64,000 bases of DNA from Echinicola sp. 20G (GTDB taxonomy: Bacteria; Bacteroidota; Bacteroidia; Cytophagales; Cyclobacteriaceae). The notes under the pieces were generated by a model that was not told the DNA's origin, searched no databases, and saw only the letters and a program-made list of their open reading frames with translations. The stretch is taken from assembly GCF_015533855.1 (NCBI RefSeq), contig NZ_AP024154.1, positions 2,176,501 to 2,240,500 of the forward strand. The letters run 5' to 3'. The position numbers and the translations under genes are program-made. Positions 1 through 64,000 of the stretch are shown in pieces (position 1 is the first letter of the stretch; every line of letters begins with the position of its first letter).

Positions 1-2121
1 ACCGCCGTTACCGCAGATATAAAGATTCCAGCCTTTTTCAGTGGCGATAATACCGAAATCTTTGCTTTGGGCTTCCGCACATTCTCTGATACATCCCGAA
101 ACAGCTCCTTTCAGTTTATGTGGTGAACGAAGCCCTCGATACCTTTCTTCTACTTGAATGGCAAAGGAAACTGAGTCTTGGACACCGTATCGGCACCAAG
201 TGCTTCCCACGCAGCTTTTGATGGTCCTGAGTGACTTTCCATAGGCATGGCCACTTTCAAAGCCAGCGTTGATCAATTCTTCCCAAATGTCAGGCAATTG
301 GTCCACTCTGGCGCCGAACATATCTATCCTTTGACCTCCCGTGATTTTTGTGTAGAGCCCATACTTTTTGGCCACTTCGCCTATTACGATTAGCTTCTCT
401 GGGGTGATCTCTCCTCCAGGGATTCTAGGAACTACAGAATAGCTGCCTCCTTTTTGGATATTGGCCAAATACCTATCATTGGTATCTTGGATGGTGTCCT
501 GGTGGGTGATTAGTTCGTTCCAAGTGGAGGCTAAGATGGAAGCCACTGCAGGTTTGCATGTCTCGCAGCCGTCACCTTGCCCATACTGGTCCAGCAGTTC
601 ATTATAAGTTTTGATTTTTTTAACTTTTACCAAATCGAGCAATTCTTGGCGAGAGTAATCAAAATGTTCACAAATGACGTTTTTAACAGTCTTGCCCATC
701 GCTTTTAGTTGGTGCTTAAGCAAATCGTTGACCATAGGCATACACCCTCCACAGCCTGTTCCTGCTTTTGTGCAAGACTTGATTTCATCAACTTTGGTAA
801 CTCCATCGTTTTTGATCAAGCTACAGATACTTCCTTTAGTGACATTTTCACAAGAACAAATTTGGGCTTCTTCTGGAAGGCTTTCCACGCCTGCTCCTAC
901 TGCTTCTTTTCCTCCTCTAGCTCCTAAAATAAGGTCTTCAGGTTCTGGGGGAAGTGGCATTTTGTTTTGCGTCATTTGCCAAAGCATATTATAGGCAGAG
1001 GCATCACCTACCAAGATTCCGCCCAGCAGCCTTTTTCCATCTAAGGAAACATTGATGCGTTTATAAATACCACTATTTTTATTTTCGTATACAATAGGTT
1101 TAGAGGGTTCTACCTCTCCAAATGGATCTCCGAAACTCCCGACGTCCACACCGATTAGCTTCAGCTTAGTGGACATATCAAAACCCATAAAAGGCTTAAC
1201 CTCCTCATTGGCCAGTTGATTGACTACTTGAGTGGCCATTTCATAGCCTGGAGCTACCAGTCCATAGATCATGTTTTGATAAGAAGCAGCCTCTCCGATA
1301 GCGAAGATGTTCTCATCTTTTGTTTGTAAAAATTCATTGACAATGATCCCACCCCTGGGAGCGGTATCTAAGCCGCAGTCTTTTGCCAACTCATCCCTAG
1401 GTTTGATGCCGGCAGAGATAATCAACATATCAACTGGCAATTCCGAATCGTCTGCAAATTTTAGCCCATTGATTCTGCCGTTTCCTGTAATGTTTTGCGT
1501 GTTCTTTTGTAAGTGTATACTTATGCCCAAATCTTCTAATTTAGCCTGAAGGGTATTAGAACCCGCTTCATCCAATTGACGAGGCATTAATCGAGGGGCA
1601 AATTCAATGACATGGGCCTCTAGTCCCATGTCAATTACCGCTTTGGCAGCTTCTAGGCCCAATAAACCACCTCCGATTACAGCAGCTTTCTTGGCGTTTT
1701 TAGCGTAATCAATAATTGCATCAAGGTCTTCTAAAGTTCGGTAGACAAAAACTCCTTTTTTGTCTACCCCTTTGATAGGAGGAACAAAAGCTCCTGACCC
1801 GGTCGCTAAGATGAGCTTGTCGTAATCATAATCGTGTCCCGTATGACTGATGATCTTCTTTTGATCACGGTCAATTTGCACAATCATTTCGTTGGTATGC
1901 AGGTCAATTTTGTTTTCCGCGTACCAAGACCTTGGCGCCATGATCAGGTCGTCTGCAGTAGAGCCTGAAAAATAGGCACTGAGGTGTACTCTATCGTAAG
2001 CAGGCCATGGCTCTTCCCCAAAGACCGTGATTTCAAAATCTCTATTAGAATTTTGGGATACCAGTTTCTCACAGAACTTGTAGCCAACCATTCCATTTCC
2101 GATTACTACTATCTTTGTCAT
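1..2121 (-). CDS. nirB: Nitrite reductase [NAD(P)H] large subunit, 3' end cut by window edge
   Basis: Assimilatory cytoplasmic nitrite reductase, reducing nitrite to ammonium with NAD(P)H. The frame is open from an ATG at 2121 to position 1 (707 codons; the family is about 830). In order: an FAD/NAD-binding half starting TKIVVIGNGMVGYKF with a second nucleotide fold (VIGGGLLGLEAA, about residue 145); a BFD-type [2Fe-2S] region with CSC...CGGC cysteines near 420-455 and a second one (GCETC) near 500; then the ferredoxin-like and siroheme part with TWCRYG and the first siroheme/4Fe-4S cysteines (GCIREC). The remaining cluster cysteines lie outside the window. cobA, which makes the siroheme precursor, is divergent across 153 bp, and the shared intergenic region matches the one upstream of narK. 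nirD would be expected beyond the left edge, but that is inference. Confidence 0.95.
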   Translation of the reverse strand, partial: MTKIVVIGNGMVGYKFCEKLVSQNSNRDFEITVFGEEPWPAYDRVHLSAYFSGSTADDLIMAPRSWYAENKIDLHTNEMIVQIDRDQKKIISHTGHDYDYDKLILATGSGAFVPPIKGVDKKGVFVYRTLEDLDAIIDYAKNAKKAAVIGGGLLGLEAAKAVIDMGLEAHVIEFAPRLMPRQLDEAGSNTLQAKLEDLGISIHLQKNTQNITGNGRINGLKFADDSELPVDMLIISAGIKPRDELAKDCGLDTAPRGGIIVNEFLQTKDENIFAIGEAASYQNMIYGLVAPGYEMATQVVNQLANEEVKPFMGFDMSTKLKLIGVDVGSFGDPFGEVEPSKPIVYENKNSGIYKRINVSLDGKRLLGGILVGDASAYNMLWQMTQNKMPLPPEPEDLILGARGGKEAVGAGVESLPEEAQICSCENVTKGSICSLIKNDGVTKVDEIKSCTKAGTGCGGCMPMVNDLLKHQLKAMGKTVKNVICEHFDYSRQELLDLVKVKKIKTYNELLDQYGQGDGCETCKPAVASILASTWNELITHQDTIQDTNDRYLANIQKGGSYSVVPRIPGGEITPEKLIVIGEVAKKYGLYTKITGGQRIDMFGARVDQLPDIWEELINAGFESGHAYGKSLRTIKSCVGSTWCRYGVQDSVSFAIQVEERYRGLRSPHKLKGAVSGCIRECAEAQSKDFGIIATEKGWNLYICGNGG

Positions 2122-2180
2122 ACGATTATTGGTTAGTTGATTTGATTTGGATGTAAGTAGTTAGGCTTAGTATCCAACTG

Positions 2181-2240
2181 ATTACGAGGGCTAAGTTATA
2201 AATTAAATTTTAAAATACGTATAATTACGTAAAAAATTAC
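2181..2240. promoter_or_regulatory. Nitrate-regulon operator/promoter, copy A (nirB-cobA intergenic)
   Basis: This 60-bp segment matches 18561-18620 at 47 of 60 positions without a gap. It carries ACGT at 2217 and 2227, one helical turn apart. Read on the minus strand, TAACTTAG (2191-2198) resembles the Bacteroidota -7 box TAnnTTTG with one mismatch, and lies about 29 bp from the operator centre. The conserved boxes, the lack of a clear -33 TTG and the two flanking nitrite-assimilation genes suggest an activator site near -40 of nirB. The regulator is not identifiable in the window. Confidence 0.6.
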
Positions 2241-2241
2241 T

Positions 2242-2249
2242 TAAATTTG
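2242..2249 (+). promoter_or_regulatory. Predicted -7 box of cobA
   Basis: TAAATTTG fits the Bacteroidota TAnnTTTG -7 consensus exactly and ends 25 bp before the cobA ATG. No TTG occurs at the expected -33 position. That place is taken by the ACGT-N6-ACGT operator (2217-2230), which suggests that the same activator serves both divergent genes. Confidence 0.5.
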
Positions 2250-2274
2250 TTTTAGATACTAAGTAATACATCTT

Positions 2275-3036
2275 ATGGAAAACATTGCAAGTCAACTTTC
2301 GATTGTAGGCGCTGGCCCGGGAGAGCCTGATCTAATTACTTTAAAAGCCATTAAAGTGCTTAAAACTGCAGATGTGGTATTGTATGATGCACTGGCCAAT
2401 GAAGCCCTTTTGGAGTATGTTCCACCTACAGCGGTGAAAGTTTTTGTCGGTAAACGGGCAGGAATGCACTATCGGCAGCAGCGTGAAATCAACAAGATGA
2501 TCGTAAATTATGCAAAAACATTTGGACATGTGGTCAGGCTGAAAGGTGGAGACCCTTATGTTTTTGGAAGGGGACATGAAGAAATGGAATATGCTGCTCA
2601 GCACGGTTTGAGTACCCAATATGTTCCGGGAATCAGCAGCGCCCTGGCAGTACCAGGACTTTCGGGAATTCCATTGACAAAAAGAGGCATCAATGAAAGT
2701 TTTTGGGTAGTTACGGGAACCCTAAAAGATCATTCAACAGCGAAAGATCTTTATTATGCCGCCCAATCTTCTGCTACAGTGGTGATACTGATGGGGGTAA
2801 AAAAGTTACCTGAAATTGTTACGCTATTTAAACAATACCGAGGAGAAGAGGAGGATATTGCATTGATCCAAAATGGAAGCAAGCCTGATGAAAAATCTAT
2901 GGTGGGAAAGCTGGGAAATATTTTGGCTCTGCAGGAAAAGGAAAAAATTGCAGCACCTGCCATTATTGTGATTGGTGCGGTGGTGAGGGAACGTGTTGAA
3001 TCTTTAAGGTCCTTGGTGGAGGAGCAAGTTATTTAA
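2275..3036 (+). CDS. cobA: Uroporphyrinogen-III C-methyltransferase (SUMT)
   Basis: SAM-dependent methylation of uroporphyrinogen III to precorrin-2, the first step to siroheme, the cofactor NirB needs. The protein has 253 residues, the usual size of a stand-alone SUMT. Family motifs are seen in order: VGAGPGEPDLITLKA at residue 11, the ADVVLYDALA segment, VVRLKGGDPYVFGRG near 85, and VPGISSALAVPGLSGIPLT near 118. No CysG-type dehydrogenase/ferrochelatase domain is fused, so those steps must be encoded elsewhere. It is divergent from nirB and followed 93 bp later by a DUF4202 gene. The neighbourhood points to siroheme for nitrite reduction rather than cobalamin. Confidence 0.93.
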   Translation: MENIASQLSIVGAGPGEPDLITLKAIKVLKTADVVLYDALANEALLEYVPPTAVKVFVGKRAGMHYRQQREINKMIVNYAKTFGHVVRLKGGDPYVFGRGHEEMEYAAQHGLSTQYVPGISSALAVPGLSGIPLTKRGINESFWVVTGTLKDHSTAKDLYYAAQSSATVVILMGVKKLPEIVTLFKQYRGEEEDIALIQNGSKPDEKSMVGKLGNILALQEKEKIAAPAIIVIGAVVRERVESLRSLVEEQVI

Positions 3037-3129
3037 GTAAGTTGATCAAGTCTATGATAAATCCAATAGCATTTTCCACAACTCTCCATAAAACCTGTTA
3101 AATTGAATCTTAAACTGAAAGATCAAAGA

Positions 3130-3720
3130 ATGCAGGCTAATAAATTTGAAAGGACTATAGAAGAGTTTGATGTAATCAATGCCCAGGATCCCCATAAAGA
3201 GTTGGTCAATGGAGCTGAAATCCCCAAGGAGTTGGTTTATGGGCACCGTATGAGTGGAATGCTTTTAGAATTTGACCCAAATGCTTCGGAGACCTTACGA
3301 CTTGCCGCAAGGTGTCAGCATATCAAGCGATGGGCGATCCCTCGCGAAGATTATGAGATGGATAGAAAAGGTTATTTACTATGGCGCACCCGGTTGAAGA
3401 AGTTTCATGGGGAATTGGCAGGCTCGATCATGGAAAAGCAAGGTTATTCCCAAGATGAAATCAAGAAGGTAGATGACTTGCTCAATAAAAGAAGGTTGAA
3501 AACAGATTCTGAAGTGCAGGCATTGGAAGATGTGGTTTGTTTGGTGTTCTTAAAATACTATTTTGATGACTTTATCGCCAAACATCGGGACGAGGAGGAT
3601 AAGCTAGTGGATATAGTCCAAAAAACCTGGAAAAAGATGTCAGAAAAGGGCCATGAAGCTGCTTTGGCCATGTCCCATTCAAATGAGGCTTTGTCAATCG
3701 TAAAGAAAGCATTGTCTTGA
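3130..3720 (+). CDS. DUF4202 family protein
   Basis: A cytoplasmic protein of 196 residues with no signal peptide or membrane segment. It resembles the DUF4202 family: a central block with RCQHIKRWAIPREDYEMDR and a conserved GYLLWR segment, rich in His, Asp and Glu as in HD-like metal enzymes. I take the ATG at 3130; a TTG nine codons upstream also opens the frame but is less likely. From memory, DUF4202 genes often sit next to siroheme or nitrate/nitrite assimilation genes, as here behind cobA. The biochemical function is unknown; a metal-dependent hydrolase is only a guess from the His pattern. Confidence 0.75.
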   Translation: MQANKFERTIEEFDVINAQDPHKELVNGAEIPKELVYGHRMSGMLLEFDPNASETLRLAARCQHIKRWAIPREDYEMDRKGYLLWRTRLKKFHGELAGSIMEKQGYSQDEIKKVDDLLNKRRLKTDSEVQALEDVVCLVFLKYYFDDFIAKHRDEEDKLVDIVQKTWKKMSEKGHEAALAMSHSNEALSIVKKALS

Positions 3721-4042
3721 TTTGAGCAATTTAAGAGTAATAAGTTTTTTCGGATAATTACATGACTTTTTTCATTTTTGATGGTGATTACTACTTGTTT
3801 GGTAGGACGATTTCTCATGGCGAGTTAAATGGTTGGTATTATTTTGCCCCATTTATATCAAATATTTCCCGATGAGGTTAATTTGTTTGATTGCTTTCAG
3901 GTTTTTTAATAAATTTATTATTGTAGCTAATTGATGATGAGTTCTTTTGTGTTCTAGGCTAAAATCGAAAGATTTTTACAGCAAAAATGAAAAGAACTTT
4001 ATTTTTTAATCAAAACAACATTTCAGCGTAATTAATCTATTG
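3721..4042. other. Intergenic stretch, no gene seen
   Basis: An AT-rich stretch of 322 bp between the DUF4202 gene and the cytochrome gene. I see no coding frame, strong terminator hairpin or repeat. TATTATTG near 3920 is a poor match to a -7 box. The cytochrome-gene promoter probably lies here but cannot be placed. Confidence 0.5.
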
Positions 4043-7000
4043 ATGATGAAAATCAATAAAGCCTTAGGCAGTAAGCCCATGATTATCGGAGCGACAATTC
4101 TTTCAGTTTTGTTGCTTGCTTTTGCTATGTTCCCGTTTGGAGGAGAAGAAGCTCATTGGGCGCTTGCTTTTTTGGGAAAGTTACACCCCTTGTTGGTGCA
4201 CTTACCGATAGGTGTTTTGATCGCTCTATTTACGTTAGAACTAGTCGATTACTTTGTTCCGACTGCAAATTTAAAACCCGCATGCAAATTACTACTTTGG
4301 CTGGCTGTCATTACTGCGATCCCAACCGTGATTGTGGGGGCGCTTTTGGCTGCTACAGGAGGTTATGGCAGCGAGGTATTAGTTTGGCATAAATGGCTCG
4401 GGCTGGGTACGGCTTTTTTGAGTATCTGGCTATTGGTACTTAGAAGTCGTATTGAGGAAAAAGGTTTGTCTTATAATTCCTATCGAGGTTTATTGCTTGT
4501 TAATGTCGTATTGCTAAGTGCTACTGGACATTACGGTGGGTCCTTGACACATGGCTCAAATTATTTAACCAAAGATTTACCAGATGAAGTAAGGGCCTTT
4601 TTAGGGGATGATCCTTATGCCTTGGACGGGCTGATGGCAATGGAAAGTGGCCTGGTCAACCAAACCTTGGAAGCTTACAACTTTGATAAAGACATTAATC
4701 CCATTACTCAAAATTATTGTGTGAGTTGTCATAATGAAGATGAGAAAAAGGGAGGTTTGAGACTGGATGATATTAATCCTGACATGATCCATGGGCAAGA
4801 TGCGGAGACTTGGAGAGCCATGCTTAATATGGTGAATAGTGGCGAGATGCCACCTAAGGAAGAGAAACAACTTTCCGATGATGAGAGGAGGGTGCTGGTT
4901 GATTGGATTACAGCATCTATTCATCAGGCCGTGGCGATGAAAAAGTCAGAGCAGCAGCCTGTCATCAGGAGGTTGACAAAAGATCAGTATTCCAATACCT
5001 TAGCCAGTTTGTTGAATGTTCCAGTCAATTTTGGTGATGTGCTTCCTAATGATGCCAAGTCTGAAATGGGATTTAGCAATAATGGCCAAGTGCTTCAGAT
5101 TTCTCCATTGCATGTCGATTATTATAAACAGATTGCGAGGGAAGCGCTTGATAAGGCGATAGGGCCGGAAGAAAAGCCTGAAAGCACCCATTATAAAATA
5201 ACTTTTGGAAAAGGGATTGGGAAAGGAAAAACCGCAGGCATGATCGGTGGATATCAAAGTGCCCCAATCAACTCGGATGATTTTGTGGTAGAAATTATAG
5301 ATGGAAACGGCAAAGTCAAAGTGGGCAAAGATAGTTTGAGCAAAGCCCAACTTGAAGAGATCAAGAAGAATATTGGTGTGGGAATGCGTGGGTCTCATGC
5401 GGACAGGTATCAAGTAGTGGATGAAGGGATTATTTTGTATTCCGCTTTGCCGCACAAGGAAGTGACGCCTAAATCTTGGCAGGGGCCTTCACCTAATCTT
5501 AAACTTTTGTTTAGAAAAAACTTTCCTGAAGAAGGGGATTTTGAGTTTAGGGTAAAAGCTTCAAAGGGTTATCAGTGGTTTACCCAAAAAGAAGGCTTTA
5601 TCAGCTTGAGAAATGAGCAGCCAGCTGAGAAATTGGCTTCTACTATCATATTGAAAGCTGAGGCAGCAAAGGAAAAAAGTAATTTAGTGAAAAAGGGGAT
5701 ATGGATGTCTCCAAAAGAACTGACCAAGGAAAGTAAAGCTACCTTTAGTTTTCAGGCTCCAAAAGACGGATATTATCAAATAGACTTTGAGCATCCTTAT
5801 GTAGGGGCGGAAGGGATGCCTTCGTTGGAGATGCTATTGGATAAATTCAAATTACAGGAACGGTTCCATTTCAGTGAAGAGTTGAGAGGTGAGGCTAAAA
5901 TCATGACACCTCTTACCTTGGCCTATTTAAAGAAAGGGGAGCATCAGTTGAGTATAGGGGGGACGTTTTTTACTGGTTTTAGTCAAGTTATCGTTACGCC
6001 TTTTCCAGAGGATCACCCTGTGGCCATGCAGTTGAAAGCTGAGGCGGACAAGAGCCGAAGTAAATATGAAAATGATATTCCTGTAATCAGGACATTTGCA
6101 GGATCTAGAACGGATGATGGGATGGACTATAAGACTTTTGATAGGTTCAGGAATGTGGAAAATAAAAAAGGAAACTGGGAGAACTATATTTTTAAAGGCC
6201 GTTTGGAGAACCTTCCAATCCCCATGATCGATACGGTGGAAACAGAGATTTTAGCCAATATCATGATTTTGGGACTATGGAATGACTATTTGGTGAAGGA
6301 CAATGAAGATTCAGGCCCGCCATTATTGATTCAGGAATTGGAGTTCGAGGCACCGTATTATCCTGAGTGGCCTACCAAAAGTTATTTGGAAATTTTTCCA
6401 GCTTCACCGGACAAAGGGAATCAGGAAAAGTACACGAAAGGAGTCTTGCGTAAATTTATGGAAAGGGCTTACCGTAGACCGGTTAAGGAAGATGAGTTGA
6501 AGCCTTATGTGGAGTTTTGGAAAGGTATTAAGGATGATTACCCGAGGTATGAAGATGGAGTCAAAGAAGTACTTATTGCTGCTTTGTGTTCTCCTAAGTT
6601 TTTGTACCTGGCCGAGCCGGAAAAAGAAATCGATGATGATGAAAAGGAATATTTCCTGGCATCCAGATTGTCCTATTTCCTATGGGATTCCGCACCAGAT
6701 GAAGAATTGATCGATTTGGCTGAGGAGGGTGATTTGCATAAAGATCGATACCTGAAGAAACAAGTATCGAGAATGATCAAAGATGAGCGTGTATGGAATA
6801 TGATCCGCTCCTTCTCCAATGAATGGTTACGTGTGGATAGGCATGAAGCCATGAGCACCAATGTCAATGCTTATGCGGATTATACACGTTTTGTGAAGAA
6901 GGATATGGCTGAAGAAACTTACCAGTTTATGCATTATGTGCTGGAGCAGGACTTGAGCATTATGAGCATGATAGAATCTGATTTTGCGATGCTAAATCAG

Positions 7001-7654
7001 AACTTGGCAGAGTTTTATGGTATAGATGGAGTTAAAGGCAGTCATTTCAGGCCAGTGGCCATTACGCCAGAGATGCAGCGAGGAGGCTTGCTTTCTCAAG
7101 GAGCTTTTCTAAACGGACACTCTGACGGTACACAGGCCCATGCAATCAAACGCGCCGTTTGGTTAAAGACCAAGATATTAGGAGACAGGCCACCAGCTCC
7201 ACCACCAAATGTACCAGAATTGGATCCTGAAACGCCAGGTTTCGAAGAATTGACCTTGAAGGAGCAGCTCTTTATCCATCGTGACAAAGCGGCTTGCATG
7301 GATTGCCATAAGAAGATTGATCCATATGGTATTGTCTTTGAAAATTATAATGCGGTAGGACTTTATCAAACTGTTGCGAAAGAAAAAGATATAGATACGA
7401 GGGCGGAACTGCCTAACGGTGAGGTGGTTGATGGAATTGGTGAAATAAAGTCGTATATTTTGAATATGAAACGCGATGACTTCACAAGAAGTTTAGTGAA
7501 ACACCTATTCTCCTATGCCTTGGGTCGCGATGTCACCTTTGTGGATGAACGTGAAATTGAGCAGATCGTTAGTAAGGTCCGTTCAGATGATTATAAATTC
7601 CAATCATTGATTGAGCATATTGTGTTGAGCCCTTCATTCAAAGGGGAGGGCTGA
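4043..7654 (+). CDS. Membrane-anchored DUF1592-family cytochrome-type protein with DUF2231-like N-terminus
   Basis: A large protein (1203 residues). Residues about 10-180 form five or six membrane helices with the HPLLVHLPIGVLIALFTLEL pattern of DUF2231-like membrane domains. A c-type heme motif CVSCH follows near residue 226. The rest matches the planctomycete-cytochrome architecture (DUF1587, DUF1595, DUF1592, DUF1588, DUF1585): RRLTKDQYSNTLASLL near 312, FMERAYRRPV near 810, SRLSYFLWDSAPDEEL near 876, and a second heme-like CMDCH near 1085 inside the DUF1588 region. It is followed 97 bp later by a DUF1552 protein, its usual partner. The pair is presumed periplasmic and redox active; the substrate is unknown. 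The first codon could be either of two adjacent ATGs (4043 or 4046). Confidence 0.88.
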   Translation: MMKINKALGSKPMIIGATILSVLLLAFAMFPFGGEEAHWALAFLGKLHPLLVHLPIGVLIALFTLELVDYFVPTANLKPACKLLLWLAVITAIPTVIVGALLAATGGYGSEVLVWHKWLGLGTAFLSIWLLVLRSRIEEKGLSYNSYRGLLLVNVVLLSATGHYGGSLTHGSNYLTKDLPDEVRAFLGDDPYALDGLMAMESGLVNQTLEAYNFDKDINPITQNYCVSCHNEDEKKGGLRLDDINPDMIHGQDAETWRAMLNMVNSGEMPPKEEKQLSDDERRVLVDWITASIHQAVAMKKSEQQPVIRRLTKDQYSNTLASLLNVPVNFGDVLPNDAKSEMGFSNNGQVLQISPLHVDYYKQIAREALDKAIGPEEKPESTHYKITFGKGIGKGKTAGMIGGYQSAPINSDDFVVEIIDGNGKVKVGKDSLSKAQLEEIKKNIGVGMRGSHADRYQVVDEGIILYSALPHKEVTPKSWQGPSPNLKLLFRKNFPEEGDFEFRVKASKGYQWFTQKEGFISLRNEQPAEKLASTIILKAEAAKEKSNLVKKGIWMSPKELTKESKATFSFQAPKDGYYQIDFEHPYVGAEGMPSLEMLLDKFKLQERFHFSEELRGEAKIMTPLTLAYLKKGEHQLSIGGTFFTGFSQVIVTPFPEDHPVAMQLKAEADKSRSKYENDIPVIRTFAGSRTDDGMDYKTFDRFRNVENKKGNWENYIFKGRLENLPIPMIDTVETEILANIMILGLWNDYLVKDNEDSGPPLLIQELEFEAPYYPEWPTKSYLEIFPASPDKGNQEKYTKGVLRKFMERAYRRPVKEDELKPYVEFWKGIKDDYPRYEDGVKEVLIAALCSPKFLYLAEPEKEIDDDEKEYFLASRLSYFLWDSAPDEELIDLAEEGDLHKDRYLKKQVSRMIKDERVWNMIRSFSNEWLRVDRHEAMSTNVNAYADYTRFVKKDMAEETYQFMHYVLEQDLSIMSMIESDFAMLNQNLAEFYGIDGVKGSHFRPVAITPEMQRGGLLSQGAFLNGHSDGTQAHAIKRAVWLKTKILGDRPPAPPPNVPELDPETPGFEELTLKEQLFIHRDKAACMDCHKKIDPYGIVFENYNAVGLYQTVAKEKDIDTRAELPNGEVVDGIGEIKSYILNMKRDDFTRSLVKHLFSYALGRDVTFVDEREIEQIVSKVRSDDYKFQSLIEHIVLSPSFKGEG

Positions 7655-7751
7655 GCAGCTACTAGCACCATTTTGAGGTAAATTTTAAAATGGTAGCGGT
7701 TTAAGCTTGCTTCTAGAATAAGAATGAACTGATATTTTAATAGATATAATC

Positions 7752-9104
7752 ATGGGAAAGAAATCTTGGCATTTAGATCGAAGGACATTTTTAAAAGGTC
7801 TTGGAGTAACTTGTATGTTGCCTTATATGGAGGCAATGGGAGCACCTTTGGCAAAGGTAGGCTCAGTAAGTGAGGCTCCGAAGCGACTTTGTTTTGTTTA
7901 CTTTCCCAATGGGGTAGGGCTTCCACCAGAAGGAAACCCCAACCATGAACAATGGAATTGGTTTCCTATGGGAGAGGGAAAGGACTATCGGTTTACCAAG
8001 ACACTTTCCCCTCTGGAACGGCACCGAAAAGAAATATCAATCATAGGAGGTCTAAGTCACCCCAAAAGCCGAAGGTTGCTAGGTCATTTGGCTGGAGATA
8101 CTTGGCTGACAGGTGGCGACCTTAGAGGCAGTGAGTACAAAAACAATATCTCTGTCGACCAGGTAGCGGCGCAGCATATGGCCAAGCATACCAGATTCCC
8201 TTATCTAGCCCTTTCCACAGATGGTGGGGTGGGGTATAAGTCAAGGGTTTCAACACTTTCTTTTGATCCGAACGGTAGACCTATCCCTTCAGAGCACAGG
8301 CATAGGGAAATCTTTGAAAGGTATTTTGCACCTGGTGGAGGAGAAACTTCCCAATTGAGAAGAAAAAGCTTGCAGCAAGAGAAAAAAATAGTGGACTTGG
8401 TCCTTGAGGATAGCAAAAGCTTGCAAAGCAGATTAGGACAACATGACAAGATGAAGTTGGATGAGTATATGACTTCATTGAATACTGTGGAAGAGCAAAT
8501 CAAAAGAAATGAAAAATGGCTGAATGTACCTATGAAGGAATTCAGTGCTGACCACATTGATTTGAATCCTAACGCCACAGTAGACCCTGAAAGCTATATC
8601 CGTTCCTCATTTGACCTAATGGTTTTGGGGATGCAGACAGATATTACACGTGTAATGACTTATATGATGGCGCGTGAAGACGGTATGGGCTTTGGAGAAA
8701 ATTTCCCGAAATTGGCTTTGGGGATCAATAAAGGTCACCATGCGATCAGTCACGATAAATCTTTGAACCATTGGCAGGAATGGGGAAGCTATGATCAGTG
8801 GCTAGCGAGACAGTTTTCCTACTTTTTGGATAAAATGAAGACAACTGAAGATGAATTTGGTCCATTGATCGATAATACCATGGTGCTTTATGGAAGTGCT
8901 TGTAGCAGCACCCATGATGCGGTTAACTATCCTTTGGTTTTGGCCGGTGGCAAAAACATGGGGGTAAAGCATGGTACCTATACAAAATTTGATGATCACA
9001 GCCCAATGTCCAACCTTTTTGTAAGCATGTTGCATACGATGGGGATTCCAGTTGAGAGCTTTTCTGATAGTACTGGAAAATTGGATACGAACATTTTAGG
9101 GTAA
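7752..9104 (+). CDS. DUF1552 domain protein, Tat-type leader
   Basis: A protein of 450 residues starting with a twin-arginine-like leader (DRRTFLKGLG followed by a hydrophobic stretch), so export in a folded state is likely. The body matches DUF1552: KRLCFVYFPNGVG near 44, HRKEISIIGGLSHP near 92, SYIRSSFDLMVLGMQTDITR near 282, and a C-terminal NTMVLYGSACSS block near 377. Such proteins are almost always encoded beside DUF1592 cytochromes, as here. They resemble sulfatase/alkaline-phosphatase-like folds, but no activity is established. It probably forms an operon with the upstream gene. Confidence 0.87.
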   Translation: MGKKSWHLDRRTFLKGLGVTCMLPYMEAMGAPLAKVGSVSEAPKRLCFVYFPNGVGLPPEGNPNHEQWNWFPMGEGKDYRFTKTLSPLERHRKEISIIGGLSHPKSRRLLGHLAGDTWLTGGDLRGSEYKNNISVDQVAAQHMAKHTRFPYLALSTDGGVGYKSRVSTLSFDPNGRPIPSEHRHREIFERYFAPGGGETSQLRRKSLQQEKKIVDLVLEDSKSLQSRLGQHDKMKLDEYMTSLNTVEEQIKRNEKWLNVPMKEFSADHIDLNPNATVDPESYIRSSFDLMVLGMQTDITRVMTYMMAREDGMGFGENFPKLALGINKGHHAISHDKSLNHWQEWGSYDQWLARQFSYFLDKMKTTEDEFGPLIDNTMVLYGSACSSTHDAVNYPLVLAGGKNMGVKHGTYTKFDDHSPMSNLFVSMLHTMGIPVESFSDSTGKLDTNILG

Positions 9105-9136
9105 ATAGAATACTTATATTAATGTCCTTGGGGATG

Positions 9137-9161
9137 TGCAAAAGGAGAATCCCCTTTTGCA
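9137..9161 (+). terminator. Hairpin after DUF1552 gene
   Basis: A 9-bp perfect stem (TGCAAAAGG / CCTTTTGCA) with a 7-nt loop, 32 bp after the DUF1552 stop. No T-run follows on the plus strand, so it may be an mRNA 3' stabiliser rather than a classical terminator. An alternative stem GGGGAT/ATCCCC overlaps it. Confidence 0.45.
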
Positions 9162-9284
9162 AAAAGAAATATCAAATCATGCTATTTAAAATGGCATGGT
9201 TTTTACTTTTGGTTTAATAAATAAGTCTTACTGTTTTGAAGGACTTGTGTTAAAGAATGGAATAACCAAAAGATCTATTGTTTT

Positions 9285-9926
9285 ATGAATAAATACCTGC
9301 TACTATTTTTTCTTACCGGACTATGCCAAACTGTTTTGGGCCAGCATATAGAAAGGGATTTCTTTGGAGAGTTGGTTTACAGGTCACCCAGGGGTGGGTA
9401 TGAGGCGAGCTTGGAAAAAGATATATTCAAAGATTTGAATTTTACCGACAATCAAGGGAATAAAGTTACTTTTAAAAGAAAGTATATTGAGCAGGAATAT
9501 GGGGGGATGCTTGATAATGAACAAGATGAAAAGGTGTTTTTTATTAGCTTGGTTAGGGAATTTCGGAGAGAGAAAAATTATGAAGCAGTATATTCAATTG
9601 ATATTTTTGATCAACTGATAATTGAGGATAATCGAAATAATAAGATTAAAGAAGGTAAGGATATTTTTGGCAACTATAACCGTGAGGAGATAAGAAATGG
9701 AAGACGAATCTATGTCCAAAAGGAAGCTGATGGTGGATTGAGGTTTGAGAATGATCATGAAAAGGCTTCTTTGGAGGATAATATATTTGGGAAGTGGGTC
9801 TATGAGGATAGTAATGGTAATAAATTAGAATTTAGCAAGAAAACGTGGAAGGAGCTTAGCCATAAGTATGGAAATAATGAAGCAATTTTTCATTTCTTCC
9901 TCAATGAGTTTCTTTTTATCCATTAG
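9285..9926 (+). CDS. Secreted protein of unknown function with internal repeats
   Basis: I do not recognise this protein. It has 213 residues and begins with a clear signal peptide ending LTGLCQTVLGQ. The mature part repeats a motif of the type D-x-F-G-x-x-x-Y-x-D-x-x-GNK-x-x-F at least three times (around residues 22-60, 105-130 and 160-190), like a small beta-repeat surface protein. There are no cysteines or catalytic motifs to go by. It stands alone between the DUF1552 gene and the ROK gene, on the same strand as both. Confidence 0.65.
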   Translation: MNKYLLLFFLTGLCQTVLGQHIERDFFGELVYRSPRGGYEASLEKDIFKDLNFTDNQGNKVTFKRKYIEQEYGGMLDNEQDEKVFFISLVREFRREKNYEAVYSIDIFDQLIIEDNRNNKIKEGKDIFGNYNREEIRNGRRIYVQKEADGGLRFENDHEKASLEDNIFGKWVYEDSNGNKLEFSKKTWKELSHKYGNNEAIFHFFLNEFLFIH

Positions 9927-10023
9927 TGTTCCCGTTTTTATACATATTGGCTTTAATATGGTTTTTTTAGCGTGATTGGCCTGGCAAAAAGTGATTTTGA
10001 CAAGGATTTTTACAAGGACTTCT

Positions 10024-10031
10024 TATATTTG
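10024..10031 (+). promoter_or_regulatory. Predicted -7 box of the ROK gene
   Basis: TATATTTG matches TAnnTTTG exactly and ends only 5 bp before the ATG at 10037. If it is used, transcription would start at or next to the A of the start codon, giving a leaderless mRNA. A TTG lies at 9997-9999, but 24 bp away, longer than the usual 19-21. Confidence 0.45.
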
Positions 10032-10036
10032 ATTTT

Positions 10037-10696
10037 ATGAAAATACTCGTAATCGATATAGGGGGCTCTAATATTAAGATTTTAGCCACAGGCCAAGAAG
10101 AGCGTATTAAGATTCCCTCTGGAAGTGATTTTTCCCCTGAAGAGATGATACCCCAAGTCAAAGCGCAAGCGTCCAATTGGGACTATGATAGGGTTACCAT
10201 GGGATTTCCTGGAATTGTTAAAAACAATAAAATTCTCACAGAACCGATCAATTTGGGAGATGGTTGGGAAAAGTATGATTTTGAAGCTGCGTTTGGTTGC
10301 CCCGTAAAGATTATTAATGATGCAGCCATGCAAGCCTTGGGGAGTTATGAAGGAAAGAAGATGCTTTTTATGGGTTTGGGGACTGGTTTAGGAACAGCCA
10401 TGATCGTTAACAATACGATTATCCCCATGGAAGCGGCTCACTTACCTTATAAGAAAGCGACTTTTGAAGCTTATCTGGGCAAACCTTATTTTTACAGTAA
10501 AGGCATGAAAAGATGGGAAGGACAAGTGCACCGAGCTGTCAAACATTTTTTTAGGGCTTTTCAGCCGGATGAAATTGTGTTGGGTGGAGGCAACTCAAAG
10601 CATCTAGCAGAAATTCCAGAAGGCTGCAGACTTGGAAATAATAAGCATGCTTTTAAAGGAGGATTTAGACTTTGGGAAGAAGATTTCAATTTATGA
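10037..10696 (+). CDS. ROK-family kinase-like protein (polyphosphate glucokinase-like)
   Basis: A cytoplasmic protein of 219 residues, shorter than most ROK sugar kinases (about 300) and nearer to polyphosphate/ATP glucokinases (about 240-270). The N-terminus has the ATP-binding phosphate-1 loop VIDIGGSNIK; phosphate-2 (LFMGLGTGLGTAMIV) lies near residue 112; an adenosine-like block (EIVLGGGNSKHL) lies near 180. The zinc-binding ROK signature CxCGxxGC is absent. Glucose phosphorylation is the best guess; the donor (ATP or polyphosphate) cannot be decided. The gene ends in a hairpin shared with the convergent gene. Confidence 0.75.
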   Translation: MKILVIDIGGSNIKILATGQEERIKIPSGSDFSPEEMIPQVKAQASNWDYDRVTMGFPGIVKNNKILTEPINLGDGWEKYDFEAAFGCPVKIINDAAMQALGSYEGKKMLFMGLGTGLGTAMIVNNTIIPMEAAHLPYKKATFEAYLGKPYFYSKGMKRWEGQVHRAVKHFFRAFQPDEIVLGGGNSKHLAEIPEGCRLGNNKHAFKGGFRLWEEDFNL

Positions 10697-10716
10697 GGCC
10701 TAGCGCCTCATAAATT
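10688..10716. terminator. Bidirectional terminator between convergent genes
   Basis: A 12-bp perfect stem (AATTTATGAGGC / GCCTCATAAATT) with the 5-nt loop CTAGC. It spans the stop codon of the ROK gene (10694-10696) and touches that of the convergent minus-strand gene (10715-10717). It is followed by AATTTTTAAATT, so it can serve both strands. Confidence 0.7.
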
Positions 10717-11080
10717 AATTTTTAAATTCATTAAAGACTATTTCATTACCCATTTCAACCTTGGAAAGGTGTCGTAGATTGCTATCCCAATCCAAAGGGG
10801 TCCAATATTTTGGATATTTTAGAATTACCTCGTGGCCAATAAGTTTTTTGCGCAAAATATGAGCGTCAAGGCCTGCTTCAGTTCCTCGATTGATGTAGAA
10901 AATTCTATCATTTTCATGCAGTTTAAAAATGATATCATTGCTTTGACTTTCAAAAATGTAGGAAACTATACCTTTCTCGACTAGTGCATTTTCTTCTTTT
11001 ACTGTAGGTACAGGGCGAAGTATCAGTACACCAGTAAAAACCAAAATTCCAAATACAATGAGGTAGTTTTTATTGCTCAT
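10715..11080 (-). CDS. Hypothetical membrane-anchored protein
   Basis: I do not recognise this protein. It has 121 residues, with a single N-terminal hydrophobic helix (NYLIVFGILVFTGVLIL) that is either a signal anchor or a signal peptide, then a soluble part of about 95 residues with a DIIFKLHENDRIFYINRGTEA segment and a GHEVILKYPKYWTPLDWDS segment. The style resembles short extracytoplasmic beta-rich proteins. It lies downstream of the DUF7009 gene on the same strand, separated by 184 bp, and converges with the ROK gene. Confidence 0.6.
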   Translation of the reverse strand: MSNKNYLIVFGILVFTGVLILRPVPTVKEENALVEKGIVSYIFESQSNDIIFKLHENDRIFYINRGTEAGLDAHILRKKLIGHEVILKYPKYWTPLDWDSNLRHLSKVEMGNEIVFNEFKN

Positions 11081-11264
11081 ATGGACTTTTTTTAACGAAG
11101 TTTGGGGTTCTTAATTGTTGTGAAGGTAATAAAAATGATTGTTAAGTACGTAATTTTGGTTGTGTAATATCCTTTGTTTTTAGTTAATGGCTTGATGGTC
11201 AAATATTTCTTACTCAATAAAAAATGACTGATGAGGTCTGAATAATACATAAGACCTATGTGTC

Positions 11265-11648
11265 TTAATAATCATCAAAAGATTTTGGGTTGGGGAAATT
11301 GTCACTTTCATCTTCGTCAGGGCGTTTGTGGAGGCACTGGAAGTCTTTTTCAATTAAAATCAGGTTTTCAAAATCACTGCTAGCATGCTGAGTGGACCGC
11401 ATAGATACTTCATCAGTGGTGGCCCAAGGAGTAGACATCGATTTGGGTACGGTAATTTTCAGTAAATTGTCAAAATAGGTGGCTTGAATAGTACTTGCGT
11501 TTTCATCAGGAACAAGAGAGTAGGCAAGTCCCATTGCTTTACTGCCCAAGAAGAGCTGCTCAGTAACAGATAATCCTTTGCCTATTTTGTCTACTTCTGT
11601 TTGACTAAGTCGTAGTCTTATGGCATTATTGTTTATTCTTAGTTTCAT
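11265..11648 (-). CDS. DUF7009-like small protein of the nitrate cluster
   Basis: A 127-residue cytoplasmic protein starting MKLRINNNAIRLRLSQTEV, an opening I associate with the Bacteroidota DUF7009 family, which tends to accompany nitrate/nitrite or molybdenum-enzyme genes. It has one Cys (FQCLHKRPDEDESDNFPNP), so a metal-binding role is not obvious. It is the last gene of the minus-strand run narK-nasA-rubredoxin protein-this gene, 64 bp after the preceding one. Function is unknown; family assignment is from memory of the sequence style. Confidence 0.6.
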   Translation of the reverse strand: MKLRINNNAIRLRLSQTEVDKIGKGLSVTEQLFLGSKAMGLAYSLVPDENASTIQATYFDNLLKITVPKSMSTPWATTDEVSMRSTQHASSDFENLILIEKDFQCLHKRPDEDESDNFPNPKSFDDY

Positions 11649-11712
11649 AGTTATGTGCGGTTAGACTAGCTTGAATATACAATTAAATTAAAAGCTCTAT
11701 GCAAAATCTAAA

Positions 11713-13143
11713 CTAACTTTGAATCAATTTGAAAGCAGCTTTAGGGCTTTCACAAACGGAACAGCAATAACTGGCAGGAAGCTTCATAAAGGATGTGCCA
11801 GCTAAAATGGCAGACTCGGGATCCCCATATTTTTCATCATAAATAGTCATACAGTTTGAGCATTGATATTTTTTATGGTTTTTTTGTGCGGCTGTTTTCT
11901 CTGATTCTATACTTTCTGGGCTTTTCCTTACTTCAAGTTGATCGTAATACTTATAACTCAGCTCAATTAATAAGGGAGGAATGGTGTCAATAGGGACGTG
12001 CTTTGCATAATAGAAATATTCAGAAAGGTTGGGGTTGAAGTCTTTGGAATAGAGAATATTAAAGGTGTCTGGGTCACTACTTTTTTCCTTGGTTGCTTTT
12101 TCGATGGCTACAGAGGTGAACAATGCCATATGGCGGGTTTTGATAGAGAAGCTTAGCCCATAGGTGCTGATATCCTGTTTGTCCAATGCCCTGACCAAGT
12201 AATTTTTAATTTCCAGTGCTTCTTCGTCCAAAACAGGTAAATGCCAATTTAGCTCAAGAGAACTGTGCCGGATATTGATGCCATATTTTCCTAAAAGCTT
12301 TTCCCAGCTTAGTCGGTCTTTTTCTGCAATGCCTTTTACAATGATGGATTTCCATGGGGTAAGCGATATCTTACCAATATTTGTTTCAATACAGAGTTCA
12401 CAGAGGGCTTTTAGGAAATTAATAGTGAACTTGTTATTTCTCCAGTACAATCCTAGCCAATATTTGCCACCAACTATTCTGTTCATTCCTTCATAGTAAG
12501 GTGAAGTAGCTTCTGGGTAGTCTAGCTCTTGCTCTACGGGAGTAGTGTTGGGAGCGACGGTGTCCTTGGCTTTTTGATAAATTTCAGGGAACTTAAGTTG
12601 GCAGTTCACAGGGTCAATTTCTTCAATGGCCCTGGCCACTTTGGCCAAATCATAGCCATAAATCAGCTCAGGGCAACACCAGGGTTTGCTGTCCATTTCT
12701 GAAAACCGAAGATAGAGGTACCAATAGTTATCTGATGAAGAAGCGACAAAGTTGATGTTTCCCGTAAACAGAGGAACCAGGTTTTGGACAGGGTCGGTGA
12801 TGTTGACCTTTAGCTTTAATTTATAATCAAAAGTGTCCAATATATAGTGGTAAGTGTGAGATGCCAGCCAATGAGTGGTAGGCATCACATCCAAAGCGGG
12901 GTAAGAAGAAACGATGTTTTGAAACTCCTCCCCGTCGGTGTCATAGGCTGTGCTAATGGCATTGAAGGTTTCCTCCAATGTTTCTAGGTTTTTGTCCTTG
13001 ACCGGAAAGAGAACATCCTGTCTCGAACCAAGGTGAATATAGTTTGTTCCAAGCTTATTTGCTGTGTTAATCGTTTTGAGGAAATCGCCTGGAGATATAA
13101 TTCCTCCTTTGACAAATACCCTTACTAAGTCAGCTTTTTGCAT
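11713..13143 (-). CDS. Sulfite/nitrite reductase ferredoxin-like protein with C-terminal rubredoxin domain
   Basis: A protein of 476 residues. Its first part (about 1-270) resembles the ferredoxin-like half domains of NirA/CysI reductases: VFVKGGIISPGDFLKTINTA at the start, YIHLGSRQDVLFP near 36, and a second block ISLTPWKSIIVKG near 260. Its last ~53 residues are a rubredoxin: CSNC near 426, then YDEKYGDPE, GTSFMKLP and a closing CSVC, the four Cys ligands of one Fe. The C-x5-C...C-x3-C cysteines that hold siroheme and 4Fe-4S in real reductases are missing; no Cys lies between about 250 and 425. It is therefore probably an electron carrier or accessory to the adjacent nitrate reductase rather than an enzyme. 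It lies 128 bp downstream of the nitrate reductase gene on the same strand. Confidence 0.8.
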   Translation of the reverse strand: MQKADLVRVFVKGGIISPGDFLKTINTANKLGTNYIHLGSRQDVLFPVKDKNLETLEETFNAISTAYDTDGEEFQNIVSSYPALDVMPTTHWLASHTYHYILDTFDYKLKLKVNITDPVQNLVPLFTGNINFVASSSDNYWYLYLRFSEMDSKPWCCPELIYGYDLAKVARAIEEIDPVNCQLKFPEIYQKAKDTVAPNTTPVEQELDYPEATSPYYEGMNRIVGGKYWLGLYWRNNKFTINFLKALCELCIETNIGKISLTPWKSIIVKGIAEKDRLSWEKLLGKYGINIRHSSLELNWHLPVLDEEALEIKNYLVRALDKQDISTYGLSFSIKTRHMALFTSVAIEKATKEKSSDPDTFNILYSKDFNPNLSEYFYYAKHVPIDTIPPLLIELSYKYYDQLEVRKSPESIESEKTAAQKNHKKYQCSNCMTIYDEKYGDPESAILAGTSFMKLPASYCCSVCESPKAAFKLIQS

Positions 13144-13271
13144 TGTTTCTTTATCTTATATGCTTTGGTAAAGTTAGAATTTTGAGTTGAAGAATCAGGC
13201 AGTTTTACATCAAATAAGGAGGACTTTAATTCATTTATAGAGACTGCTAAGTTGGATTTGATAGACTTTTT

Positions 13272-16200
13272 TCATGCTTTTACCAATGGCGGTAACTCTG
13301 CTTCCAGAATACTTTTAACTTCCGGTTTGCAGCTGCCACAGCCAAGTCCAGCTCCTGTTTGTTGGCAGAGTTGTCTAAACTCATGGCACCCTGATTGAAT
13401 TGCTTTAGTAATATTACCTTTGCCCACATTGCCACATGAGCATACCATCTCACCAAGCATTTCTTCCTTGTTGGAGTTTCCTCTTAGAAGTTCTTGTCGC
13501 TTTTTAGAAAGCTCGGTTTTTTCTTCTATTAGGCTTTTAAATTCGGCAAACTCAGATTTATCACCCATCAGAATGGCTCCCACCAATCGGTCCTGGTAGA
13601 CAATACACTTTTTATAATAGGTTTGAGCGGTGTCAATGAGTAAAATTTCCTCATATCCCTCCCCATTTGGAGGAGGCTCAGGGATACCAATAGAACAAAG
13701 GTCTAAGTCGGCAAACTTTAGGATGTTCATGGGGACTGATCCTTTGTAAATGCTCAAAAGATCACCAGTAATAAATCTTGCGGCTATATCGGCTTGCATT
13801 TCTGCTGCAGCTGTAATGCCATTGAGTTTACCTTGGTGTTCAGCAATTTCTCCCATGGCAAAGATCGAAGGATCGCTGGTTTGTAAATAATCATTTACCT
13901 TGATCCCTCGTCCACAAATAAGTCCAGCGGACTTGGCCAATTCCATTCTCGGACGTGTTCCAATTGCATATACTACCGCATTGCAATGGATGGTTTGTCC
14001 ACTCTTTAAGCTTACTGTAACTTGCTTTTCGTCCTCTTTACTTTCTAGCTGGGATACTTGGTTATTCATGTATAGCTTGACTCCCATCTCCTCGATTTTT
14101 TCTCTCAGTAAAGAGCTGGCCATGGGATCAAGCTGTCGTTCCATTAGCCTTGACCCCAACTGTACAATAGTCACCTCAATTTTGATTTCACGCAAAGCGG
14201 CTGCTAGTTCTAATCCCAATAGCCCCCCTCCTGCAATCAGTACATGACCTTCGTGGTTGAGGTAGCTTTTGAGTTCATCGGCATTTCGTCTGCTTCTCAT
14301 CGTAAAAATACCGGGCAAATGCATGGGGACATCAGCAGGAACAAATGCCCGACTGCCTGTAGCCAATATCAAGGTGTCATAATGATGCACTTTGCCATTT
14401 TGGTCTGTAACGGTCTTATTCGAACGGTCTATGGACTCAATACCATTTTCTACATATAGCGTGATGTTGAGTTTATCCATTTCTTCCGAGTTTTTAAACT
14501 TCAAGAGATCTTCCCATTCCTTGTGCCGGTTGACATAATCAGGCAAAAGAACACGGTTGTAAAAAGGGTGCTTTTCTTTAGAAAACACATGGATATCATC
14601 TTCTTGGTTGAATTCCCGATATGAGTTGATGAAACGATATGAAGCCGCCCCTGCACCAACGATCAGAATCTTTTGCTTGGGTTTAGTATATTTTTGAACC
14701 TGAACCACAGAGTATTTAAAGTCTGGCTGCTTGGACACAGGGTCAATGGCATTCCCTGTGATATTATTGGTCCGGGAGAAATCATTATTCAGGATTTTAC
14801 CCCAGTGCATGGGTAGGAAAACCACTCCTTTTTTGATTTTTTCTGTCACTTGGGCGTGCACCCTGACTTCACCTCTTTTGCCACTGATCAATACGGTTTG
14901 TCCGTTTGAGATCCCCCTTTCAGCGGCATCACTAGGGTGGATTTCTAAGAACGGAGTAGGAATGTGCTTGTTTAACTTAGAAACCTTTCCTGTTCGCGTC
15001 ATGGTGTGCCACTGATCACGGACTCTTCCTGTGGTGAGGATCAAAGGGAAGTCTTCAGTGGGTGATTCGCTTTTGTTTTTTGGGCCATTGGCAAGGATCT
15101 GCGCCCTTCCGTTTGGCGTGTAAAATTTCTTATCTGTAAATAGACGGACAGTTCCACCTGATGTTTTGCTCGTAAATGGCCATTGAACTGTTCCATGAGA
15201 TTTTAAATGTTCATAATCCAGTCCTGAAATGTCTATATTGGTACCTTTGGTGAGTTGGGTGTATTCTTTGTAAACTTCCGCCATGTTCTGAAAGTCGAAA
15301 CCTTCAAAGCCCATTTTTTTTGCAAAACGCAATAAGATCTCCGCGTCAGGAAGGGCTTCCCCTGGTGCTTGGTTGAATTTGTTGAGGTAGCTGATCCTTC
15401 TCTCGGAGTTGGTCATGGTACCTTCCTTTTCACCCCATCCTGCTGCGGGTAAAACCAAGTCTGCATAAGGGATTGCTTCGGCTTTAGTGGAAATATCCTG
15501 TACCACCACATACTTTGCTTTCTTCATGGCCGCTTCGACTCGCCTGGCATTTGGCATACTAACCAAGGGATTGGTACAAATGATCCATAAAGCTTTGATG
15601 GTGCCATTTTCAATTCCTTCAAAAATCTGTGTGGCAGTTTTACCAGGTTGGTCAGGTAAGCTGTCCACGCCCCAGAAATTGGCAACTTCATCTCGGTGCT
15701 CTTTGTTCAGAAGATTCCGGTGAGAGGCCAGTAAGGTGGCCATGCCACCAACTTCTCTTCCGCCCATGGCGTTAGGTTGGCCAGTAAGGCTGAAAGGGCC
15801 TGACCCAGGTTTTCCGATATGCCCTGTAATCAGGTTCAAGTCAATAAGGGCCAGGTTCTTATTGACGCCTTCTGCACTTTGGTTGAGGCCCATGGCCCAA
15901 AGTGAAAGGAAGCCTTTGGCATTGCCGATATAGGAAGCTGCCAGTTTGATATCGTCCAGTGGAACATCACAAATGGATGCGGCTTCTTCCAAACTGGTTT
16001 GCATGACCAAATTTTTATAGGCTTCAAAACCATCAGCATGGTTCTTGATGAATTCCATGTCAATATCACCTTGCTCAATCAAGCACCTTCCTATTGCCAA
16101 GTACAATACTTCGTCAGTTCCTGGGTTGAGTTGGAGGTGAAGGTCTGCTAGCGAGCAGCTTTGGGTTACTCTAGGGTCTATTACAATGATTTTGGTTTCA

Positions 16201-16793
16201 GGGTGATCCTCTTTGTGTTTTTCTACTCTTCTCCAAAGAATGGGGTGGCACCAAGCGGGGTTGGCGCCAGCCACCAAAAAGCAGTCTGCTAATTCGATAT
16301 CTTCGTATGCGATGGGTACACTGTCTTCCCCTAGTGTTTTGATATATCCCATGACGGCTGAGCTCATGCACAGCCGGGAGTTGGTGTCTATATTGTTTGT
16401 TTTTAAATACCCTTTTGTCAGTTTATTGACCAAATAGTATTCCTCTGTCAAGCATTGTCCAGAAACATAAAAGGCTACTGCGTCTGGCCCATGTTTTTTG
16501 ATGATGGATTTAAAAACAGCTGCTGTTCTATTGAGTGCTGTATCCCAGTCTACTTTTTCTAAGGGATGGGATTTGCCCCAGCGCATTTGTGGGTGCAATA
16601 ACCGATCTGATTTGTCTTCAACCACATAGTGGAGGTTCATGCCTTTGGAGCATAGCATGCCCTTGTTGACAGGGTGTTGGGGATCGCCTTCTACCGTAAC
16701 TCTGCCTTTATTGTCTTGATGGACAATGATGCCACACCCAACTCCACAGTAGGAACAAGTACTTTTATAGCTTTTATTTTTGGCTGTTGACAT
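13272..16793 (-). CDS. nasA: Assimilatory nitrate reductase fused to a NirB-like FAD/NAD module and BFD [2Fe-2S] tail
   Basis: A cytoplasmic molybdopterin enzyme for nitrate to nitrite reduction. Residues 1-700: a [4Fe-4S] site (CSYCGVGC...MLCSKG), the molybdopterin core (ADCFLVAGANPAWCHP near 170; GHIGKPGSGPFSLTGQPNAM near 325; PLVSMPN near 415) and a molydopterin dinucleotide-binding end (ILTTGRVRDQWHTMTRTGK near 600). Residues about 705-1060: FAD/NAD-binding rossmann folds (ILIVGAGAASYRF; LIAGGGLLGLELAAAL) closely similar in pattern to the start of NirB in this window. Residues about 1110-1165: BFD domain with CSCGNVGKG...CGSCKP. In many bacteria these parts are separate (NasC/NasB), so the 1173-residue chain is a self-contained NAD(P)H nitrate reductase. 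It lies 15 bp from narK. Confidence 0.93.
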   Translation of the reverse strand: MSTAKNKSYKSTCSYCGVGCGIIVHQDNKGRVTVEGDPQHPVNKGMLCSKGMNLHYVVEDKSDRLLHPQMRWGKSHPLEKVDWDTALNRTAAVFKSIIKKHGPDAVAFYVSGQCLTEEYYLVNKLTKGYLKTNNIDTNSRLCMSSAVMGYIKTLGEDSVPIAYEDIELADCFLVAGANPAWCHPILWRRVEKHKEDHPETKIIVIDPRVTQSCSLADLHLQLNPGTDEVLYLAIGRCLIEQGDIDMEFIKNHADGFEAYKNLVMQTSLEEAASICDVPLDDIKLAASYIGNAKGFLSLWAMGLNQSAEGVNKNLALIDLNLITGHIGKPGSGPFSLTGQPNAMGGREVGGMATLLASHRNLLNKEHRDEVANFWGVDSLPDQPGKTATQIFEGIENGTIKALWIICTNPLVSMPNARRVEAAMKKAKYVVVQDISTKAEAIPYADLVLPAAGWGEKEGTMTNSERRISYLNKFNQAPGEALPDAEILLRFAKKMGFEGFDFQNMAEVYKEYTQLTKGTNIDISGLDYEHLKSHGTVQWPFTSKTSGGTVRLFTDKKFYTPNGRAQILANGPKNKSESPTEDFPLILTTGRVRDQWHTMTRTGKVSKLNKHIPTPFLEIHPSDAAERGISNGQTVLISGKRGEVRVHAQVTEKIKKGVVFLPMHWGKILNNDFSRTNNITGNAIDPVSKQPDFKYSVVQVQKYTKPKQKILIVGAGAASYRFINSYREFNQEDDIHVFSKEKHPFYNRVLLPDYVNRHKEWEDLLKFKNSEEMDKLNITLYVENGIESIDRSNKTVTDQNGKVHHYDTLILATGSRAFVPADVPMHLPGIFTMRSRRNADELKSYLNHEGHVLIAGGGLLGLELAAALREIKIEVTIVQLGSRLMERQLDPMASSLLREKIEEMGVKLYMNNQVSQLESKEDEKQVTVSLKSGQTIHCNAVVYAIGTRPRMELAKSAGLICGRGIKVNDYLQTSDPSIFAMGEIAEHQGKLNGITAAAEMQADIAARFITGDLLSIYKGSVPMNILKFADLDLCSIGIPEPPPNGEGYEEILLIDTAQTYYKKCIVYQDRLVGAILMGDKSEFAEFKSLIEEKTELSKKRQELLRGNSNKEEMLGEMVCSCGNVGKGNITKAIQSGCHEFRQLCQQTGAGLGCGSCKPEVKSILEAELPPLVKA

Positions 16794-16808
16794 GGGAAGG
16801 TGTTTTGT

Positions 16809-18164
16809 TTAGCTTTTTACAAACTCTGGCTGAAGCTCTTTTTCAGAAAGAGATGCTTCCAATTCTGTTTTGGCAATTCTTTCGTCCTCTTTGGAAAACC
16901 TCACCAAAAGAGAAGTCGCACTGATTGCTGCTACAGCAATACCTAAGACAGTCAAAGCCTCTCCATAGGAAATACCTTCCATTTTAAAGAGGAAACCTGC
17001 CATTACAGCACCCGCATTACCTCCAGCTCCAACGATGCCAGATATGGTGCCAATGGCTTTTTTATTGACAAAAGGAACCACAGAAAAGGTGGCGCCTTCT
17101 GCCATTTGAACAAAGAGACTGAACAGAATCATGGTGCCAATAGCCAAAGGCAATACTGTCATTTGAGCAAATAAGATCAATGCAAAACCTTCTACTAGCA
17201 ATACAGCCCCCAAGAAACCTACTCGGCCTTTAAGGCCCCACTTGATTCCTGCCTTATCTCCAAACATCCCGCCTACTGATCTGGCAAATAGATTCATCAA
17301 ACCGAACAGGCCTGCGATAAGCCCTGCGGTTTTCAAATCAAGTTGGAAGTAATCATGATAGTAGATGGCGGCAATATTGTTGATGGTAAGTTCAATTCCG
17401 AAACATGCTCCGTAAATCAGAAACAAGGCCCAAACCCTGTAGTCCTGAATAGCAGCTTTAAGGGCCCCTTGACCGTCAGCCTTTTTCTTCTTTTTATACT
17501 CCAGGTCTGCTTTGCTTAAGTCAGCGATATTCCCCTCTGGAAAATCAGTGGTCCATTTGTAATAAGCTATACCGCACAGGATCATGGCTATGCCTGGAAC
17601 TACCATTGCATATCTCCATGCATCAGTTTCTATAAAGCCCAAGGACACAAAAAAGGCGAAAATTAATGGCATGACCATTTGTGTCACTCCACCTCCCATA
17701 TTTCCCCAGCCAGCAGAAGTAGCATTGGCGGTACCCACTACATTGGGGGCAAACATCACTGAAGTATGGTACTGGGTGATCACAAAGGAAGACCCGATTA
17801 TCCCAATGGCCAGTCTGAATAACAAGAAACTTTCATAACTGTTGCTTAGGCCAATGAGCATAACAGGAATAGACCCCAAAATTAATAAATAGGTATAGGT
17901 GACCCTGGGACCAATTCGATCCACCAACCAGCCAATCGCAAGCCGGGCGATAACTGTGATGGATACCGATGCAATGATGATGTTTCCAATTTGAGACTTA
18001 GTAAGGTCCAATTCATTCCTGACCACAGCCATAAGTGGTGCAATCCCAAACCATCCGAAGAAGCAAAGGAAGAAGGCAAACCAGGAAAGGTGAAAGGCCC
18101 TCATCTGAGGAGATTTAAAATCCAATAACTTGATTGATGTGGCTTTTTTTGCTGATAGTTTCAT
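16809..18164 (-). CDS. narK: Nitrate/nitrite transporter, MFS family NarK/NasA type
   Basis: An inner-membrane protein of 451 residues with 12 predicted helices. NarK-family features: an N-terminal AFHLSWFAFFLCFFGWFGIAPL, a RLAIGWLVDRIGPR loop near residue 78, and glycine-rich nitrate signatures such as GWGNMGGGVTQMVMPL near 153 and GIVGAGGNAGAVMAGFLFK near 377. It carries nitrate into the cell for the nitrate reductase encoded 15 bp downstream. The nearest good promoter candidate is about 400 bp upstream, in the element shared with nirB, so the mRNA may have a long leader. Confidence 0.92.
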   Translation of the reverse strand: MKLSAKKATSIKLLDFKSPQMRAFHLSWFAFFLCFFGWFGIAPLMAVVRNELDLTKSQIGNIIIASVSITVIARLAIGWLVDRIGPRVTYTYLLILGSIPVMLIGLSNSYESFLLFRLAIGIIGSSFVITQYHTSVMFAPNVVGTANATSAGWGNMGGGVTQMVMPLIFAFFVSLGFIETDAWRYAMVVPGIAMILCGIAYYKWTTDFPEGNIADLSKADLEYKKKKKADGQGALKAAIQDYRVWALFLIYGACFGIELTINNIAAIYYHDYFQLDLKTAGLIAGLFGLMNLFARSVGGMFGDKAGIKWGLKGRVGFLGAVLLVEGFALILFAQMTVLPLAIGTMILFSLFVQMAEGATFSVVPFVNKKAIGTISGIVGAGGNAGAVMAGFLFKMEGISYGEALTVLGIAVAAISATSLLVRFSKEDERIAKTELEASLSEKELQPEFVKS

Positions 18165-18309
18165 TTCATTAAAGATTAAAGATGGGACATCTGGTAAGGA
18201 GTATTCTTTTAGTTAAGAAACAGGCACCAGGAGTATTTACCTAGGTCCAAATCTGTATTTAGAGAACTATTGATTTTTAGTACTGATAAATATGGGCTGA
18301 AAGCAGATC

Positions 18310-18379
18310 AAGCCAACCAGGAAATTTTCTCTCCTTAATCCCTCAATTGATTGGAGAGGGAGTCTCCTTGGTTTGGCTT
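18310..18379. repeat. Large imperfect inverted repeat in the narK leader
   Basis: The left arm (18310-18334) and right arm (18353-18379) start and end with AAGCCAA/TTGGCTT, continue through CCA/TGG and GGA/TCC, and close with CTCTCC/GGAGAG, with bulges, around an 18-nt loop. The resulting ~70-nt stem-loop would lie inside the narK 5' leader if transcription starts at the shared element. No T-run follows on either strand, so a terminator is unlikely. Confidence 0.55.
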
Positions 18380-18418
18380 CTACTGCATTTCACTTTGTTC
18401 AACCTTTATTTAAATGAT

Positions 18419-18436
18419 TTACGTATTTCTACGTTG
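18419..18436. promoter_or_regulatory. ACGT-N6-ACGT site, third copy
   Basis: TTACGTATTTCTACGTTG has ACGT at 18421 and 18431, the same 10-bp spacing as at 2217/2227. It lies about 255 bp upstream of narK. A matching -7 box next to it is poor (TAAAGGTTG on the minus strand). It may be a secondary operator. Confidence 0.4.
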
Positions 18437-18560
18437 ATTCACCCAGCGCTAAAATGGTGAGCAGTTATTTTGGTTGTTATTGTGTTTGACTAGCTATTTT
18501 ACTGCTCTAGGTTTACTTTCGATGATGGAAATATTATCAGTCTAGAGCTTTAAGGAAATA

Positions 18561-18620
18561 ATAACAAGGGCTAAGGTAAATAATAATTTTTAAAATAAGT
18601 AAAATTACGTAAAAATATTT
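18561..18620. promoter_or_regulatory. Nitrate-regulon operator/promoter, copy B (upstream of narK)
   Basis: Aligned without gaps to 2181-2240, 47 of 60 bases agree, including AAAATTACGT/TAATTACGT-type repeats and the AGGGCTAAG block. On the minus strand TACCTTAG (18571-18578) corresponds to TAACTTAG of nirB, while the plus-strand -7 box of cobA is not conserved. The shared promoter therefore points toward narK, with a start near 18564 and a leader of about 400 nt. Further ACGT sites follow at 18621 and 18640. Confidence 0.6.
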
Positions 18621-18810
18621 ACGTAATTTTTTAATTATTACGTAGTGGCGAGGTGTGTGTCATGTAAAGAAACCTAAGTGTAGGTTTTTCTATCTTGGCA
18701 TAATCACTGACTAGCGAGGGTTTGAAAGTAAAATAAGGGGCAATAGATAATCAATGCAGGAAAATAAACCTTACTTTTATTATCAGTCATCAGATCAAAT
18801 ATTTTCTACT

Positions 18811-19491
18811 ATGAAAAAGGACACATTAGAATTTCTGAGTTCATTGGCAGAGAACAACAGTAAGGAGTGGATGGATGCGAATAGGGATTGGTACTTAGAT
18901 GTAAAAGCAGGCTTCTTGGAGACTGTGGCAGCTCTGCTGACAGAGCTCTCCAAAACCGATTCAAGGCTGTCATTACTTAAACCCAAAGAATGTATTTTTA
19001 GGCAAAACAGAGATATTCGATTTAGTGCCAATAAGAACCCTTATAAGAACAATATGGGGGCTTATTTTGCAGTAGGAGGAAAAAAGTCTGATGGGCCAGG
19101 TTATTATTTACATGTTCAGCCTGGTGAATGTTTTTTGGCCGGAGGAATATGGATGCCTTCCTCAGGGGTGCTTAAGAAAATCAGGCAGGAAATAGATTAT
19201 TCCGGCGCAGAATTGGAAAAAATCATTGCTGAACAATCATTTCAAAAGACTTTTGGAGAAATTAGGGGAGAGAGGCTTAAGACATCTCCTCGTGACTATC
19301 CTACAGATCACCCTTACTTGGATTTACTACGCCTAAAGAGCTTTGTTGTTTCGACTCCTATTTCCGATCATGAAGTACTTTCTGATGACTTGGTGAATAT
19401 TTGTATAAATGCCTATCGAAAGATGGACTCCTTTAATGCTTTTTTAGCAAGAGCAGTGGAGGATGCTGAAGGTGGTGAAGGGATATTGTGA
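18811..19491 (+). CDS. DUF2461 domain protein
   Basis: A cytoplasmic protein of 226 residues typical of DUF2461: TLEFLSSLAENNSKEWMDAN at the start, IFRQNRDIRFSANKNPYKNN near 70, and GPGYYLHVQPGECFLAGGIW near 99. The frame stays open 19 codons further up to an ATG at 18754, but the family begins at the MKKDTLEFL methionine, so I chose 18811. Function is unknown in the family. It is a single gene, divergent from narK and flanked by long non-coding stretches. Confidence 0.85.
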   Translation: MKKDTLEFLSSLAENNSKEWMDANRDWYLDVKAGFLETVAALLTELSKTDSRLSLLKPKECIFRQNRDIRFSANKNPYKNNMGAYFAVGGKKSDGPGYYLHVQPGECFLAGGIWMPSSGVLKKIRQEIDYSGAELEKIIAEQSFQKTFGEIRGERLKTSPRDYPTDHPYLDLLRLKSFVVSTPISDHEVLSDDLVNICINAYRKMDSFNAFLARAVEDAEGGEGIL

Positions 19492-19841
19492 TCAATGATC
19501 TTTAGAAAGAAATTCCGAACTGTGCTATAGCTAGCAGAGTGTGGTAGGAACTACTTAAAATGTAGCGTATAGGAATTGATGTGTCAACAGGTGCTGTTTT
19601 ATTGTGGAGGGAATTGACTGCGCTATAAACTCTCTTCCGCTTCTCTTAATGAAGCTGAATTTTTAAATTAACAAGGATCTCAACCTTTTATTGGTTTATA
19701 TAATTGAGTGAAGGTTTTTTCTTGATTTTAGAGCATTGTACCACAATTAATGATTATTGGCCTAATAGAGAATTTTTAAATACCATTTTTATCAAATAGA
19801 ACCTTCAGGAAATCCTTATTAAAAATAAATCTAAATAAACG
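19492..19841. other. Intergenic stretch, nothing recognised
   Basis: An AT-rich stretch of 350 bp between the DUF2461 gene and the promoter of the iron-uptake operon. I see no reading frame of note and no strong hairpin. Confidence 0.5.
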
Positions 19842-19872
19842 TTGCATCGAAAAATGTTTCGTTATATTTTTG
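19842..19872 (+). promoter_or_regulatory. Bacteroidota-type promoter of the TonB receptor operon
   Basis: TTG (19842-19844), 20 bp, then TATTTTTG (19865-19872) fits the TTG-N19-21-TAnnTTTG consensus fully. The start point should fall near 19879, at the left edge of the Fur-like dyad. Confidence 0.65.
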
Positions 19873-19878
19873 CATTCT

Positions 19879-19898
19879 GTTAGATTAAGTCTAAATAA
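19879..19898. promoter_or_regulatory. Fur-like operator over the transcription start
   Basis: GTTAGATTAAGTCTAAATAA contains the dyad TTAGA-N5-TCTAA. A related half (ATCTAAATAAAC) lies 60 bp upstream, around 19829-19840, on the other side of the -33 box. AT-rich dyads of this kind precede iron-uptake genes in Bacteroidota. Position over the start point fits repression by Fur with iron. Assignment to Fur is inference. Confidence 0.5.
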
Positions 19899-19946
19899 AG
19901 TTAATAAAATAGCATTGTTTCCTATTTTCTGGAGAGAAACTAGAAA

Positions 19947-22430
19947 ATGAAATATGAATTTTCATTTGAGTTAATTGGTGCTAAAACGATTAGAATGGCA
20001 AATCCTTTACTTTTATTAAGAAAACCATACGGTTTAACCATACTTCTTATTCTAAGCGGATTGGTATTGGGTATTCAAAGCATTTATGCAGCCACCGTGA
20101 AAGGAAAGGTTCTTGATGCCAAGTCTGAACCAATACCTGGCGTTATTGTCCAGATCAAAGGAAGTACTTTGAGCACAATCACCTCCCTTGATGGAACGTA
20201 CCAGATCCTCGATGTGCCTCAAGGGGAATTTGAACTTCACCTCTCTTGCATGGGGTATGAAGGCCATTCAAAGAAATTGTTTGTGAAGAAAGCAGGAGAA
20301 GTGGTTCTCCTTGATTTCTCATTGGTTGAATCAACTACAGACCTGGATGGAGTCGTGGTCGTAGGACAGTCGGTTAAGAGTGAGATTGAAACGCAAGGCT
20401 TTGCTGTAGAAGTAATAGAGACTGAAAAGGCTGCCCTGCAATCAGTTCAGACCAACGATCTGCTCAATAGAACAGCAGGAGTTCGTGTAAGGCAAAATGG
20501 AGGATTAGGCTCACGGGTAGAGTACAATCTTAACGGTATGACAGGTGGTTCTGTCCGTATTTTTATAGATGGGCTTCCTATTTCCACGTATGGGCCATCG
20601 TTCAGTCTGAACAGTATTCCTCCAGCTTTGATCGATCGAATTGAAATATACAAAGGCGTCATTCCTGCCCATCTTGCAGATGATGCGCTTGGAGGAGCGA
20701 TTAATGTAATCCTCAAAAAGGGTATGTCCAACCACCTATCTGCATCCGTTTCCTATGGCTCTTTCAATACTTTTCAAAATAGCCTCAATGCAGTTTTTCG
20801 GGATGAGAAATCTGGATTTACCACAAAAGTATCAGGCTTTTATAACTACTCTGATAATGACTACGAGGTGTGGGGGAAGTTTGTAAGAAATATTTTACCT
20901 AATGGAAGGTATGATTATGTCAGGGCCAAGAGGTATAACGACAGTTATAGGTCAGTAGGAGGGAAAATTGATTTCGGTTTTTCTAATGTGAAATGGGCCG
21001 ATCAGTTTTTTATCAGCTACACAGGTTCTGATGATTATAATGAAATCCAACATGGGGCCTATATGTCTATTCCATATAAAGGTCGCTTTTCCACTTCCCA
21101 ATCAAATGTCTTTGGACTTAATTACTCAAAAGAGAACCTATTAACTAGAGGGCTTAACCTTAATTTCAATGGTTCTTTCAGCAAGAGGTCGCAAGTTGTG
21201 ACGGATACGGTAAGATGGAATTACAATTGGTTTGGTGAGATGAGCCTTGGGAAATATGGGGAACCAATTTTGAGACCACAGGGCGCACAGCAAGGAGCTC
21301 CCACCATTAACCACATCGACAGAAATGTAAGTACTTTCAGGGCAACTGCAGACTATAGTATTACTAAAAATCATAAGGTGATCCTTTCTCAATCTTACTT
21401 TAATATTGATAGAAACGATCAGGACATGATGCGGAGTGCGCTTGAACGAGAGTTTGTGGGTACAAGGGACCTCCAGAAATACATTACCTCAGTGGGGTAC
21501 GAATTCAATTTGATCCAATCAAGACTTAAAGGAAATATCTTTGGTAAATACTATGTGCAGGATATTGACCGGATGGATCCACTGCTGGAAGAGGGTGAAA
21601 GGGTAGAGGATAGGGTGTCCAGTAAGAGAAATACAACTGGCTATGGTATGGCTTATTCTTTTAAGTTGTCCAAGAAGCTGCTGATACTGACATCTGGTGA
21701 AAAGGCAGTAAGAATGCCTTCAGAGGGAGAAATCTTTGGTAGTCCTGGGGAAAATATCGTGGAGAATATAAGTATCAGGCCTGAGATCAGCAATAATTTC
21801 AACTTAGGGTTTAAGCTAGGTGATTTTATAATCAATAAGCATGAGATTTCATTCTCTGGTACAGGATTTATAAGGGATACCAAGGATAAGATTACACGCG
21901 AGATCAATGACAGGATTAACGATGCGGTACAGACAGCTCCCTTTGTGAACTTAGGCAAAACCAAAGCCATTGGCTTTGAGGGGCAGGTAAACTACTCTTT
22001 TAGAAAAAAGCTACAGGCATCAGTGAATTTCTCCAAATTCAATTCTGTATTTAACACAAAATATGATCCGAATGGGAATGTTTATAAGAACTATAATCAG
22101 CAGATTCCCAATGACCCTTATTTTACGGTAAACAGCTCTTTAGAATATACTGTCAGAGATCTTTTTCAAAATGGATCTACACTAAGACTTTCCCATTATT
22201 TCAGTTTTGTGGAAAGCTTTTACACTACCTGGTTGGAAATTGAGGACTTCAGAACACCTCGTCAGTACGTTCATGATTTTGGTACAACCTATATCCTTCC
22301 TAATCAAAGACTTGCCATTAGCGCAGACTTGAGAAATATATTTGATAAGCAGGTGTATGACAACTTTGCAGTACAAAAGCCAGGAAGGGCCTTTTATCTC
22401 AAAATCAACTATACAATAAATAATTTTTAA
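19947..22430 (+). CDS. TonB-dependent outer-membrane receptor (siderophore type, XusA-like)
   Basis: An outer-membrane protein of 827 residues. A signal peptide (LLILSGLVLGIQSIYA) is followed by a carboxypeptidase-regulatory-like domain (GKVLDAKSEPIPGVIVQIKG, about 50-125), a plug domain (NDLLNRTAGVRVRQNGGLGS near 170; IEIYKGVIPAHLADDALGGA near 233) and a beta-barrel ending KINYTINNF with a terminal aromatic residue. The DUF4374 lipoprotein 19 bp later and the PepSY protein after it match the order of the Bacteroides xusABC xenosiderophore system, so ferric siderophore uptake is the best guess. The promoter with a Fur-like site supports iron control. An alternative start is the Met at 19995. 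Confidence 0.88.
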   Translation: MKYEFSFELIGAKTIRMANPLLLLRKPYGLTILLILSGLVLGIQSIYAATVKGKVLDAKSEPIPGVIVQIKGSTLSTITSLDGTYQILDVPQGEFELHLSCMGYEGHSKKLFVKKAGEVVLLDFSLVESTTDLDGVVVVGQSVKSEIETQGFAVEVIETEKAALQSVQTNDLLNRTAGVRVRQNGGLGSRVEYNLNGMTGGSVRIFIDGLPISTYGPSFSLNSIPPALIDRIEIYKGVIPAHLADDALGGAINVILKKGMSNHLSASVSYGSFNTFQNSLNAVFRDEKSGFTTKVSGFYNYSDNDYEVWGKFVRNILPNGRYDYVRAKRYNDSYRSVGGKIDFGFSNVKWADQFFISYTGSDDYNEIQHGAYMSIPYKGRFSTSQSNVFGLNYSKENLLTRGLNLNFNGSFSKRSQVVTDTVRWNYNWFGEMSLGKYGEPILRPQGAQQGAPTINHIDRNVSTFRATADYSITKNHKVILSQSYFNIDRNDQDMMRSALEREFVGTRDLQKYITSVGYEFNLIQSRLKGNIFGKYYVQDIDRMDPLLEEGERVEDRVSSKRNTTGYGMAYSFKLSKKLLILTSGEKAVRMPSEGEIFGSPGENIVENISIRPEISNNFNLGFKLGDFIINKHEISFSGTGFIRDTKDKITREINDRINDAVQTAPFVNLGKTKAIGFEGQVNYSFRKKLQASVNFSKFNSVFNTKYDPNGNVYKNYNQQIPNDPYFTVNSSLEYTVRDLFQNGSTLRLSHYFSFVESFYTTWLEIEDFRTPRQYVHDFGTTYILPNQRLAISADLRNIFDKQVYDNFAVQKPGRAFYLKINYTINNF

Positions 22431-22449
22431 ATAAATAAAAACGAATAAA

Positions 22450-23781
22450 ATGTTCAGTACAAGCAGTTTAAAATCAAGTTTTTTGCAGTTCGGACTTGTG
22501 GCAGTTACATTGTCGGCGATCAGCTGTAATAGTGAAGAAGATATTACTCCTGATACCGAAGTAGAAGAAGGTCGTTGGGTAACCATAGCAGGGGCGGTTA
22601 TGGGCGAAAATCCTGGTGATGGAAATGGTGGAACCCAGATTTACGCAGTAAGCTATGAGGATGCCATTAATCCAGAAACAGAAATTAATGTTTTTGACAA
22701 TGGTGCTCCAGTAAAATCAAACCGTACCGCAAGACTGCAGGTTTCTGAAGATGGAAATACCTTGTTCAATATTGCTTATGCGGGTGAAAATGGTGGTGAA
22801 TATTCCAAGTTTGCTGTTGAAGGTGGAAGCAGCTATGTGCAGGAAGATGTGACTGTCAATATCTCTCAGTATGCAGGGACTGCTCCAAGATGGAGTAAAT
22901 TATATAATGGTGACCAAAACGGGATAGCTGTAAATGTGGCTAATATCACTGCAAACAATGCAGACAATGAAACTGTCCCCTATCAATACCATAGAGGGGT
23001 AGCTACCATATTGGATTTGGATTTACAGAATACATTAATTCAGGATTACAAGCAGTATGAGATCCCGTTGACAGCAGAAGAAGAGCTAGCAGGTCACTGT
23101 ATTTTCAGGTTGGATGCACCTGTGCTCAACCAAGCAGGTGATAAATTGTTGATCGGTACTTGGATGCGTAAATATGACCCGGCTACGGGCGATAGAGAAG
23201 GTGAGTGGGAACGATTGGGTACAAAGACTGTCGTGGTTGATTACCCTTCATTAGAAAATCCAACAATCATCACTTCTACACAAGCCAATGGAGACTGCTC
23301 TGGATACAGAAGTAACGTTAACCAATTAGCAGAAGACGGATACATTTATCAATCTACCAATAGAGACACCAATGGTTCTCATATCTTAAGAATTACTCCT
23401 AGCAATGAATATGATAATTCTTTCTCTATTAGTCTAGATGAGGAACTTGGACTAACTGATGTGTATGTGGATACATGGAAATATGTAAGGAATGGAATCG
23501 GTTATGCGTTGATTCGTCATGGTGAATCCGATCAAGGCTATATTGTTAGGTTAAATCTTAACCAACAAACAGCGTCTATCGTGGATGGTATTCCTAATGA
23601 TGCCGATGTAAGGTTTAACCAATACCAAGGTTTCCTTGTAAATGGAGATGACCTTTTAGTTACGGTTTCTCCATTAGGTAAAGATGGAAATATCTATGTG
23701 CTTCACAGCCAAACTGACGAGGTGTCTGTAGGTGCTAAATTGGTCAACCAGCCAGGAAACCATTTTATCGGCGCATTCTAA
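22450..23781 (+). CDS. DUF4374 lipoprotein (XusB-like siderophore-binding)
   Basis: A protein of 443 residues with a lipoprotein signal: the hydrophobic stretch QFGLVAVTLSAIS is followed by Cys, then NSEED, and acidic residues after the Cys favour surface display in Bacteroidota. The body is beta-rich with repeated strands (QIYAVSYEDAIN, ATILDLDLQN, DKLLIGTWMRKYDP, LLVTVSPLGKDGNIYVL), consistent with the beta-propeller fold of DUF4374 proteins. It sits between the TonB receptor and the PepSY gene as XusB does. I expect it to bind a ferric siderophore outside the cell and hand it to the receptor; that is family-based inference. Confidence 0.83.
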   Translation: MFSTSSLKSSFLQFGLVAVTLSAISCNSEEDITPDTEVEEGRWVTIAGAVMGENPGDGNGGTQIYAVSYEDAINPETEINVFDNGAPVKSNRTARLQVSEDGNTLFNIAYAGENGGEYSKFAVEGGSSYVQEDVTVNISQYAGTAPRWSKLYNGDQNGIAVNVANITANNADNETVPYQYHRGVATILDLDLQNTLIQDYKQYEIPLTAEEELAGHCIFRLDAPVLNQAGDKLLIGTWMRKYDPATGDREGEWERLGTKTVVVDYPSLENPTIITSTQANGDCSGYRSNVNQLAEDGYIYQSTNRDTNGSHILRITPSNEYDNSFSISLDEELGLTDVYVDTWKYVRNGIGYALIRHGESDQGYIVRLNLNQQTASIVDGIPNDADVRFNQYQGFLVNGDDLLVTVSPLGKDGNIYVLHSQTDEVSVGAKLVNQPGNHFIGAF

Positions 23782-23800
23782 ATAAAAAAACACCTTTCTA

Positions 23801-23839
23801 TAAGCCCCTGCGCCATCAATTGTTGGTGCAGGGGCCTTA
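23801..23839 (+). terminator. Intra-operon hairpin (attenuator or mRNA stabiliser)
   Basis: A strong stem CCCCTGCGCCA / TGGTGCAGGGG with one G-T pair, flanked by TAAG/CTTA and, further out, CACCTTT/AAAGGTG. There is no T-run. It lies 20 bp after the DUF4374 stop and 131 bp before the PepSY gene, so it may lower expression of the third gene or protect the upstream mRNA. Confidence 0.5.
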
Positions 23840-23969
23840 TGGGTTCAAAGGTGATCTTCATAAAGGATTGCTTTTAAGAAATCAAATAAATGAAATTGCT
23901 GACTTAGTAATTTCTTGTTCCAACTGAAACAATTGATCCTGTTCTCAAACCATAACTAAGTTCAATAAG

Positions 23970-25244
23970 ATGAAAACGAAAAAGAAAAAGACAAATTGGC
24001 AAAAGGTCAGGAAGTTCTTTAATGATATCCACCTCTGGGTAGGCCTGGCTGGAGCTTTAGTGCTCATTCCAATTTGTTTATCAGGAACTATTTATGTTTA
24101 CAATACAGAACTGCAAGAAATGTTCAGTTCTCATCTTCATTGGGTCGAAAAGGAGGAGGGACAAAGTAAGTTGGCCATTGAAGAAATGCTGACCAAATTA
24201 TCCAGCAAGGTGGAAGGAAACATTACAGGGGTTTCCATTCCTCATGATGAAGCAAGAACCTATGAGTTTTCTGTTAAGGAAGAAGGGAGTCGAAGCCGGT
24301 TTGGTACAACTTATTACATTAACCCGTACAATGGGGAAATTGTAGGGAATTCAAGCGAGAAAAATTCTATAGCTGGATTTATGCGGGATATGTTCAGCCT
24401 GCACCGATGGTTGTTGTTGGACAAAATTGAAGAACCACTTTTTGAGGGCTTGGAAAATAGGAAATTGGGAAGTTATATTTCAGGAACAGCGACCATTTTG
24501 TTTACCATAGGCTTGATCACCGGAATAGTAATTTGGTTTCCCCAAAAGCTAAAAAGCTGGAAGCAGGGCTTGAAGTTAAAGCTAAATGGTAGCTGGAAAA
24601 GAGCCAACCATGATTTGCATAATACATTGGCTTTTTATTCCTTTTTATTTCTGTTGGTGATGGGCTTGACGGGCCCACAATGGTCTTTCCCATGGTACCG
24701 TACAGGGCTTCAAAAGGCTTTGGGAACTTATCAGGCTCCTTCATCAAGAGGTGGTGGTGCTGGCCATGGTCGCCCTACTCAACCTAATAGAGAAGATAAA
24801 TCTGATGAAAAACAGGTAGAATCCCCTTCCTTTTTGGCATTTGAAGAGTATATCCTCGCGGCGGATAAAAGCCTTCCGTATAAAGGAGATTATCGGATCA
24901 GTATTCCACAAGATGCAAAAAGTAAAATAGATGTCTCCAAAAGTAAAGTAGGTTTCTTTGCACCAGCTGCTGGAGATAAGGTAAGTCTGGATCCTAAGAC
25001 CGCAGAGGTAACCGATGTTCAGATTTTTTCCGACCAACCCTTTAACCAAAGAGTGGCTAGATCAATTAAAGCACTACATATCGGTTCAGTTTATGGAGGG
25101 TTTACAAAGCTACTTTACTTTATTTCATGCTTGATCGCAACAAGCTTGCCGGTTACAGGTACCTTAATTTGGATTAATAAAATGAAGAAAAAGCCGAGAA
25201 GAAAGAAGCCAGTAGTGAAAAAGGAGGCTTTAATGACTTCCTGA
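23970..25244 (+). CDS. PepSY-associated membrane protein (XusC-like)
   Basis: An inner-membrane protein of 424 residues with the PepSY-TM pattern: FFNDIHLWVGLAGALVLIPICLSGTIYVY at the N-terminus (helix 1), an HRWLL segment near residue 148, helix 2 (SGTATILFTIGLITGIVIWFP near 170), LHNTLAFYSFLFLLVMGLTGPQWSF (helix 3, near 217), and a last helix near 382 (LLYFISCLIATSLPVTGTLIW). Conserved His in or next to helices could hold heme, as proposed for PepSY reductases that release iron from siderophores. It has a positively charged C-terminal tail (KKKPRRKKPVVKK). Third gene of the iron operon. Confidence 0.85.
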   Translation: MKTKKKKTNWQKVRKFFNDIHLWVGLAGALVLIPICLSGTIYVYNTELQEMFSSHLHWVEKEEGQSKLAIEEMLTKLSSKVEGNITGVSIPHDEARTYEFSVKEEGSRSRFGTTYYINPYNGEIVGNSSEKNSIAGFMRDMFSLHRWLLLDKIEEPLFEGLENRKLGSYISGTATILFTIGLITGIVIWFPQKLKSWKQGLKLKLNGSWKRANHDLHNTLAFYSFLFLLVMGLTGPQWSFPWYRTGLQKALGTYQAPSSRGGGAGHGRPTQPNREDKSDEKQVESPSFLAFEEYILAADKSLPYKGDYRISIPQDAKSKIDVSKSKVGFFAPAAGDKVSLDPKTAEVTDVQIFSDQPFNQRVARSIKALHIGSVYGGFTKLLYFISCLIATSLPVTGTLIWINKMKKKPRRKKPVVKKEALMTS

Positions 25245-25312
25245 GTTTTGATTTTGGATAGATGTTTTTAATGGTGCCTGTTTAAGAATTTTTATCACCA
25301 AGAAAACATCTT

Positions 25313-25364
25313 AAAAAAGTAAAAGGCCATCACAGTAAATAATGTAATGGCCTTTTACTTTTTT
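25313..25364. terminator. Bidirectional terminator, 18-bp perfect stem
   Basis: AAAAAAGTAAAAGGCCAT pairs perfectly with ATGGCCTTTTACTTTTTT across a 16-nt loop. It has A- and T-runs on both sides, so it ends the plus-strand iron operon and the convergent minus-strand HAD gene. Confidence 0.88.
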
Positions 25365-25384
25365 AAACGCTTGCTAGAAGATGA

Positions 25385-26209
25385 TCAAAGTAAATATTTT
25401 TCGATCATTAGTGCCACACCATCTTCGGTGTTTTTGGCTGTGATTTCATTGGCTACTGATTTGACTTCTTCCCGGGCATTGGCCACAGCCACTCCATGTC
25501 CCACTGCATCCAGCATTTCTATGTCATTGTAATTGTCACCAAAGGCCATTACTTCTGACATTTTAATGCTGTATTTATGGTTAAGAAGTAATGCAAGGGC
25601 ACTGGCCTTAGAGATTGCTTTAGGAGCAATTTCGATATAAGTGTCTTTTGATCTATATAGATGGAGATCTTCATTTTTTTCAAGTTCCAAAACTTTAAAG
25701 ATTTGATCTATTTGCTCAGCTGGCCCCATGCACATGACTTTATGGGCGCCGGCCTTTCTGCTGTTCCAGTCATCATGAACTTCTTGCCAAGGGCGAATCA
25801 AGGGTTTAACTTTTGTGCTGGTGATTTCTCGGTCAGTCCAAAAATCTTCTTGGGGGGCATACCATTCATCTTCATGATAGACACTGACATGGATGTCTGT
25901 TCCAGCAGCCAAATCAGCAATATGATGGCAAATATCCAATGGGATTTTGACCGTATCCAATAACTCGAAATGATCCTCTGCGCCATTGAAATGGATCACA
26001 TATCCTCCATTATAACAAATCATGGGGTTTTTGAGCCTATCCATGGTAGCTTGTAAATGTCTCATGGCACTGGGCATTCTAGAAGAGGCCAATATGACCG
26101 GAAAATCCTCAGGAAGCCGTTTTATGGCTTTGATGGTTCTTTCAGAGATTTCTCTGTTTTTGTTCAATAAAGTACCGTCAATATCGGTACATATTGCTTT
26201 GATGTTCAT
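25385..26209 (-). CDS. HAD-superfamily Cof-type phosphatase
   Basis: A cytoplasmic protein of 274 residues of the Cof/YidA (IIB) class. Motif I is CTDIDGTLLNKN with the nucleophile Asp near residue 9; motif II is the VILASSRMP region near 35; a Lys (ISKASALALLL) near 203 provides motif III; motif IV is AFGDNYNDIEMLDAVG near 225. The substrate-determining cap lies between. These enzymes dephosphorylate sugar phosphates, FMN or PLP, and the exact substrate cannot be read from sequence. It is followed on the other side by a small membrane protein gene in the same orientation. Confidence 0.9.
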   Translation of the reverse strand: MNIKAICTDIDGTLLNKNREISERTIKAIKRLPEDFPVILASSRMPSAMRHLQATMDRLKNPMICYNGGYVIHFNGAEDHFELLDTVKIPLDICHHIADLAAGTDIHVSVYHEDEWYAPQEDFWTDREITSTKVKPLIRPWQEVHDDWNSRKAGAHKVMCMGPAEQIDQIFKVLELEKNEDLHLYRSKDTYIEIAPKAISKASALALLLNHKYSIKMSEVMAFGDNYNDIEMLDAVGHGVAVANAREEVKSVANEITAKNTEDGVALMIEKYLL

Positions 26210-26230
26210 GAATTAACTTGTTCAATATTT

Positions 26231-26506
26231 TTATGAAAAACCGAAATCACTGGCCCTGTGTCCGCTTGAAAAGAAGCTGAACCCAACCAAACTTATAAAC
26301 AGGAAAGTAAGCACTACAGCGATAGCATAAACAATTAAAGCCGCTTTGGCATAATTGGCTTTGCTTTCAGGTGTGTTTTTGTCCACTGCCCAGACAATAA
26401 GCATGATAAAACCAATAAATGGGATGCTGGTGACTATCAGGGTGATGATCCAGTCTCCTACTGAAATTGGGGGCTGGTAGTTGGATTGGGGAGCATTATA
26501 ATTCAT
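26231..26506 (-). CDS. Small two-helix membrane protein
   Basis: A protein of 91 residues. A Pro/Asn/Gln-rich N-terminus (NYNAPQSNYQPPISVGDW) precedes two membrane helices (WIITLIVTSIPFIGFIMLIVWAV and AALIVYAIAVVLTFLFISLVG). The pattern is common in Bacteroidota and resembles interferon-induced/TM-domain-like or DUF4190-like small proteins, but I cannot name a family. It lies 21 bp upstream of the HAD gene on the same strand and may be cotranscribed with it. Confidence 0.65.
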   Translation of the reverse strand: MNYNAPQSNYQPPISVGDWIITLIVTSIPFIGFIMLIVWAVDKNTPESKANYAKAALIVYAIAVVLTFLFISLVGFSFFSSGHRASDFGFS

Positions 26507-26571
26507 ATTTCGGTTGTTAATGGTAAAATAATAGATTAAACCTTAAGGCTGTATTTTAATCTGTGAGTCTA

Positions 26572-26988
26572 TTATTTATCAACAAGACTCGCCACCTCGA
26601 ATGTGTAATTACTTTGGTAGATGGTTTGGGATGGTATTTGCTCATCGGTCTTGATGATGAACACTTCTATCTCATAGTAATCTTCACTTTCGGAAGCCTC
26701 GATGTATGTTTTTGCACATTTTCTGGCAATGTTGGCCTCATTCTCATAAAGTTCAGGAAGTTTGCCATCAAATAGCTTTAGCTCTATTCTACTGCTGTCG
26801 TTGCTGAAGTCCTTTTGGAAATGGGACTCAATCCTGGAAAATCCGCCAATGGCCATCACCTCCCCTTGCCCTTTAAACATGCTTGAATTGGCTATCATTT
26901 CAAAGATTTTCTCAGGATTACAACTACAGCTAGCTAGTAACAAGCTACTGCATATAAGTATAAAGTAGGAGAGTTTGGTAACTTTCAT
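26572..26988 (-). CDS. Small lipoprotein of unknown function
   Basis: A protein of 138 residues with a lipoprotein signal peptide (YFILICSSLLLASC, then SCNPEK). The remainder has no motif I recognise; it includes FQKDFSNDSSRIELKLFDGKL and a C-terminal strand-rich stretch. A TTG seven codons upstream also opens the frame, but the ATG at 26988 directly precedes the signal peptide. It stands alone on the minus strand between the PorP gene and the small membrane protein gene. Confidence 0.6.
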   Translation of the reverse strand: MKVTKLSYFILICSSLLLASCSCNPEKIFEMIANSSMFKGQGEVMAIGGFSRIESHFQKDFSNDSSRIELKLFDGKLPELYENEANIARKCAKTYIEASESEDYYEIEVFIIKTDEQIPSQTIYQSNYTFEVASLVDK

Positions 26989-27063
26989 AGTGTCTGAGGT
27001 TCTATTCAAAGTTAACCTAAAATGTGAAAAGTTAAAATTGGGACATTGAATCCAAATTGACTT

Positions 27064-28086
27064 TTACATCATATAATAAAAACAATCGTTGATTCTGGAC
27101 CTTCTATTTCTGTCCCTGGGGTTGCCCCAAAGGAATAGATAGCGCAGGGATATTTCATGGGCACCTTTGGTCTGACTCCCAATATTGGACAGCATAAAAT
27201 CATAGCTGTAGCCGATCACAATACCCGATTCCAGTTTGGTTCCCAGTAGAAATATTAAAGAATCATGATTGGCATTTCCTCGGGTCCCTGGGATTCCGCG
27301 GTAGCTCAGTCCTCCAATAACGGATCCATAGAGTAATTGGGTGCCGATGTCCAATTGCTTAAAGGGACCCTGTTGCTTGTAGCTGGCCATAACAGTAGCC
27401 TGATTATCAAATTTGGAACCGAAATAATCATTTGCTCCCAAAGGAAAATTGATCCCTCCATGGCCTCCCCATTTAACAGGAAGTGTGCCCAAAGATTCAT
27501 CGGGATAGAAGCTTAAACCAGGTTGATTGATATGGTGGGCTGCGGCTCCCAAAAAGAAATATTCATTATGCACCAAGGCTCCAAATGAAAGGTCAAGGTA
27601 ATTATAAGGTTCAAAGTCTGGAACATCATCCAATGTGACCGGATTGATGTTCTGGGCAAAGATGTCAATTTGGTCACCAAAAACAAGGTTGTCTAGTACA
27701 GCACTTCGCTGAACGATTGCGGCTTGTCCACCAAAACGAAAGACCCAATCCTCGGCCAGTTGTAGTTTGTAGGAATAAAAAAAGGAAATGTCGCTGGTTT
27801 TGATTTTCATATTGGACTCTTGGAAGCTGTTGATGGCTACCCCAAAGCCGCTTTTAAGGTCATAACTGTAATGGTCGAAGTAAGCAGAATACGCGGTGAA
27901 ATCATTGGAAAGTCCAGGCCATTGTTTGCGATAGTTGGCTCCTGCTCGGGATAATTCTGTGGCTCCGGTCATGGCAGGATTGAGGTACAGTGGTGCGGCA
28001 TAAAACTGAGAATATTGAAAATCCTGAGCTAAGCCGGTGCTAAGCAGTATAAAAGTAATCCATATGGTCAGAAGTGCTTTTTTCAT
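27064..28086 (-). CDS. PorP/SprF family type IX secretion membrane protein
   Basis: A predicted outer-membrane beta-barrel of 340 residues with signal peptide ending STGLAQ. It opens with the family hallmark DFQYSQFYAAPLYLNPAMTG, followed by NYRKQWPGL. It has short repeated aromatic strands up to the C-terminus. PorP/SprF proteins are encoded beside large T9SS substrates and are needed to export or anchor them. Here the start overlaps by one base the stop of the giant PKD/SprB-repeat gene, so the two are translationally coupled partners. Confidence 0.93.
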   Translation of the reverse strand: MKKALLTIWITFILLSTGLAQDFQYSQFYAAPLYLNPAMTGATELSRAGANYRKQWPGLSNDFTAYSAYFDHYSYDLKSGFGVAINSFQESNMKIKTSDISFFYSYKLQLAEDWVFRFGGQAAIVQRSAVLDNLVFGDQIDIFAQNINPVTLDDVPDFEPYNYLDLSFGALVHNEYFFLGAAAHHINQPGLSFYPDESLGTLPVKWGGHGGINFPLGANDYFGSKFDNQATVMASYKQQGPFKQLDIGTQLLYGSVIGGLSYRGIPGTRGNANHDSLIFLLGTKLESGIVIGYSYDFMLSNIGSQTKGAHEISLRYLFLWGNPRDRNRRSRINDCFYYMM

Positions 28087-31000
28087 TATTTTAGGAGTAA
28101 AAAGACATCAGTAACAGACTTTTGCCTGCTATCCATTGTACTGTAGTTGAGTTTGTAGACATAGTTGCCCGGCTGAGCAGGAACACCGTTTATAGTACCG
28201 TCCCACCCTTCTGAATTAAGATCATCCGTAAAAAAGATGGTTTCTCCCCATTTATTATAAATCCAGAATTCCAGTGATTTAACCAGTGTGAATTTGGGGA
28301 AGAAATGATCATTGATGCCATCGCTATTGGGAGTGAAAGCATTGGGTACAGCAATAAAATGATCGCTAACTTCTAGTGTGAGTTGTTTCGTGGAAGTACA
28401 TCCATAAACATCTACGATATTTAACGTCGTGGTGTAGGTTCCTGGGCTGCTGTATTGATGGGTGGGATTTTGCTCTCCGCTGGAATTGCCATCCCCAAAG
28501 TCCCAAAAGACCGAAGCAATATTTCCAGAAGAGAGGTTTTGAAATGAAACATCAAAATTCACCAAGTGGGAATTGAACTCCGCAAAACTGTCTGAGTTGG
28601 CTTCAGCATCGATCACTGTTGGGGGATTTTCTATGGTGAAGGATTCTGTGTAGAAGCATCCGTTGCCGTCGACAATTTCTACAGAGAATAGCCCGGATTG
28701 ATTCGTACGCATCAAAAGACCATTATTGCTCACTTCCCCAGCAGACCAATTGATCGAATAGGGAGGTATTCCTCCTGTAACAAAGAGTTCTATTTCTTCA
28801 GTTACTTGACTTTGCTCGCAGGATATTTCAGTGGATCTTCTATCAATTACTGAGATAGCTGGTGGTCTTTTGACCTCAAATTGTTGCGCATAGCTGCAGC
28901 CAGCAGCATCAGTGACCGTAGCTTGATATTGTCCTGCGGGAATATTTATGATTTCTTGATCAGTTGCGCCATGGTCCCAGCTAAAGTTATAGGGAGGTGT
29001 TCCTCCGGAAATGCCAATGCTTATACTTCCACTTTGCGGATTGTCACAATCAGTAGCATCTATGACTTGGGACTCCATAACGAGGGGGGCGGGTTCAAGA
29101 ATATTGAATTCTTGCCTGATCTGGCAGCCGTCTTCCAACTCTAAAGTGACACCATAACTGCCCGCTGAGAGGTTAAATTGATTTTCAAGTTCTGATCCAT
29201 GATCCCATCTGATGGTATAACTTTGGCCATCTTGCTCCAAATTGAGGTTAATGCTTCCATCTTGCTGTCCAAAACATGAAATAGATTGCACTTCTGGGTT
29301 GATCTGAAATAAGTCAGCGTCCAAAATCGTGATCTCTTCGATTTTTGTACATCCTACTTGATCTGTCACCGTAGCAGTATAAGTCCCAGGGCCAAGGTTT
29401 TCAAAGGCCAGTTCATCAGAACCAAAATTCCAGGATATTTGATAAGGAGCTACTCCTCCCTGGATGTCGAGAGCCAAACTTCCATCATTGGCTCCATAAC
29501 AACTGATATCTTCTTTGGTATAGACAATTTCTAAAGTGGCAGCAGGTTCTGTGATATTGATTGGTCCAAGTCTGGCAGGACAGTTAGCGCCATTAAAGAC
29601 GGTCAGAAAATATTCTCCAGCTGGAATATTGCTTAGATTTTGGGTGACCGCATCGAAAAGTTGTCCGTCTTTTTGCCACTCATAGGTATAGGGGATATTG
29701 GTGTTTCCCCCACTGATGTCGATGTTGATCGCGCCGGAGGCTTCGCCTGCACAAAGTATTTGAATGGCTTCTGATAAGCTGATATTTACTCCGGGAGGTT
29801 CTTCCAAAATATATTCGGTGGTGATTGCACAGCTTGAACCATCTCTTACGGTTAAGTTATAGGTTCCGGCCACTAGACCATCAATGTTAGCATCAGAAGA
29901 AGTGAAGCTGTTAGGCCCTGTCCAGTCAAAGGTGTATGTGCCATTTCCTCCAAATGGATTGATTTGGATGGCTCCGTCTGCTGCTCCAACACAGGAGATA
30001 GGGTAACCGCTAAAGTCTGAAATCTGCTCAGCTAGTGTGATAGGAGGATTTACTGTGATGGAATAGGATGCAGTGTTTCCTGAACAATCACCTTGAGACT
30101 CAGCTGAGCTGCTAACGGTGTAGATTATTTCGACAGGAATTCCGGTCGGGTTAATTATCTGCTGAGCCGGGATAGTATTGCTTTCTCCAGATAGTACTAA
30201 TCCATCCAAGCCATTGGCCTCAGCGGTCCAAGTGAAGGTGGCGTCATCTATGTTACTGGAAATATTGATAGCTTGGGTTTGTTCACCAGAGCAGATTATT
30301 TGGGTAGGAGAAGAGTCAAAAGTGATCACTGCTGAAGGAATGACTTCTACAGTTAATTGGAAGGATGGACCTGTACAACCATCCAATTCCGGAATGATCA
30401 AGTAATTGACACTTTCAGAAGTGTTGCCTGAATTGATCAAAGTCTGTCCGATAGAAGGCGAAGGATTTGATTGGTTGGAAGACCCGGAAATATTGTCTCC
30501 TCCCAATATTGTCCAAGTATAGGTAGTGCCTGAAATTTGCTCTTCGGGTACAAAGTTAAAAGGTTCCCCATTACAAACCGAGATTGTATCATTACTGTAT
30601 TCCAGGCTAGGGTTAACGGTGATTGTATAGATGGCAGGCTGAACGTTGCAGGAGCCTTGTTCTGTAGCAGTAATGATGGCCGTGTAAGTGACTTCCACTG
30701 GGGAGCGGGTGGGGTTGATAAGGGTTTGAGATGGGATTTCCGTACTTCCAGAGGTAGCTCCTCCTGTAATAGGACCATAATCTGCGCTCCACTCCCACGT
30801 AGTCCCGGGGGAAGAAGTTAGGGTCACAGCTTCAGAAATTCCTCCTGAGCAAATTATTTGGTCACCTAAAGAAAACTCAATAATGGGTGCAGGTTCTACG
30901 GTAATGTTTACCGTATCCTCGGCACTGCAGCCTGTGTCATTGTCCGTGATGATCAGGGTGTAGGTGGTGTTTGCACTTGGACTTACAGAAGGATTGGCAA

Positions 31001-33032
31001 TGTTGGGAGGGCTTATGGGGTCATTTCCGGAGCTGAACCATCGGTAGCTATAATTTCCTGAATCCAATGCTGCTCCCATAAGTGTTATGGTTTCCCCATT
31101 ACAAATGGTGCTGTCTTGACCTGCTTCAGCGATGGGCGGCGTATTATATACAAAATTGACAGTATCCCTCACCACGCCACAGCCAGAAGTAACAGCGAGA
31201 ATTACAGACTTTTCACCAGGTGTGTCAAATGCAATCAAGCCAGGGTCTCTTAGGGTAGAGCTTGCTGGTGTTCCACCAATAATTGTCCAAAGGTAGGTCG
31301 ATTCACTTGGGTCGCAGAGGTCTATGCTGGCCTGAGGATTGATTTCTGAAGGCTCGCAAATATTGGCAATAGAAGCAATGTTTACAATTGGTGGTGCAAA
31401 AACACTGACCTCTTTTTCATCGGTAAATGTCCCACAACTGGTGGTAGTACTTAGAGTAATCGTGTATCGACCAGGACCGTTAAAGTTAAATATAGGGTTC
31501 AAGGAATTTGCTCCGCTATTTTCTCCAAAAGCCCAGTCTGCAACATTTCCGCAAAAATCACTTTGATACCTTACGGTCCAATTGTAAACGGTCGAATCTC
31601 CGCAGCTTTCGTCCACTATGGAATTGTTGGTAGTATTGACGGTTAATGGTCCGCAGCCTTCCAAGATGTCTGCTTCAAACGTTACATTTGGAATGGCGGT
31701 AACGCAGATGGTTTTTACTTCCTCGTTAATGCCGCATCGGTTGCCTGTGATCAATTTGACGGTATAGGTGCCAGGTTCAGAGAAGATAGGATAAATCAAT
31801 TCTGATCCATTCATCCATGAGTTGGGTGCGTTGGGGTTGGGTTGACTGCCTAAGTTTCCAGAGGATAGTTCCCAGCCTGTCTCTGGAGTGATTTGCCAGA
31901 CGAATTTTCCAAAATCCTCGCACTGCCCATTATTGCTCACCTCTCCCCCAAATTCTGTAAGATTCTGGATACGTACAGGGCTTTCCACGCATACCGGTTC
32001 TTCTGGTGCCGAGAATTCTGGATCGGGAGCTTCAGATACGTAAATTGGAGAAACCACTGCTGATGAAGCAGAGCAGGGGTTGGAAGCGGTGATCTTCACG
32101 GAGTAGGAATTGGGGAAATCACCACTGTTTACCCCACAAGAAGATTCTTCAAAGGTATGGGTAACCTCTGCTGGAGGGGGGTGGTTATAAGTCTCAATAG
32201 GAGACCCGTCTGAATAATCAACGGTGTAAACGGTGCCTTCAGGGTTGTTTTCTGTTCCAGTGATGGGGAAGGAAAGTGTTTGCCCCCCACATACGTTTGT
32301 GTTGCCTGGGTTACCCAAACCGACTGCAGGGTTGGATCCAACAAAGATCCCGTACTCTTCTGTGGCAGTACAGCCATTTGAGCCAGTCACAGAATAGGTG
32401 ATTCTATAAATGCCGATTGGATAGGCATGAGAAAGTTCGGACCAGTCCGATCCTGTAAATTTTTCGGAACCATCGCCCCAGTCCAGTTCATAAGATACAT
32501 TGGAGTCTTGGGTAGTGGATTGGTTGTAGAAAATAAATTCAGAATCGTTGTTTTCACAAATGATAATATACTGCAGGTCATCAAAGTCAACACCGTTTTG
32601 CTCACTTCCCACGGCGAGGGAAGGAGCCTGATTGAGCGTGATGTCTTTGGTAATGGTATTTTGACTTCCATCTGGCTCGGTAGCGGTAAGTGAGACTGTG
32701 AAAGTTTGTGTGGCAGTGCCTGGATCTCCGATAAAGCTGTGGGAAGGATGCTCTTCTGTAGTCAAGTTGTTGTTGCCTGAGTTTTCATCTCCAAAATTCC
32801 ACTCAAAAGTCAAGCTGTCTCCTGTGGAAAGATTAGTGAAGTTAATATCCGTGTAACTACAGGCAATGGAAGTGTCAAATTCAAAATCCGCAATAGGGAC
32901 CAGTCTCGATTCATCAGAAAGCCTTGATGGTTGCAATATGTCTCTAAAGGAAAAATTATTAGCAGCGGCTAGAACAGCACCCATTAATAGCATCAAAAAC
33001 ACGATGAAAAAGAAGGGGAGCCTGTGGTTCAT
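28086..33032 (-). CDS. Giant PKD/SprB-repeat surface protein with T9SS type B sorting domain
   Basis: A secreted adhesin-like protein of 1648 residues. A signal peptide (FFFIVFLMLLMGAVLAAANN) is followed by PKD domains from about 45 (FTNLSTGDSLTFEWNFGDE; ELDWGDGSEKF near 180), several PKD/Ig-like blocks to about 1000 (for example PPIAEAGQDSTICNGETITL near 635), then six SprB-type repeats beginning ISCVGAADGAI near 1005, each with a GGxPPYxxxW pattern. A last PKD domain (VFWDFGDGNSSGEQNPTHQY) precedes the C-terminal gliding-motility/type B sorting domain: VPNAFTPNSDGINDHFFP, FWIYNKWGETIFF, GWDGTINGVPAQPGNYVYKL. It is probably exported by T9SS with the adjacent PorP protein and may act in adhesion or gliding. 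Confidence 0.93.
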   Translation of the reverse strand: MNHRLPFFFIVFLMLLMGAVLAAANNFSFRDILQPSRLSDESRLVPIADFEFDTSIACSYTDINFTNLSTGDSLTFEWNFGDENSGNNNLTTEEHPSHSFIGDPGTATQTFTVSLTATEPDGSQNTITKDITLNQAPSLAVGSEQNGVDFDDLQYIIICENNDSEFIFYNQSTTQDSNVSYELDWGDGSEKFTGSDWSELSHAYPIGIYRITYSVTGSNGCTATEEYGIFVGSNPAVGLGNPGNTNVCGGQTLSFPITGTENNPEGTVYTVDYSDGSPIETYNHPPPAEVTHTFEESSCGVNSGDFPNSYSVKITASNPCSASSAVVSPIYVSEAPDPEFSAPEEPVCVESPVRIQNLTEFGGEVSNNGQCEDFGKFVWQITPETGWELSSGNLGSQPNPNAPNSWMNGSELIYPIFSEPGTYTVKLITGNRCGINEEVKTICVTAIPNVTFEADILEGCGPLTVNTTNNSIVDESCGDSTVYNWTVRYQSDFCGNVADWAFGENSGANSLNPIFNFNGPGRYTITLSTTTSCGTFTDEKEVSVFAPPIVNIASIANICEPSEINPQASIDLCDPSESTYLWTIIGGTPASSTLRDPGLIAFDTPGEKSVILAVTSGCGVVRDTVNFVYNTPPIAEAGQDSTICNGETITLMGAALDSGNYSYRWFSSGNDPISPPNIANPSVSPSANTTYTLIITDNDTGCSAEDTVNITVEPAPIIEFSLGDQIICSGGISEAVTLTSSPGTTWEWSADYGPITGGATSGSTEIPSQTLINPTRSPVEVTYTAIITATEQGSCNVQPAIYTITVNPSLEYSNDTISVCNGEPFNFVPEEQISGTTYTWTILGGDNISGSSNQSNPSPSIGQTLINSGNTSESVNYLIIPELDGCTGPSFQLTVEVIPSAVITFDSSPTQIICSGEQTQAINISSNIDDATFTWTAEANGLDGLVLSGESNTIPAQQIINPTGIPVEIIYTVSSSAESQGDCSGNTASYSITVNPPITLAEQISDFSGYPISCVGAADGAIQINPFGGNGTYTFDWTGPNSFTSSDANIDGLVAGTYNLTVRDGSSCAITTEYILEEPPGVNISLSEAIQILCAGEASGAINIDISGGNTNIPYTYEWQKDGQLFDAVTQNLSNIPAGEYFLTVFNGANCPARLGPINITEPAATLEIVYTKEDISCYGANDGSLALDIQGGVAPYQISWNFGSDELAFENLGPGTYTATVTDQVGCTKIEEITILDADLFQINPEVQSISCFGQQDGSINLNLEQDGQSYTIRWDHGSELENQFNLSAGSYGVTLELEDGCQIRQEFNILEPAPLVMESQVIDATDCDNPQSGSISIGISGGTPPYNFSWDHGATDQEIINIPAGQYQATVTDAAGCSYAQQFEVKRPPAISVIDRRSTEISCEQSQVTEEIELFVTGGIPPYSINWSAGEVSNNGLLMRTNQSGLFSVEIVDGNGCFYTESFTIENPPTVIDAEANSDSFAEFNSHLVNFDVSFQNLSSGNIASVFWDFGDGNSSGEQNPTHQYSSPGTYTTTLNIVDVYGCTSTKQLTLEVSDHFIAVPNAFTPNSDGINDHFFPKFTLVKSLEFWIYNKWGETIFFTDDLNSEGWDGTINGVPAQPGNYVYKLNYSTMDSRQKSVTDVFLLLK

Positions 33033-33304
33033 AAAAAATAAACTTTAGAAATAGCGCAAATCAATAGTTTGGTTAATTTAAGGCTAAATCTCAAATAATC
33101 AATGTTAAAATATGTTTTTTTAACTTTAAAATACCTTTTTATGTATATGTATAATATTATGGTCAGGGTCAAGAATTCTAAGGTTTTTAAAATCACAAGC
33201 CAGTGAAATGGTTTCATTCTCCCTTTGATTTATTTGTGATTTAATCGCTCTCTTTACTAATATTTTAACCTTCCTTTTTTAAATTGACGCTGTAAATTTT
33301 TGAG

Positions 33305-35449
33305 ATGGCATATTTAAAACCTGTAGCGTTAAAGAGTTTTATTTTAGGTCAGTATTTCACTGACGGTGTAAAGATGACCCTTGGGGTGTTACTCCCAGCA
33401 GTAGTGTTTTCATTTTTGGGAGACTTTAGAACAGGAATAAGTATTTCTTTAGGGGCTTTTTTGGTAAGTATTTCAGATAGTACAGGCCCTACGGAACATC
33501 GAAGGGTTGGGATGTTGGCCAGTTGTGGTTTTGTCTTTTTTAGTGCCCTGATTACAGGAATTCTCAATTCCAGCACCTTGTTGTTGGCCATTGAAATCCC
33601 ATTGTTTTGTTTCGTCTTTGCCATGTTTACGGTGTATGGAGTCCGTGCTTCCTCGGTTGGGGCGGCGGCTTTGCTGGCCATGGCCATTTCTATGGATTCC
33701 AACAAAACAGAAGCGGCCTTTTGGGTTTATGCCTTGATGGTTTTGGCAGGAGGGCTGTGGTATACTGCATTAAGTCTTTCCATAATGGAGATTCGGCCAT
33801 ACAGGGTCGCTCAGCAGGCATTGGGGGAAAGTATCTTGAAGGTGGCAGCTTTTCTTAACCTAAAGGCCAATTTTTATGCAAAACAGGTAGATATTGAAAG
33901 AAATTTTCAAAAGCTGGCGACCACCCAGATTGCCGTAAATGAGCATCAGGACAATGTTCGCGAAATGTTGTACAAAACCAGGGTAAGAGTAGGGGAATCT
34001 ATCAAGTCAGGCCAACTGCTCTTGGTGATCTTCGTGGATACCTTGGATATTTTTGAGCAAATGATGTCCACCCATTATGACTACAAAACCCTAAGACAAC
34101 TGTATGGACATCATGGAGTTTTGGAAGATATTGGTAAGGCAATTAAAATGATTGCGAATGAGCTTTCCCGCTTGGGCTATGCACTGATCAATAATGAAAA
34201 GCCCCGGAAAAAGCAGCCAAAAGAAGCCATTTTGACAGCGCTTCGGTCAAAAATTGAAGAGATGGAAAGCCAAGGAGTGAAATGTTTGATGTTGAGGAAA
34301 ATCCTTTCCAATATTCGCACCATCAGCACCCGTGTGGATAATATCTATAATTATTTTTATGAGGAAAAGTTGACATTTATTTCCCAAACTCGGGAAGAAA
34401 GCTTATCAAAATTCGTGGGGCATCAAAGCTTTTCATTTAAGATAATCCTCGACAACCTGAGTTTGGAGTCCAATGTTTTTCGCCATGCAGTAAGGCTAGC
34501 TGTTACCTGTTTGGTTGGCTTTTTGATTTCTCTGCAGCTTTCCTTGGGAAATCACAGCTATTGGGTGGTTTTGACGATTTTGGTGATCTTGCGGCCGGGT
34601 TTTAGCCTGACCAAACAGCGGAATACAGAAAGGATTTTGGGAACGCTGATCGGAGGAGTGACGGGTGTTCTGATTCTTTATCTGGTGGATGATTTTACCG
34701 TTCGCTTTGTTTTTCTGGTAGTCTTTATGGTTTTGGCTTATTCTTTTTTAAGGATTAGATACATTATTGCAGTGGTATTTATGACCCCTTTTATTTTCAT
34801 CGTTTATGGGTTTCTCTATCCGGAATCCAATTTTATGATTGCCCGGGAAAGAATTATTGATACCCTAGTGGGATCCGGTTTGGCCTATTTGGCCAGCACT
34901 TATTTTCTCCCTAGCTGGGAGTATATTGGCTTTAGGCCTCTGATTATAAATGTGCTGAAGGCAAATTTGGAATATTTCGCCCAGATTATTAGTCGCTTTG
35001 AGGAGGAAAAGTTTGACGAGATATCCTACCGTTTGGCAAGGAGAAAAATTTACTTGCAATCGGCGAACCTTTCTGCTGCTTTTCAGCGCATGTTGGATGA
35101 GCCAAAAAGTAAGCAAAAAGACAAGCAAGAATTGCATCAGTTTGTGGTGCTAAACCATATCCTGACCTCTTATTTTTCCACTTTGTCTTCTAGTTTGATC
35201 AGAGAAGACCTGGTGCTTTCCTCCCACGACCAAGTAGTAAGGATCAAGCGGGCTAGGAATTATTTGCTTAGGGCTTTAGAGCATTGGGGTAGTAATTATG
35301 AAGGACTTGACTTTTCAGTCTTGAACGATGAGTCTCTCTTACTAAAAGAAGCCGATTCTTCCGAAACTTCGTTGCTAACAGAGCAGTTGCGCTTAATCAG
35401 AAAGACCTGCTCTGATTTGGAAAGGATAAGTAGAAACCTGGCAGACTAA
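33305..35449 (+). CDS. FUSC-family (YccS/YhfK-like) inner-membrane protein
   Basis: A protein of 714 residues with two membrane halves. The first (about 15-165) contains ISISLGAFLVSISDSTGPTE; the second (about 395-530) has the FUSC hallmark HAVRLAVTCLVGFLISLQL and SYWVVLTILVILRPGFSLT followed by RNTERILGTLIGGVTG. Cytoplasmic helical regions follow each half. Relatives include aromatic-acid efflux (AaeB-type) and YccS proteins; the substrate here is unknown. It stands alone, 272 bp from the divergent giant surface-protein gene. Confidence 0.88.
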   Translation: MAYLKPVALKSFILGQYFTDGVKMTLGVLLPAVVFSFLGDFRTGISISLGAFLVSISDSTGPTEHRRVGMLASCGFVFFSALITGILNSSTLLLAIEIPLFCFVFAMFTVYGVRASSVGAAALLAMAISMDSNKTEAAFWVYALMVLAGGLWYTALSLSIMEIRPYRVAQQALGESILKVAAFLNLKANFYAKQVDIERNFQKLATTQIAVNEHQDNVREMLYKTRVRVGESIKSGQLLLVIFVDTLDIFEQMMSTHYDYKTLRQLYGHHGVLEDIGKAIKMIANELSRLGYALINNEKPRKKQPKEAILTALRSKIEEMESQGVKCLMLRKILSNIRTISTRVDNIYNYFYEEKLTFISQTREESLSKFVGHQSFSFKIILDNLSLESNVFRHAVRLAVTCLVGFLISLQLSLGNHSYWVVLTILVILRPGFSLTKQRNTERILGTLIGGVTGVLILYLVDDFTVRFVFLVVFMVLAYSFLRIRYIIAVVFMTPFIFIVYGFLYPESNFMIARERIIDTLVGSGLAYLASTYFLPSWEYIGFRPLIINVLKANLEYFAQIISRFEEEKFDEISYRLARRKIYLQSANLSAAFQRMLDEPKSKQKDKQELHQFVVLNHILTSYFSTLSSSLIREDLVLSSHDQVVRIKRARNYLLRALEHWGSNYEGLDFSVLNDESLLLKEADSSETSLLTEQLRLIRKTCSDLERISRNLAD

Positions 35450-35514
35450 GCTGGGAGACAAGCAAAGGCACGATAAATTCTGTTATATTGGGGCAACTAA
35501 AACCTAATTAACCT

Positions 35515-36642
35515 ATGAAGATAACCGTATTTATTAAGTGTTTTATTGTTTTACTTTTTGCAAATGTGATGCTAGTAAACCCATCTCTTTCCCAAGAGAA
35601 GATCAAGTTTGCGATGGTGGGACTTTCCCATGGCCACAGTCCTTGGTTTTTTGAGTGGGGACAGCAGGAAGATATGGAGTTGGTGGGCGTTTTTGATCCC
35701 CATGAAGCCTTATTGGATAAATTTCAGCAACGTTATAATTTGAAAGGCGACCTGCTTTTTACCGAGCTGGAAGAAATGCTATTAAAAAAGAAGCCTGATG
35801 GCATTTTAGTATTTGGCCCCATTTATCATCATTTGCAGGCTGTGGAGTTGGCGGCGCCATTGGGGATTCATGTGATGGTGGAAAAGCCCTTGGCCACGAC
35901 ACTTGCGGATGCGGAAAAAATGAAAGCTTTGGCTATTAAACATCAGATTCACCTACTGGTTGACTATGAAACTTCTTGGTATCCCACGACAGAACAAACT
36001 TTCCGTTTTTATAATCAACCCCAGACAGAATATGGGGACATCAGAAAAATGGTTTTCCATCATGGCCATGAGGGGCCAAAGGAAATTGGTGTTGGACCGG
36101 AGTTTTTGGAATGGCTGACGGATCCGATGAAAAATGGTGGAGGAGCTTTGGTAGACTTTGGCTGTTATGGAGCTAATATCATGACCTATTTGATGCATGG
36201 TGAAAGTCCAATAGCAGTCACTGCAGTCACCAAAACATACAAGCCAGAAACATATCCAAAAGTGGATGATGAGGCGACCATCATCGTGGACTATCAGGAT
36301 GCCCAAGGTATTATCCAAGCCTCTTGGAACTGGCCTTTTGGAAGGAAGGATATGGAAGTTTATGGCATGAAAGGTTATGTCATCACCAAGGATGATAAAG
36401 AATTGAGGTATCGCACTAAAGGTAATGGGGAAGTGGTCGAACAGATCAACCAAGAAGATTTGGGCTTGGTAAGCAATCCATTTGAATATTTTAAACGAGT
36501 GATCAAAGGAGAATTGGTCCCTCCTCCATTCAGTCCTTATACTTTGGAAAATAATATGAGGGTCATGGAGATTCTCGAAGCCGCCAAGGAATCTGCAAAA
36601 AGAGGAGAAAAAGTGGTTTTATCGAATAGGGATATTCATTAA
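35515..36642 (+). CDS. Gfo/Idh/MocA family oxidoreductase, exported form
   Basis: A protein of 375 residues with an N-terminal signal peptide (IKCFIVLLFANVMLVNPSLSQ), so it is probably periplasmic, as for many Bacteroidota members. The Rossmann start is KIKFAMVGLSHGHSPWFFEW, followed by LVGVFDP. The conserved EKPLATT motif lies near residue 123, and the substrate domain contains GGGALVDFGCYGANIMTYL near 207. NAD(P)-dependent sugar oxidoreduction is expected; the sugar is unknown and there is no carbohydrate cluster around it. Confidence 0.88.
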   Translation: MKITVFIKCFIVLLFANVMLVNPSLSQEKIKFAMVGLSHGHSPWFFEWGQQEDMELVGVFDPHEALLDKFQQRYNLKGDLLFTELEEMLLKKKPDGILVFGPIYHHLQAVELAAPLGIHVMVEKPLATTLADAEKMKALAIKHQIHLLVDYETSWYPTTEQTFRFYNQPQTEYGDIRKMVFHHGHEGPKEIGVGPEFLEWLTDPMKNGGGALVDFGCYGANIMTYLMHGESPIAVTAVTKTYKPETYPKVDDEATIIVDYQDAQGIIQASWNWPFGRKDMEVYGMKGYVITKDDKELRYRTKGNGEVVEQINQEDLGLVSNPFEYFKRVIKGELVPPPFSPYTLENNMRVMEILEAAKESAKRGEKVVLSNRDIH

Positions 36643-36730
36643 TTGTTCAAGAGGTTATAGGATTGATTTTGATAGTTACTGACCTTTCAATAGGTTGTAC
36701 AAACAAAAATTGAAAATAAATTAATTTAAA

Positions 36731-37123
36731 ATGAGTACAAAAGTATTAATGGTAGTGAGTTCAACCTTTATGGGAGTCTTAGGAGTTACTGCAGTATTTT
36801 TACCGCAAGAAATATTATCCTTATTAGGTGAGCCACCATCTGTATTAATCGAATTGTTGATTCAACTGGTGGGGGCATTGTATTTTGGCTTCGCCATCAT
36901 GAACTGGATGGCCAAATCTACGCTGATAGGAGGTATATACGCTAAGCCTTTATGCATGGGGAATTTTACACATTTTACAATTGCCGCACTGGGACTTTTG
37001 AAGGGGATCAATGACCCTAGTTTACCTATTTTTATTTGGGGTTTGACCCTTGTATATGTGATTTTTGCAACATGGTTTGGTTTGGTGTTTTTCACTCATC
37101 CTAAAATGAAAAAGACTGCATGA
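36731..37123 (+). CDS. Small four-helix membrane protein of unknown function
   Basis: A protein of 130 residues with four hydrophobic helices: MVVSSTFMGVLGVTAVFL, LLIQLVGALYFGFAIMNWM, FTHFTIAALGLLKGI and FIWGLTLVYVIFATWFGLVFF. No catalytic motif is visible. I recall similar small integral-membrane proteins as lone genes in Bacteroidota but know of no function. It is a single gene between the Gfo/Idh gene and a small secreted protein gene. Confidence 0.7.
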   Translation: MSTKVLMVVSSTFMGVLGVTAVFLPQEILSLLGEPPSVLIELLIQLVGALYFGFAIMNWMAKSTLIGGIYAKPLCMGNFTHFTIAALGLLKGINDPSLPIFIWGLTLVYVIFATWFGLVFFTHPKMKKTA

Positions 37124-37173
37124 TTTTAAAGCACTAAGTAGCGTTTGAGTTTGCACACATTAATTTAAGGAAT

Positions 37174-37620
37174 ATGGTTTTTTACGTATGGGTATTGATT
37201 TTTTCTTTGATGAATAGTCCCGAAGATTTGGGTTGCGAAAGCATGAAGGAAGGGGAATTTAAAATAATAGATGTGCAAGATGATGGATCAAAATTGGTCA
37301 CGTTCATCGAAAGAAAGGGAAATGAGCAAATTGAAACCGTCGAAGAAATTGGATTAAAAATGAGTTTTGAAGTGGTTTGGTTGTCAGAATGTGCCTATAC
37401 TTTAGAATGGAAAGAAACGATCAGGAATGAAGCAGGTTTTGAGTATCCTACTGATTTAGTGGTTAGGGTGGATATTATAGAAATAGGGGAAAATTATTAT
37501 GTTCAAAGGTCAAGCTCTAATTTGTATGACTTCACGAAGGAATGCAAGGTGGTCAAGGTTTCTAATCCTCAATTTATCAGTATGGAAAAAAGCAGTACTG
37601 ATGTTGTTAGGCATTTTTAG
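37174..37620 (+). CDS. Small exported protein of unknown function
   Basis: A protein of 148 residues with a short hydrophobic N-terminus (VFYVWVLIFSLM) that may be a signal peptide. The mature part has three spread cysteines (LGCESMKEGEFKI, LSECAYTLEW, KECKVVKVS) and a beta-strand-like pattern. Similar small Bacteroidota proteins carry misleading automatic names such as topoisomerase subunit, which nothing in this sequence supports. It is followed by a short hairpin and a long empty stretch. Confidence 0.6.
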   Translation: MVFYVWVLIFSLMNSPEDLGCESMKEGEFKIIDVQDDGSKLVTFIERKGNEQIETVEEIGLKMSFEVVWLSECAYTLEWKETIRNEAGFEYPTDLVVRVDIIEIGENYYVQRSSSNLYDFTKECKVVKVSNPQFISMEKSSTDVVRHF

Positions 37621-37641
37621 TGAATACCTCTAAGTTTTTTA

Positions 37642-37676
37642 CCCTCAAATCACCAAGGTTTGCTCAGCTTTGAGGG
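37642..37676 (+). terminator. Hairpin after the small exported protein gene
   Basis: CCCTCAAA pairs with TTTGAGGG across a 19-nt loop, 21 bp after the stop codon. There is no T-run downstream, so termination is uncertain. Confidence 0.4.
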
Positions 37677-38118
37677 AGAAACATTAGTAGGGCATCAAAC
37701 GCCGATGAGGGATTTTCCTGCATTCTGCTTAGGTTTTTTTAAGCAAAACAAGTGGAAAAGAGAGTGCTTTGCTAAGGTTTTCTTGTTTGTATAACATGAA
37801 AACTAACCTCATAACCAAAATTGTCATGCTTTAGAGATCTAATATACCCCGTAATAGAAGAGTAGTAAGCTCTGAGAGCCGCAGACGGTTAAATATTGGT
37901 GCGGGATGTTTAATAGGTGATTGCTTTTTTGATTTTTATCTCCCCTTATATTTTACGCATAACAGACAATGCTTCCATCAATGAGTTTTTTCATTTGACC
38001 CTAGGAAGTATGGGGGTGTCCTTATTTTTGATGCTGGCTGCTGAATTATCAGTGGCCCTTATAGAGCCGGGAAGATTTGATGGGTAGGGAATAATAAGAA
38101 TTAATTGAGTAATAAATG

Positions 38119-38143
38119 AAAAAGGCAAGCTAATCAGCTTGCC
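38119..38143 (-). terminator. Rho-independent terminator of the tRNA-Ala gene
   Basis: On the minus strand, five bases past the encoded CCA, GGCAAGC pairs with GCTTGCC across a 6-nt loop and is followed by TTTTTC. The perfect 7-bp stem and T-run make a compact terminator. Confidence 0.85.
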
Positions 38144-38147
38144 TTTT

Positions 38148-38224
38148 TGGTGGAGAATATCGGATTCGAACCGATGACCTCTACACTGCCAGTGTAGCGC
38201 TCTAGCCAACTGAGCTAATCCCCC
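38148..38224 (-). tRNA. tRNA-Ala, anticodon GGC
   Basis: 77 nt including an encoded CCA. The acceptor stem is GGGGGAT/ATTCTCC with two G-T pairs, the D-arm is GCTC...GAGC, and the anticodon stem CTACA/TGTAG encloses loop CTGGCAG with GGC at the anticodon position. The T-arm has TTCGAATC. Anticodon GGC reads GCC (and GCU) alanine codons. It has its own promoter and terminator downstream of recR. Confidence 0.96.
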
Positions 38225-38274
38225 ATTAGTTTTCACTTTTCGGATTGAGGACTTTTCCCAGTTTGGTTAAGACA

Positions 38275-38310
38275 CTCTAGCCATCCCGATAGCTATCGGG
38301 ATAATCCCCC
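38275..38310 (-). pseudogene. Apparent 5' remnant of a tRNA-Ala with palindrome in place of the D-stem
   Basis: Read on the minus strand, GGGGGATTA and TGGCTAGAG are identical to the start and D-loop part of the functional tRNA-Ala 50 bp downstream. Between them the 7 bases of the real gene are replaced by the 18-bp palindrome TCCCGATAGCTATCGGGA. The remnant starts 13 bp past the -7 box, where a mature tRNA would be expected. The rest of the copy is not recognisable apart from an AATCCGA near the expected T-arm. Confidence 0.55.
38283..38302. repeat. Perfect 20-bp palindrome
   Basis: ATCCCGATAGCTATCGGGAT equals its own reverse complement. I recall the core CCCGATAGCTATCGGG as a frequent dispersed palindrome in Bacteroidota genomes, but only one copy was seen in this window. 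Confidence 0.8.
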
Positions 38311-38322
38311 TTAATGAGGGCA

Positions 38323-38353
38323 CAAATATAGGATGGGGATCTTTTTGAAACAA
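38323..38353 (-). promoter_or_regulatory. Promoter of the tRNA-Ala transcript
   Basis: On the minus strand TTG (38353-38351), 20 bp, then TATATTTG (38330-38323) fits the Bacteroidota consensus fully. Transcription should start near 38317, so the precursor would carry a leader of about 90 nt that includes the remnant and palindrome. Confidence 0.65.
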
Positions 38354-38361
38354 GGATTTTT

Positions 38362-38982
38362 TTATTCTATTGAATAATTTACCCGGGTCAGGATACTTCT
38401 GCCCAAAGTAACCTCATCAGTATACTCCAGTTCGCCTCCGATTGGGATGCCCCGGGCAATGGTGCTGACCTTGATGCCTTTTTCTTTCAACTTTCTGGTA
38501 ATATAAAAAGAAGTGGTATCTCCTTCCATGGTCGAAGGAAGCGCCAAGATGACTTCATTCACTGGTTCGCCCGAATGGGGTTGTTCAATGCGCTGCATCA
38601 GGGAGTCGATTTTCAGTTCCTCGGGACCTATGCCTTGGATGGGGGAGATCACCCCGCCTAGCACATGGTACAAGCCGTTATATTGGGAGGTATTTTCTAT
38701 GGCCAATACATCAGGAATATCTTCCACTATACAGATCAATCCTTTATCCCTCCTTACTCCTTGGCATACACTACATACTTCTTGATCTGAAATATTATGA
38801 CAGACCTTACAGTATTTGGTGTCTTTTCGAAGCTTGGTAATGGATTCAGTAAGGTTTTCAGAGACGACTTCGGGTTGCTTGAGCAGGTGTAATGCCAGTC
38901 TTAAGGCAGTTTTTTTGCCTATGCCGGGCAATCTGCTGATTTCATTGACCGCATCTTCAATAAGTTTGGAAGGGAAGTTCAC
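38362..38982 (-). CDS. recR: Recombination mediator RecR
   Basis: A protein of 206 residues of normal RecR length. An N-terminal helix-hairpin-helix (ISRLPGIGKKTALRLALHLL) is followed by a four-Cys zinc finger (CKVCHNIS...CSVCQG, about 57-72) and a Toprim domain (ICIVEDIPDVLAIE near 82; EVILALPSTMEGDTTSFYI near 138). It acts with RecF/RecO in loading RecA at gaps. I use a GTG start at 38982, which gives the standard FPSKLIEDAV opening. It lies 12 bp downstream of clpS on the same strand. Confidence 0.95.
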   Translation of the reverse strand: MNFPSKLIEDAVNEISRLPGIGKKTALRLALHLLKQPEVVSENLTESITKLRKDTKYCKVCHNISDQEVCSVCQGVRRDKGLICIVEDIPDVLAIENTSQYNGLYHVLGGVISPIQGIGPEELKIDSLMQRIEQPHSGEPVNEVILALPSTMEGDTTSFYITRKLKEKGIKVSTIARGIPIGGELEYTDEVTLGRSILTRVNYSIE

Positions 38983-38994
38983 CGGAAAAGGGGA

Positions 38995-39288
38995 TTAAAC
39001 GATGGCTGCCTGAATACCAGCATCCAGAATGGATTGGCACATTGGCTTCAGTTGCTTTTTACTACCTTTTTTGACAGCACACTTGCCTTTGTAATGGATG
39101 ATGAGGGTGCACTGTTCTGCTTGTTCTTGGCTGTGCTTGCAGACCTTGATCAGGACTTTAGTGACATGCTCAAAGGTATTGATGTCATCATTAAACACCA
39201 CCAAGTCATGCTCTTCAGTGTCCACCAAATCTTCCAGTAAGATTTCGATTTCTTCTTCTACAGTATGTTCTAATGGTTGCATGCTCAT
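38995..39288 (-). CDS. clpS: ATP-dependent Clp protease adaptor ClpS
   Basis: A protein of 97 residues. The ClpS core LVVFNDDINTFEHVTKVL binds N-degron substrates (the Asn-Asp-Asp loop) and delivers them to ClpAP/ClpCP. The later segment ALIIHYKGKCAVKKGS-like (here TLIIHYKGKCAVKKGS) corresponds to the family's VHxxGxAV segment, with Tyr-Lys in place of the usual residues. An acidic N-terminal extension (EEEIEILLEDLVDTEEHD) is usual in Bacteroidota. It is in an apparent operon with recR. Confidence 0.93.
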   Translation of the reverse strand: MSMQPLEHTVEEEIEILLEDLVDTEEHDLVVFNDDINTFEHVTKVLIKVCKHSQEQAEQCTLIIHYKGKCAVKKGSKKQLKPMCQSILDAGIQAAIV

Positions 39289-39341
39289 TTTGCAAAGTTA
39301 ATAATTATAAACAAATTAGCAGCCTTTATTATCAGCACTCT

Positions 39342-40787
39342 ATGGATTCAAATTTAATACTCCTCGTAATAACTTCCTATTTCTTCTTATTGTTCATTAT
39401 TTCTTGGTTAACCTCCAGAAAAGTGTCACAGGATACTTTTTTTACTGGTGACAGACAATCTCCATGGTTTTTGGTGGCCTTTGGGATGATTGGAGCCTCT
39501 TTGTCAGGGGTGACCTTTATATCGGTGCCCGGGGAAGTGGGGAGTAGTAATTTCTATTATTTTCAAGTGGTGATGGGTTATACACTTGGCTACCTTACGA
39601 TTGCCAAGGTGCTTTTGCCGCTCTATTATAGAATGAACTTGGTTTCTATTTACGCTTATTTGGAAGATAGGTTTGGCTTTTGGTCCTATAAAACAGGAGC
39701 CTTTTTCTTTATCCTGTCCCGGACATTGGGTTCATCCATAAGGGTTTTTCTAGTGGCAGGAGTGCTACAGCTGATTTTGTTTGACGATTGGGGAATCCCT
39801 TTTTGGGGCTCTGTATTGATCACGGTTTCATTGATATGGCTCTACACACATAGGGGAGGGATCAAGACGGTCGTCTGGACAGATACTTTGCAAACTTTGT
39901 TTATGCTTATGGCCGTAGGGACAAGTATCTATTTGGTGGGCCAGGACTTGGGAATAGATGGTGCTGGAGAATTATTGGGACGTGCTTTTACAGATAGTCG
40001 ATCTAAGATATTCAATTGGGACTGGCAGGCTGGTACCAACTTCTTTAAACAATTTGCTTCTGGTGCTTTTATCACCATTGTCATGACAGGCCTGGATCAG
40101 GACATGATGCAGAAAAACCTTACCTGTCGGAATATTGGGGATGCGCAGAAAAATATGTTTTGGTTTACGATTATCCTGGTGGTGGTTAACTTGTGTTTCT
40201 TGGTACTTGGTGTGTTGCTTTACCAATATTGCGAGGTCAATCAGATTACCTTGCCGGCAAGGACAGATGATCTTTATCCCATGCTCGCCACGGAGCATTT
40301 CAGTATGTTTGCAGGAACGGTCTTTGTGTTGGGAATCATTGCGGCTGCCTATTCCAGCGCTGATTCTACTTTGACCGCACTGACCACTTCTTTTTGCTAT
40401 GATTTTCTAGAGATCGAAAAAAGGTACCCACAAGAAAGGCGCTCGGGAATTCGCAAACGGGTCCATTTGGTCTTTACAGGGATTATGTTTTTGGTGATCC
40501 TAGCCTTTAGGTGGATCAATGACCAAAGTGTCATCAATGCTGTTTTTATCATCGCAGGCTATACTTATGGGCCATTATTGGGATTGTACAGCTTTGGCTT
40601 GTTTACCAAAAGAAAAGTAAAGGACAAAGTGGTTCCTTTTATCGCACTGGCAGCTCCTATCATAGCATTTATCATCAGTAGCAATTCGGAAGAATGGCTT
40701 TGGGGCTACCGTTTTGGCTTTGAGATTTTAATTTTAAATGGCGCCCTGATGTTTCTGGGGCTTTTCATATGGAGTGAAAAAAAATAA
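39342..40787 (+). CDS. Sodium:solute symporter (SSS family)
   Basis: An inner-membrane protein of 481 residues with about 13 helices. SSS features: FFTGDRQSPWFLVAFGMIGASLSGVTFISVPG near residue 35, RFGFWSYKTGAFFFILSRTLGSSIRVFLVAGV near 105, and the signature AAAYSSADSTLTALTTSFCYDFL near 338. The solute is unknown; choline, sugars, sialic acid and monocarboxylates are all possible. The frame extends 23 codons upstream across the clpS start, but the ATG at 39342 leads straight into helix 1, so I chose it. Confidence 0.9.
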   Translation: MDSNLILLVITSYFFLLFIISWLTSRKVSQDTFFTGDRQSPWFLVAFGMIGASLSGVTFISVPGEVGSSNFYYFQVVMGYTLGYLTIAKVLLPLYYRMNLVSIYAYLEDRFGFWSYKTGAFFFILSRTLGSSIRVFLVAGVLQLILFDDWGIPFWGSVLITVSLIWLYTHRGGIKTVVWTDTLQTLFMLMAVGTSIYLVGQDLGIDGAGELLGRAFTDSRSKIFNWDWQAGTNFFKQFASGAFITIVMTGLDQDMMQKNLTCRNIGDAQKNMFWFTIILVVVNLCFLVLGVLLYQYCEVNQITLPARTDDLYPMLATEHFSMFAGTVFVLGIIAAAYSSADSTLTALTTSFCYDFLEIEKRYPQERRSGIRKRVHLVFTGIMFLVILAFRWINDQSVINAVFIIAGYTYGPLLGLYSFGLFTKRKVKDKVVPFIALAAPIIAFIISSNSEEWLWGYRFGFEILILNGALMFLGLFIWSEKK

Positions 40788-40788
40788 A

Positions 40789-40811
40789 AGGAGAAATATT
40801 AAACTTCTCCT
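40789..40811. terminator. Terminator between convergent genes
   Basis: AGGAGAA pairs with TTCTCCT over a 9-nt loop, flanked by A-rich and T-rich sequence. It starts 2 bp after the symporter stop and covers the stop codon of the convergent XRE gene. Confidence 0.6.
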
Positions 40812-41167
40812 CTTTCAATTAGGGTATTCAACTTTCTTAATCTTTTAAGTTGGTTTTCCAAAGTTTCCATTGATCCATCCAATTTGATGAGAACAGAAAA
40901 ACTGTTGCTGCTGCTGGAGTCACCGTGAACACCATTTGGGCTGATTCTTGGTGAGCCATTAATCAATTCCTGAACTTCCACATCGTAAAGTTTGGAAAGC
41001 TTGATCGCATCGTCCATTTTGAGATTGGATCTGCCTTGTTCATATCTTGAATAGGCGGTGTAATCTTTCTTGCCGAGGTAATCTGCAATATACTCTTGGG
41101 TGAAGCCGCGAAGCACACGGTATTTTCTTAAATTCTCGGCAATGTGCTGTTTTAATTCTCTTTCCAT
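40799..41167 (-). CDS. XRE-family helix-turn-helix regulator
   Basis: A protein of 122 residues. An N-terminal HTH_3 domain (IAENLRKYRVLRGFTQEYIADYLG, then AYSRYEQGRSNLKMDDAIKLSKLYDVEVQELI) is followed by a Ser-rich linker (GDSSSSNSF) and a short C-terminal helix (LENQLKRLRKLNTLIERGEV) that could dimerise. The ATG at 41167 is preferred over a TTG three codons upstream. The target is not evident; the gene is monocistronic with 199 bp of AT-rich upstream sequence. Confidence 0.87.
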   Translation of the reverse strand: MERELKQHIAENLRKYRVLRGFTQEYIADYLGKKDYTAYSRYEQGRSNLKMDDAIKLSKLYDVEVQELINGSPRISPNGVHGDSSSSNSFSVLIKLDGSMETLENQLKRLRKLNTLIERGEV

Positions 41168-41366
41168 TTTAATCAAGGTTTCTAATTCTGAAAATCATAT
41201 TGCAAAAAGCGTACACTTTTTTCAGAATAATTACTTTACACCAAAAACAGGTTATTGATTCCTTTTATTTATCGCTTTAGGTTTTTTTTACTAAAATATA
41301 TATACGTAAAAAACGTTAATAAAGGATGAAATATTGGTGACATACTCCCTAAATTTCAACAGAAAG

Positions 41367-41711
41367 TTAAAGGTCGAGTCCTAATTCTAGATTAGGATCC
41401 CAAAATACCTTGTTAAAATCCATGATTTTATCGTTTTCCACTTTTATCCCTTCTTTTTCCAGTTCTTCCTGCATTTTTTCAGGTGGGGAAAAATGGTGTT
41501 TTCCGGTAAGCATTCCGGATCTATTGACCACCCTATGAGCGGGTACATCATCCATGGTGTGGGCAGCATTCATGGCATACCCTACGGTTCTGGCGCCACT
41601 TTTAGCTCCCAAGTAGTTGGCAATGGCTCCATAGGAGGTGGCTCGTCCCCTTGGAATAAGCCTTACTACTTGGTAGACCAGGTCAAAAAAGTTTTCTTTA
41701 TCAGTTTTCAC
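41367..41711 (-). CDS. Alkyltransferase-like protein (ATL; MGMT fold, no reactive Cys)
   Basis: A protein of 114 residues covering only the MGMT C-terminal DNA-binding domain: VVRLIPRGRATSYGAIANYLG is the HTH and arginine-finger region, and GYAMNAAHTMDDVPAHRVVN holds the active-site motif. The reactive Cys of PCHRV is replaced by Ala (PAHRV near residue 63), as in ATL proteins that bind O6-alkylguanine and direct nucleotide excision repair. No ATG is available; GTG at 41711 fits the family start, with TTG at 41723 as the alternative. The start overlaps the end of the MscS gene. Confidence 0.85.
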   Translation of the reverse strand: MKTDKENFFDLVYQVVRLIPRGRATSYGAIANYLGAKSGARTVGYAMNAAHTMDDVPAHRVVNRSGMLTGKHHFSPPEKMQEELEKEGIKVENDKIMDFNKVFWDPNLELGLDL

Positions 41712-42579
41712 GGGCGATTTCAATGATAGTTTGATTGATCAGTCTTTTGATTTCCTTTTCGTTTGTCTTATTGGTGGTAGTCAAAAGAAATTGGCATTTG
41801 AATTTGATGGCTTCCCTTTGGATTTCCATGGTCTTAAGGGTGAAGCTATCTTTCTGAATATGTTGATTGAAGGAAGAGGCCGCCATTCTGAGCTTTTTCT
41901 CAATATCATTGACTTCCAGGGATTGACTGATTTTCATTTCAAATTCAAAAGTGAGCTTCTTATTGTTTTGTTTGGAATGGTTGATGACCTGAGAGGTCAA
42001 AATCAGGCTATTGGGAATCATGATCAAATCTGCATCCTCATTGACCAAAACCATGTTGAGTAAGGTGACATCTTTGATGCGGCCCTGCTGGTCTCCTATT
42101 TTTACCATGTCACCTAAAGAAAGCTGGTCAGAGAACATAATGATCAGCCCGTTGATCATATTGGTGATATAGTCTTTGGAAAGCAAGGCGATGGCTGCGG
42201 CAACAATAGTGATGCTAGTGAAAAAGTCAATAGGTTTGATGCCAAATAAAAACATCAGGGAAATGACCAACACGGCTACATTAAGGATGCTGGCAATGTG
42301 GTTGATCCCAAGGACAAAATTACTTCTGAATGGGTCTTGGCCTTTTCTTCTAAGGTAAAACCTAACGGTAATGATTCTTCCCAAAGAGATCAGGATATGA
42401 CTGCTTAACAGAAATGTAGCTGCTTTTAAAATGTCACTGATGTTGGGGAGGTAATCCTTGAGGTGTAGCTCAATTTTGTTTTCAAATACCTTAAGAAGGA
42501 TAAAGGATAAGACTTTAAAAAAGAAAAGCAGTCTTTTTCTCTTTTCTCTCTCTCTGATTTCTGTTTTTTCCGTTGTCAT
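41701..42579 (-). CDS. Mechanosensitive channel, MscS family
   Basis: An inner-membrane protein of 292 residues. A cytosolic basic start (EKTEIREREKRKRLLFFF) precedes helices near 15-110; the pore helix is FFTSITIVAAAIALLSKDYITNMINGLIIMFSDQLSLGD near 137, followed by the beta-domain (VKIGDQQGRIKDVTLLNMVLVNEDADLIMIPNSLILTSQVINHS). The cytoplasmic C-terminal domain is short. It opens under hypo-osmotic tension. Its last codons overlap the ATL gene start, suggesting cotranscription. Confidence 0.9.
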   Translation of the reverse strand: MTTEKTEIREREKRKRLLFFFKVLSFILLKVFENKIELHLKDYLPNISDILKAATFLLSSHILISLGRIITVRFYLRRKGQDPFRSNFVLGINHIASILNVAVLVISLMFLFGIKPIDFFTSITIVAAAIALLSKDYITNMINGLIIMFSDQLSLGDMVKIGDQQGRIKDVTLLNMVLVNEDADLIMIPNSLILTSQVINHSKQNNKKLTFEFEMKISQSLEVNDIEKKLRMAASSFNQHIQKDSFTLKTMEIQREAIKFKCQFLLTTTNKTNEKEIKRLINQTIIEIAREN

Positions 42580-42662
42580 GTTGGATTCGAAAATAAAATC
42601 TTAATTTTAAGATTGTACTTTTTTCATCAATACTAGATAAAAAAATATAACCATAAAACAAT

Positions 42663-43343
42663 ATGAATAGAAATATCATCATTACGGGCGCAGCAGGAAA
42701 TTTAGGGACGGCAGTTGTGGAAAAGTTTACTAGGGAAGGATTTAAGGTGATCGCAACTGTGGCTCCAGGAAAGCGTGAAGAAATGGAGGAAGCCAATGAT
42801 GTCTATGAGTTGGACGTAACAGACGAGGCACAAGTAGCTGAGTTTGCCAAAGAATATGCGATTCAATATGGAGGGGAACTCGAGGCCATTGCCTGCTTGG
42901 TAGGTGGGTTTGGAATGGGAGACTTGGAAAATACTTCTCAGGCTGATATCGAAAAAATGATTCAGCTGAATTTCTTCAGTGCCTTTAATATGACCAAGGC
43001 CTTTTTGCCCGTCTTTAAAAAATCCCAAAAAGGAACGTTTTTGTTTGTAGGTGCCAGGCCTGCCTTACAGCCAGCAGATGGAAAATCACTTGTGGCATAC
43101 ACTTTGAGTAAGGGAATGGTGATCAGTTTGGCAGATTTGGTTTCGGAAGAAATGAAAGGTACAGGAGTGCGTTCGCACGTTTTTGTGCCCAGCATAATAG
43201 ATACACCACCAAACCGGGAAGCCATGGCTGATCAAGATTTTTCAAAGTGGGTAAGCCCGTTGGAGATTGCAGAAGCAATGCACTATGCGGTTTCAAGCCC
43301 AGCTTTGAAAAACATGACTTTCAAACTATATGGTGGAGTATAA
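42663..43343 (+). CDS. Short-chain dehydrogenase/reductase
   Basis: A cytoplasmic protein of 226 residues. The nucleotide-binding motif NIIITGAAGNLGTAVVEKFT is at the N-terminus, LDVTDEAQV near 48 and the catalytic YTLSKGM (Tyr-x-x-x-Lys) near 140. The Ser usually preceding it lies in a diverged FLFVGARPALQPADGKSLVA region. The substrate is unknown. It is divergent from mscS (83 bp apart) and followed at 13 bp by a DUF2807 gene, so both may share a transcript. Confidence 0.88.
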   Translation: MNRNIIITGAAGNLGTAVVEKFTREGFKVIATVAPGKREEMEEANDVYELDVTDEAQVAEFAKEYAIQYGGELEAIACLVGGFGMGDLENTSQADIEKMIQLNFFSAFNMTKAFLPVFKKSQKGTFLFVGARPALQPADGKSLVAYTLSKGMVISLADLVSEEMKGTGVRSHVFVPSIIDTPPNREAMADQDFSKWVSPLEIAEAMHYAVSSPALKNMTFKLYGGV

Positions 43344-43356
43344 ACAATCGAGTATA

Positions 43357-44055
43357 ATGAAAAATCAAATTAAACTTATTTTAGTGTTTGCCTTGGTGGC
43401 AATCGGCGTAAAAACCCAGGCTCAGACAAGTGAAGCCTCTAGGGATTTAGGGATTTTCAATGCAGTGGAAGTTGCTAATTCCATTGAGGCGGAATTGATA
43501 AAAGGAGAGGCTTATAAGGTAGAAATTTTTGCTTCTGGTATCGATGAATCAAATATCGAAACAGAAGTAGAAGACAGGCAGCTGAAGGTGAAAATAGGTA
43601 AGGGGAGTTTCGGAAGTAACTCAGTGAAGGTGAAAATTACTTATGCAGGAGAATTGGATAAAATTGAAGCCAGTACCAGTGCCAAAGTCTTTGTCAAAGA
43701 TGTGATCAAAAGCAAGAACCTGACTTTGTTTGCTCAAACCAGTAGTTACCTGGAGGCTAAAGTGAATGTTTCAAAGCTTAAGCTGGAAGCCAATACCAAC
43801 GGGAAGTTATTTGTGGAAGGGTCTACTACTGATCTTGACTTGGAAGCTTATACTAAGGCAAATATTAGCGCAGAGGGGCTGGTTACAGAAAATGCTGAAG
43901 TAAGAACCAATACAGCCGCTGAATCTGTCGTTACGGTGAAGTCTTCTATTAAGGGCACTGCGGGTACTGCTGGCAAAGTTTGGTATATTGGTGATCCAGG
44001 GATGGTTGATGTTAAGACCAACACCGGAGGAGATATCGCTAGAAAGAAAAACTAA
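43357..44055 (+). CDS. DUF2807 (GIN domain) exported protein
   Basis: A protein of 232 residues with a signal peptide (LILVFALVAIGVKTQAQ). The body is a head-GIN-type beta-helix: regular strands such as VEVANSIEAELIKGEAYKVE, LKVKIGKGSFGSNSVKVKITY, LDKIEASTSAKVFVKDVI, LYLEAKVNVSKLKLEANTNG-like repeats and a glycine-rich end. Such proteins are periplasmic or surface exposed, function unknown. The ATG at 43357 precedes the signal peptide; an upstream frame extension overlaps the SDR gene and is rejected. Confidence 0.83.
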   Translation: MKNQIKLILVFALVAIGVKTQAQTSEASRDLGIFNAVEVANSIEAELIKGEAYKVEIFASGIDESNIETEVEDRQLKVKIGKGSFGSNSVKVKITYAGELDKIEASTSAKVFVKDVIKSKNLTLFAQTSSYLEAKVNVSKLKLEANTNGKLFVEGSTTDLDLEAYTKANISAEGLVTENAEVRTNTAAESVVTVKSSIKGTAGTAGKVWYIGDPGMVDVKTNTGGDIARKKN

Positions 44056-44060
44056 TAGAG

Positions 44061-44534
44061 ATGGTTAACCATTGGAAGAAAAATATATTGACCCTGCTGT
44101 TGATGGCAGGGTTTTCTTATTTTGGGCATGCCCAATCTTTTGATGCTGATGAGCTGGAAGTGAAATCAGTTATAGATGCCATGTTCAAAGGGCTTGAAGG
44201 TAAAGATACAGCAATGATCAGAGCCGCCTTTTCTGAGGGAGCCAGACTGGAAACCATTAGGAAAAGTCCCGAAGAAGTGTCCACGAGAAGCCAATCTGTG
44301 GAAGATTTTGTGAGCGGGATTGGAAAAGTTCCTGCTGAGATGGAGCTGGAAGAAAGGTTGTTGGATTATAAAATAAATATAGATGGCCCTATGGCTGCCG
44401 TTTGGACACCTTATGAGTTTTACATCAATGGTGAACTCAGTCATTGCGGGGTGAATTCTTTCCAGTTGGTAAAGTTTGAGAAAGGTTGGAAGATAGTTTA
44501 TATCATAGACACTCGGAGAAAAGAAGGCTGCTAA
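44061..44534 (+). CDS. NTF2-like (lumazine-binding-like) exported protein
   Basis: A protein of 157 residues with a signal peptide ending GFSYFGHAQS. The body has an NTF2-like pattern: EVKSVIDAMFKGLEGKDTAMIRAAFSEGARLETI, then a strand-rich end with MAAVWTPYEFYINGELSHCGVNSFQLVKFEKGWKIVYIIDTRR, the usual last strands of this fold. It lies 5 bp after the DUF2807 gene. Function unknown; these domains often bind small ligands. Confidence 0.82.
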   Translation: MVNHWKKNILTLLLMAGFSYFGHAQSFDADELEVKSVIDAMFKGLEGKDTAMIRAAFSEGARLETIRKSPEEVSTRSQSVEDFVSGIGKVPAEMELEERLLDYKINIDGPMAAVWTPYEFYINGELSHCGVNSFQLVKFEKGWKIVYIIDTRRKEGC

Positions 44535-44710
44535 CCTTTTCTTCGTTTTTTTAATGCAACAGCAGTGATAATTGCCACCTCAAGAAATACAAAGGAAAAA
44601 GCAAAGATGACTTGTCCTTGGTCACTTTTTATGGAACCTTTGAAAAGGATGAAAAGGATGAAAAGGAGGAATACGGCGATGGCTATGATAAAGCCTGATT
44701 TTATACTCAT
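44531..44710 (-). CDS. Small two-helix membrane protein
   Basis: A protein of 59 residues, mostly two hydrophobic helices (GFIIAIAVFLLFILFILF and VIFAFSFVFLEVAIITAVAL) with a basic C-terminus (KKRRKG). Its end overlaps the end of the convergent NTF2-like gene by 4 bases. The length and topology suggest a real small membrane protein, but no family is recognisable. Confidence 0.5.
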   Translation of the reverse strand: MSIKSGFIIAIAVFLLFILFILFKGSIKSDQGQVIFAFSFVFLEVAIITAVALKKRRKG

Positions 44711-44824
44711 GCCCAAAGAAACGAAAAAAATACCTTCCTAGAAAATCAAGATCTGGGTAAACAGAAATTCGAATCAAGGGATTTCCTTTATATTTGAAGC
44801 TTCATTACCATTTAATTTGCCAGC

Positions 44825-45286
44825 ATGAACCATGTCCCTTTTTCGAAGATAGAATTGCATCAAGAACTCGTCAATCAAATCAGTGAAAAGTTGAAACTCG
44901 TTTCAGACAGCATCCGTCAGTTAAAGGATTCTTCTGCAGAAGATACCAAAAGTAGTGCTGGTGACAAATATGAGACGGGCAGGGAGATGATCAGGCAGGA
45001 AATGGACAAAGCAGAGAAAATGAGTTTGGAGTACAACAGCCAGTTGGAAGTGCTTTCCAGTTTGCGTCCGGATGAATCCGCCGAGCTAATTCAAAGGGGA
45101 AGTTTAGTGCTTACTGACCGCATACCATTGTATATTTCTGTTGGATTCGGTAAGGTCAATATAAGTGGGCAAGAAGTTTTTGTGATTTCGTCACAAGCTC
45201 CACTTGCCCGGTTAATGATGGGAAAAACTGCAGGTAAGGTGATCAGCCTAAATGGAGTAACTTATCATATTAAGGCTGTGCAATAA
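44825..45286 (+). CDS. GreA-like small protein
   Basis: A protein of 153 residues. It has an N-terminal coiled coil (LVNQISEKLKLVSDSIRQLK) with the KSSAGDKYETGREMIRQEMDKA segment, resembling the DKYETG loop of GreA/Rnk-like cleavage factors, then a beta-rich C-terminal part (GSLVLTDRIPLYISVGFGKV; ISSQAPLARLMMGKTAGKV) like the FKBP-type domain of GreA. Databases often misname this family as 3-oxoacyl-ACP synthase. It may bind RNA polymerase, which is inference. Confidence 0.65.
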   Translation: MNHVPFSKIELHQELVNQISEKLKLVSDSIRQLKDSSAEDTKSSAGDKYETGREMIRQEMDKAEKMSLEYNSQLEVLSSLRPDESAELIQRGSLVLTDRIPLYISVGFGKVNISGQEVFVISSQAPLARLMMGKTAGKVISLNGVTYHIKAVQ

Positions 45287-45308
45287 GTAAACGAACTGTT
45301 ATTTACTT
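45285..45308. terminator. Weak hairpin between convergent genes
   Basis: AAGTAAA pairs with TTTACTT over a 10-nt loop at the junction of the GreA-like gene (plus) and the META gene (minus). The short AT-rich stem makes termination uncertain. Confidence 0.35.
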
Positions 45309-45718
45309 TGAGGGATTAGGGTCATAAGTTCTGATGCTCCATCAAGTAAGGTGAGTTTGTCTTTGCCTACTTTGAAATTGGAGACGTTTTTTAACGCACT
45401 CATGAATTTGTCCTCACCACCTCCAGGACATGCTTTTTTGGTCATCGCACCGGGGTCCAGATTTAGGTTGGTGCCACTCAATTCGAAATCTCCACTAAAA
45501 GAATTACATCCACCGAATCCGGATAACTTGCCATCATCCATAAAGCTTAAAGAAGGAAGTGCTCCATTAAACATATCCATTCCGCCACCCATTAAAGAGG
45601 ATAAAACCCAATTGTTGCCAGTAAGCATTTTTAATGGATTGAGGCTAGATACGGAACTACAGGAACCCAACCCTAAAAAAAGGGCAAATAGCAAGGCAGA
45701 AAGTTTTAACTGTTTCAT
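45299..45718 (-). CDS. META-domain lipoprotein (HslJ-like)
   Basis: A protein of 139 residues with a lipoprotein signal (LLFALFLGLGSC followed by SSVSSL). The META core is visible: NNWVLSSLMG, LSFMDDGKLSGFGGCNSFSGDFELSG near 60-85, and a C-terminal KVGKDKLTLLDG. META proteins are heat-shock or antibiotic-resistance associated in other bacteria (HslJ), without a clear mechanism. It is monocistronic and convergent with the GreA-like gene. Confidence 0.87.
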   Translation of the reverse strand: MKQLKLSALLFALFLGLGSCSSVSSLNPLKMLTGNNWVLSSLMGGGMDMFNGALPSLSFMDDGKLSGFGGCNSFSGDFELSGTNLNLDPGAMTKKACPGGGEDKFMSALKNVSNFKVGKDKLTLLDGASELMTLIPQSK

Positions 45719-46024
45719 AGAAAAGTGATTTTGTTTTAAGTTTTATTGAGATAGTTAAAATATAAAAAAATCCTGATACTTCTTTTCGTTTTGAAAAGTT
45801 AATAGAAAGAAACGTAAATAGAATATCTGAAGGGGATGAAGCAATTAGAGAAATCCTAACAGGTTAATGTTGTGTTGTTTCTGTTTATTAAAAAATAAAA
45901 TATTGTTTTTTATAATCATGCTTGTTGTAGATGTGGTAAAAAACGAAAGGTAGTTCTGATGATTTGTTAATAAATATTTGGGATATTAGAAATTTGTCAC
46001 TAAGATTGTCCTGTCAATAATGAA
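45719..46024. other. Intergenic region upstream of the thr leader
   Basis: 306 AT-rich bp between the META gene and the thr leader peptide. The thr promoter must lie here, but I find no unambiguous TTG/TAnnTTTG pair; AATATTTG near 45974 is one mismatch from the -7 box. Confidence 0.4.
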
Positions 46025-46150
46025 ATGATGATTAGCTCAGTCGAAAAATATTCCGATCTCACCATCGCTGCAAATGCGCAGAAGGTTGGCTGTGCCATTT
46101 TTTTTAGCATCATTACACGAACCTTTTTTATGACTACCATTACGGGGTAA
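46025..46150 (+). CDS. thrL: Threonine-operon leader peptide (putative)
   Basis: A short frame of 41 codons beginning with two ATGs (46025, 46028) and ending TAA at 46148, 93 bp before thrA. Its last 17 codons read FFSIITRTFFMTTITG, with five Thr and four Ile codons in the final third, the regulatory amino acids of a thrABC operon. Stem-forming sequence overlaps the stop. This is the layout of an attenuator leader, in which ribosome stalling at Thr/Ile codons controls readthrough. It has no other sign of being a structural protein. Confidence 0.7.
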   Translation: MMISSVEKYSDLTIAANAQKVGCAIFFSIITRTFFMTTITG

Positions 46151-46156
46151 TCCCGT
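46139..46156 (+). promoter_or_regulatory. Mutually exclusive hairpins at the leader stop
   Basis: ATTAC-GGG-GTAAT (46139-46151) and ACGGG-GTAAT-CCCGT (46142-46156) share the same bases and cannot both form. They overlap the last Ile-Thr-Gly codons and stop of the leader peptide. No classical T-run follows, so whether this controls termination or thrA translation is open. Confidence 0.4.
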
Positions 46157-46243
46157 GTCTATCTATTATATTGCCGCAAAGTACCGGTCCTGTTTTGGGA
46201 CATCAAAATCCATTTACATGCCATTAAAAATCGATTCATTTTT

Positions 46244-48691
46244 ATGAAAATTATAAAATTCGGAGGATCCTCCATTGCTAATATCGAGAATATCGAGAAG
46301 GTGTTTTCCATAGTAGAGAAGAGAGCTGATAGAGAGGAGTTTGCATTAGTGTTTTCTGCTTTTGGAGGCGTCACCGAACAATTACTTCAATGTGCCACCA
46401 TCGCTCAGCAAAGTGAAGAGAGTTACCATACCATTCTCCAGGAATTAGAGAAAAAGCATTTGGACATCGTCAGGAGCTTGGTGCCAGTACAACAACAATC
46501 CACAGCCCTGACTTTCGTCAAAGTAAGGTTCAATGAGCTGGGGGACTTGTTTCATGGGATTTATTTGATCAAGGAATGCTCCGATAGGACCATGGATTAT
46601 GTGTTGAGTTTTGGAGAGCGCTTGTCCAACTTTATCCTTGCGGCTGGCCTTCAAGCAAGGGGAAAAGACGCAATTTACTTAGATGCCCGTGATGTGGTCA
46701 AAACCAATGACCGCTTTGGGCACGCCAAAGTGGACTTTGCCAAGACCAATGCTCTAATACAAGATTATTTCAAATCGCACAAGGGCTTAAAAGTAATTAC
46801 AGGCTTTATAGGAGCTACCGATAAAGGCGAAACAACAACTGTTGGCAGAAGTGGTTCTGATTACACCGCTTCAATTTTTGCAGCCGCTCTAAAAGCTGAG
46901 CAAGTGGAAATCTGGACGGATGTGTCAGGGGTGATGACAGCAGATCCAAGGTTGGTGTATACAGCTTTCACCATACCCCAGCTGAGCTATAATGAAGCGA
47001 TGGAGCTTTCTCACTTTGGAGCGAAAGTGGTATTCCCTGCTACGATGCAGCCTGCCATGAAAGAAGATATTCCTATCTATATCAAAAATACATTTAAGCC
47101 AGATGAAGTAGGAACGCTGATTAGTCGTGAATCTGGTGAAGGCAAGATCATCAAGGGTATTTCCTCCATGGGAAATATTTCTATCCTTAATGTTCAAGGG
47201 CCGGGACTTGTAGAAGTGATCGGCGTAAGTCAACGTTTTTTCGGAACCTTGGCCAACTATGGAATCAATATTGTGTTGATCAGTCAGGCTTCCTCTGAGC
47301 ATAGTATCTGTGTGGCTATCCCATCTAAGGACGCAGCCAAAGCCAAGTCGATGATAGAAGAAGAATTCAGGTATGAAATTCAAAGTGGGGAAATGGATGA
47401 GGTGCAGGTGATGCCAGATATGGCAGTGATCGCAGTAGTGGGAGAAAACATGCAACACAACCCAGGTGCAAGTGGAAGGATGTTTCAGGCACTTGGTAGA
47501 AACAATGTAAACGTAGCGGCCATAGCACAAGGCAGTTCCGAGTTGAATATTTCTGCAGTGATTTCACAAGCAGACTTACAAAAGGCACTTAATGCGCTTC
47601 ATGAGGCTTTCTTCTTGTCTGACTTTAAAGTGCTCCACGTGTTTTTGGTAGGGGTTGGCTTAATAGGCAAAGCACTCATAAAGATGATTGCGATCCAACA
47701 GAAGAAGCTCCAGGAAGAAAATATGCTGGACATCCAGATCCATGGTATGGCCAACTCAAGGTATATGAAGTTCCATGAAGATGGCTTTGATTTGGCGACC
47801 GTTGGGGCACCAGATGAAAATGACATGCCTATGGACATGGAAGCTTTTATCGGTACCATGTCAGACATGAATTTTTCCAACTCAGTCTTGGTGGATTGCA
47901 CAGCAAGTCAAGATGTGGCGGATGTTTATAGCCAGATATTGGATGCCAAAGTGGGGATAGTGACACCGAATAAGAAGGCAAACTCAGGTTCTTTAGACAC
48001 CTATAAAGCACTAAAGAAACTGGCTGGTCAAAGAGGGGTAAGGTTCTTTTACGAAACCAATGTGGCGGCAGGTCTTCCTGTGATCAATACTTTGCAGGAC
48101 TTGATGCTCAGTGGTGACCATGTCCATCGCATCGAGGCAGTACTGAGTGGTTCGATGAATTATATCTTCAGTGAATTAGAGAAAGGAATGCCGTTTAGTG
48201 AAGTAGTAGCCCAAGCCAAAGAAAAAGGATATACGGAGCCGGATCCAAGGGATGACCTTAGCGGTATGGACGTAGCCAGAAAGATTTTGATTTTGGGACG
48301 TGAGGCTGGTCAGGACCTGCATTTTGAAGATGTGGCAATACAGAGCATGGTGCCTGAAGACTGTGTGGATGCCGCAACTGTGGATGAGTTTTTCGAAAAG
48401 CTTAAAAAGCATGATGCGCATTTTAAGCAGCTGTTGGATGAAGCCAATGCCAAAGGGGAGAAATTAAGGTTTATGGCTACTCTTGAAAATGGCAAGGCCA
48501 AGGTGGGATTAAATTCCTTGAACAGTGAGCACCCTTTTTATACTCTAAAAGGGAGTGACAACATGATATTGTTCACTACTGAGCGATACAATGACTTCCC
48601 GATGATTGTCAGGGGGCCTGGAGCAGGTGCCGATGTGACAGCTGCCGGTGTATTTGCAGATATTATCAGGCTAGGAAATTATTCAAGATGA
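46244..48691 (+). CDS. thrA: Bifunctional aspartokinase / homoserine dehydrogenase
   Basis: A protein of 815 residues, the usual size of ThrA/MetL. Aspartokinase: KIIKFGGSSIAN at the start and GRSGSDYTASIFAAAL near 205 with EIWTDVSGVMTADPR near 225. Two ACT domains (about 310-460) provide feedback control. Homoserine dehydrogenase: VFLVGVGLIGKALI near 467, VDCTASQDVADVY near 548, and the catalytic region with GLPVINTLQDLMLSGDHV and GSMNYIFSELEKG near 625-650, then GYTEPDPRDDLSGMDVARK. First structural gene of the operon; its end overlaps thrB by 4 bases. Confidence 0.96.
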   Translation: MKIIKFGGSSIANIENIEKVFSIVEKRADREEFALVFSAFGGVTEQLLQCATIAQQSEESYHTILQELEKKHLDIVRSLVPVQQQSTALTFVKVRFNELGDLFHGIYLIKECSDRTMDYVLSFGERLSNFILAAGLQARGKDAIYLDARDVVKTNDRFGHAKVDFAKTNALIQDYFKSHKGLKVITGFIGATDKGETTTVGRSGSDYTASIFAAALKAEQVEIWTDVSGVMTADPRLVYTAFTIPQLSYNEAMELSHFGAKVVFPATMQPAMKEDIPIYIKNTFKPDEVGTLISRESGEGKIIKGISSMGNISILNVQGPGLVEVIGVSQRFFGTLANYGINIVLISQASSEHSICVAIPSKDAAKAKSMIEEEFRYEIQSGEMDEVQVMPDMAVIAVVGENMQHNPGASGRMFQALGRNNVNVAAIAQGSSELNISAVISQADLQKALNALHEAFFLSDFKVLHVFLVGVGLIGKALIKMIAIQQKKLQEENMLDIQIHGMANSRYMKFHEDGFDLATVGAPDENDMPMDMEAFIGTMSDMNFSNSVLVDCTASQDVADVYSQILDAKVGIVTPNKKANSGSLDTYKALKKLAGQRGVRFFYETNVAAGLPVINTLQDLMLSGDHVHRIEAVLSGSMNYIFSELEKGMPFSEVVAQAKEKGYTEPDPRDDLSGMDVARKILILGREAGQDLHFEDVAIQSMVPEDCVDAATVDEFFEKLKKHDAHFKQLLDEANAKGEKLRFMATLENGKAKVGLNSLNSEHPFYTLKGSDNMILFTTERYNDFPMIVRGPGAGADVTAAGVFADIIRLGNYSR

Positions 48692-49623
48692 AAAAGGTAA
48701 CAGCATTTGCTCCAGCAACGGTAGCCAATGTCTCATGCGGTTTTGATATTCTTGGCTTTGCGGTGGAAGAATTAGGGGACAAGGTAGCAGTGTCTTTAGC
48801 TGATGAGCCGGGCGTAAGGGTGGTGAAGATAGAAGGTGATGGAGGAAGACTGCCTTATGAAACAGATAAAAATACCTGCAGTGTAGCCGTAAAGGCTTTC
48901 ATGGAGGAGATAGGTTATAAGGGAGGCTTGGAAATAGAGCTTTTTAAAGGCCTGCCCTTAGGAAGTGGCATGGGGTCAAGTGCAGCCAGCTCAGTGGCAG
49001 CCTTGGAAGCGGCCAACCAACTTTTGGGTAACCCATTAGAGAAAAAAGCCTTGCTTCCATTTGCAATGAAAGCTGAGGGAGTGGCCTGTGGAGCGGAGCA
49101 TGCGGATAACGTTGCGCCTTCGCTTTTGGGAGGATTTGTGTTGATTAGGAGCTATAAGCCCTTGGACGTGACCAAACTTCATGTTCCGCCAGGATTGTAT
49201 TGTACATTGGTCCATCCTCACTTGGAGTTAAATACTGCAGATTCCAGAAGTGTTTTGCGCCAGCAGGTGCCATTGAAAGATGCCATTATCCAATCAGGAA
49301 ATATTGCTGGGTTGGTTGCGGGTTTGTTTCAGGAGGATATGGGCTTGATCAGCAGGTCTCTTCAGGATGTAATCGCAGAGCCTTCCCGTTCTGTTTTGAT
49401 CCCAGGTTTTGATGAAATCAAGAAATCTGTCAAAAGTGTCGGTGCTTTGGGAGCTGGTATCTCTGGCTCAGGCCCCACTACATTTATCCTTTCTCCAAGC
49501 AGGGAAGTGGCTGAGCGGGCAAGTGAAATTTGCCAAGAAGTTTTCAATAAAATTGGATTGGAAGTGGACTTGTATGTTTCTGCAGTAAATGTGAAGGGAA
49601 CGTACGTCATCAATAAAGCTTAA
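48688..49623 (+). CDS. thrB: Homoserine kinase
   Basis: A cytoplasmic GHMP kinase of 311 residues that makes O-phosphohomoserine. It opens with VTAFAPATVANVSCGFDILGFAVE; the ATP loop PLGSGMGSSAASSVAALEAAN is near 91; the third GHMP motif GALGAGISGSGPTTFILS is near 251. It overlaps thrA by 4 bases and lies 1 bp from thrC, so translation is coupled. Confidence 0.96.
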   Translation: MKKVTAFAPATVANVSCGFDILGFAVEELGDKVAVSLADEPGVRVVKIEGDGGRLPYETDKNTCSVAVKAFMEEIGYKGGLEIELFKGLPLGSGMGSSAASSVAALEAANQLLGNPLEKKALLPFAMKAEGVACGAEHADNVAPSLLGGFVLIRSYKPLDVTKLHVPPGLYCTLVHPHLELNTADSRSVLRQQVPLKDAIIQSGNIAGLVAGLFQEDMGLISRSLQDVIAEPSRSVLIPGFDEIKKSVKSVGALGAGISGSGPTTFILSPSREVAERASEICQEVFNKIGLEVDLYVSAVNVKGTYVINKA

Positions 49624-49624
49624 T

Positions 49625-50917
49625 ATGAAATTTTACAGCACTAACAATAAAGACCATAAAGTATCTCTAAGAGAAGCGGTGATCAAAGGTTTGGCTCCCG
49701 ATCAAGGTTTGTATATGCCTGAGCAAATTCCGCAACTGCCAGCTTCTTTTCTTGAAAATCTCTCCAAATTGTCTTTTCAGGAGATAGGATATGAAGTGAT
49801 CGGGGCAATTTTTGGAGAAGACCTAAGCCATAATGAAATCAAGGAACTGGTAGATCATACCTTAGCTTTTGATGCGCCACTTGTGGAGGTTGAAAAGGAT
49901 ATTTATACCTTAGAATTGTTCCATGGACCTACGCTGGCATTTAAGGATTTTGGGGCAAGATTTTGCTCTAAGTTGATGAGTATGCTGGTTGAGGAGGAAA
50001 AGGTGAGGGTTTTGGTGGCTACTTCAGGTGATACGGGCAGTGCTGTGGCCAATGGTTTTTATAAGGTTCCAGATGTGGAGGTCATCATCTTGTACCCTTC
50101 GGGCAAAGTAAGCGTTTTGCAGGAAAAACAGTTTACCACTTTGGGAGAGAATGTGAAGGCTTTGGAGGTAGATGGAGTGTTTGATGATTGTCAAAGGATG
50201 GTTAAAGAGGCCTTTCTGGATCGTGAATTGAATGAAAAGATGTTGCTGACTTCTGCCAATTCTATCAATATTGCCAGATGGATCCCTCAATGCCTGTATT
50301 ATTTTTATGCTTATTCCAGATTGCCTAAAGGCAACAAAAAAGTAGTTTTTTCTGTACCCAGTGGCAATTTTGGAAATATAGCAGCAGGGATATTGGCAGA
50401 GCGAATGGGGCTGCCTATTGATGGTTTCGTGGCGTCTACCAATGTGAATAAAGTGGTGCCTGATTACTTGAAAGGTGTTCCATTCAGGGCTCGTCCTTCT
50501 TTGCAAACCATTAGCAATAGTATGGATGTAGGTAACCCAAGTAATTTTTACAGATTGCTAGCGCTATATGACGGAGATGAGGATTTGCTCAAGGAAAAGG
50601 TCAAAGGATATTTCTTTGATGATGCGACTACTCGCGAAGTGATGAAAGAGGTAAAAGATACCCGGGGTTATGTAATGGACCCTCATGGAGCTGTGGCTTA
50701 TTTGGGACTCAAAGAATATAGGGAAAGTAATTCGGATGTGGTGGGTGTGTTTTTGGAAACCGCCCATCCTGGGAAATTCAGGGATGTAGTAAAAGCAGTA
50801 CATCAGGAAGAGGTGGTATTGCCAAAGCGATTGGCTGCATTTCTAGAAGGAAAGAAAAAGGTGGAAAAGCTTCCAAACGATTTTGTGGCTTTCAAAAAAT
50901 ACCTCATGGCTAAATAG
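49625..50917 (+). CDS. thrC: Threonine synthase
   Basis: A PLP enzyme of 430 residues converting O-phosphohomoserine to threonine. The N-terminal YSTNNKDHKVSLREAVIKGL is typical of the long bacterial class; the PLP lysine sits in LFHGPTLAFKDFGARF near residue 107, and the phosphate loop is SGDTGSAVANGF near 134. It is the last gene of the thr operon and is followed by a strong hairpin. Confidence 0.96.
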   Translation: MKFYSTNNKDHKVSLREAVIKGLAPDQGLYMPEQIPQLPASFLENLSKLSFQEIGYEVIGAIFGEDLSHNEIKELVDHTLAFDAPLVEVEKDIYTLELFHGPTLAFKDFGARFCSKLMSMLVEEEKVRVLVATSGDTGSAVANGFYKVPDVEVIILYPSGKVSVLQEKQFTTLGENVKALEVDGVFDDCQRMVKEAFLDRELNEKMLLTSANSINIARWIPQCLYYFYAYSRLPKGNKKVVFSVPSGNFGNIAAGILAERMGLPIDGFVASTNVNKVVPDYLKGVPFRARPSLQTISNSMDVGNPSNFYRLLALYDGDEDLLKEKVKGYFFDDATTREVMKEVKDTRGYVMDPHGAVAYLGLKEYRESNSDVVGVFLETAHPGKFRDVVKAVHQEEVVLPKRLAAFLEGKKKVEKLPNDFVAFKKYLMAK

Positions 50918-50962
50918 GTGAAATTCTTGTCCGTTTTAGTCAATTGTGACAAAAACAAGGAG

Positions 50963-51009
50963 CCGCAACAGGTACAGGTTGAATAGTAAAGAAGCCTGTC
51001 TTGTTGCGG
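50963..51009. terminator. Bidirectional terminator after thrC
   Basis: CCGCAACA...ACAGG pairs with CCTGT...TGTTGCGG, a ~15-bp stem with a one-base bulge and one mismatch around a 16-nt loop, followed by TTTCC. It separates thrC from the convergent BlaR1-like gene. Confidence 0.75.
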
Positions 51010-51041
51010 TTTCCTATGGCTAATAGAAAAGTGAATGTTGG

Positions 51042-52826
51042 TTATTCGATTTGTTTTTCTTTTTCACGCTGTCTTTTTTCCCATTCTTTCATCTTTGCTT
51101 CAAACTCCTTGATTTTTGGCTCGTTTTCTTTTTCCCAAGCCTTCATCTTCGTCTCAAACTCCTTCATTTTAGGTTCAAAAGCAATTTCCCATTCTTTTTG
51201 TTTCAATTCCATTTCTTTGCCCCAGGCTTCCATTTTGGTTTCCCACTCTTTCATGGTTTTGCCATGTTCGTTTTCCCATTCGGACATTTTTTCTTCAAAC
51301 ACCTTGGTCTTGGCTTCAAGCTTTTTCTCAGCTTGTTCAAGTTTTGCTTGGAGTTGGGCTCTTTTTTGTTTGTCTTGAATGGAAGTGTCACCTTCCATCT
51401 GGGCCAATTCTATGGCTATTTCACTGATTACTGAGGTTTCCTCGGAAATGTCAAGTTCTATGGTTGGCATGGGAGGGACGAAATCCATTTCTTCAAATTG
51501 AGGAACTACTGGAACCGGAGGAATTTCTACATCCATTTGAGGTACGGGGCTCAGCTCCAATACTGGCATAGGGTCAGCAACAGCTGCTACTTTTACAACT
51601 ACCTTTGGAGCTGGTGTGGTGTCGGTTTTATAAGAATATACATAAGCTCGTCTGCTGTTACTGCTGGTTTTGATTTCATCAGGACAGGGAAGATGAACAC
51701 TCCAATTTTTTACAACAGTTTCAGTTTTAAGGTTTGTCAACAAAAACTCTTTGGAGAATTCATGTTTTTCTGATGGTATAGCGCCCATTACTAATGAGGC
51801 ACTGATCATAAGAGATACTAACATAGTTAGGGTAATTAATGGTGAAAGTTTTTCTTGTCGGGATTGTAGCCCCATGATTCTTTTTATCCTGTTCAAAGTA
51901 GGATTAGTGCTTCCAGTTGCAGCCATAGCCATTTCTGGGGTGGCTGTATGGGCGTACTCAGCTACTTCTGCAAGCCCATATGCCAATTCCTGAGGAGTGA
52001 ATCCCATGCTTAGAACGACATCGTCACATGCGTTTTCTCTTTCGGTTCTGACGATTTCGTTGATCCACCAAAAGCAAGGATGGAAGAAGAAGAAGACTTC
52101 TAGGCAGTGTTGTAAGATGTTTATCAAATAATCATACCTTTTTATATGTGCCAGTTCATGTGCAATGATAGCTTCCAACTGCTGAGGGGAAGTGTTAAGC
52201 AGGAGGCCAGCAGGAATTAAAATAACTGGTTTGATGATTCCGTAAGTGATTGGGACATTGACCAGCTGGCTTTTTAGCACTTTTACTTTTCTGTAAAACT
52301 CCATAGAGGCAATCATGCTATTTACCTTTTTTATCAATTGCTCTGGCACTTGCTGGTTGTGCTTTTTATGTAAGTTTCTTAGGTCAAATAGACTGCCGGA
52401 TAACTTTACCAGGAAGAACAAAGCGCCTAACAACCATAAGTTGACCAAAGTTGGAAGGAAAGCCTCTAACTTCTGGAGCCAAGAAGGATTGAAATAGTTG
52501 CTTTTTATGGTTGGAGCAGTACTGGAAAAATTGACATCGCCAGATGAAATGACTTGAACGCCACTGGAATGAGTATGGACGGTCACAGCAATTTTATCCT
52601 GCGGAGTATCCAGCATCATAGAAAAAGTAATGACACTGGTAACCGTAATGACAAGTAGGGCAATTATTCCTGCGGTATACCTGAAGTTGGCTGATTTCTT
52701 GGAGGAAACTTTGAGAACAAACCACAACAATAGGCTTACAGCAACTATTTGCCAGGTAGAGTGGATCAAAGTCCAGCCAATAGCTTCTAGGTATTCTTGA
52801 TGAATAAAGTCATTGATAAAGTCCAT
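51042..52826 (-). CDS. M56 (BlaR1/MecR1-like) membrane peptidase with coiled-coil C-terminus
   Basis: A protein of 594 residues. Four membrane helices (about 10-30, 40-58, 110-130 and 320-340) flank a zinc-metallopeptidase with AIIAHELAHIKRYDYLIN near 209 (HExxH) and a second ligand region ENACDDVVLSMG near 258. The signal domain is unusual: instead of a penicillin-binding domain, a Pro-rich segment (about 400-470, IPPVPVVPQ) is followed by a Glu/Lys-rich coiled coil with repeats of the EFEAKMKEWEKE type to the end. It follows the blaI-like gene by a one-base overlap. It presumably cleaves that repressor in response to an unknown envelope signal. Confidence 0.88.
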   Translation of the reverse strand: MDFINDFIHQEYLEAIGWTLIHSTWQIVAVSLLLWFVLKVSSKKSANFRYTAGIIALLVITVTSVITFSMMLDTPQDKIAVTVHTHSSGVQVISSGDVNFSSTAPTIKSNYFNPSWLQKLEAFLPTLVNLWLLGALFFLVKLSGSLFDLRNLHKKHNQQVPEQLIKKVNSMIASMEFYRKVKVLKSQLVNVPITYGIIKPVILIPAGLLLNTSPQQLEAIIAHELAHIKRYDYLINILQHCLEVFFFFHPCFWWINEIVRTERENACDDVVLSMGFTPQELAYGLAEVAEYAHTATPEMAMAATGSTNPTLNRIKRIMGLQSRQEKLSPLITLTMLVSLMISASLVMGAIPSEKHEFSKEFLLTNLKTETVVKNWSVHLPCPDEIKTSSNSRRAYVYSYKTDTTPAPKVVVKVAAVADPMPVLELSPVPQMDVEIPPVPVVPQFEEMDFVPPMPTIELDISEETSVISEIAIELAQMEGDTSIQDKQKRAQLQAKLEQAEKKLEAKTKVFEEKMSEWENEHGKTMKEWETKMEAWGKEMELKQKEWEIAFEPKMKEFETKMKAWEKENEPKIKEFEAKMKEWEKRQREKEKQIE

Positions 52827-53200
52827 TATTGTTGATTTTCTAGTTCATTAAGTAACTGTCGGATTTCATTGATTTCCTCCTTGGAGGGATTGCTCTGTCC
52901 AAGAGCTCTCATGATGAGCTTTTTGGCAGAACCACCAAATGTCGAATCCATAAAACTGCTTAAAAGTGAATTTTGGGTATCCTTTTCGGTAATAAGGGGA
53001 GTATAGATATGGCTCCTGCCTTGTTCGGATCTCTTGAGCAGTCCTTTGGAATACATGATCTGCATGATCTTAAGCGTGGTAGTGTATCCGGTGTCCTTTG
53101 TCTTGGAGAGCGCATCGTGTACTTCCCTTACGCTGCCTTTTTGTAGTTCCCAAAGAATGGAAAGGATTTCAAGTTCGGATTCAGTAGGCTTGTATTTCAT
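52826..53200 (-). CDS. BlaI/MecI-type transcriptional repressor
   Basis: A winged-helix repressor of 124 residues. It starts PTESELEILSILWELQKGSVREVHDAL, continues with GYTTTLKIMQIMYSKGLLKRSEQGRSHIYTP (recognition helix and wing) and ends in a helical dimerisation part. BlaR1-type peptidases inactivate such repressors. It is the first gene of the pair, 8 bp from the first of three dyads that should be its own operators. Confidence 0.92.
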   Translation of the reverse strand: MKYKPTESELEILSILWELQKGSVREVHDALSKTKDTGYTTTLKIMQIMYSKGLLKRSEQGRSHIYTPLITEKDTQNSLLSSFMDSTFGGSAKKLIMRALGQSNPSKEEINEIRQLLNELENQQ

Positions 53201-53208
53201 TGTTTGAT

Positions 53209-53278
53209 TACGATTCGTTTCGTAGTAAATATATACGACTCTTTTCGTAATTCAAAAAATACTACGATTATTTTCGTA
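53209..53278. promoter_or_regulatory. Three TACGA-N6-TCGTA operators and blaI promoter
   Basis: Three 16-bp dyads TACGA-N6-TCGTA lie at 53209-53224, 53234-53249 and 53263-53278, 25 and 29 bp apart. On the minus strand TTG-N19-TATATTTA forms a promoter whose spacer contains the middle dyad. Binding would block transcription of the repressor-peptidase pair, giving autoregulation. Confidence 0.75.
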
Positions 53279-53504
53279 ATTGGAAATGTTAAAATAAGTT
53301 AAAACCGCTGGTTGATAGAGAGTTGTGGAACTTGAGGGACTGCCTGATGGTTTGAAGATTGGTGATGTCAAAATGGTGTTGCCAATTTAGATTTCAGTTT
53401 TAAGTGTTTAGTGAAATGAATATCCAACTCAATACGACGGTGTAGAAAGTTGTTTATTCACCCTGAAGGCCGGATAAATCCGGCCTTTTCATTAATTTAG
53501 TTTC
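53279..53504. other. Intergenic rest upstream of NRDE gene
   Basis: With the operators above it, this makes a gap of 304 bp without a gene. Apart from the hairpin at 53466-53487 I see nothing in it. Confidence 0.45.
53466..53487 (+). terminator. Strong hairpin just before the NRDE gene
   Basis: AAGGCCGGA / TCCGGCCTT with a TAAA loop and TTTC after it is a textbook terminator on the plus strand, yet no plus-strand gene precedes it within 2.5 kb. It may end a small RNA or shield the NRDE gene from upstream readthrough. Confidence 0.7.
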
Positions 53505-54266
53505 ATGTGTTTAATAACTTTTCATTGGCAGTCAGATCCCATTTATAAATTGATTTTAGTGGCTAATAGGGATGAGTTTTTTAGTAGGCCCAGTGCTAAA
53601 ATCCATCAATGGGATAATGGTATCTATGCAGGAAGGGATTTGAAAAGCGGCGGTACATGGATGGGAATTCATCCAAATGGCCGTTTCGCTGCATTGACAA
53701 ACTATCGGGACTTGGCTCACCTCAAGGCAAATCCTGTAAGTAGGGGAAAGTTGGTGTTGGATTATTTGACTTCCCAAGAATCTCCTTCAAGATATTTAGA
53801 AAATGTACATGAAAACCGTGATCAATACGATGGTTTCAATCTATTTGTCGCTGATAAAGATAATATGTGGTACTTTTCCAACTATGACAACAAGCCCAAA
53901 CTGGTAAGCCCGGGATTGCATGGAGTTAGCAATGCTTTGTTGGATGATCCGTGGCATAAAGTGGTGAAAAGTAAATCAGCCTTTGAAAGGCAAATGCAAA
54001 ATCAAGATATTTCTCTCCATAGCTTAGTCGAAATACATCGATCAACTTCAAGGGAGCAAAATGAGAGGTTGCCCAATACAGGTTTGCCCTTGAAGATGGA
54101 ACGCGCATTGTCAGCGCCATTTATCAAAGAGATAGAAGGATATGGCACAGTGAATATTTCAGCAATTTTATGGAGACATGACGGTCAGGTAGATTTTCTT
54201 GAAAAACGAGTAAAGAAGAATGGCCTAGGCTTTGATGATGAAGAGTTGAGATTTAAGATGTCTTAA
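53505..54266 (+). CDS. NRDE (TANGO2) family protein
   Basis: A protein of 253 residues with the family signature near the start: MCLITFHWQSDPIYKLILVANRDEFFSRPS (Cys2 and Asn-Arg-Asp-Glu), then GRDLKSGGTWMGIHPNGRFAALTNYRD. The family resembles N-terminal-nucleophile hydrolases with Cys2 as nucleophile and has been linked to heme handling. Substrate unknown. A single gene, 15 bp after a hairpin terminator. Confidence 0.92.
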   Translation: MCLITFHWQSDPIYKLILVANRDEFFSRPSAKIHQWDNGIYAGRDLKSGGTWMGIHPNGRFAALTNYRDLAHLKANPVSRGKLVLDYLTSQESPSRYLENVHENRDQYDGFNLFVADKDNMWYFSNYDNKPKLVSPGLHGVSNALLDDPWHKVVKSKSAFERQMQNQDISLHSLVEIHRSTSREQNERLPNTGLPLKMERALSAPFIKEIEGYGTVNISAILWRHDGQVDFLEKRVKKNGLGFDDEELRFKMS

Positions 54267-54364
54267 GAATTGAGGGCGCTTAATTTTGAAAGTGATATTT
54301 TACGCTTTATGAGAAAATTTTGGAAAACCGAACTCTTAAAGGGTAAATCTGTTTTAATTATAAT

Positions 54365-55348
54365 ATGAAAAAAATAGACGTACTGATCGTAGGTGCAGGC
54401 CCTATTGGTTTAGCTTGTGGGATAGAAGCAGAGAAAAATAAATTAAACTATGTGATCCTGGAAAAAGGCACTTTGGTCAATTCAATTTATAACTATCCTG
54501 TTAACATGACTTTTTTTTCCACTTCAGAAAAGTTGGAGATGGGGAATATACCGTTTATGTCTATTAATAAACAGCCAACTCGTCCTGAAGCGTTGGAGTA
54601 TTACAGGAGGATCGCAAAGCATTTTGATCTCAAGGTGAGTCTTTATGAAGAGGTCAAACAGCTGAAGAAGCTGGATGATGGTACATTTTTGATTGAATCT
54701 TCCAAGGAAACATATTTAGCAGAAAAGGTGGTACTGTCTACTGGTTTCTATGATCTTCCAAATAAAATGAATGTTCCTGGCGAGGATCTTCCTAAAGTGA
54801 CCCATTACTATAAAGAACCCTGGCCATATATTGGTCAAAAAGTGATCGTGATTGGTGGTGGGAATTCTGGGGTTGATGTAGCTTTGGAGACATGGCGAAA
54901 GGGAGCAGAGGTGACCATGGTGCTTAAAGATGAATCTGTAGACCGAACAGTAAAATATTGGGTACTTCCCGATATCGAAAATAGGATCAAAGAAGGTTCT
55001 ATCAAGGCCTATTATAATAGTAGCATTAAGGAAATTAAGGAGAAAGAAGTTGTTATTGAAACCGAAAATGGCGAGGAGACTTTGGAGAATGATTATGTTC
55101 TGGCAATGACTGGTTACAAGCCAAATTATGAACTACTGAACCAACTTGGGGTTGAATTGACTTTGGATGAAAAAAGGAGGCCTTGTTTTGATGGAAAGAG
55201 CCAGGAATCCAATGTGCCAGGGCTTTATTTGGCGGGTGTGGTTTGTGGGGGGCTAAATACCCGAGAGTTTTTTATAGAAAACACTATAGTGCACGCACAT
55301 GCCATCTTCGAAGACATTATGAGCAAGAGAAAGCAGGTGCTGAAATAA
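54365..55348 (+). CDS. ypdA: YpdA-family flavoprotein disulfide reductase
   Basis: An NADPH-FAD oxidoreductase of 327 residues. FAD fold: IDVLIVGAGPIGLACGIEAEKN; NADPH fold: KVIVIGGGNSGVDVALETWRKGAEVT near 158; the ATP-binding GLYLAGVVCGG block near 290. There is no CxxC of thioredoxin reductases. These features fit YpdA, proposed to reduce bacillithiol disulfide in Bacteroidota and Firmicutes. Isolated gene, convergent with the histidine kinase gene. Confidence 0.86.
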   Translation: MKKIDVLIVGAGPIGLACGIEAEKNKLNYVILEKGTLVNSIYNYPVNMTFFSTSEKLEMGNIPFMSINKQPTRPEALEYYRRIAKHFDLKVSLYEEVKQLKKLDDGTFLIESSKETYLAEKVVLSTGFYDLPNKMNVPGEDLPKVTHYYKEPWPYIGQKVIVIGGGNSGVDVALETWRKGAEVTMVLKDESVDRTVKYWVLPDIENRIKEGSIKAYYNSSIKEIKEKEVVIETENGEETLENDYVLAMTGYKPNYELLNQLGVELTLDEKRRPCFDGKSQESNVPGLYLAGVVCGGLNTREFFIENTIVHAHAIFEDIMSKRKQVLK

Positions 55349-55353
55349 AGGTT

Positions 55354-56676
55354 TTAGGCAGCTGGCAATGTTGGGAATACAGGGAGAGACAATGTAAAGG
55401 TAGTGCCTTTGCCTACTTCACTTTGGACATTTAGCTCACCTTTGATTTTTTTAGCGTTTTCATTACAAATGAAGAGACCGAAGCCTGTGCCTTTTTCAGT
55501 TTGAGTGCCTTCTGTAGACTGGAAGTCCATATCAAAAATACTGTTGAGCTTATGTTCTGGTATACCCACTCCTGTATCGGAAACCTCAATGATGATTTCG
55601 TGTTCTTTATGGTTAAAAGAGAAATCTATTTTCCCTTCTGTTGGAGTGAATTTGATAGCGTTTTGCAATAAGTTTCGAATAATCAAAAGAAGCCTGTCAA
55701 TATCCGTGGTAATGATAATACTTCCCAAAAACACGGTGTTTAAGGTAATTCCTTTTTGTTTGGCCAGATTGTGATAGATGTTAAGTACCTCTTCGCTTTT
55801 CTTTTTGATATTTACTCTTTTATAATTGGGTTCTGTGTTTTTGAGTTCTACAGTCGCCCAGTCCAAAATACTTTCGGCCATCTTTTGGGTATTGGAAGCC
55901 ATGATAAAAAGGTCTTCTTGGATGCTTTTGGTTTCCTCATCGCTTAGCTCGCCTTCTTTGATCATTTCGAGTATTTTGGTGATGGAAAGAAGAGGGTTTT
56001 TCAGGTCATGTGAGATCAAGGCAATGATCTTGTTTTTCTGCTCATTGTTTTGATGGAGGTTAAGGTTTGCCTTTGTTAAGGCCACACTTTTCAACTCGTT
56101 TTTTATTTTCTGTTTTTGATAGTTCCACTTTAACGCAGAAATGATGGCCATCATGCCGATGGCACAGGCCATATAGCTTAAGGACTGATCGAGAAATTTA
56201 ATCTCCGGACTACTGTAATTATTGGCGATCAGATCTGGGTAAAAATTATGGATAAAATAGAGTGTTATGAAAAAAACGATATTATAAATTGTCCAAAACC
56301 AAAAGGTTTTTCTCTCAGAAAGGGTCAGGACGATAATATGGACCATTAAAAATATATAAGGAGTGGGGCCCTGGATACCATCATTGAGATAGAAGTTTAG
56401 CGCCAATATGGGGTAGCTTAGGGCAGCTAAAACTTTTATGCCCCATTGATAGTTTTTTCTGGATCTCCCTGCTAGATAAAACCCTAAAATAATGATGGAG
56501 GTAATGAACAAAAGTGCAGATAAAAGGTATTGGGACAAGACATAGTTGAAGATGACCATGCTTTTAAGGTAGATTATCGTTATGATAGCTACTGCATTAA
56601 AAATTCTGGATTCCAACTCTTGTTCCTGATCGCTGAGGGTCAGTTTTTGCCACAATTGCTTAGATCGATTTGTCAA
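55354..56676 (-). CDS. Orphan sensor histidine kinase with membrane N-terminus
   Basis: A protein of 440 residues. Six membrane helices (about 20-190) lack a recognised sensor domain. A HisKA domain with the phospho-accepting His in ISHDLKNPLLSITKI (near 222) is followed by HATPase_c: N box RNLLQNAIKFTPTEG near 345, G1 DTGVGIPEH near 370, G2 KGTGFGLFICNENAKKI near 397. No response regulator gene is adjacent, so its partner lies elsewhere. The start is a TTG; no ATG is available before the first helix. Confidence 0.85.
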   Translation of the reverse strand: MTNRSKQLWQKLTLSDQEQELESRIFNAVAIITIIYLKSMVIFNYVLSQYLLSALLFITSIIILGFYLAGRSRKNYQWGIKVLAALSYPILALNFYLNDGIQGPTPYIFLMVHIIVLTLSERKTFWFWTIYNIVFFITLYFIHNFYPDLIANNYSSPEIKFLDQSLSYMACAIGMMAIISALKWNYQKQKIKNELKSVALTKANLNLHQNNEQKNKIIALISHDLKNPLLSITKILEMIKEGELSDEETKSIQEDLFIMASNTQKMAESILDWATVELKNTEPNYKRVNIKKKSEEVLNIYHNLAKQKGITLNTVFLGSIIITTDIDRLLLIIRNLLQNAIKFTPTEGKIDFSFNHKEHEIIIEVSDTGVGIPEHKLNSIFDMDFQSTEGTQTEKGTGFGLFICNENAKKIKGELNVQSEVGKGTTFTLSLPVFPTLPAA

Positions 56677-56788
56677 GGGTTCGTTTAATTTGTGCGGTTC
56701 AAAACGAATTATAAAATACGAAAATTGAATCTAATATAATAGCTGTTTTTGTTTTTAGGGTTTTTGGACTAATTTTTTTTGATTATTA

Positions 56789-58420
56789 CTATTCTTGAAA
56801 TAGTGGAGTGAACTCAAATTTGAGCCCATCAAAAAGCCCTTTGTCACTGAGTTTCAATTCTGGAATTACCAAAAGGGCCATGAAACTTAAGGTCATAAAT
56901 GGTGAATTCAAGGTTGATCCCATCTTTTTCGCCATTAAGTCTATGCTGGTATAGGCTTTGGCTATTTTATAGCCATCTTCATTAGACATGATTCCCCCGA
57001 CAGGAAGGGGTAATAGGAAATCCTCAGTTTTAGAAACTGCAGAAATACCTCCTTTAGCCTCTATGATAAGGTTGACAGCCTTGGCAATAGAAGCATTGTC
57101 CACTCCTACTGCGATAATATTGTGGCTATCATGGCCGACGGATGAAGCTATGGCTCCTTCTTTCAGTCCAAAATTTTTAATGAATGAAACCGTAGGATTT
57201 TGGTCCTCATACCTATTGATCACCGAAATTTTAAGTATGTCAGCCTCGATATTTGACTCGGCCAGCCCTTCTTTTATTTTTATTTTTCCTGTAATCTGCG
57301 GTGTAATCAATTGGCCATCTTGAGCTACAATTACCTTAACAGTGTCACCTTTTGCTTGGATTTCAAAATCTGCAGGGCTTTTGGGAGAAGTGTTAAAGTT
57401 GTTGATCAAGTTGCTCGGGATGGAGGGAATCAATGTTTGCCCATTCTCAGCGATTTTTTTTCCATTGACATAAGTAGCAATAATATCAAACTCTATTAAG
57501 TCCTTGGATATGATGAAATCTGCCTTATCACCAACTTGAAGCTTGCCTACATCCATCTGATAGTGTTCAATAGGATTAATACAGGCTGCTTGAAGTACTT
57601 TGAATAAGTCTTTTTCTTTTTTTACTGCTCTAGAAACTAACTTGTTGATGTGGCCTTCGGCAAGATTGTCAGGGTGCTTGTCATCCGAGCAAAACATGAT
57701 TTTGTGATAATAGTCATTAATAAGGTCAATAAGGGCATCAAAGTTTTTTGCCGCACTGCCTTCCCTGATAGCTATTTTCATCCCATACTGGAGTTTGTCC
57801 AAAGCCTCTTCCTTTGTGAAACACTCGTGATCGGTGCTTATGCCTGCACTGATATATTTTTTAGCCATTTCTCCCTTTAGCCCCGGAGCGTGGCCATCTA
57901 TTGGTTTTCCAAACTTTTGGGCAATGGCTATTTTTTCCATGACCTCAGGGGCTCGATTTACGGTGCCCGGCCAATTCATCATTTCTGCCAAATAGCTTAC
58001 TTCTGGACGGGACAGCAAATCTTCCAAGTCTTCCGCTGATATTTCGCCACCTGCTGTTTCAAAAGGTGTAGCAGGTACACAGGATGGCGCTCCAAAATAA
58101 AATTTAAAATTGACCTGCTTTCCATTTTGAATCATATATTCAACACCTTCTTTTCCACAGACATTGGCTATTTCGTGTGGGTCTGATACGGTGGCGACAG
58201 TTCCATGAACAGATGCTAGCCTGGCAAATTCAGAAGGGATCAACATGGACGATTCCACATGCACATGAGCATCTATAAAACCGGGAAGAATATAATGTTT
58301 TGGCGCGTTTTCAACTGGATTTATGGCTGAAATAAGGCCGTCTTGGATCGTGATTCTGGTGTTTTTTATTTTTTTGTTAATCACATCGACCAGTTGGCCA
58401 TCAATGAAAAAAGTGTTCAT
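56789..58420 (-). CDS. ade: Adenine deaminase
   Basis: A cytoplasmic metal-dependent enzyme of 543 residues converting adenine to hypoxanthine for purine salvage. Amidohydrolase motif: LPGFIDAHVHVESSML near residue 45, HGTVATVSDPHEIANVCG near 72, GHAPGLKGEMAKKYISAGISTDHE near 175, and the EREG-type SVGHDSHNIIAVG near 428 that characterises this family's C-terminal domain. Single gene; 190 bp of divergent region separates it from cmk. Confidence 0.94.
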   Translation of the reverse strand: MNTFFIDGQLVDVINKKIKNTRITIQDGLISAINPVENAPKHYILPGFIDAHVHVESSMLIPSEFARLASVHGTVATVSDPHEIANVCGKEGVEYMIQNGKQVNFKFYFGAPSCVPATPFETAGGEISAEDLEDLLSRPEVSYLAEMMNWPGTVNRAPEVMEKIAIAQKFGKPIDGHAPGLKGEMAKKYISAGISTDHECFTKEEALDKLQYGMKIAIREGSAAKNFDALIDLINDYYHKIMFCSDDKHPDNLAEGHINKLVSRAVKKEKDLFKVLQAACINPIEHYQMDVGKLQVGDKADFIISKDLIEFDIIATYVNGKKIAENGQTLIPSIPSNLINNFNTSPKSPADFEIQAKGDTVKVIVAQDGQLITPQITGKIKIKEGLAESNIEADILKISVINRYEDQNPTVSFIKNFGLKEGAIASSVGHDSHNIIAVGVDNASIAKAVNLIIEAKGGISAVSKTEDFLLPLPVGGIMSNEDGYKIAKAYTSIDLMAKKMGSTLNSPFMTLSFMALLVIPELKLSDKGLFDGLKFEFTPLFQE

Positions 58421-58567
58421 GGTGTTTGTAGAGTGTCTTTGGTGTAATACTAAAGATAACTAAATGGATTGGCTAAAAGTAGTGGAAGCAGTTTAAGTTT
58501 TCTGATGGCACCTTGGCTTGGAGAGAGCTTTGTAGGTATATTAAGGGTTTTTGTCTTTATAAAATTC

Positions 58568-58575
58568 TATATTTG
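58568..58575 (+). promoter_or_regulatory. Predicted -7 box of cmk-ispH
   Basis: TATATTTG matches TAnnTTTG exactly and ends 35 bp before the cmk ATG. The nearest upstream TTG is at an unusual distance (14 bp), so the -33 half is weak. Confidence 0.4.
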
Positions 58576-58610
58576 CAGCGAAACTTACGGATAGAAAGTG
58601 AATTTTTGAT

Positions 58611-59294
58611 ATGAGGAAAATTGTAATTGCTATAGATGGCTTTTCGGGATGTGGAAAGAGTTCGACCGCCAAGCAGGTGGCCAAAAAACTGGGATATACC
58701 TACATTGATTCTGGAGCCATGTACAGAGCTACAACCTTACATTTTCTCAACAGGTTTACTGTTCTTACCAATCCGAAAGACGTGGATAAGGCCTTGGGGA
58801 GTTTGGAAATATCCTTCCATAAAAATGAGGAGACAGGTCTGCAAGAAACGTATCTCAATGGACTTAATGTGGAAAGAAAAATTCGGACTATGGAAGTTTC
58901 AGAGAGGGTAAGTGAAGTCAGTAAGATTAAAGAGGTAAGGCGTGAACTGGTCAGCCAGCAGCAACGTTTAGGAAAGCACAAAGGTGTGGTGATGGATGGA
59001 AGGGACATAGGTACAGTGGTGTTTCCTAGTGCTGAGCTGAAAGTGTTTATGACTGCTGATTTAAAGATCCGGGCGGAAAGAAGACAGCAAGAGCTATTGG
59101 AGAAAGGGGAGATGGTGGAGTTGGAAAAAATCATCCATAACTTATCAGAAAGGGATAGGATTGATTCAAGCAGGACGGAAAGTCCTTTGAAGAAAGCGGA
59201 AGACGCTGTCGAAATAGATACCAGTTTACTGGATTTTGAGGATCAAGTTTGCGAAATTACCCATCTGGCGCAGCAAAAAATAGCGGCAAATTAA
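58611..59294 (+). CDS. cmk: Cytidylate kinase
   Basis: A P-loop kinase of 227 residues phosphorylating CMP/dCMP. P-loop: IAIDGFSGCGKSSTAKQVAKKLGY at the start; DSGAMYRATT near 37; MDGRDIGTVVFPSAELKVFMTA near 126, all classic for Cmk. It lies 4 bp upstream of ispH, so the two form an operon, a common arrangement. Confidence 0.96.
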   Translation: MRKIVIAIDGFSGCGKSSTAKQVAKKLGYTYIDSGAMYRATTLHFLNRFTVLTNPKDVDKALGSLEISFHKNEETGLQETYLNGLNVERKIRTMEVSERVSEVSKIKEVRRELVSQQQRLGKHKGVVMDGRDIGTVVFPSAELKVFMTADLKIRAERRQQELLEKGEMVELEKIIHNLSERDRIDSSRTESPLKKAEDAVEIDTSLLDFEDQVCEITHLAQQKIAAN

Positions 59295-59298
59295 TATT

Positions 59299-60195
59299 AT
59301 GATGCAAGTTACAATAGATAAAAATTCAGGATATTGCTTTGGAGTGGAGTTTGCCATTCAAATGGCAGAGGATGAGATGCAGGAAGCAGATCGCTTATAT
59401 TGTCTTGGAGATATTGTCCATAATGACATGGAAGTAAAGCGGCTGAGTGAAAAGGGCTTGGTGGTGATAGACCGGGAGAACCTGAAGGACCTTAGGGACT
59501 GTAAGGTGCTGATCAGGGCACATGGTGAACCCCCTGAAACTTATAAGCTTGCCATCGAAAATAATATTGAGCTGATCGATGCTTCTTGTCCAGTGGTGCT
59601 GAAACTACAGCATCGTGTAAAAACTGCTTTTGATAAGATGGAAAAGCAGGATGGTCAAATTGTAATTTATGGTAAAAAGGGGCATGCTGAAGTGATCGGA
59701 CTTACTGGCCAAACATTGGAAAAGGCTGTGGTGGTCATGGAGGATGAAGACTTGGAAAAAATAGATTTCTCAAAACCGGTCACACTTTTTAGCCAGACCA
59801 CGAAGAGCACCAAAGGTTTTTATGCCCTAAAAGCTAAAATAGAAGAACGGATGGCCAAGGCCAATCAATCCTTGGAAGAGGTGGAATTTACCGCCAATGA
59901 TTCAATCTGCAGACAGGTCTCTAACCGAGAACCTCAGTTGACCAGATTTGCCAATGAGAATGATGTAATTATTTTTGTTTCAGGTAAAAAGAGCTCAAAT
60001 GGTAAGGCCTTGTACCAGGTTTGTAAAGCCGAAAATGAGCGAAGTTACTTTGTGGAAAATGAAAGTGAAATAGATACTGCATGGTTTGAGGCGAACGATA
60101 AAGTAGGGATATGCGGTGCCACTTCTACCCCTATGTGGCTAATGGAACAAGTAATGGCCTATATCAATTCTTTGGGGGAAGTGGTGAGCCAATAG
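59299..60195 (+). CDS. ispH: 4-hydroxy-3-methylbut-2-enyl diphosphate reductase
   Basis: Last enzyme of the MEP isoprenoid pathway, 298 residues, with a [4Fe-4S] cluster. The three Cys are visible: GYCFGVEFAI (C13), DASCPVV (C97) and NDSICRQVSNRE (C204). Further motifs: LGDIVHNDMEV near 36, IRAHGEPPE near 73, YGKKGHAEVIGLTGQ near 124. It starts at either of two adjacent ATGs (59299 or 59302). Presence shows this organism uses the MEP route. Confidence 0.96.
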   Translation: MMQVTIDKNSGYCFGVEFAIQMAEDEMQEADRLYCLGDIVHNDMEVKRLSEKGLVVIDRENLKDLRDCKVLIRAHGEPPETYKLAIENNIELIDASCPVVLKLQHRVKTAFDKMEKQDGQIVIYGKKGHAEVIGLTGQTLEKAVVVMEDEDLEKIDFSKPVTLFSQTTKSTKGFYALKAKIEERMAKANQSLEEVEFTANDSICRQVSNREPQLTRFANENDVIIFVSGKKSSNGKALYQVCKAENERSYFVENESEIDTAWFEANDKVGICGATSTPMWLMEQVMAYINSLGEVVSQ

Positions 60196-60281
60196 TCCGT
60201 CCTCCAATAAATTTTAGTCAAGACAATATCCCACTCATAAATATTACTGGAATTATCTTCTAATAACTAATGTATTTTATT

Positions 60282-60289
60282 AGATTTGA
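60282..60289 (+). promoter_or_regulatory. Predicted -7 box of the nqr operon
   Basis: TAGATTTG matches TAnnTTTG exactly, 37 bp before the nqrA ATG. At the -33 position TTC (60259-60261) replaces TTG. Confidence 0.4.
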
Positions 60290-60326
60290 GGCGTTTTTCA
60301 AAGGACCATATAGTTTCAAATAAAAT

Positions 60327-61688
60327 ATGTCAAAACTAGTTAAGCTTAAGAAGGGATTTGATATTAAGCTGGTGGGAAAGGCAGAAAAGCAAATGGAAGC
60401 TTTCAAGCCAGCACAGACCTTCGCGATTAAGCCTACAGATTTTGTAGGTATGCGGCGTCCAAAAGTTCTTGTAAAAGAGGGGGATACGGTAAAGTCCGGT
60501 ACTCCGATCTTGTTTGATAAAAAACTGGATAAAGTACTTTACGCAGCTCCTGTTTCCGGGGAAATCGTTGAAATTAAAAGAGGTGAAAAGCGAAAGTTAT
60601 TGGAAATCAGAATCATGGCAGACGCTGAAGTCAGCTATGAAACTTTCGACAAATTCTCTGAATCTGACATCAAATCTCTCTCCAAAGAGCAAGCCACTGA
60701 GCAAATCCTAAAAGGAGGCGCCTGGCCACAAATCATCCAAAGACCATTTGGTGTCGTAGCAAATCCTGAAGATGAGCCAAAAGCCATCTTTATCTCCGGG
60801 TTTGACTCTCATCCTCTAGCACCGGATTATGGTATGCTGTTAAAAGGACAAGAAAAGTTCTTTCAAGCAGGTATCACTGTTCTTAAAAAGCTTACATCAG
60901 GAACAGTTCACTTAAACTTGGACGCTGAATCTGAGGTGTTCCCTGTTTATGGTGGCATTCAAGGTGCGCAAGTGAACAAATTCTCTGGTCCACACCCTGC
61001 TGGTAATGTAGGCGTTCAGATTCACCATATTGACCCAATCAATAAAGGTGATTTGATTTGGACTGTTAATCCTTATGGGGTTGCCCAAATTGGAAAACTA
61101 TTCCTTGAAGGAATCCTTGACGCATCTAAACTGGTTGCAATTACTGGTTCTGAAGTGAACAAGGCTGCTTACGTGAAAACTTATGTTGGAGCAAATGTTT
61201 CCACATTTGTTGATGGAAATCTTAAGTCTGATCATGTTAGGGTAATTTCTGGTAACGTGCTAACTGGTGAAAAAATCGCATCAGATGGCTATGTAGGATA
61301 TTATCACCATCAGATTACTGTGATCCCTGAGGGAGATTATGAAGAATTCTTAGGATGGATCAAGCCTACCACCAGCAAGCTGAGTTTTAGTAAGGCTTTG
61401 GGGATTTTCTCATTCATGAACAAGGGAGAATTCAAAGTAGATACCAATGCACATGGTGAAGAAAGACCATTTGTAGTTTCAGGAGTATTTGAAAAAGTAC
61501 TTCCTATGGATATTCTTCCTACCTTCCTTTTCAAGGCAATTATTTCGGAAGATTTTGATGAGATGGAAGAGCTCGGACTTTTTGAGATCATTGAAGAGGA
61601 TGTTGCCTTGTGTGAGTTTGTAGATCCTTCTAAGAATGATTTGCAGGATATTGTGAGAAATGGGATTGAATTATTAATGTATAGTTAA
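60327..61688 (+). CDS. nqrA: Na+-translocating NADH:quinone reductase subunit A
   Basis: A subunit of 453 residues in the cytoplasmic part of Na+-NQR, which pumps Na+ with NADH oxidation. It opens VKLKKGFDIKLVGKAEKQ and has FVGMRRPKVLVKEGDTVKSGTPILFDKK near 38 (biotinyl-lipoyl-like part), GPHPAGNVGVQIHHIDPINKGDLIW near 221, then a C-terminal EDVALCEFVDPSKND. First gene of a tight operon, 3 bp before nqrB. The length matches the family. Confidence 0.96.
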   Translation: MSKLVKLKKGFDIKLVGKAEKQMEAFKPAQTFAIKPTDFVGMRRPKVLVKEGDTVKSGTPILFDKKLDKVLYAAPVSGEIVEIKRGEKRKLLEIRIMADAEVSYETFDKFSESDIKSLSKEQATEQILKGGAWPQIIQRPFGVVANPEDEPKAIFISGFDSHPLAPDYGMLLKGQEKFFQAGITVLKKLTSGTVHLNLDAESEVFPVYGGIQGAQVNKFSGPHPAGNVGVQIHHIDPINKGDLIWTVNPYGVAQIGKLFLEGILDASKLVAITGSEVNKAAYVKTYVGANVSTFVDGNLKSDHVRVISGNVLTGEKIASDGYVGYYHHQITVIPEGDYEEFLGWIKPTTSKLSFSKALGIFSFMNKGEFKVDTNAHGEERPFVVSGVFEKVLPMDILPTFLFKAIISEDFDEMEELGLFEIIEEDVALCEFVDPSKNDLQDIVRNGIELLMYS

Positions 61689-61691
61689 AAT

Positions 61692-62894
61692 ATGAAGGCA
61701 TTACAAAACTTATTTGATAAGCTAAAGCCGAATTTCGAAAAAGGGGGAAAGTGGGAGAAATTCTACACCCTTTACGAAGGACACCGGACAATTGCTTTTG
61801 CTCCTGATATCACTACTAAAGCAAAAGGTTCTCAGATTAAGGATGCAGTAGATTTAAAGAGAGTGATGATTACGGTAGTTATTGCCATGATCCCAGCTCT
61901 TCTTTTCGGGATATTTAATGTAGGCTTTCAGCATTTCCTTGCCATAGGCGAAGAAGCTACTTTAGTTGATAAGGTACTATTTGGTGCGATGGCAGTGTTG
62001 CCTACTTTGATTGTATCTTATGCAGTTGGTCTACTGACTGAATTTACTTTCTGTGTGATCAGAAATCACCCAATTAGTGAAGGATTCTTGGTTTCAGGGA
62101 TGTTGATCGCTTTGGTTATGCCTCCTTATATACCTGTATGGCAGGTGGCACTAGCGACGATTTTTGCGGTAGTGATTGGTAAAGAGGTGTTTGGAGGAAC
62201 AGGAATGAATGTTCTGAACGTAGCTTTGACGGCCAGGGCTTTCTTGTATTTTGCTTATCCAGCACAAATTTCAGGAGATAAAGTTTGGACTTACCTTGGA
62301 GATAAAGCTGCCGTTGATGGTTTCTCTGGAGCGACTGCTCTTTCTGTAGCTTTCCAAGCAGGACAAAATGGTGAAGCTGTCACTTCTGCTTTTGCGAATC
62401 ATAATTCAGCAATAGGTGATAATTTGTTCAGTGTAGCCAATATGTTTTTAGGCTTGATTCCTGGTTCGATTGGTGAAACTTCTGTTTTGATGATACTTAT
62501 CGGTGCCGCCATATTAGTAGGTACTGGGGTAGGAAGCTGGAAAATCATCGTTAGTGGTTTTGCAGGTACCTTTATCATGGGATTGATCATGAATGCCTTT
62601 GCAGTAAATGAATATATGGCTATGCCGGCTTACTATCACTTGCTTATGGGTGGTGTAGCATTCGGTATCGTATTTATGGCTACAGACCCAGTTTCGGCTG
62701 CGCAGACGGAAAGGGGAAAATGGGTATATGGTTTGTTGATCGGTTTCCTAACGGTAATCATCAGGGTAACCAACCCAGCTTATCCAGAGGGCATTATGTT
62801 GGCGGTTCTATTGATGAACGTCTTCGCTCCACTTATTGATTATTATGTTGTAAAAGCAAACAAGAAAAGGAGGTTACAACGTGCAACAGTCTAA
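61692..62894 (+). CDS. nqrB: Na+-translocating NADH:quinone reductase subunit B
   Basis: A membrane subunit of 400 residues. Covalent FMN is attached to Thr in the motif GFSGATALS (Thr near 215). Other marks: NHPISEGFLVSGMLIALVMPPYIPVWQVALAT near 126 and GTGMNVLNVALTARAFLYFAYP near 170. It has about ten helices. Its last 14 bases overlap the start of nqrC. Confidence 0.96.
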   Translation: MKALQNLFDKLKPNFEKGGKWEKFYTLYEGHRTIAFAPDITTKAKGSQIKDAVDLKRVMITVVIAMIPALLFGIFNVGFQHFLAIGEEATLVDKVLFGAMAVLPTLIVSYAVGLLTEFTFCVIRNHPISEGFLVSGMLIALVMPPYIPVWQVALATIFAVVIGKEVFGGTGMNVLNVALTARAFLYFAYPAQISGDKVWTYLGDKAAVDGFSGATALSVAFQAGQNGEAVTSAFANHNSAIGDNLFSVANMFLGLIPGSIGETSVLMILIGAAILVGTGVGSWKIIVSGFAGTFIMGLIMNAFAVNEYMAMPAYYHLLMGGVAFGIVFMATDPVSAAQTERGKWVYGLLIGFLTVIIRVTNPAYPEGIMLAVLLMNVFAPLIDYYVVKANKKRRLQRATV

Positions 62895-63630
62895 TACTTA
62901 CATCATCACGTTTTCGGTAATCCTTACCGTCGTTTTAGGATTTTTACTTTCCGGAACTTCTCAGCTGCTAGGCCCTATTCAGAAGGAAGCCGTGGCATTG
63001 GATACGAAAAAGCAGATTTTAGGTGCCGTAATGGATGCAGAGAAAATTGCAGCCATGAAGCCAAATGAAATCAAAGAATATTATGAAAATACGATCTCTT
63101 CTAAGGTGGTTAACATCAAGGGAGAGGAAGTGACTGAACAGGAAGGTGCAGCTGTTACTGCTGAGACAGTAGATGTAGCTAAGAACTACAAGAAGCCTGC
63201 TGACGAGCGCCTTTATCCAGTTTATATTTATCATGAAGAAGGTAGTGAAGATAAGGTAGTTGCTTATATCCTTCCTCTTTATGGAGCTGGACTTTGGGAT
63301 GCTATCTGGGGATATTTGGCTTTGAAAACAGACTTGAACACCATTGAAGGGGTTACTTTTGCACACGCTGGAGAAACACCTGGTTTGGGAGCAAGAATTA
63401 CTACCGGTGATGTACAGGGTCGTTATGAAGGAAAGAAAATTTATGACGAGTCAGGCGAATTGGTAGCTGTGGAGATGCAAAAAGGTGAAGGCAAAGACTA
63501 TTCTGGAGATGAGCATAAGGTTGATGGAATGTCTGGAGCTACCTTGACAGCAAAAGGAGTGAACAATATGTTTGTGAATTATTTGGGAGCTTACGAGTCT
63601 TACTTGGAAAAAGTAAAAGGCAACTCCTAA
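62881..63630 (+). CDS. nqrC: Na+-translocating NADH:quinone reductase subunit C
   Basis: A subunit of 249 residues with one N-terminal helix (TYIITFSVILTVVLGFLLSG) and a periplasmic FMN domain. FMN is esterified to Thr in DGMSGATLTAKG (Thr near 221); GLWDAIWGYLAL lies near 138. The start is GTG at 62881 inside nqrB, with an AGGAGG ribosome-binding site 7 bp before it, which is unusual in Bacteroidota and supports this start. Confidence 0.95.
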   Translation: MQQSNTYIITFSVILTVVLGFLLSGTSQLLGPIQKEAVALDTKKQILGAVMDAEKIAAMKPNEIKEYYENTISSKVVNIKGEEVTEQEGAAVTAETVDVAKNYKKPADERLYPVYIYHEEGSEDKVVAYILPLYGAGLWDAIWGYLALKTDLNTIEGVTFAHAGETPGLGARITTGDVQGRYEGKKIYDESGELVAVEMQKGEGKDYSGDEHKVDGMSGATLTAKGVNNMFVNYLGAYESYLEKVKGNS

Positions 63631-63676
63631 TTAATACGCTAAGAAAATATTTTAGAACATCTCAATATTTATTGAT

Positions 63677-64000
63677 ATGAGCACAGAAACAGCAGAAAAA
63701 ACAGAAGTTAAAAAGCCAGCAGAGGCGCTTCTGTCAAAGCGTAGAAAGAAATTGATATCTGACCCTTTGGTGGATGATAACCCAATTACCATACAGGTTT
63801 TGGGGATTTGTTCAGCCTTAGCGGTAACCACTCAGATGAAGCCAACCTTGGTAATGGCACTTTCCGTAATTTTCGTAATTGTGATGTCAAACTTGACCAT
63901 CTCCATTATGAGAAATACCATTCCAACTAGGGTAAGGATCATTGTACAGCTAGCAGTTGTGGCAACCTTGGTGACCTTGGTAAACGAAATTTTGAAAGCT
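63677..64000 (+). CDS. nqrD: Na+-translocating NADH:quinone reductase subunit D, 3' end cut by window edge
   Basis: The first 108 codons are present: a hydrophilic N-terminal extension (STETAEKTEVKKPAEALLSKRRKKLISDPLV), then NPITIQVLGICSALAVTTQM and the first helices (TLVMALSVIFVIVMSNLTISIM; RIIVQLAVVATLVTLVNEIL), all typical of NqrD. NqrD is an integral membrane subunit. nqrE and nqrF are expected beyond the right edge. Confidence 0.93.
   Translation, partial: MSTETAEKTEVKKPAEALLSKRRKKLISDPLVDDNPITIQVLGICSALAVTTQMKPTLVMALSVIFVIVMSNLTISIMRNTIPTRVRIIVQLAVVATLVTLVNEILKA

Follow-up and report, generated by a model that had tools for sequence, protein, structure and literature searches.

A 2021 review describes narHK/narRR, a class of nitrate-sensing two-component systems in the Bacteroidetes whose kinases lack HAMP and GAF domains and sometimes contain a PAS domain (PMC8199190). 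The words "promoter" and "operator" do not occur in the main text of that review. In E. coli, an engineered 7-2-7 site for NarL has the sequence TACCCCTAAAGGGGTA, with the heptamer TACCCCT, and 7-2-7 sites lie at -40 to -49 in napF and at -38 to -47 in yeaR (PMC4549865). A third point of comparison is the nitrate chemoreceptor McpN, whose PilJ domain has been solved (6GCV) and carries an N-box of the form [IVL]-[ND]-x-A-G-x-Q-R-M-L-[ST]-Q (PMC6381276). We propose an operator and a regulon for the narHK/narRR class. The class itself was already known; our searches of the open-licence PMC literature turned up neither an operator nor a regulon for it.

A kinase-regulator pair near nirB

The genome studied (G000) is a single contig of 5.79 Mb, and the window is the whole stretch of 64,000 nucleotides that was analyzed (G000:C1:2176501-2240500). 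The genes on nirB's strand run in the order nirB, a Rieske protein (nirD-like), a DUF4153 gene, a 605-amino-acid kinase, a response regulator, and a moa operon; the kinase starts 2.6 kb beyond the nirB stop codon, just left of the window. According to Pfam, the kinase contains PilJ (PF13675, 56.1 bits against a cut-off of 26.6), PAS_9, HisKA_3, and HATPase_c domains, with no match to HAMP or GAF at 1e-3. The regulator (narRR, G000:C1:2170986-2171666) has a receiver and a LuxR-type domain, and its best sequence match in the PDB is NarL (1a04). None of the NCBIfam models for NarX, NarQ, NarL, or NarP reaches its cut-off on either protein. A PilJ-type sensor with a GxxR nitrate motif, a PAS domain, no HAMP or GAF-like domain, an adjoining LuxR-type regulator, and nitrate genes nearby are all features of narHK/narRR pairs of the Indibacter type (PMC8199190), and the two proteins appear to belong to that class.

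We searched a set of 79 related genomes, of which 24 encode the full-length kinase and 30 encode nirB. The regulator adjoins the kinase in all 24, and RTIETHRFNIMKK is present in 22 of them. In an alignment, the recognition helix is ETHRFN here as opposed to KVHVKH in E. coli NarL. The GxxR motif has the same glycine and arginine in all 20 kinases that were aligned (of 24 found) and in 24 of 24 sensors from named genomes. The kinase of G000 is 77% identical to that of E. salinicaeni, which places the genome close to Echinicola. A profile built from the 20 kinases matches the sequences of PilJ 7zjr (7.7e-8) and McpN 6gcv (6.7e-6); NarX and NarQ chains are absent among the matches listed (60 of 193). 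We also modeled the structure of the sensor (mean pLDDT 87.7, pTM 0.69). McpN, the closest solved fold, provided the top three matches and fragments of NarQ ranked 6 and 9, but these matches are weak: none has E ≤ 0.001, and other four-helix sensor domains rank among them. In the kinase, the N-box of McpN corresponds to INISGRQRMLSQ, which matches except for a serine in place of the alanine. Unlike in McpN, which is a chemotaxis receptor, the domain feeds a histidine kinase here.

Shared 60-bp elements at nirB/cobA and narK

The sequence-only reading had reported that positions 2181-2240 and 18561-18620 of the window agree at 47 of 60 bases with no gap, and our count is the same. The runner-up 60-mer in the window, considering both strands, has 34 matches. 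The best 60-mer in 100 dinucleotide shuffles of the window had 38 matches, which was also the best in 2,000 shuffles of the narK intergenic region. The core of both elements is a 16-bp palindrome, TACGTA-N4-TACGTA. The ACGT-type repeats noticed earlier lie exactly where they had been placed (ACGT at 2217 and 2227, AAGT at 18597, and ACGT at 18607). The -7-like boxes that had been claimed on the minus strand are also there: TAACTTAG at 2198..2191 and TACCTTAG at 18578..18571. In both cases, the distance from the first base of the gene-proximal hexamer to that of the box is 23 bp. The features of the two regions are:

1..2121, minus strand: nirB, nitrite reductase large subunit (NCBIfam TIGR02374); extends beyond the window
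2191..2198, minus strand: nirB-facing -7-like box TAACTTAG, agreeing with TAnnTTTG at 5 of 6 fixed positions; predicted start near 2186
2216..2231: putative core operator of nirB/cobA, TACGTATAATTACGTA; 16-bp palindrome made up of two TACGTA hexamers spaced by 10 bp, exact match
2238-2243: hexamer TACTTA, overlapping the cobA-facing -7 box TAAATTTG
2242..2249, plus strand: cobA-facing -7 box TAAATTTG, a perfect TAnnTTTG (6 of 6); predicted start near 2254; the genus alignment shows this block to be conserved
2260..2265: hexamer TAAGTA at the far end of the nirB array, 44 bp away from the hexamer nearest nirB; kept in all 11 genomes of the genus
2275..3036, plus strand: cobA, uroporphyrinogen-III C-methyltransferase, for siroheme (TIGR01469)
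13272-16793: nasA-like gene, downstream of narK
16809..18164, minus strand: narK-type nitrate/nitrite transporter (MFS_1), upstream of the nasA-like gene
18286..18409 (within 18165-18454), minus strand: candidate structured RNA, the core of model R1, in the narK leader of about 400 nucleotides
18420..18435, minus strand: second site in the narK leader, AACGTAGAAATACGTA, one mismatch
18571..18578, minus strand: narK-facing -7-like box TACCTTAG, agreeing with TAnnTTTG at 5 of 6 fixed positions; predicted start near 18566
18596..18611: putative core operator of narK, TAAGTAAAATTACGTA, one mismatch to TACGTAN4TACGTA
18620-18625 and 18639-18644: the narK array continues with two more TACGTA hexamers, each of them conserved across the genus alignment

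The hexamer arrays extend beyond the 60 bp, to 2265 at nirB and to 18644 at narK. Read toward nirB or narK, the common layout is extra hexamers, TACGTA, 4 bp, TAC(G/T)TA, 17 bp, and TA(A/C)CTTAG. Hexamers 41-45 bp away also recur in other promoters. The -7 box that faces cobA had been described as unconserved. This holds for the narK copy, which does not have one; it does not hold within the genus, as a TAnnTTTG lies just beyond the end of the 60-mer and is kept in 11 genomes.

The narK-type transporter scores 307.8 bits against TIGR00886, just below the cut-off of 311.7. The nasA-like protein (1173 amino acids in all) carries a NirB-like NAD(P)H/BFD module at its C terminus, and a gene for a DUF4202 protein (3103-3720) lies downstream of cobA in the nitrite-reductase neighborhood. 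An Rfam scan of the window found nothing at the gathering score except a tRNA.

The TACGTA pair across genomes

The entire genome has six sites that match TACGTAN4TACGTA with one mismatch or none, and three of these are exact. All six are at nitrate-assimilation loci, if the nrt-like cluster is indeed specific for nitrate, which we infer:

2178716: nirB/cobA
2195096 and 2194920: narK (two sites)
2170880: upstream of a 79-amino-acid ORF that heads the moa operon
1287286-1287301 (L009 6287-6302): upstream of a Crp/FNR-like gene
1288166: upstream of genes for an Alginate_exp-type porin, an NMT1_2 binding protein, a permease, and two ATPases (the nrt-like cluster)

The 79-amino-acid ORF is probably MoaD, as read by eye from its sequence, and it is followed by moaA, moaC, mobA-like, ThiF/MoeB-like, and moeA genes. 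If two mismatches are allowed, there are 57 pair sites in the genome as compared to 253 for the backward control, so the pair is not over-represented at that level; its signal resides in the best matches and in their locations.

To look beyond the family, we scanned named genomes with an alignment of the kinase. This gave 80 loci, and we analyzed the first 59 (L153-L211, nearly all from Bacteroidota by their titles). In 56 of these there is an ORF for nirB, narK, or the nasA-like protein; 52 of the 59 loci contain at least one TACGTA-pair site, and seven contain none. Hexamers spaced by 10 bp account for 144 sites, of which 65 are exact; none of the other spacings from 6 to 30 exceeds 40 sites or 10 exact ones. 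With ORFs called mechanically, 138 of the 144 sites are intergenic. For sites no more than 600 bp from the start of a gene, the nearest ORF is most often nirB (55 sites), cobA (38), narK (34), or nrtA (16), followed by the porin (9), nasA (7), the kinase (6), the regulator (4), crp (3), DUF4202 (2), and unnamed ORFs (8). When we repeated the count across all 80 loci with the 23 remaining palindromic hexamers of equal composition, there were 0 to 2 sites per locus, and the TACGTA pair is absent from L214-L232, which are mostly from Bacilli.

A matrix of the 144 sites, which is biased because they were selected at one mismatch or less, has a nearly invariant GTA-N4-TAC, with G at position 4 in 99% of the half-sites. 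Deviations cluster at a single outer position, where A replaces C in 21%. The consensus is TA(C/A)GTA-N4-TAC(G/T)TA. Written as TA(C/A)GTAWW/WWTAC(G/T)TA, it consists of two inverted heptamers with 2 bp between them, which is the geometry of NarL's 7-2-7 sites. Like the E. coli site, it is 16 bp long and two-fold symmetric with TA at both ends (PMC4549865). The heptamers themselves differ from NarL's at position 4 of the half-site, which is G here and C in NarL, and by sequence the element does not qualify as a NarL site. The consensus heptamer of NarL is TACYYMT.

Could the Crp/FNR-family protein encoded beside the nrt-like cluster bind the element, by the same logic as NtcA? The consensus for NtcA has GTA-N8-TAC-type spacing, and one pair of hexamers in the narK array, 14 bp apart, does form GTA-N8-TAC. 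The crp-like gene also belongs to the regulon. However, the preferred spacing is GTA-N4-TAC, and the 14-bp spacing accounts for just 15 sites, against 144 at 10 bp. Furthermore, an orthologue (at least 67% identity) is missing from 12 of the 23 genomes that have the site at nirB, and the paralogues in those genomes are at most 38% identical. Finally, the gene is itself preceded by a site, which ends 12 bp ahead of the likely ATG, so it looks like a target. This suggests that the gene is regulated, and perhaps repressed, by the same regulator as the nitrate genes. The spacing and the missing orthologues make it highly improbable that the Crp-like protein is the factor.

The sequence-only reading had proposed that its operator would fall if orthologues of nirB and narK did not share it. 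We therefore looked for pairs with at most one mismatch inside the 300 bp upstream of nirB. Among the relatives, all 23 of the nirB-containing genomes with the full-length kinase have the pair, as compared to none of the seven without the kinase; shuffling the 23 upstream regions gave 0.04 of 23 on average. A class-wide draw of 295 genomes provided 12 further nirB loci, with the pair in three of five with the kinase and in none of seven without it. The two kinase-bearing misses (G178 and G142) have only a two-mismatch pair at nirB. Joining both sets gives 26 of 28 against 0 of 14 (Fisher 2e-9), or 16 of 17 against 0 of 11 by genus (Fisher 6e-7); both tests ignore phylogeny. For narK, there is a site inside 1 kb upstream in 15 of 21 genomes with the kinase and in none of seven without it. 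Of the six kinase-bearing genomes without such a site, three (G022, G035, and G038) have an exact site about 1.4-1.5 kb upstream, which in G035 stands before a porin-like gene. Within the genus, all 11 genomes have the pair upstream of nirB and a site upstream of narK. Conservation at the orthologues of both genes thus lends strong support to a nitrate-regulon operator, as judged from the sequences.

Could the elements be alike by chance, or because a promoter was recently duplicated? The region is AT-rich, as chance likeness would have it, but shuffled sequences reached 38 matches at most, and the element is kept at both genes in all 11 genomes and recurs beyond the genus. We rejected both explanations on these grounds, and either one is almost certainly wrong.

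The 11 genomes of the genus contain 37 exact sites, and 36 of these could be placed at nirB, just beyond the kinase-regulator pair (in G000, at the moa operon), at narK, or at crp/porin. We placed them by position, except for two sites (in G003 and G005, which lack nrtA) that were placed by homology of the porin. The other exact site, in G002, is unassigned. The backward control has no exact site in 10 of the 11 genomes and one in G000. Across the 79 genomes, an exact pair occurs somewhere in 21 of the 24 with the full-length kinase and is missing from three; as it also occurs in 17 of the 55 without the kinase, a lone pair means little by itself.

Another LuxR-type regulator might bind TACGTA pairs, with the kinase pair being a mere neighbor. 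In G021 (L098, L259), where we did not find nirB, one of six exact sites is beside a different pair, with a HisKA_3-type kinase and a LuxR-type regulator, and another regulator may use the same palindrome in that genome. For the nitrate genes we consider this explanation very unlikely, since the nirB site tracks the PilJ-PAS kinase across genera. The evidence instead points to the NarX/NarL-like two-component system as the factor that binds the pair.

Four of the genomes without the full-length kinase (G052, G058, G071, and G076; loci L250, L254, L251, and L252) have a shorter PilJ kinase that was matched in two pieces, without the PAS part. In three of them it lies no more than a few kb from nirB; in G071 the distance is 53 kb. 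We did not find the TACGTA pair at nirB in these four genomes. These kinases are probably the PAS-less class of PMC8199190. Could they form a sister system with a different operator?

We conclude that the 60-bp elements are very likely nitrate/nitrite promoter-operator modules that are bound by the NarL-like regulator of the narHK/narRR pair. What the computations show directly is that the palindromic site lies at nitrate genes, that it is conserved, and that it co-occurs with and is linked to the kinase-regulator pair; direct binding, nitrate as the signal, and activation are what we infer from them. In this mechanism, nitrate or nitrite would be sensed by the NarX/NarQ-like kinase (narHK), through its PilJ domain with the GxxR nitrate-binding motif, and narHK would phosphorylate the adjacent NarL-like regulator, narRR. 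A dimer of narRR would then bind the operator, which consists of two TACGTA hexamers spaced by 10 bp and is accompanied by more distant extra hexamers. At the nirB, narK, and moa promoters, the bound regulator would occupy about -45 to -30 in place of a -33 element, recruit RNA polymerase to the weak -7 boxes, and activate transcription.

Because the palindrome can be searched for by eye, the kinase class becomes a testable regulon that spans nitrate uptake, nitrate reduction, siroheme, and the molybdenum cofactor, and that is relevant to many marine and soil bacteria. It also offers a natural comparison: a NarL-like regulator at the unusual -7/-33 promoters of Bacteroidota.

Promoter geometry, sign of regulation, and the narK leader

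In a flavobacterial map of transcription starts, the -7 box lies at -12 to -5 (PMC9723704). If so, the starts would be near 2186 and 18566, which puts the operator at about -45 to -30. The predicted starts are within 2 bp of those expected earlier (2184 and 18564), and the position of the operator is near those of the 7-2-7 sites in napF and yeaR (PMC4549865). Across the genus, the distance from the first base of the gene-proximal hexamer to that of the -7-like box is 22-24 bp at both genes: TA(A/T)(C/T)TTAG at 23-24 bp for nirB and TAnnTTAG at 22-24 bp for narK, each in 11 of 11 genomes. A TA(C/T)CTTGC-like box is similarly spaced at the moa site.

We sorted the loci beyond the family into Flavobacteriaceae-type and Cytophagales-like sets by their record titles and order; the species are related, so they are not independent. 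In the Flavobacteriaceae-type set, a perfect TAnnTTTG shares the last TA of the second hexamer in 22 of 68 promoters, and at least 5 of 6 positions match in 39 of 68. Reversing the flanks gave five perfect boxes in all and at most one at any one offset. In the Cytophagales-like set, just 2 of 21 promoters have an overlapping box; boxes that match at 5 of 6 positions or better lie most often at +17, counted from where the pair ends (5 of 21). We did not find one fixed distance from the site to the -7 box across the phylum: the offsets are specific to each clade. The overlap with the -7 box in many Flavobacteriaceae-type loci, along with the extra hexamers in the array, distinguishes these sites from those of E. 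coli NarL.

The main alternative to activation is that the same system acts with the opposite sign, or with both: the regulator would sit over the -7 region or the start of some or all of the promoters and so repress them. The overlap in Flavobacteriaceae-type promoters fits repression, but it also fits another geometry for activation. The site at the crp-like gene is so close to the likely start codon that repression would make sense there, and in 7 of the 11 genomes of the genus a -7-like box directly adjoins the hexamer at the kinase gene. On the other hand, the pair at nirB, narK, and moa in this genus sits upstream of a -7-like box that departs from TAnnTTTG, as expected for a promoter that depends on an activator, and overlapping boxes are rare among the Cytophagales-like promoters. 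Also, genes for nitrate assimilation are generally induced by nitrate. We therefore view repression or dual action as unlikely, although it deserves serious attention. Given that the geometry varies by clade and that the species are not independent, a single mode of action for all of the promoters is not established.

A broader proposal is that there is one TACGTA-N4-TACGTA regulon across the Cytophagales and the Flavobacteriaceae, with clade-specific geometry and with a structured leader RNA at narK in some Echinicola-like species. The operator would be upstream of the -7 box in Echinicola-like species and would overlap it in many Flavobacteriaceae; the leader RNA, transcribed from the nitrate promoter, would be a second layer of control on narK that responds to a nitrogen-related signal. 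Taken as a whole, this proposal is doubtful.

The candidate RNA in the narK leader is present in 5 of the 11 genomes of the genus. In its model, 14 of 54 base pairs have changes on both sides, as compared to 3-6 if the alignment is slid, and none of 500 shuffles reached this level; this comes from just five sequences, and the covariation energy is small. The model has one strong match in each of these five genomes, at narK, and no strong score was found beyond them; weak matches elsewhere are in G008 (E = 0.009) and G007 (E = 0.07). On the narK leader, Rfam reported only implausible eukaryotic families, below the gathering score. A second operator-like site in the leader (at most one mismatch) is present in 4 of the 11 genomes. 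The narK leaders of G008, G001, and G009 (L114, L116, and L120) lack an R1-type RNA; what these three have in common is another stretch, in which GGCC...GGCC, resembling a terminator, and a run of T come before narK.
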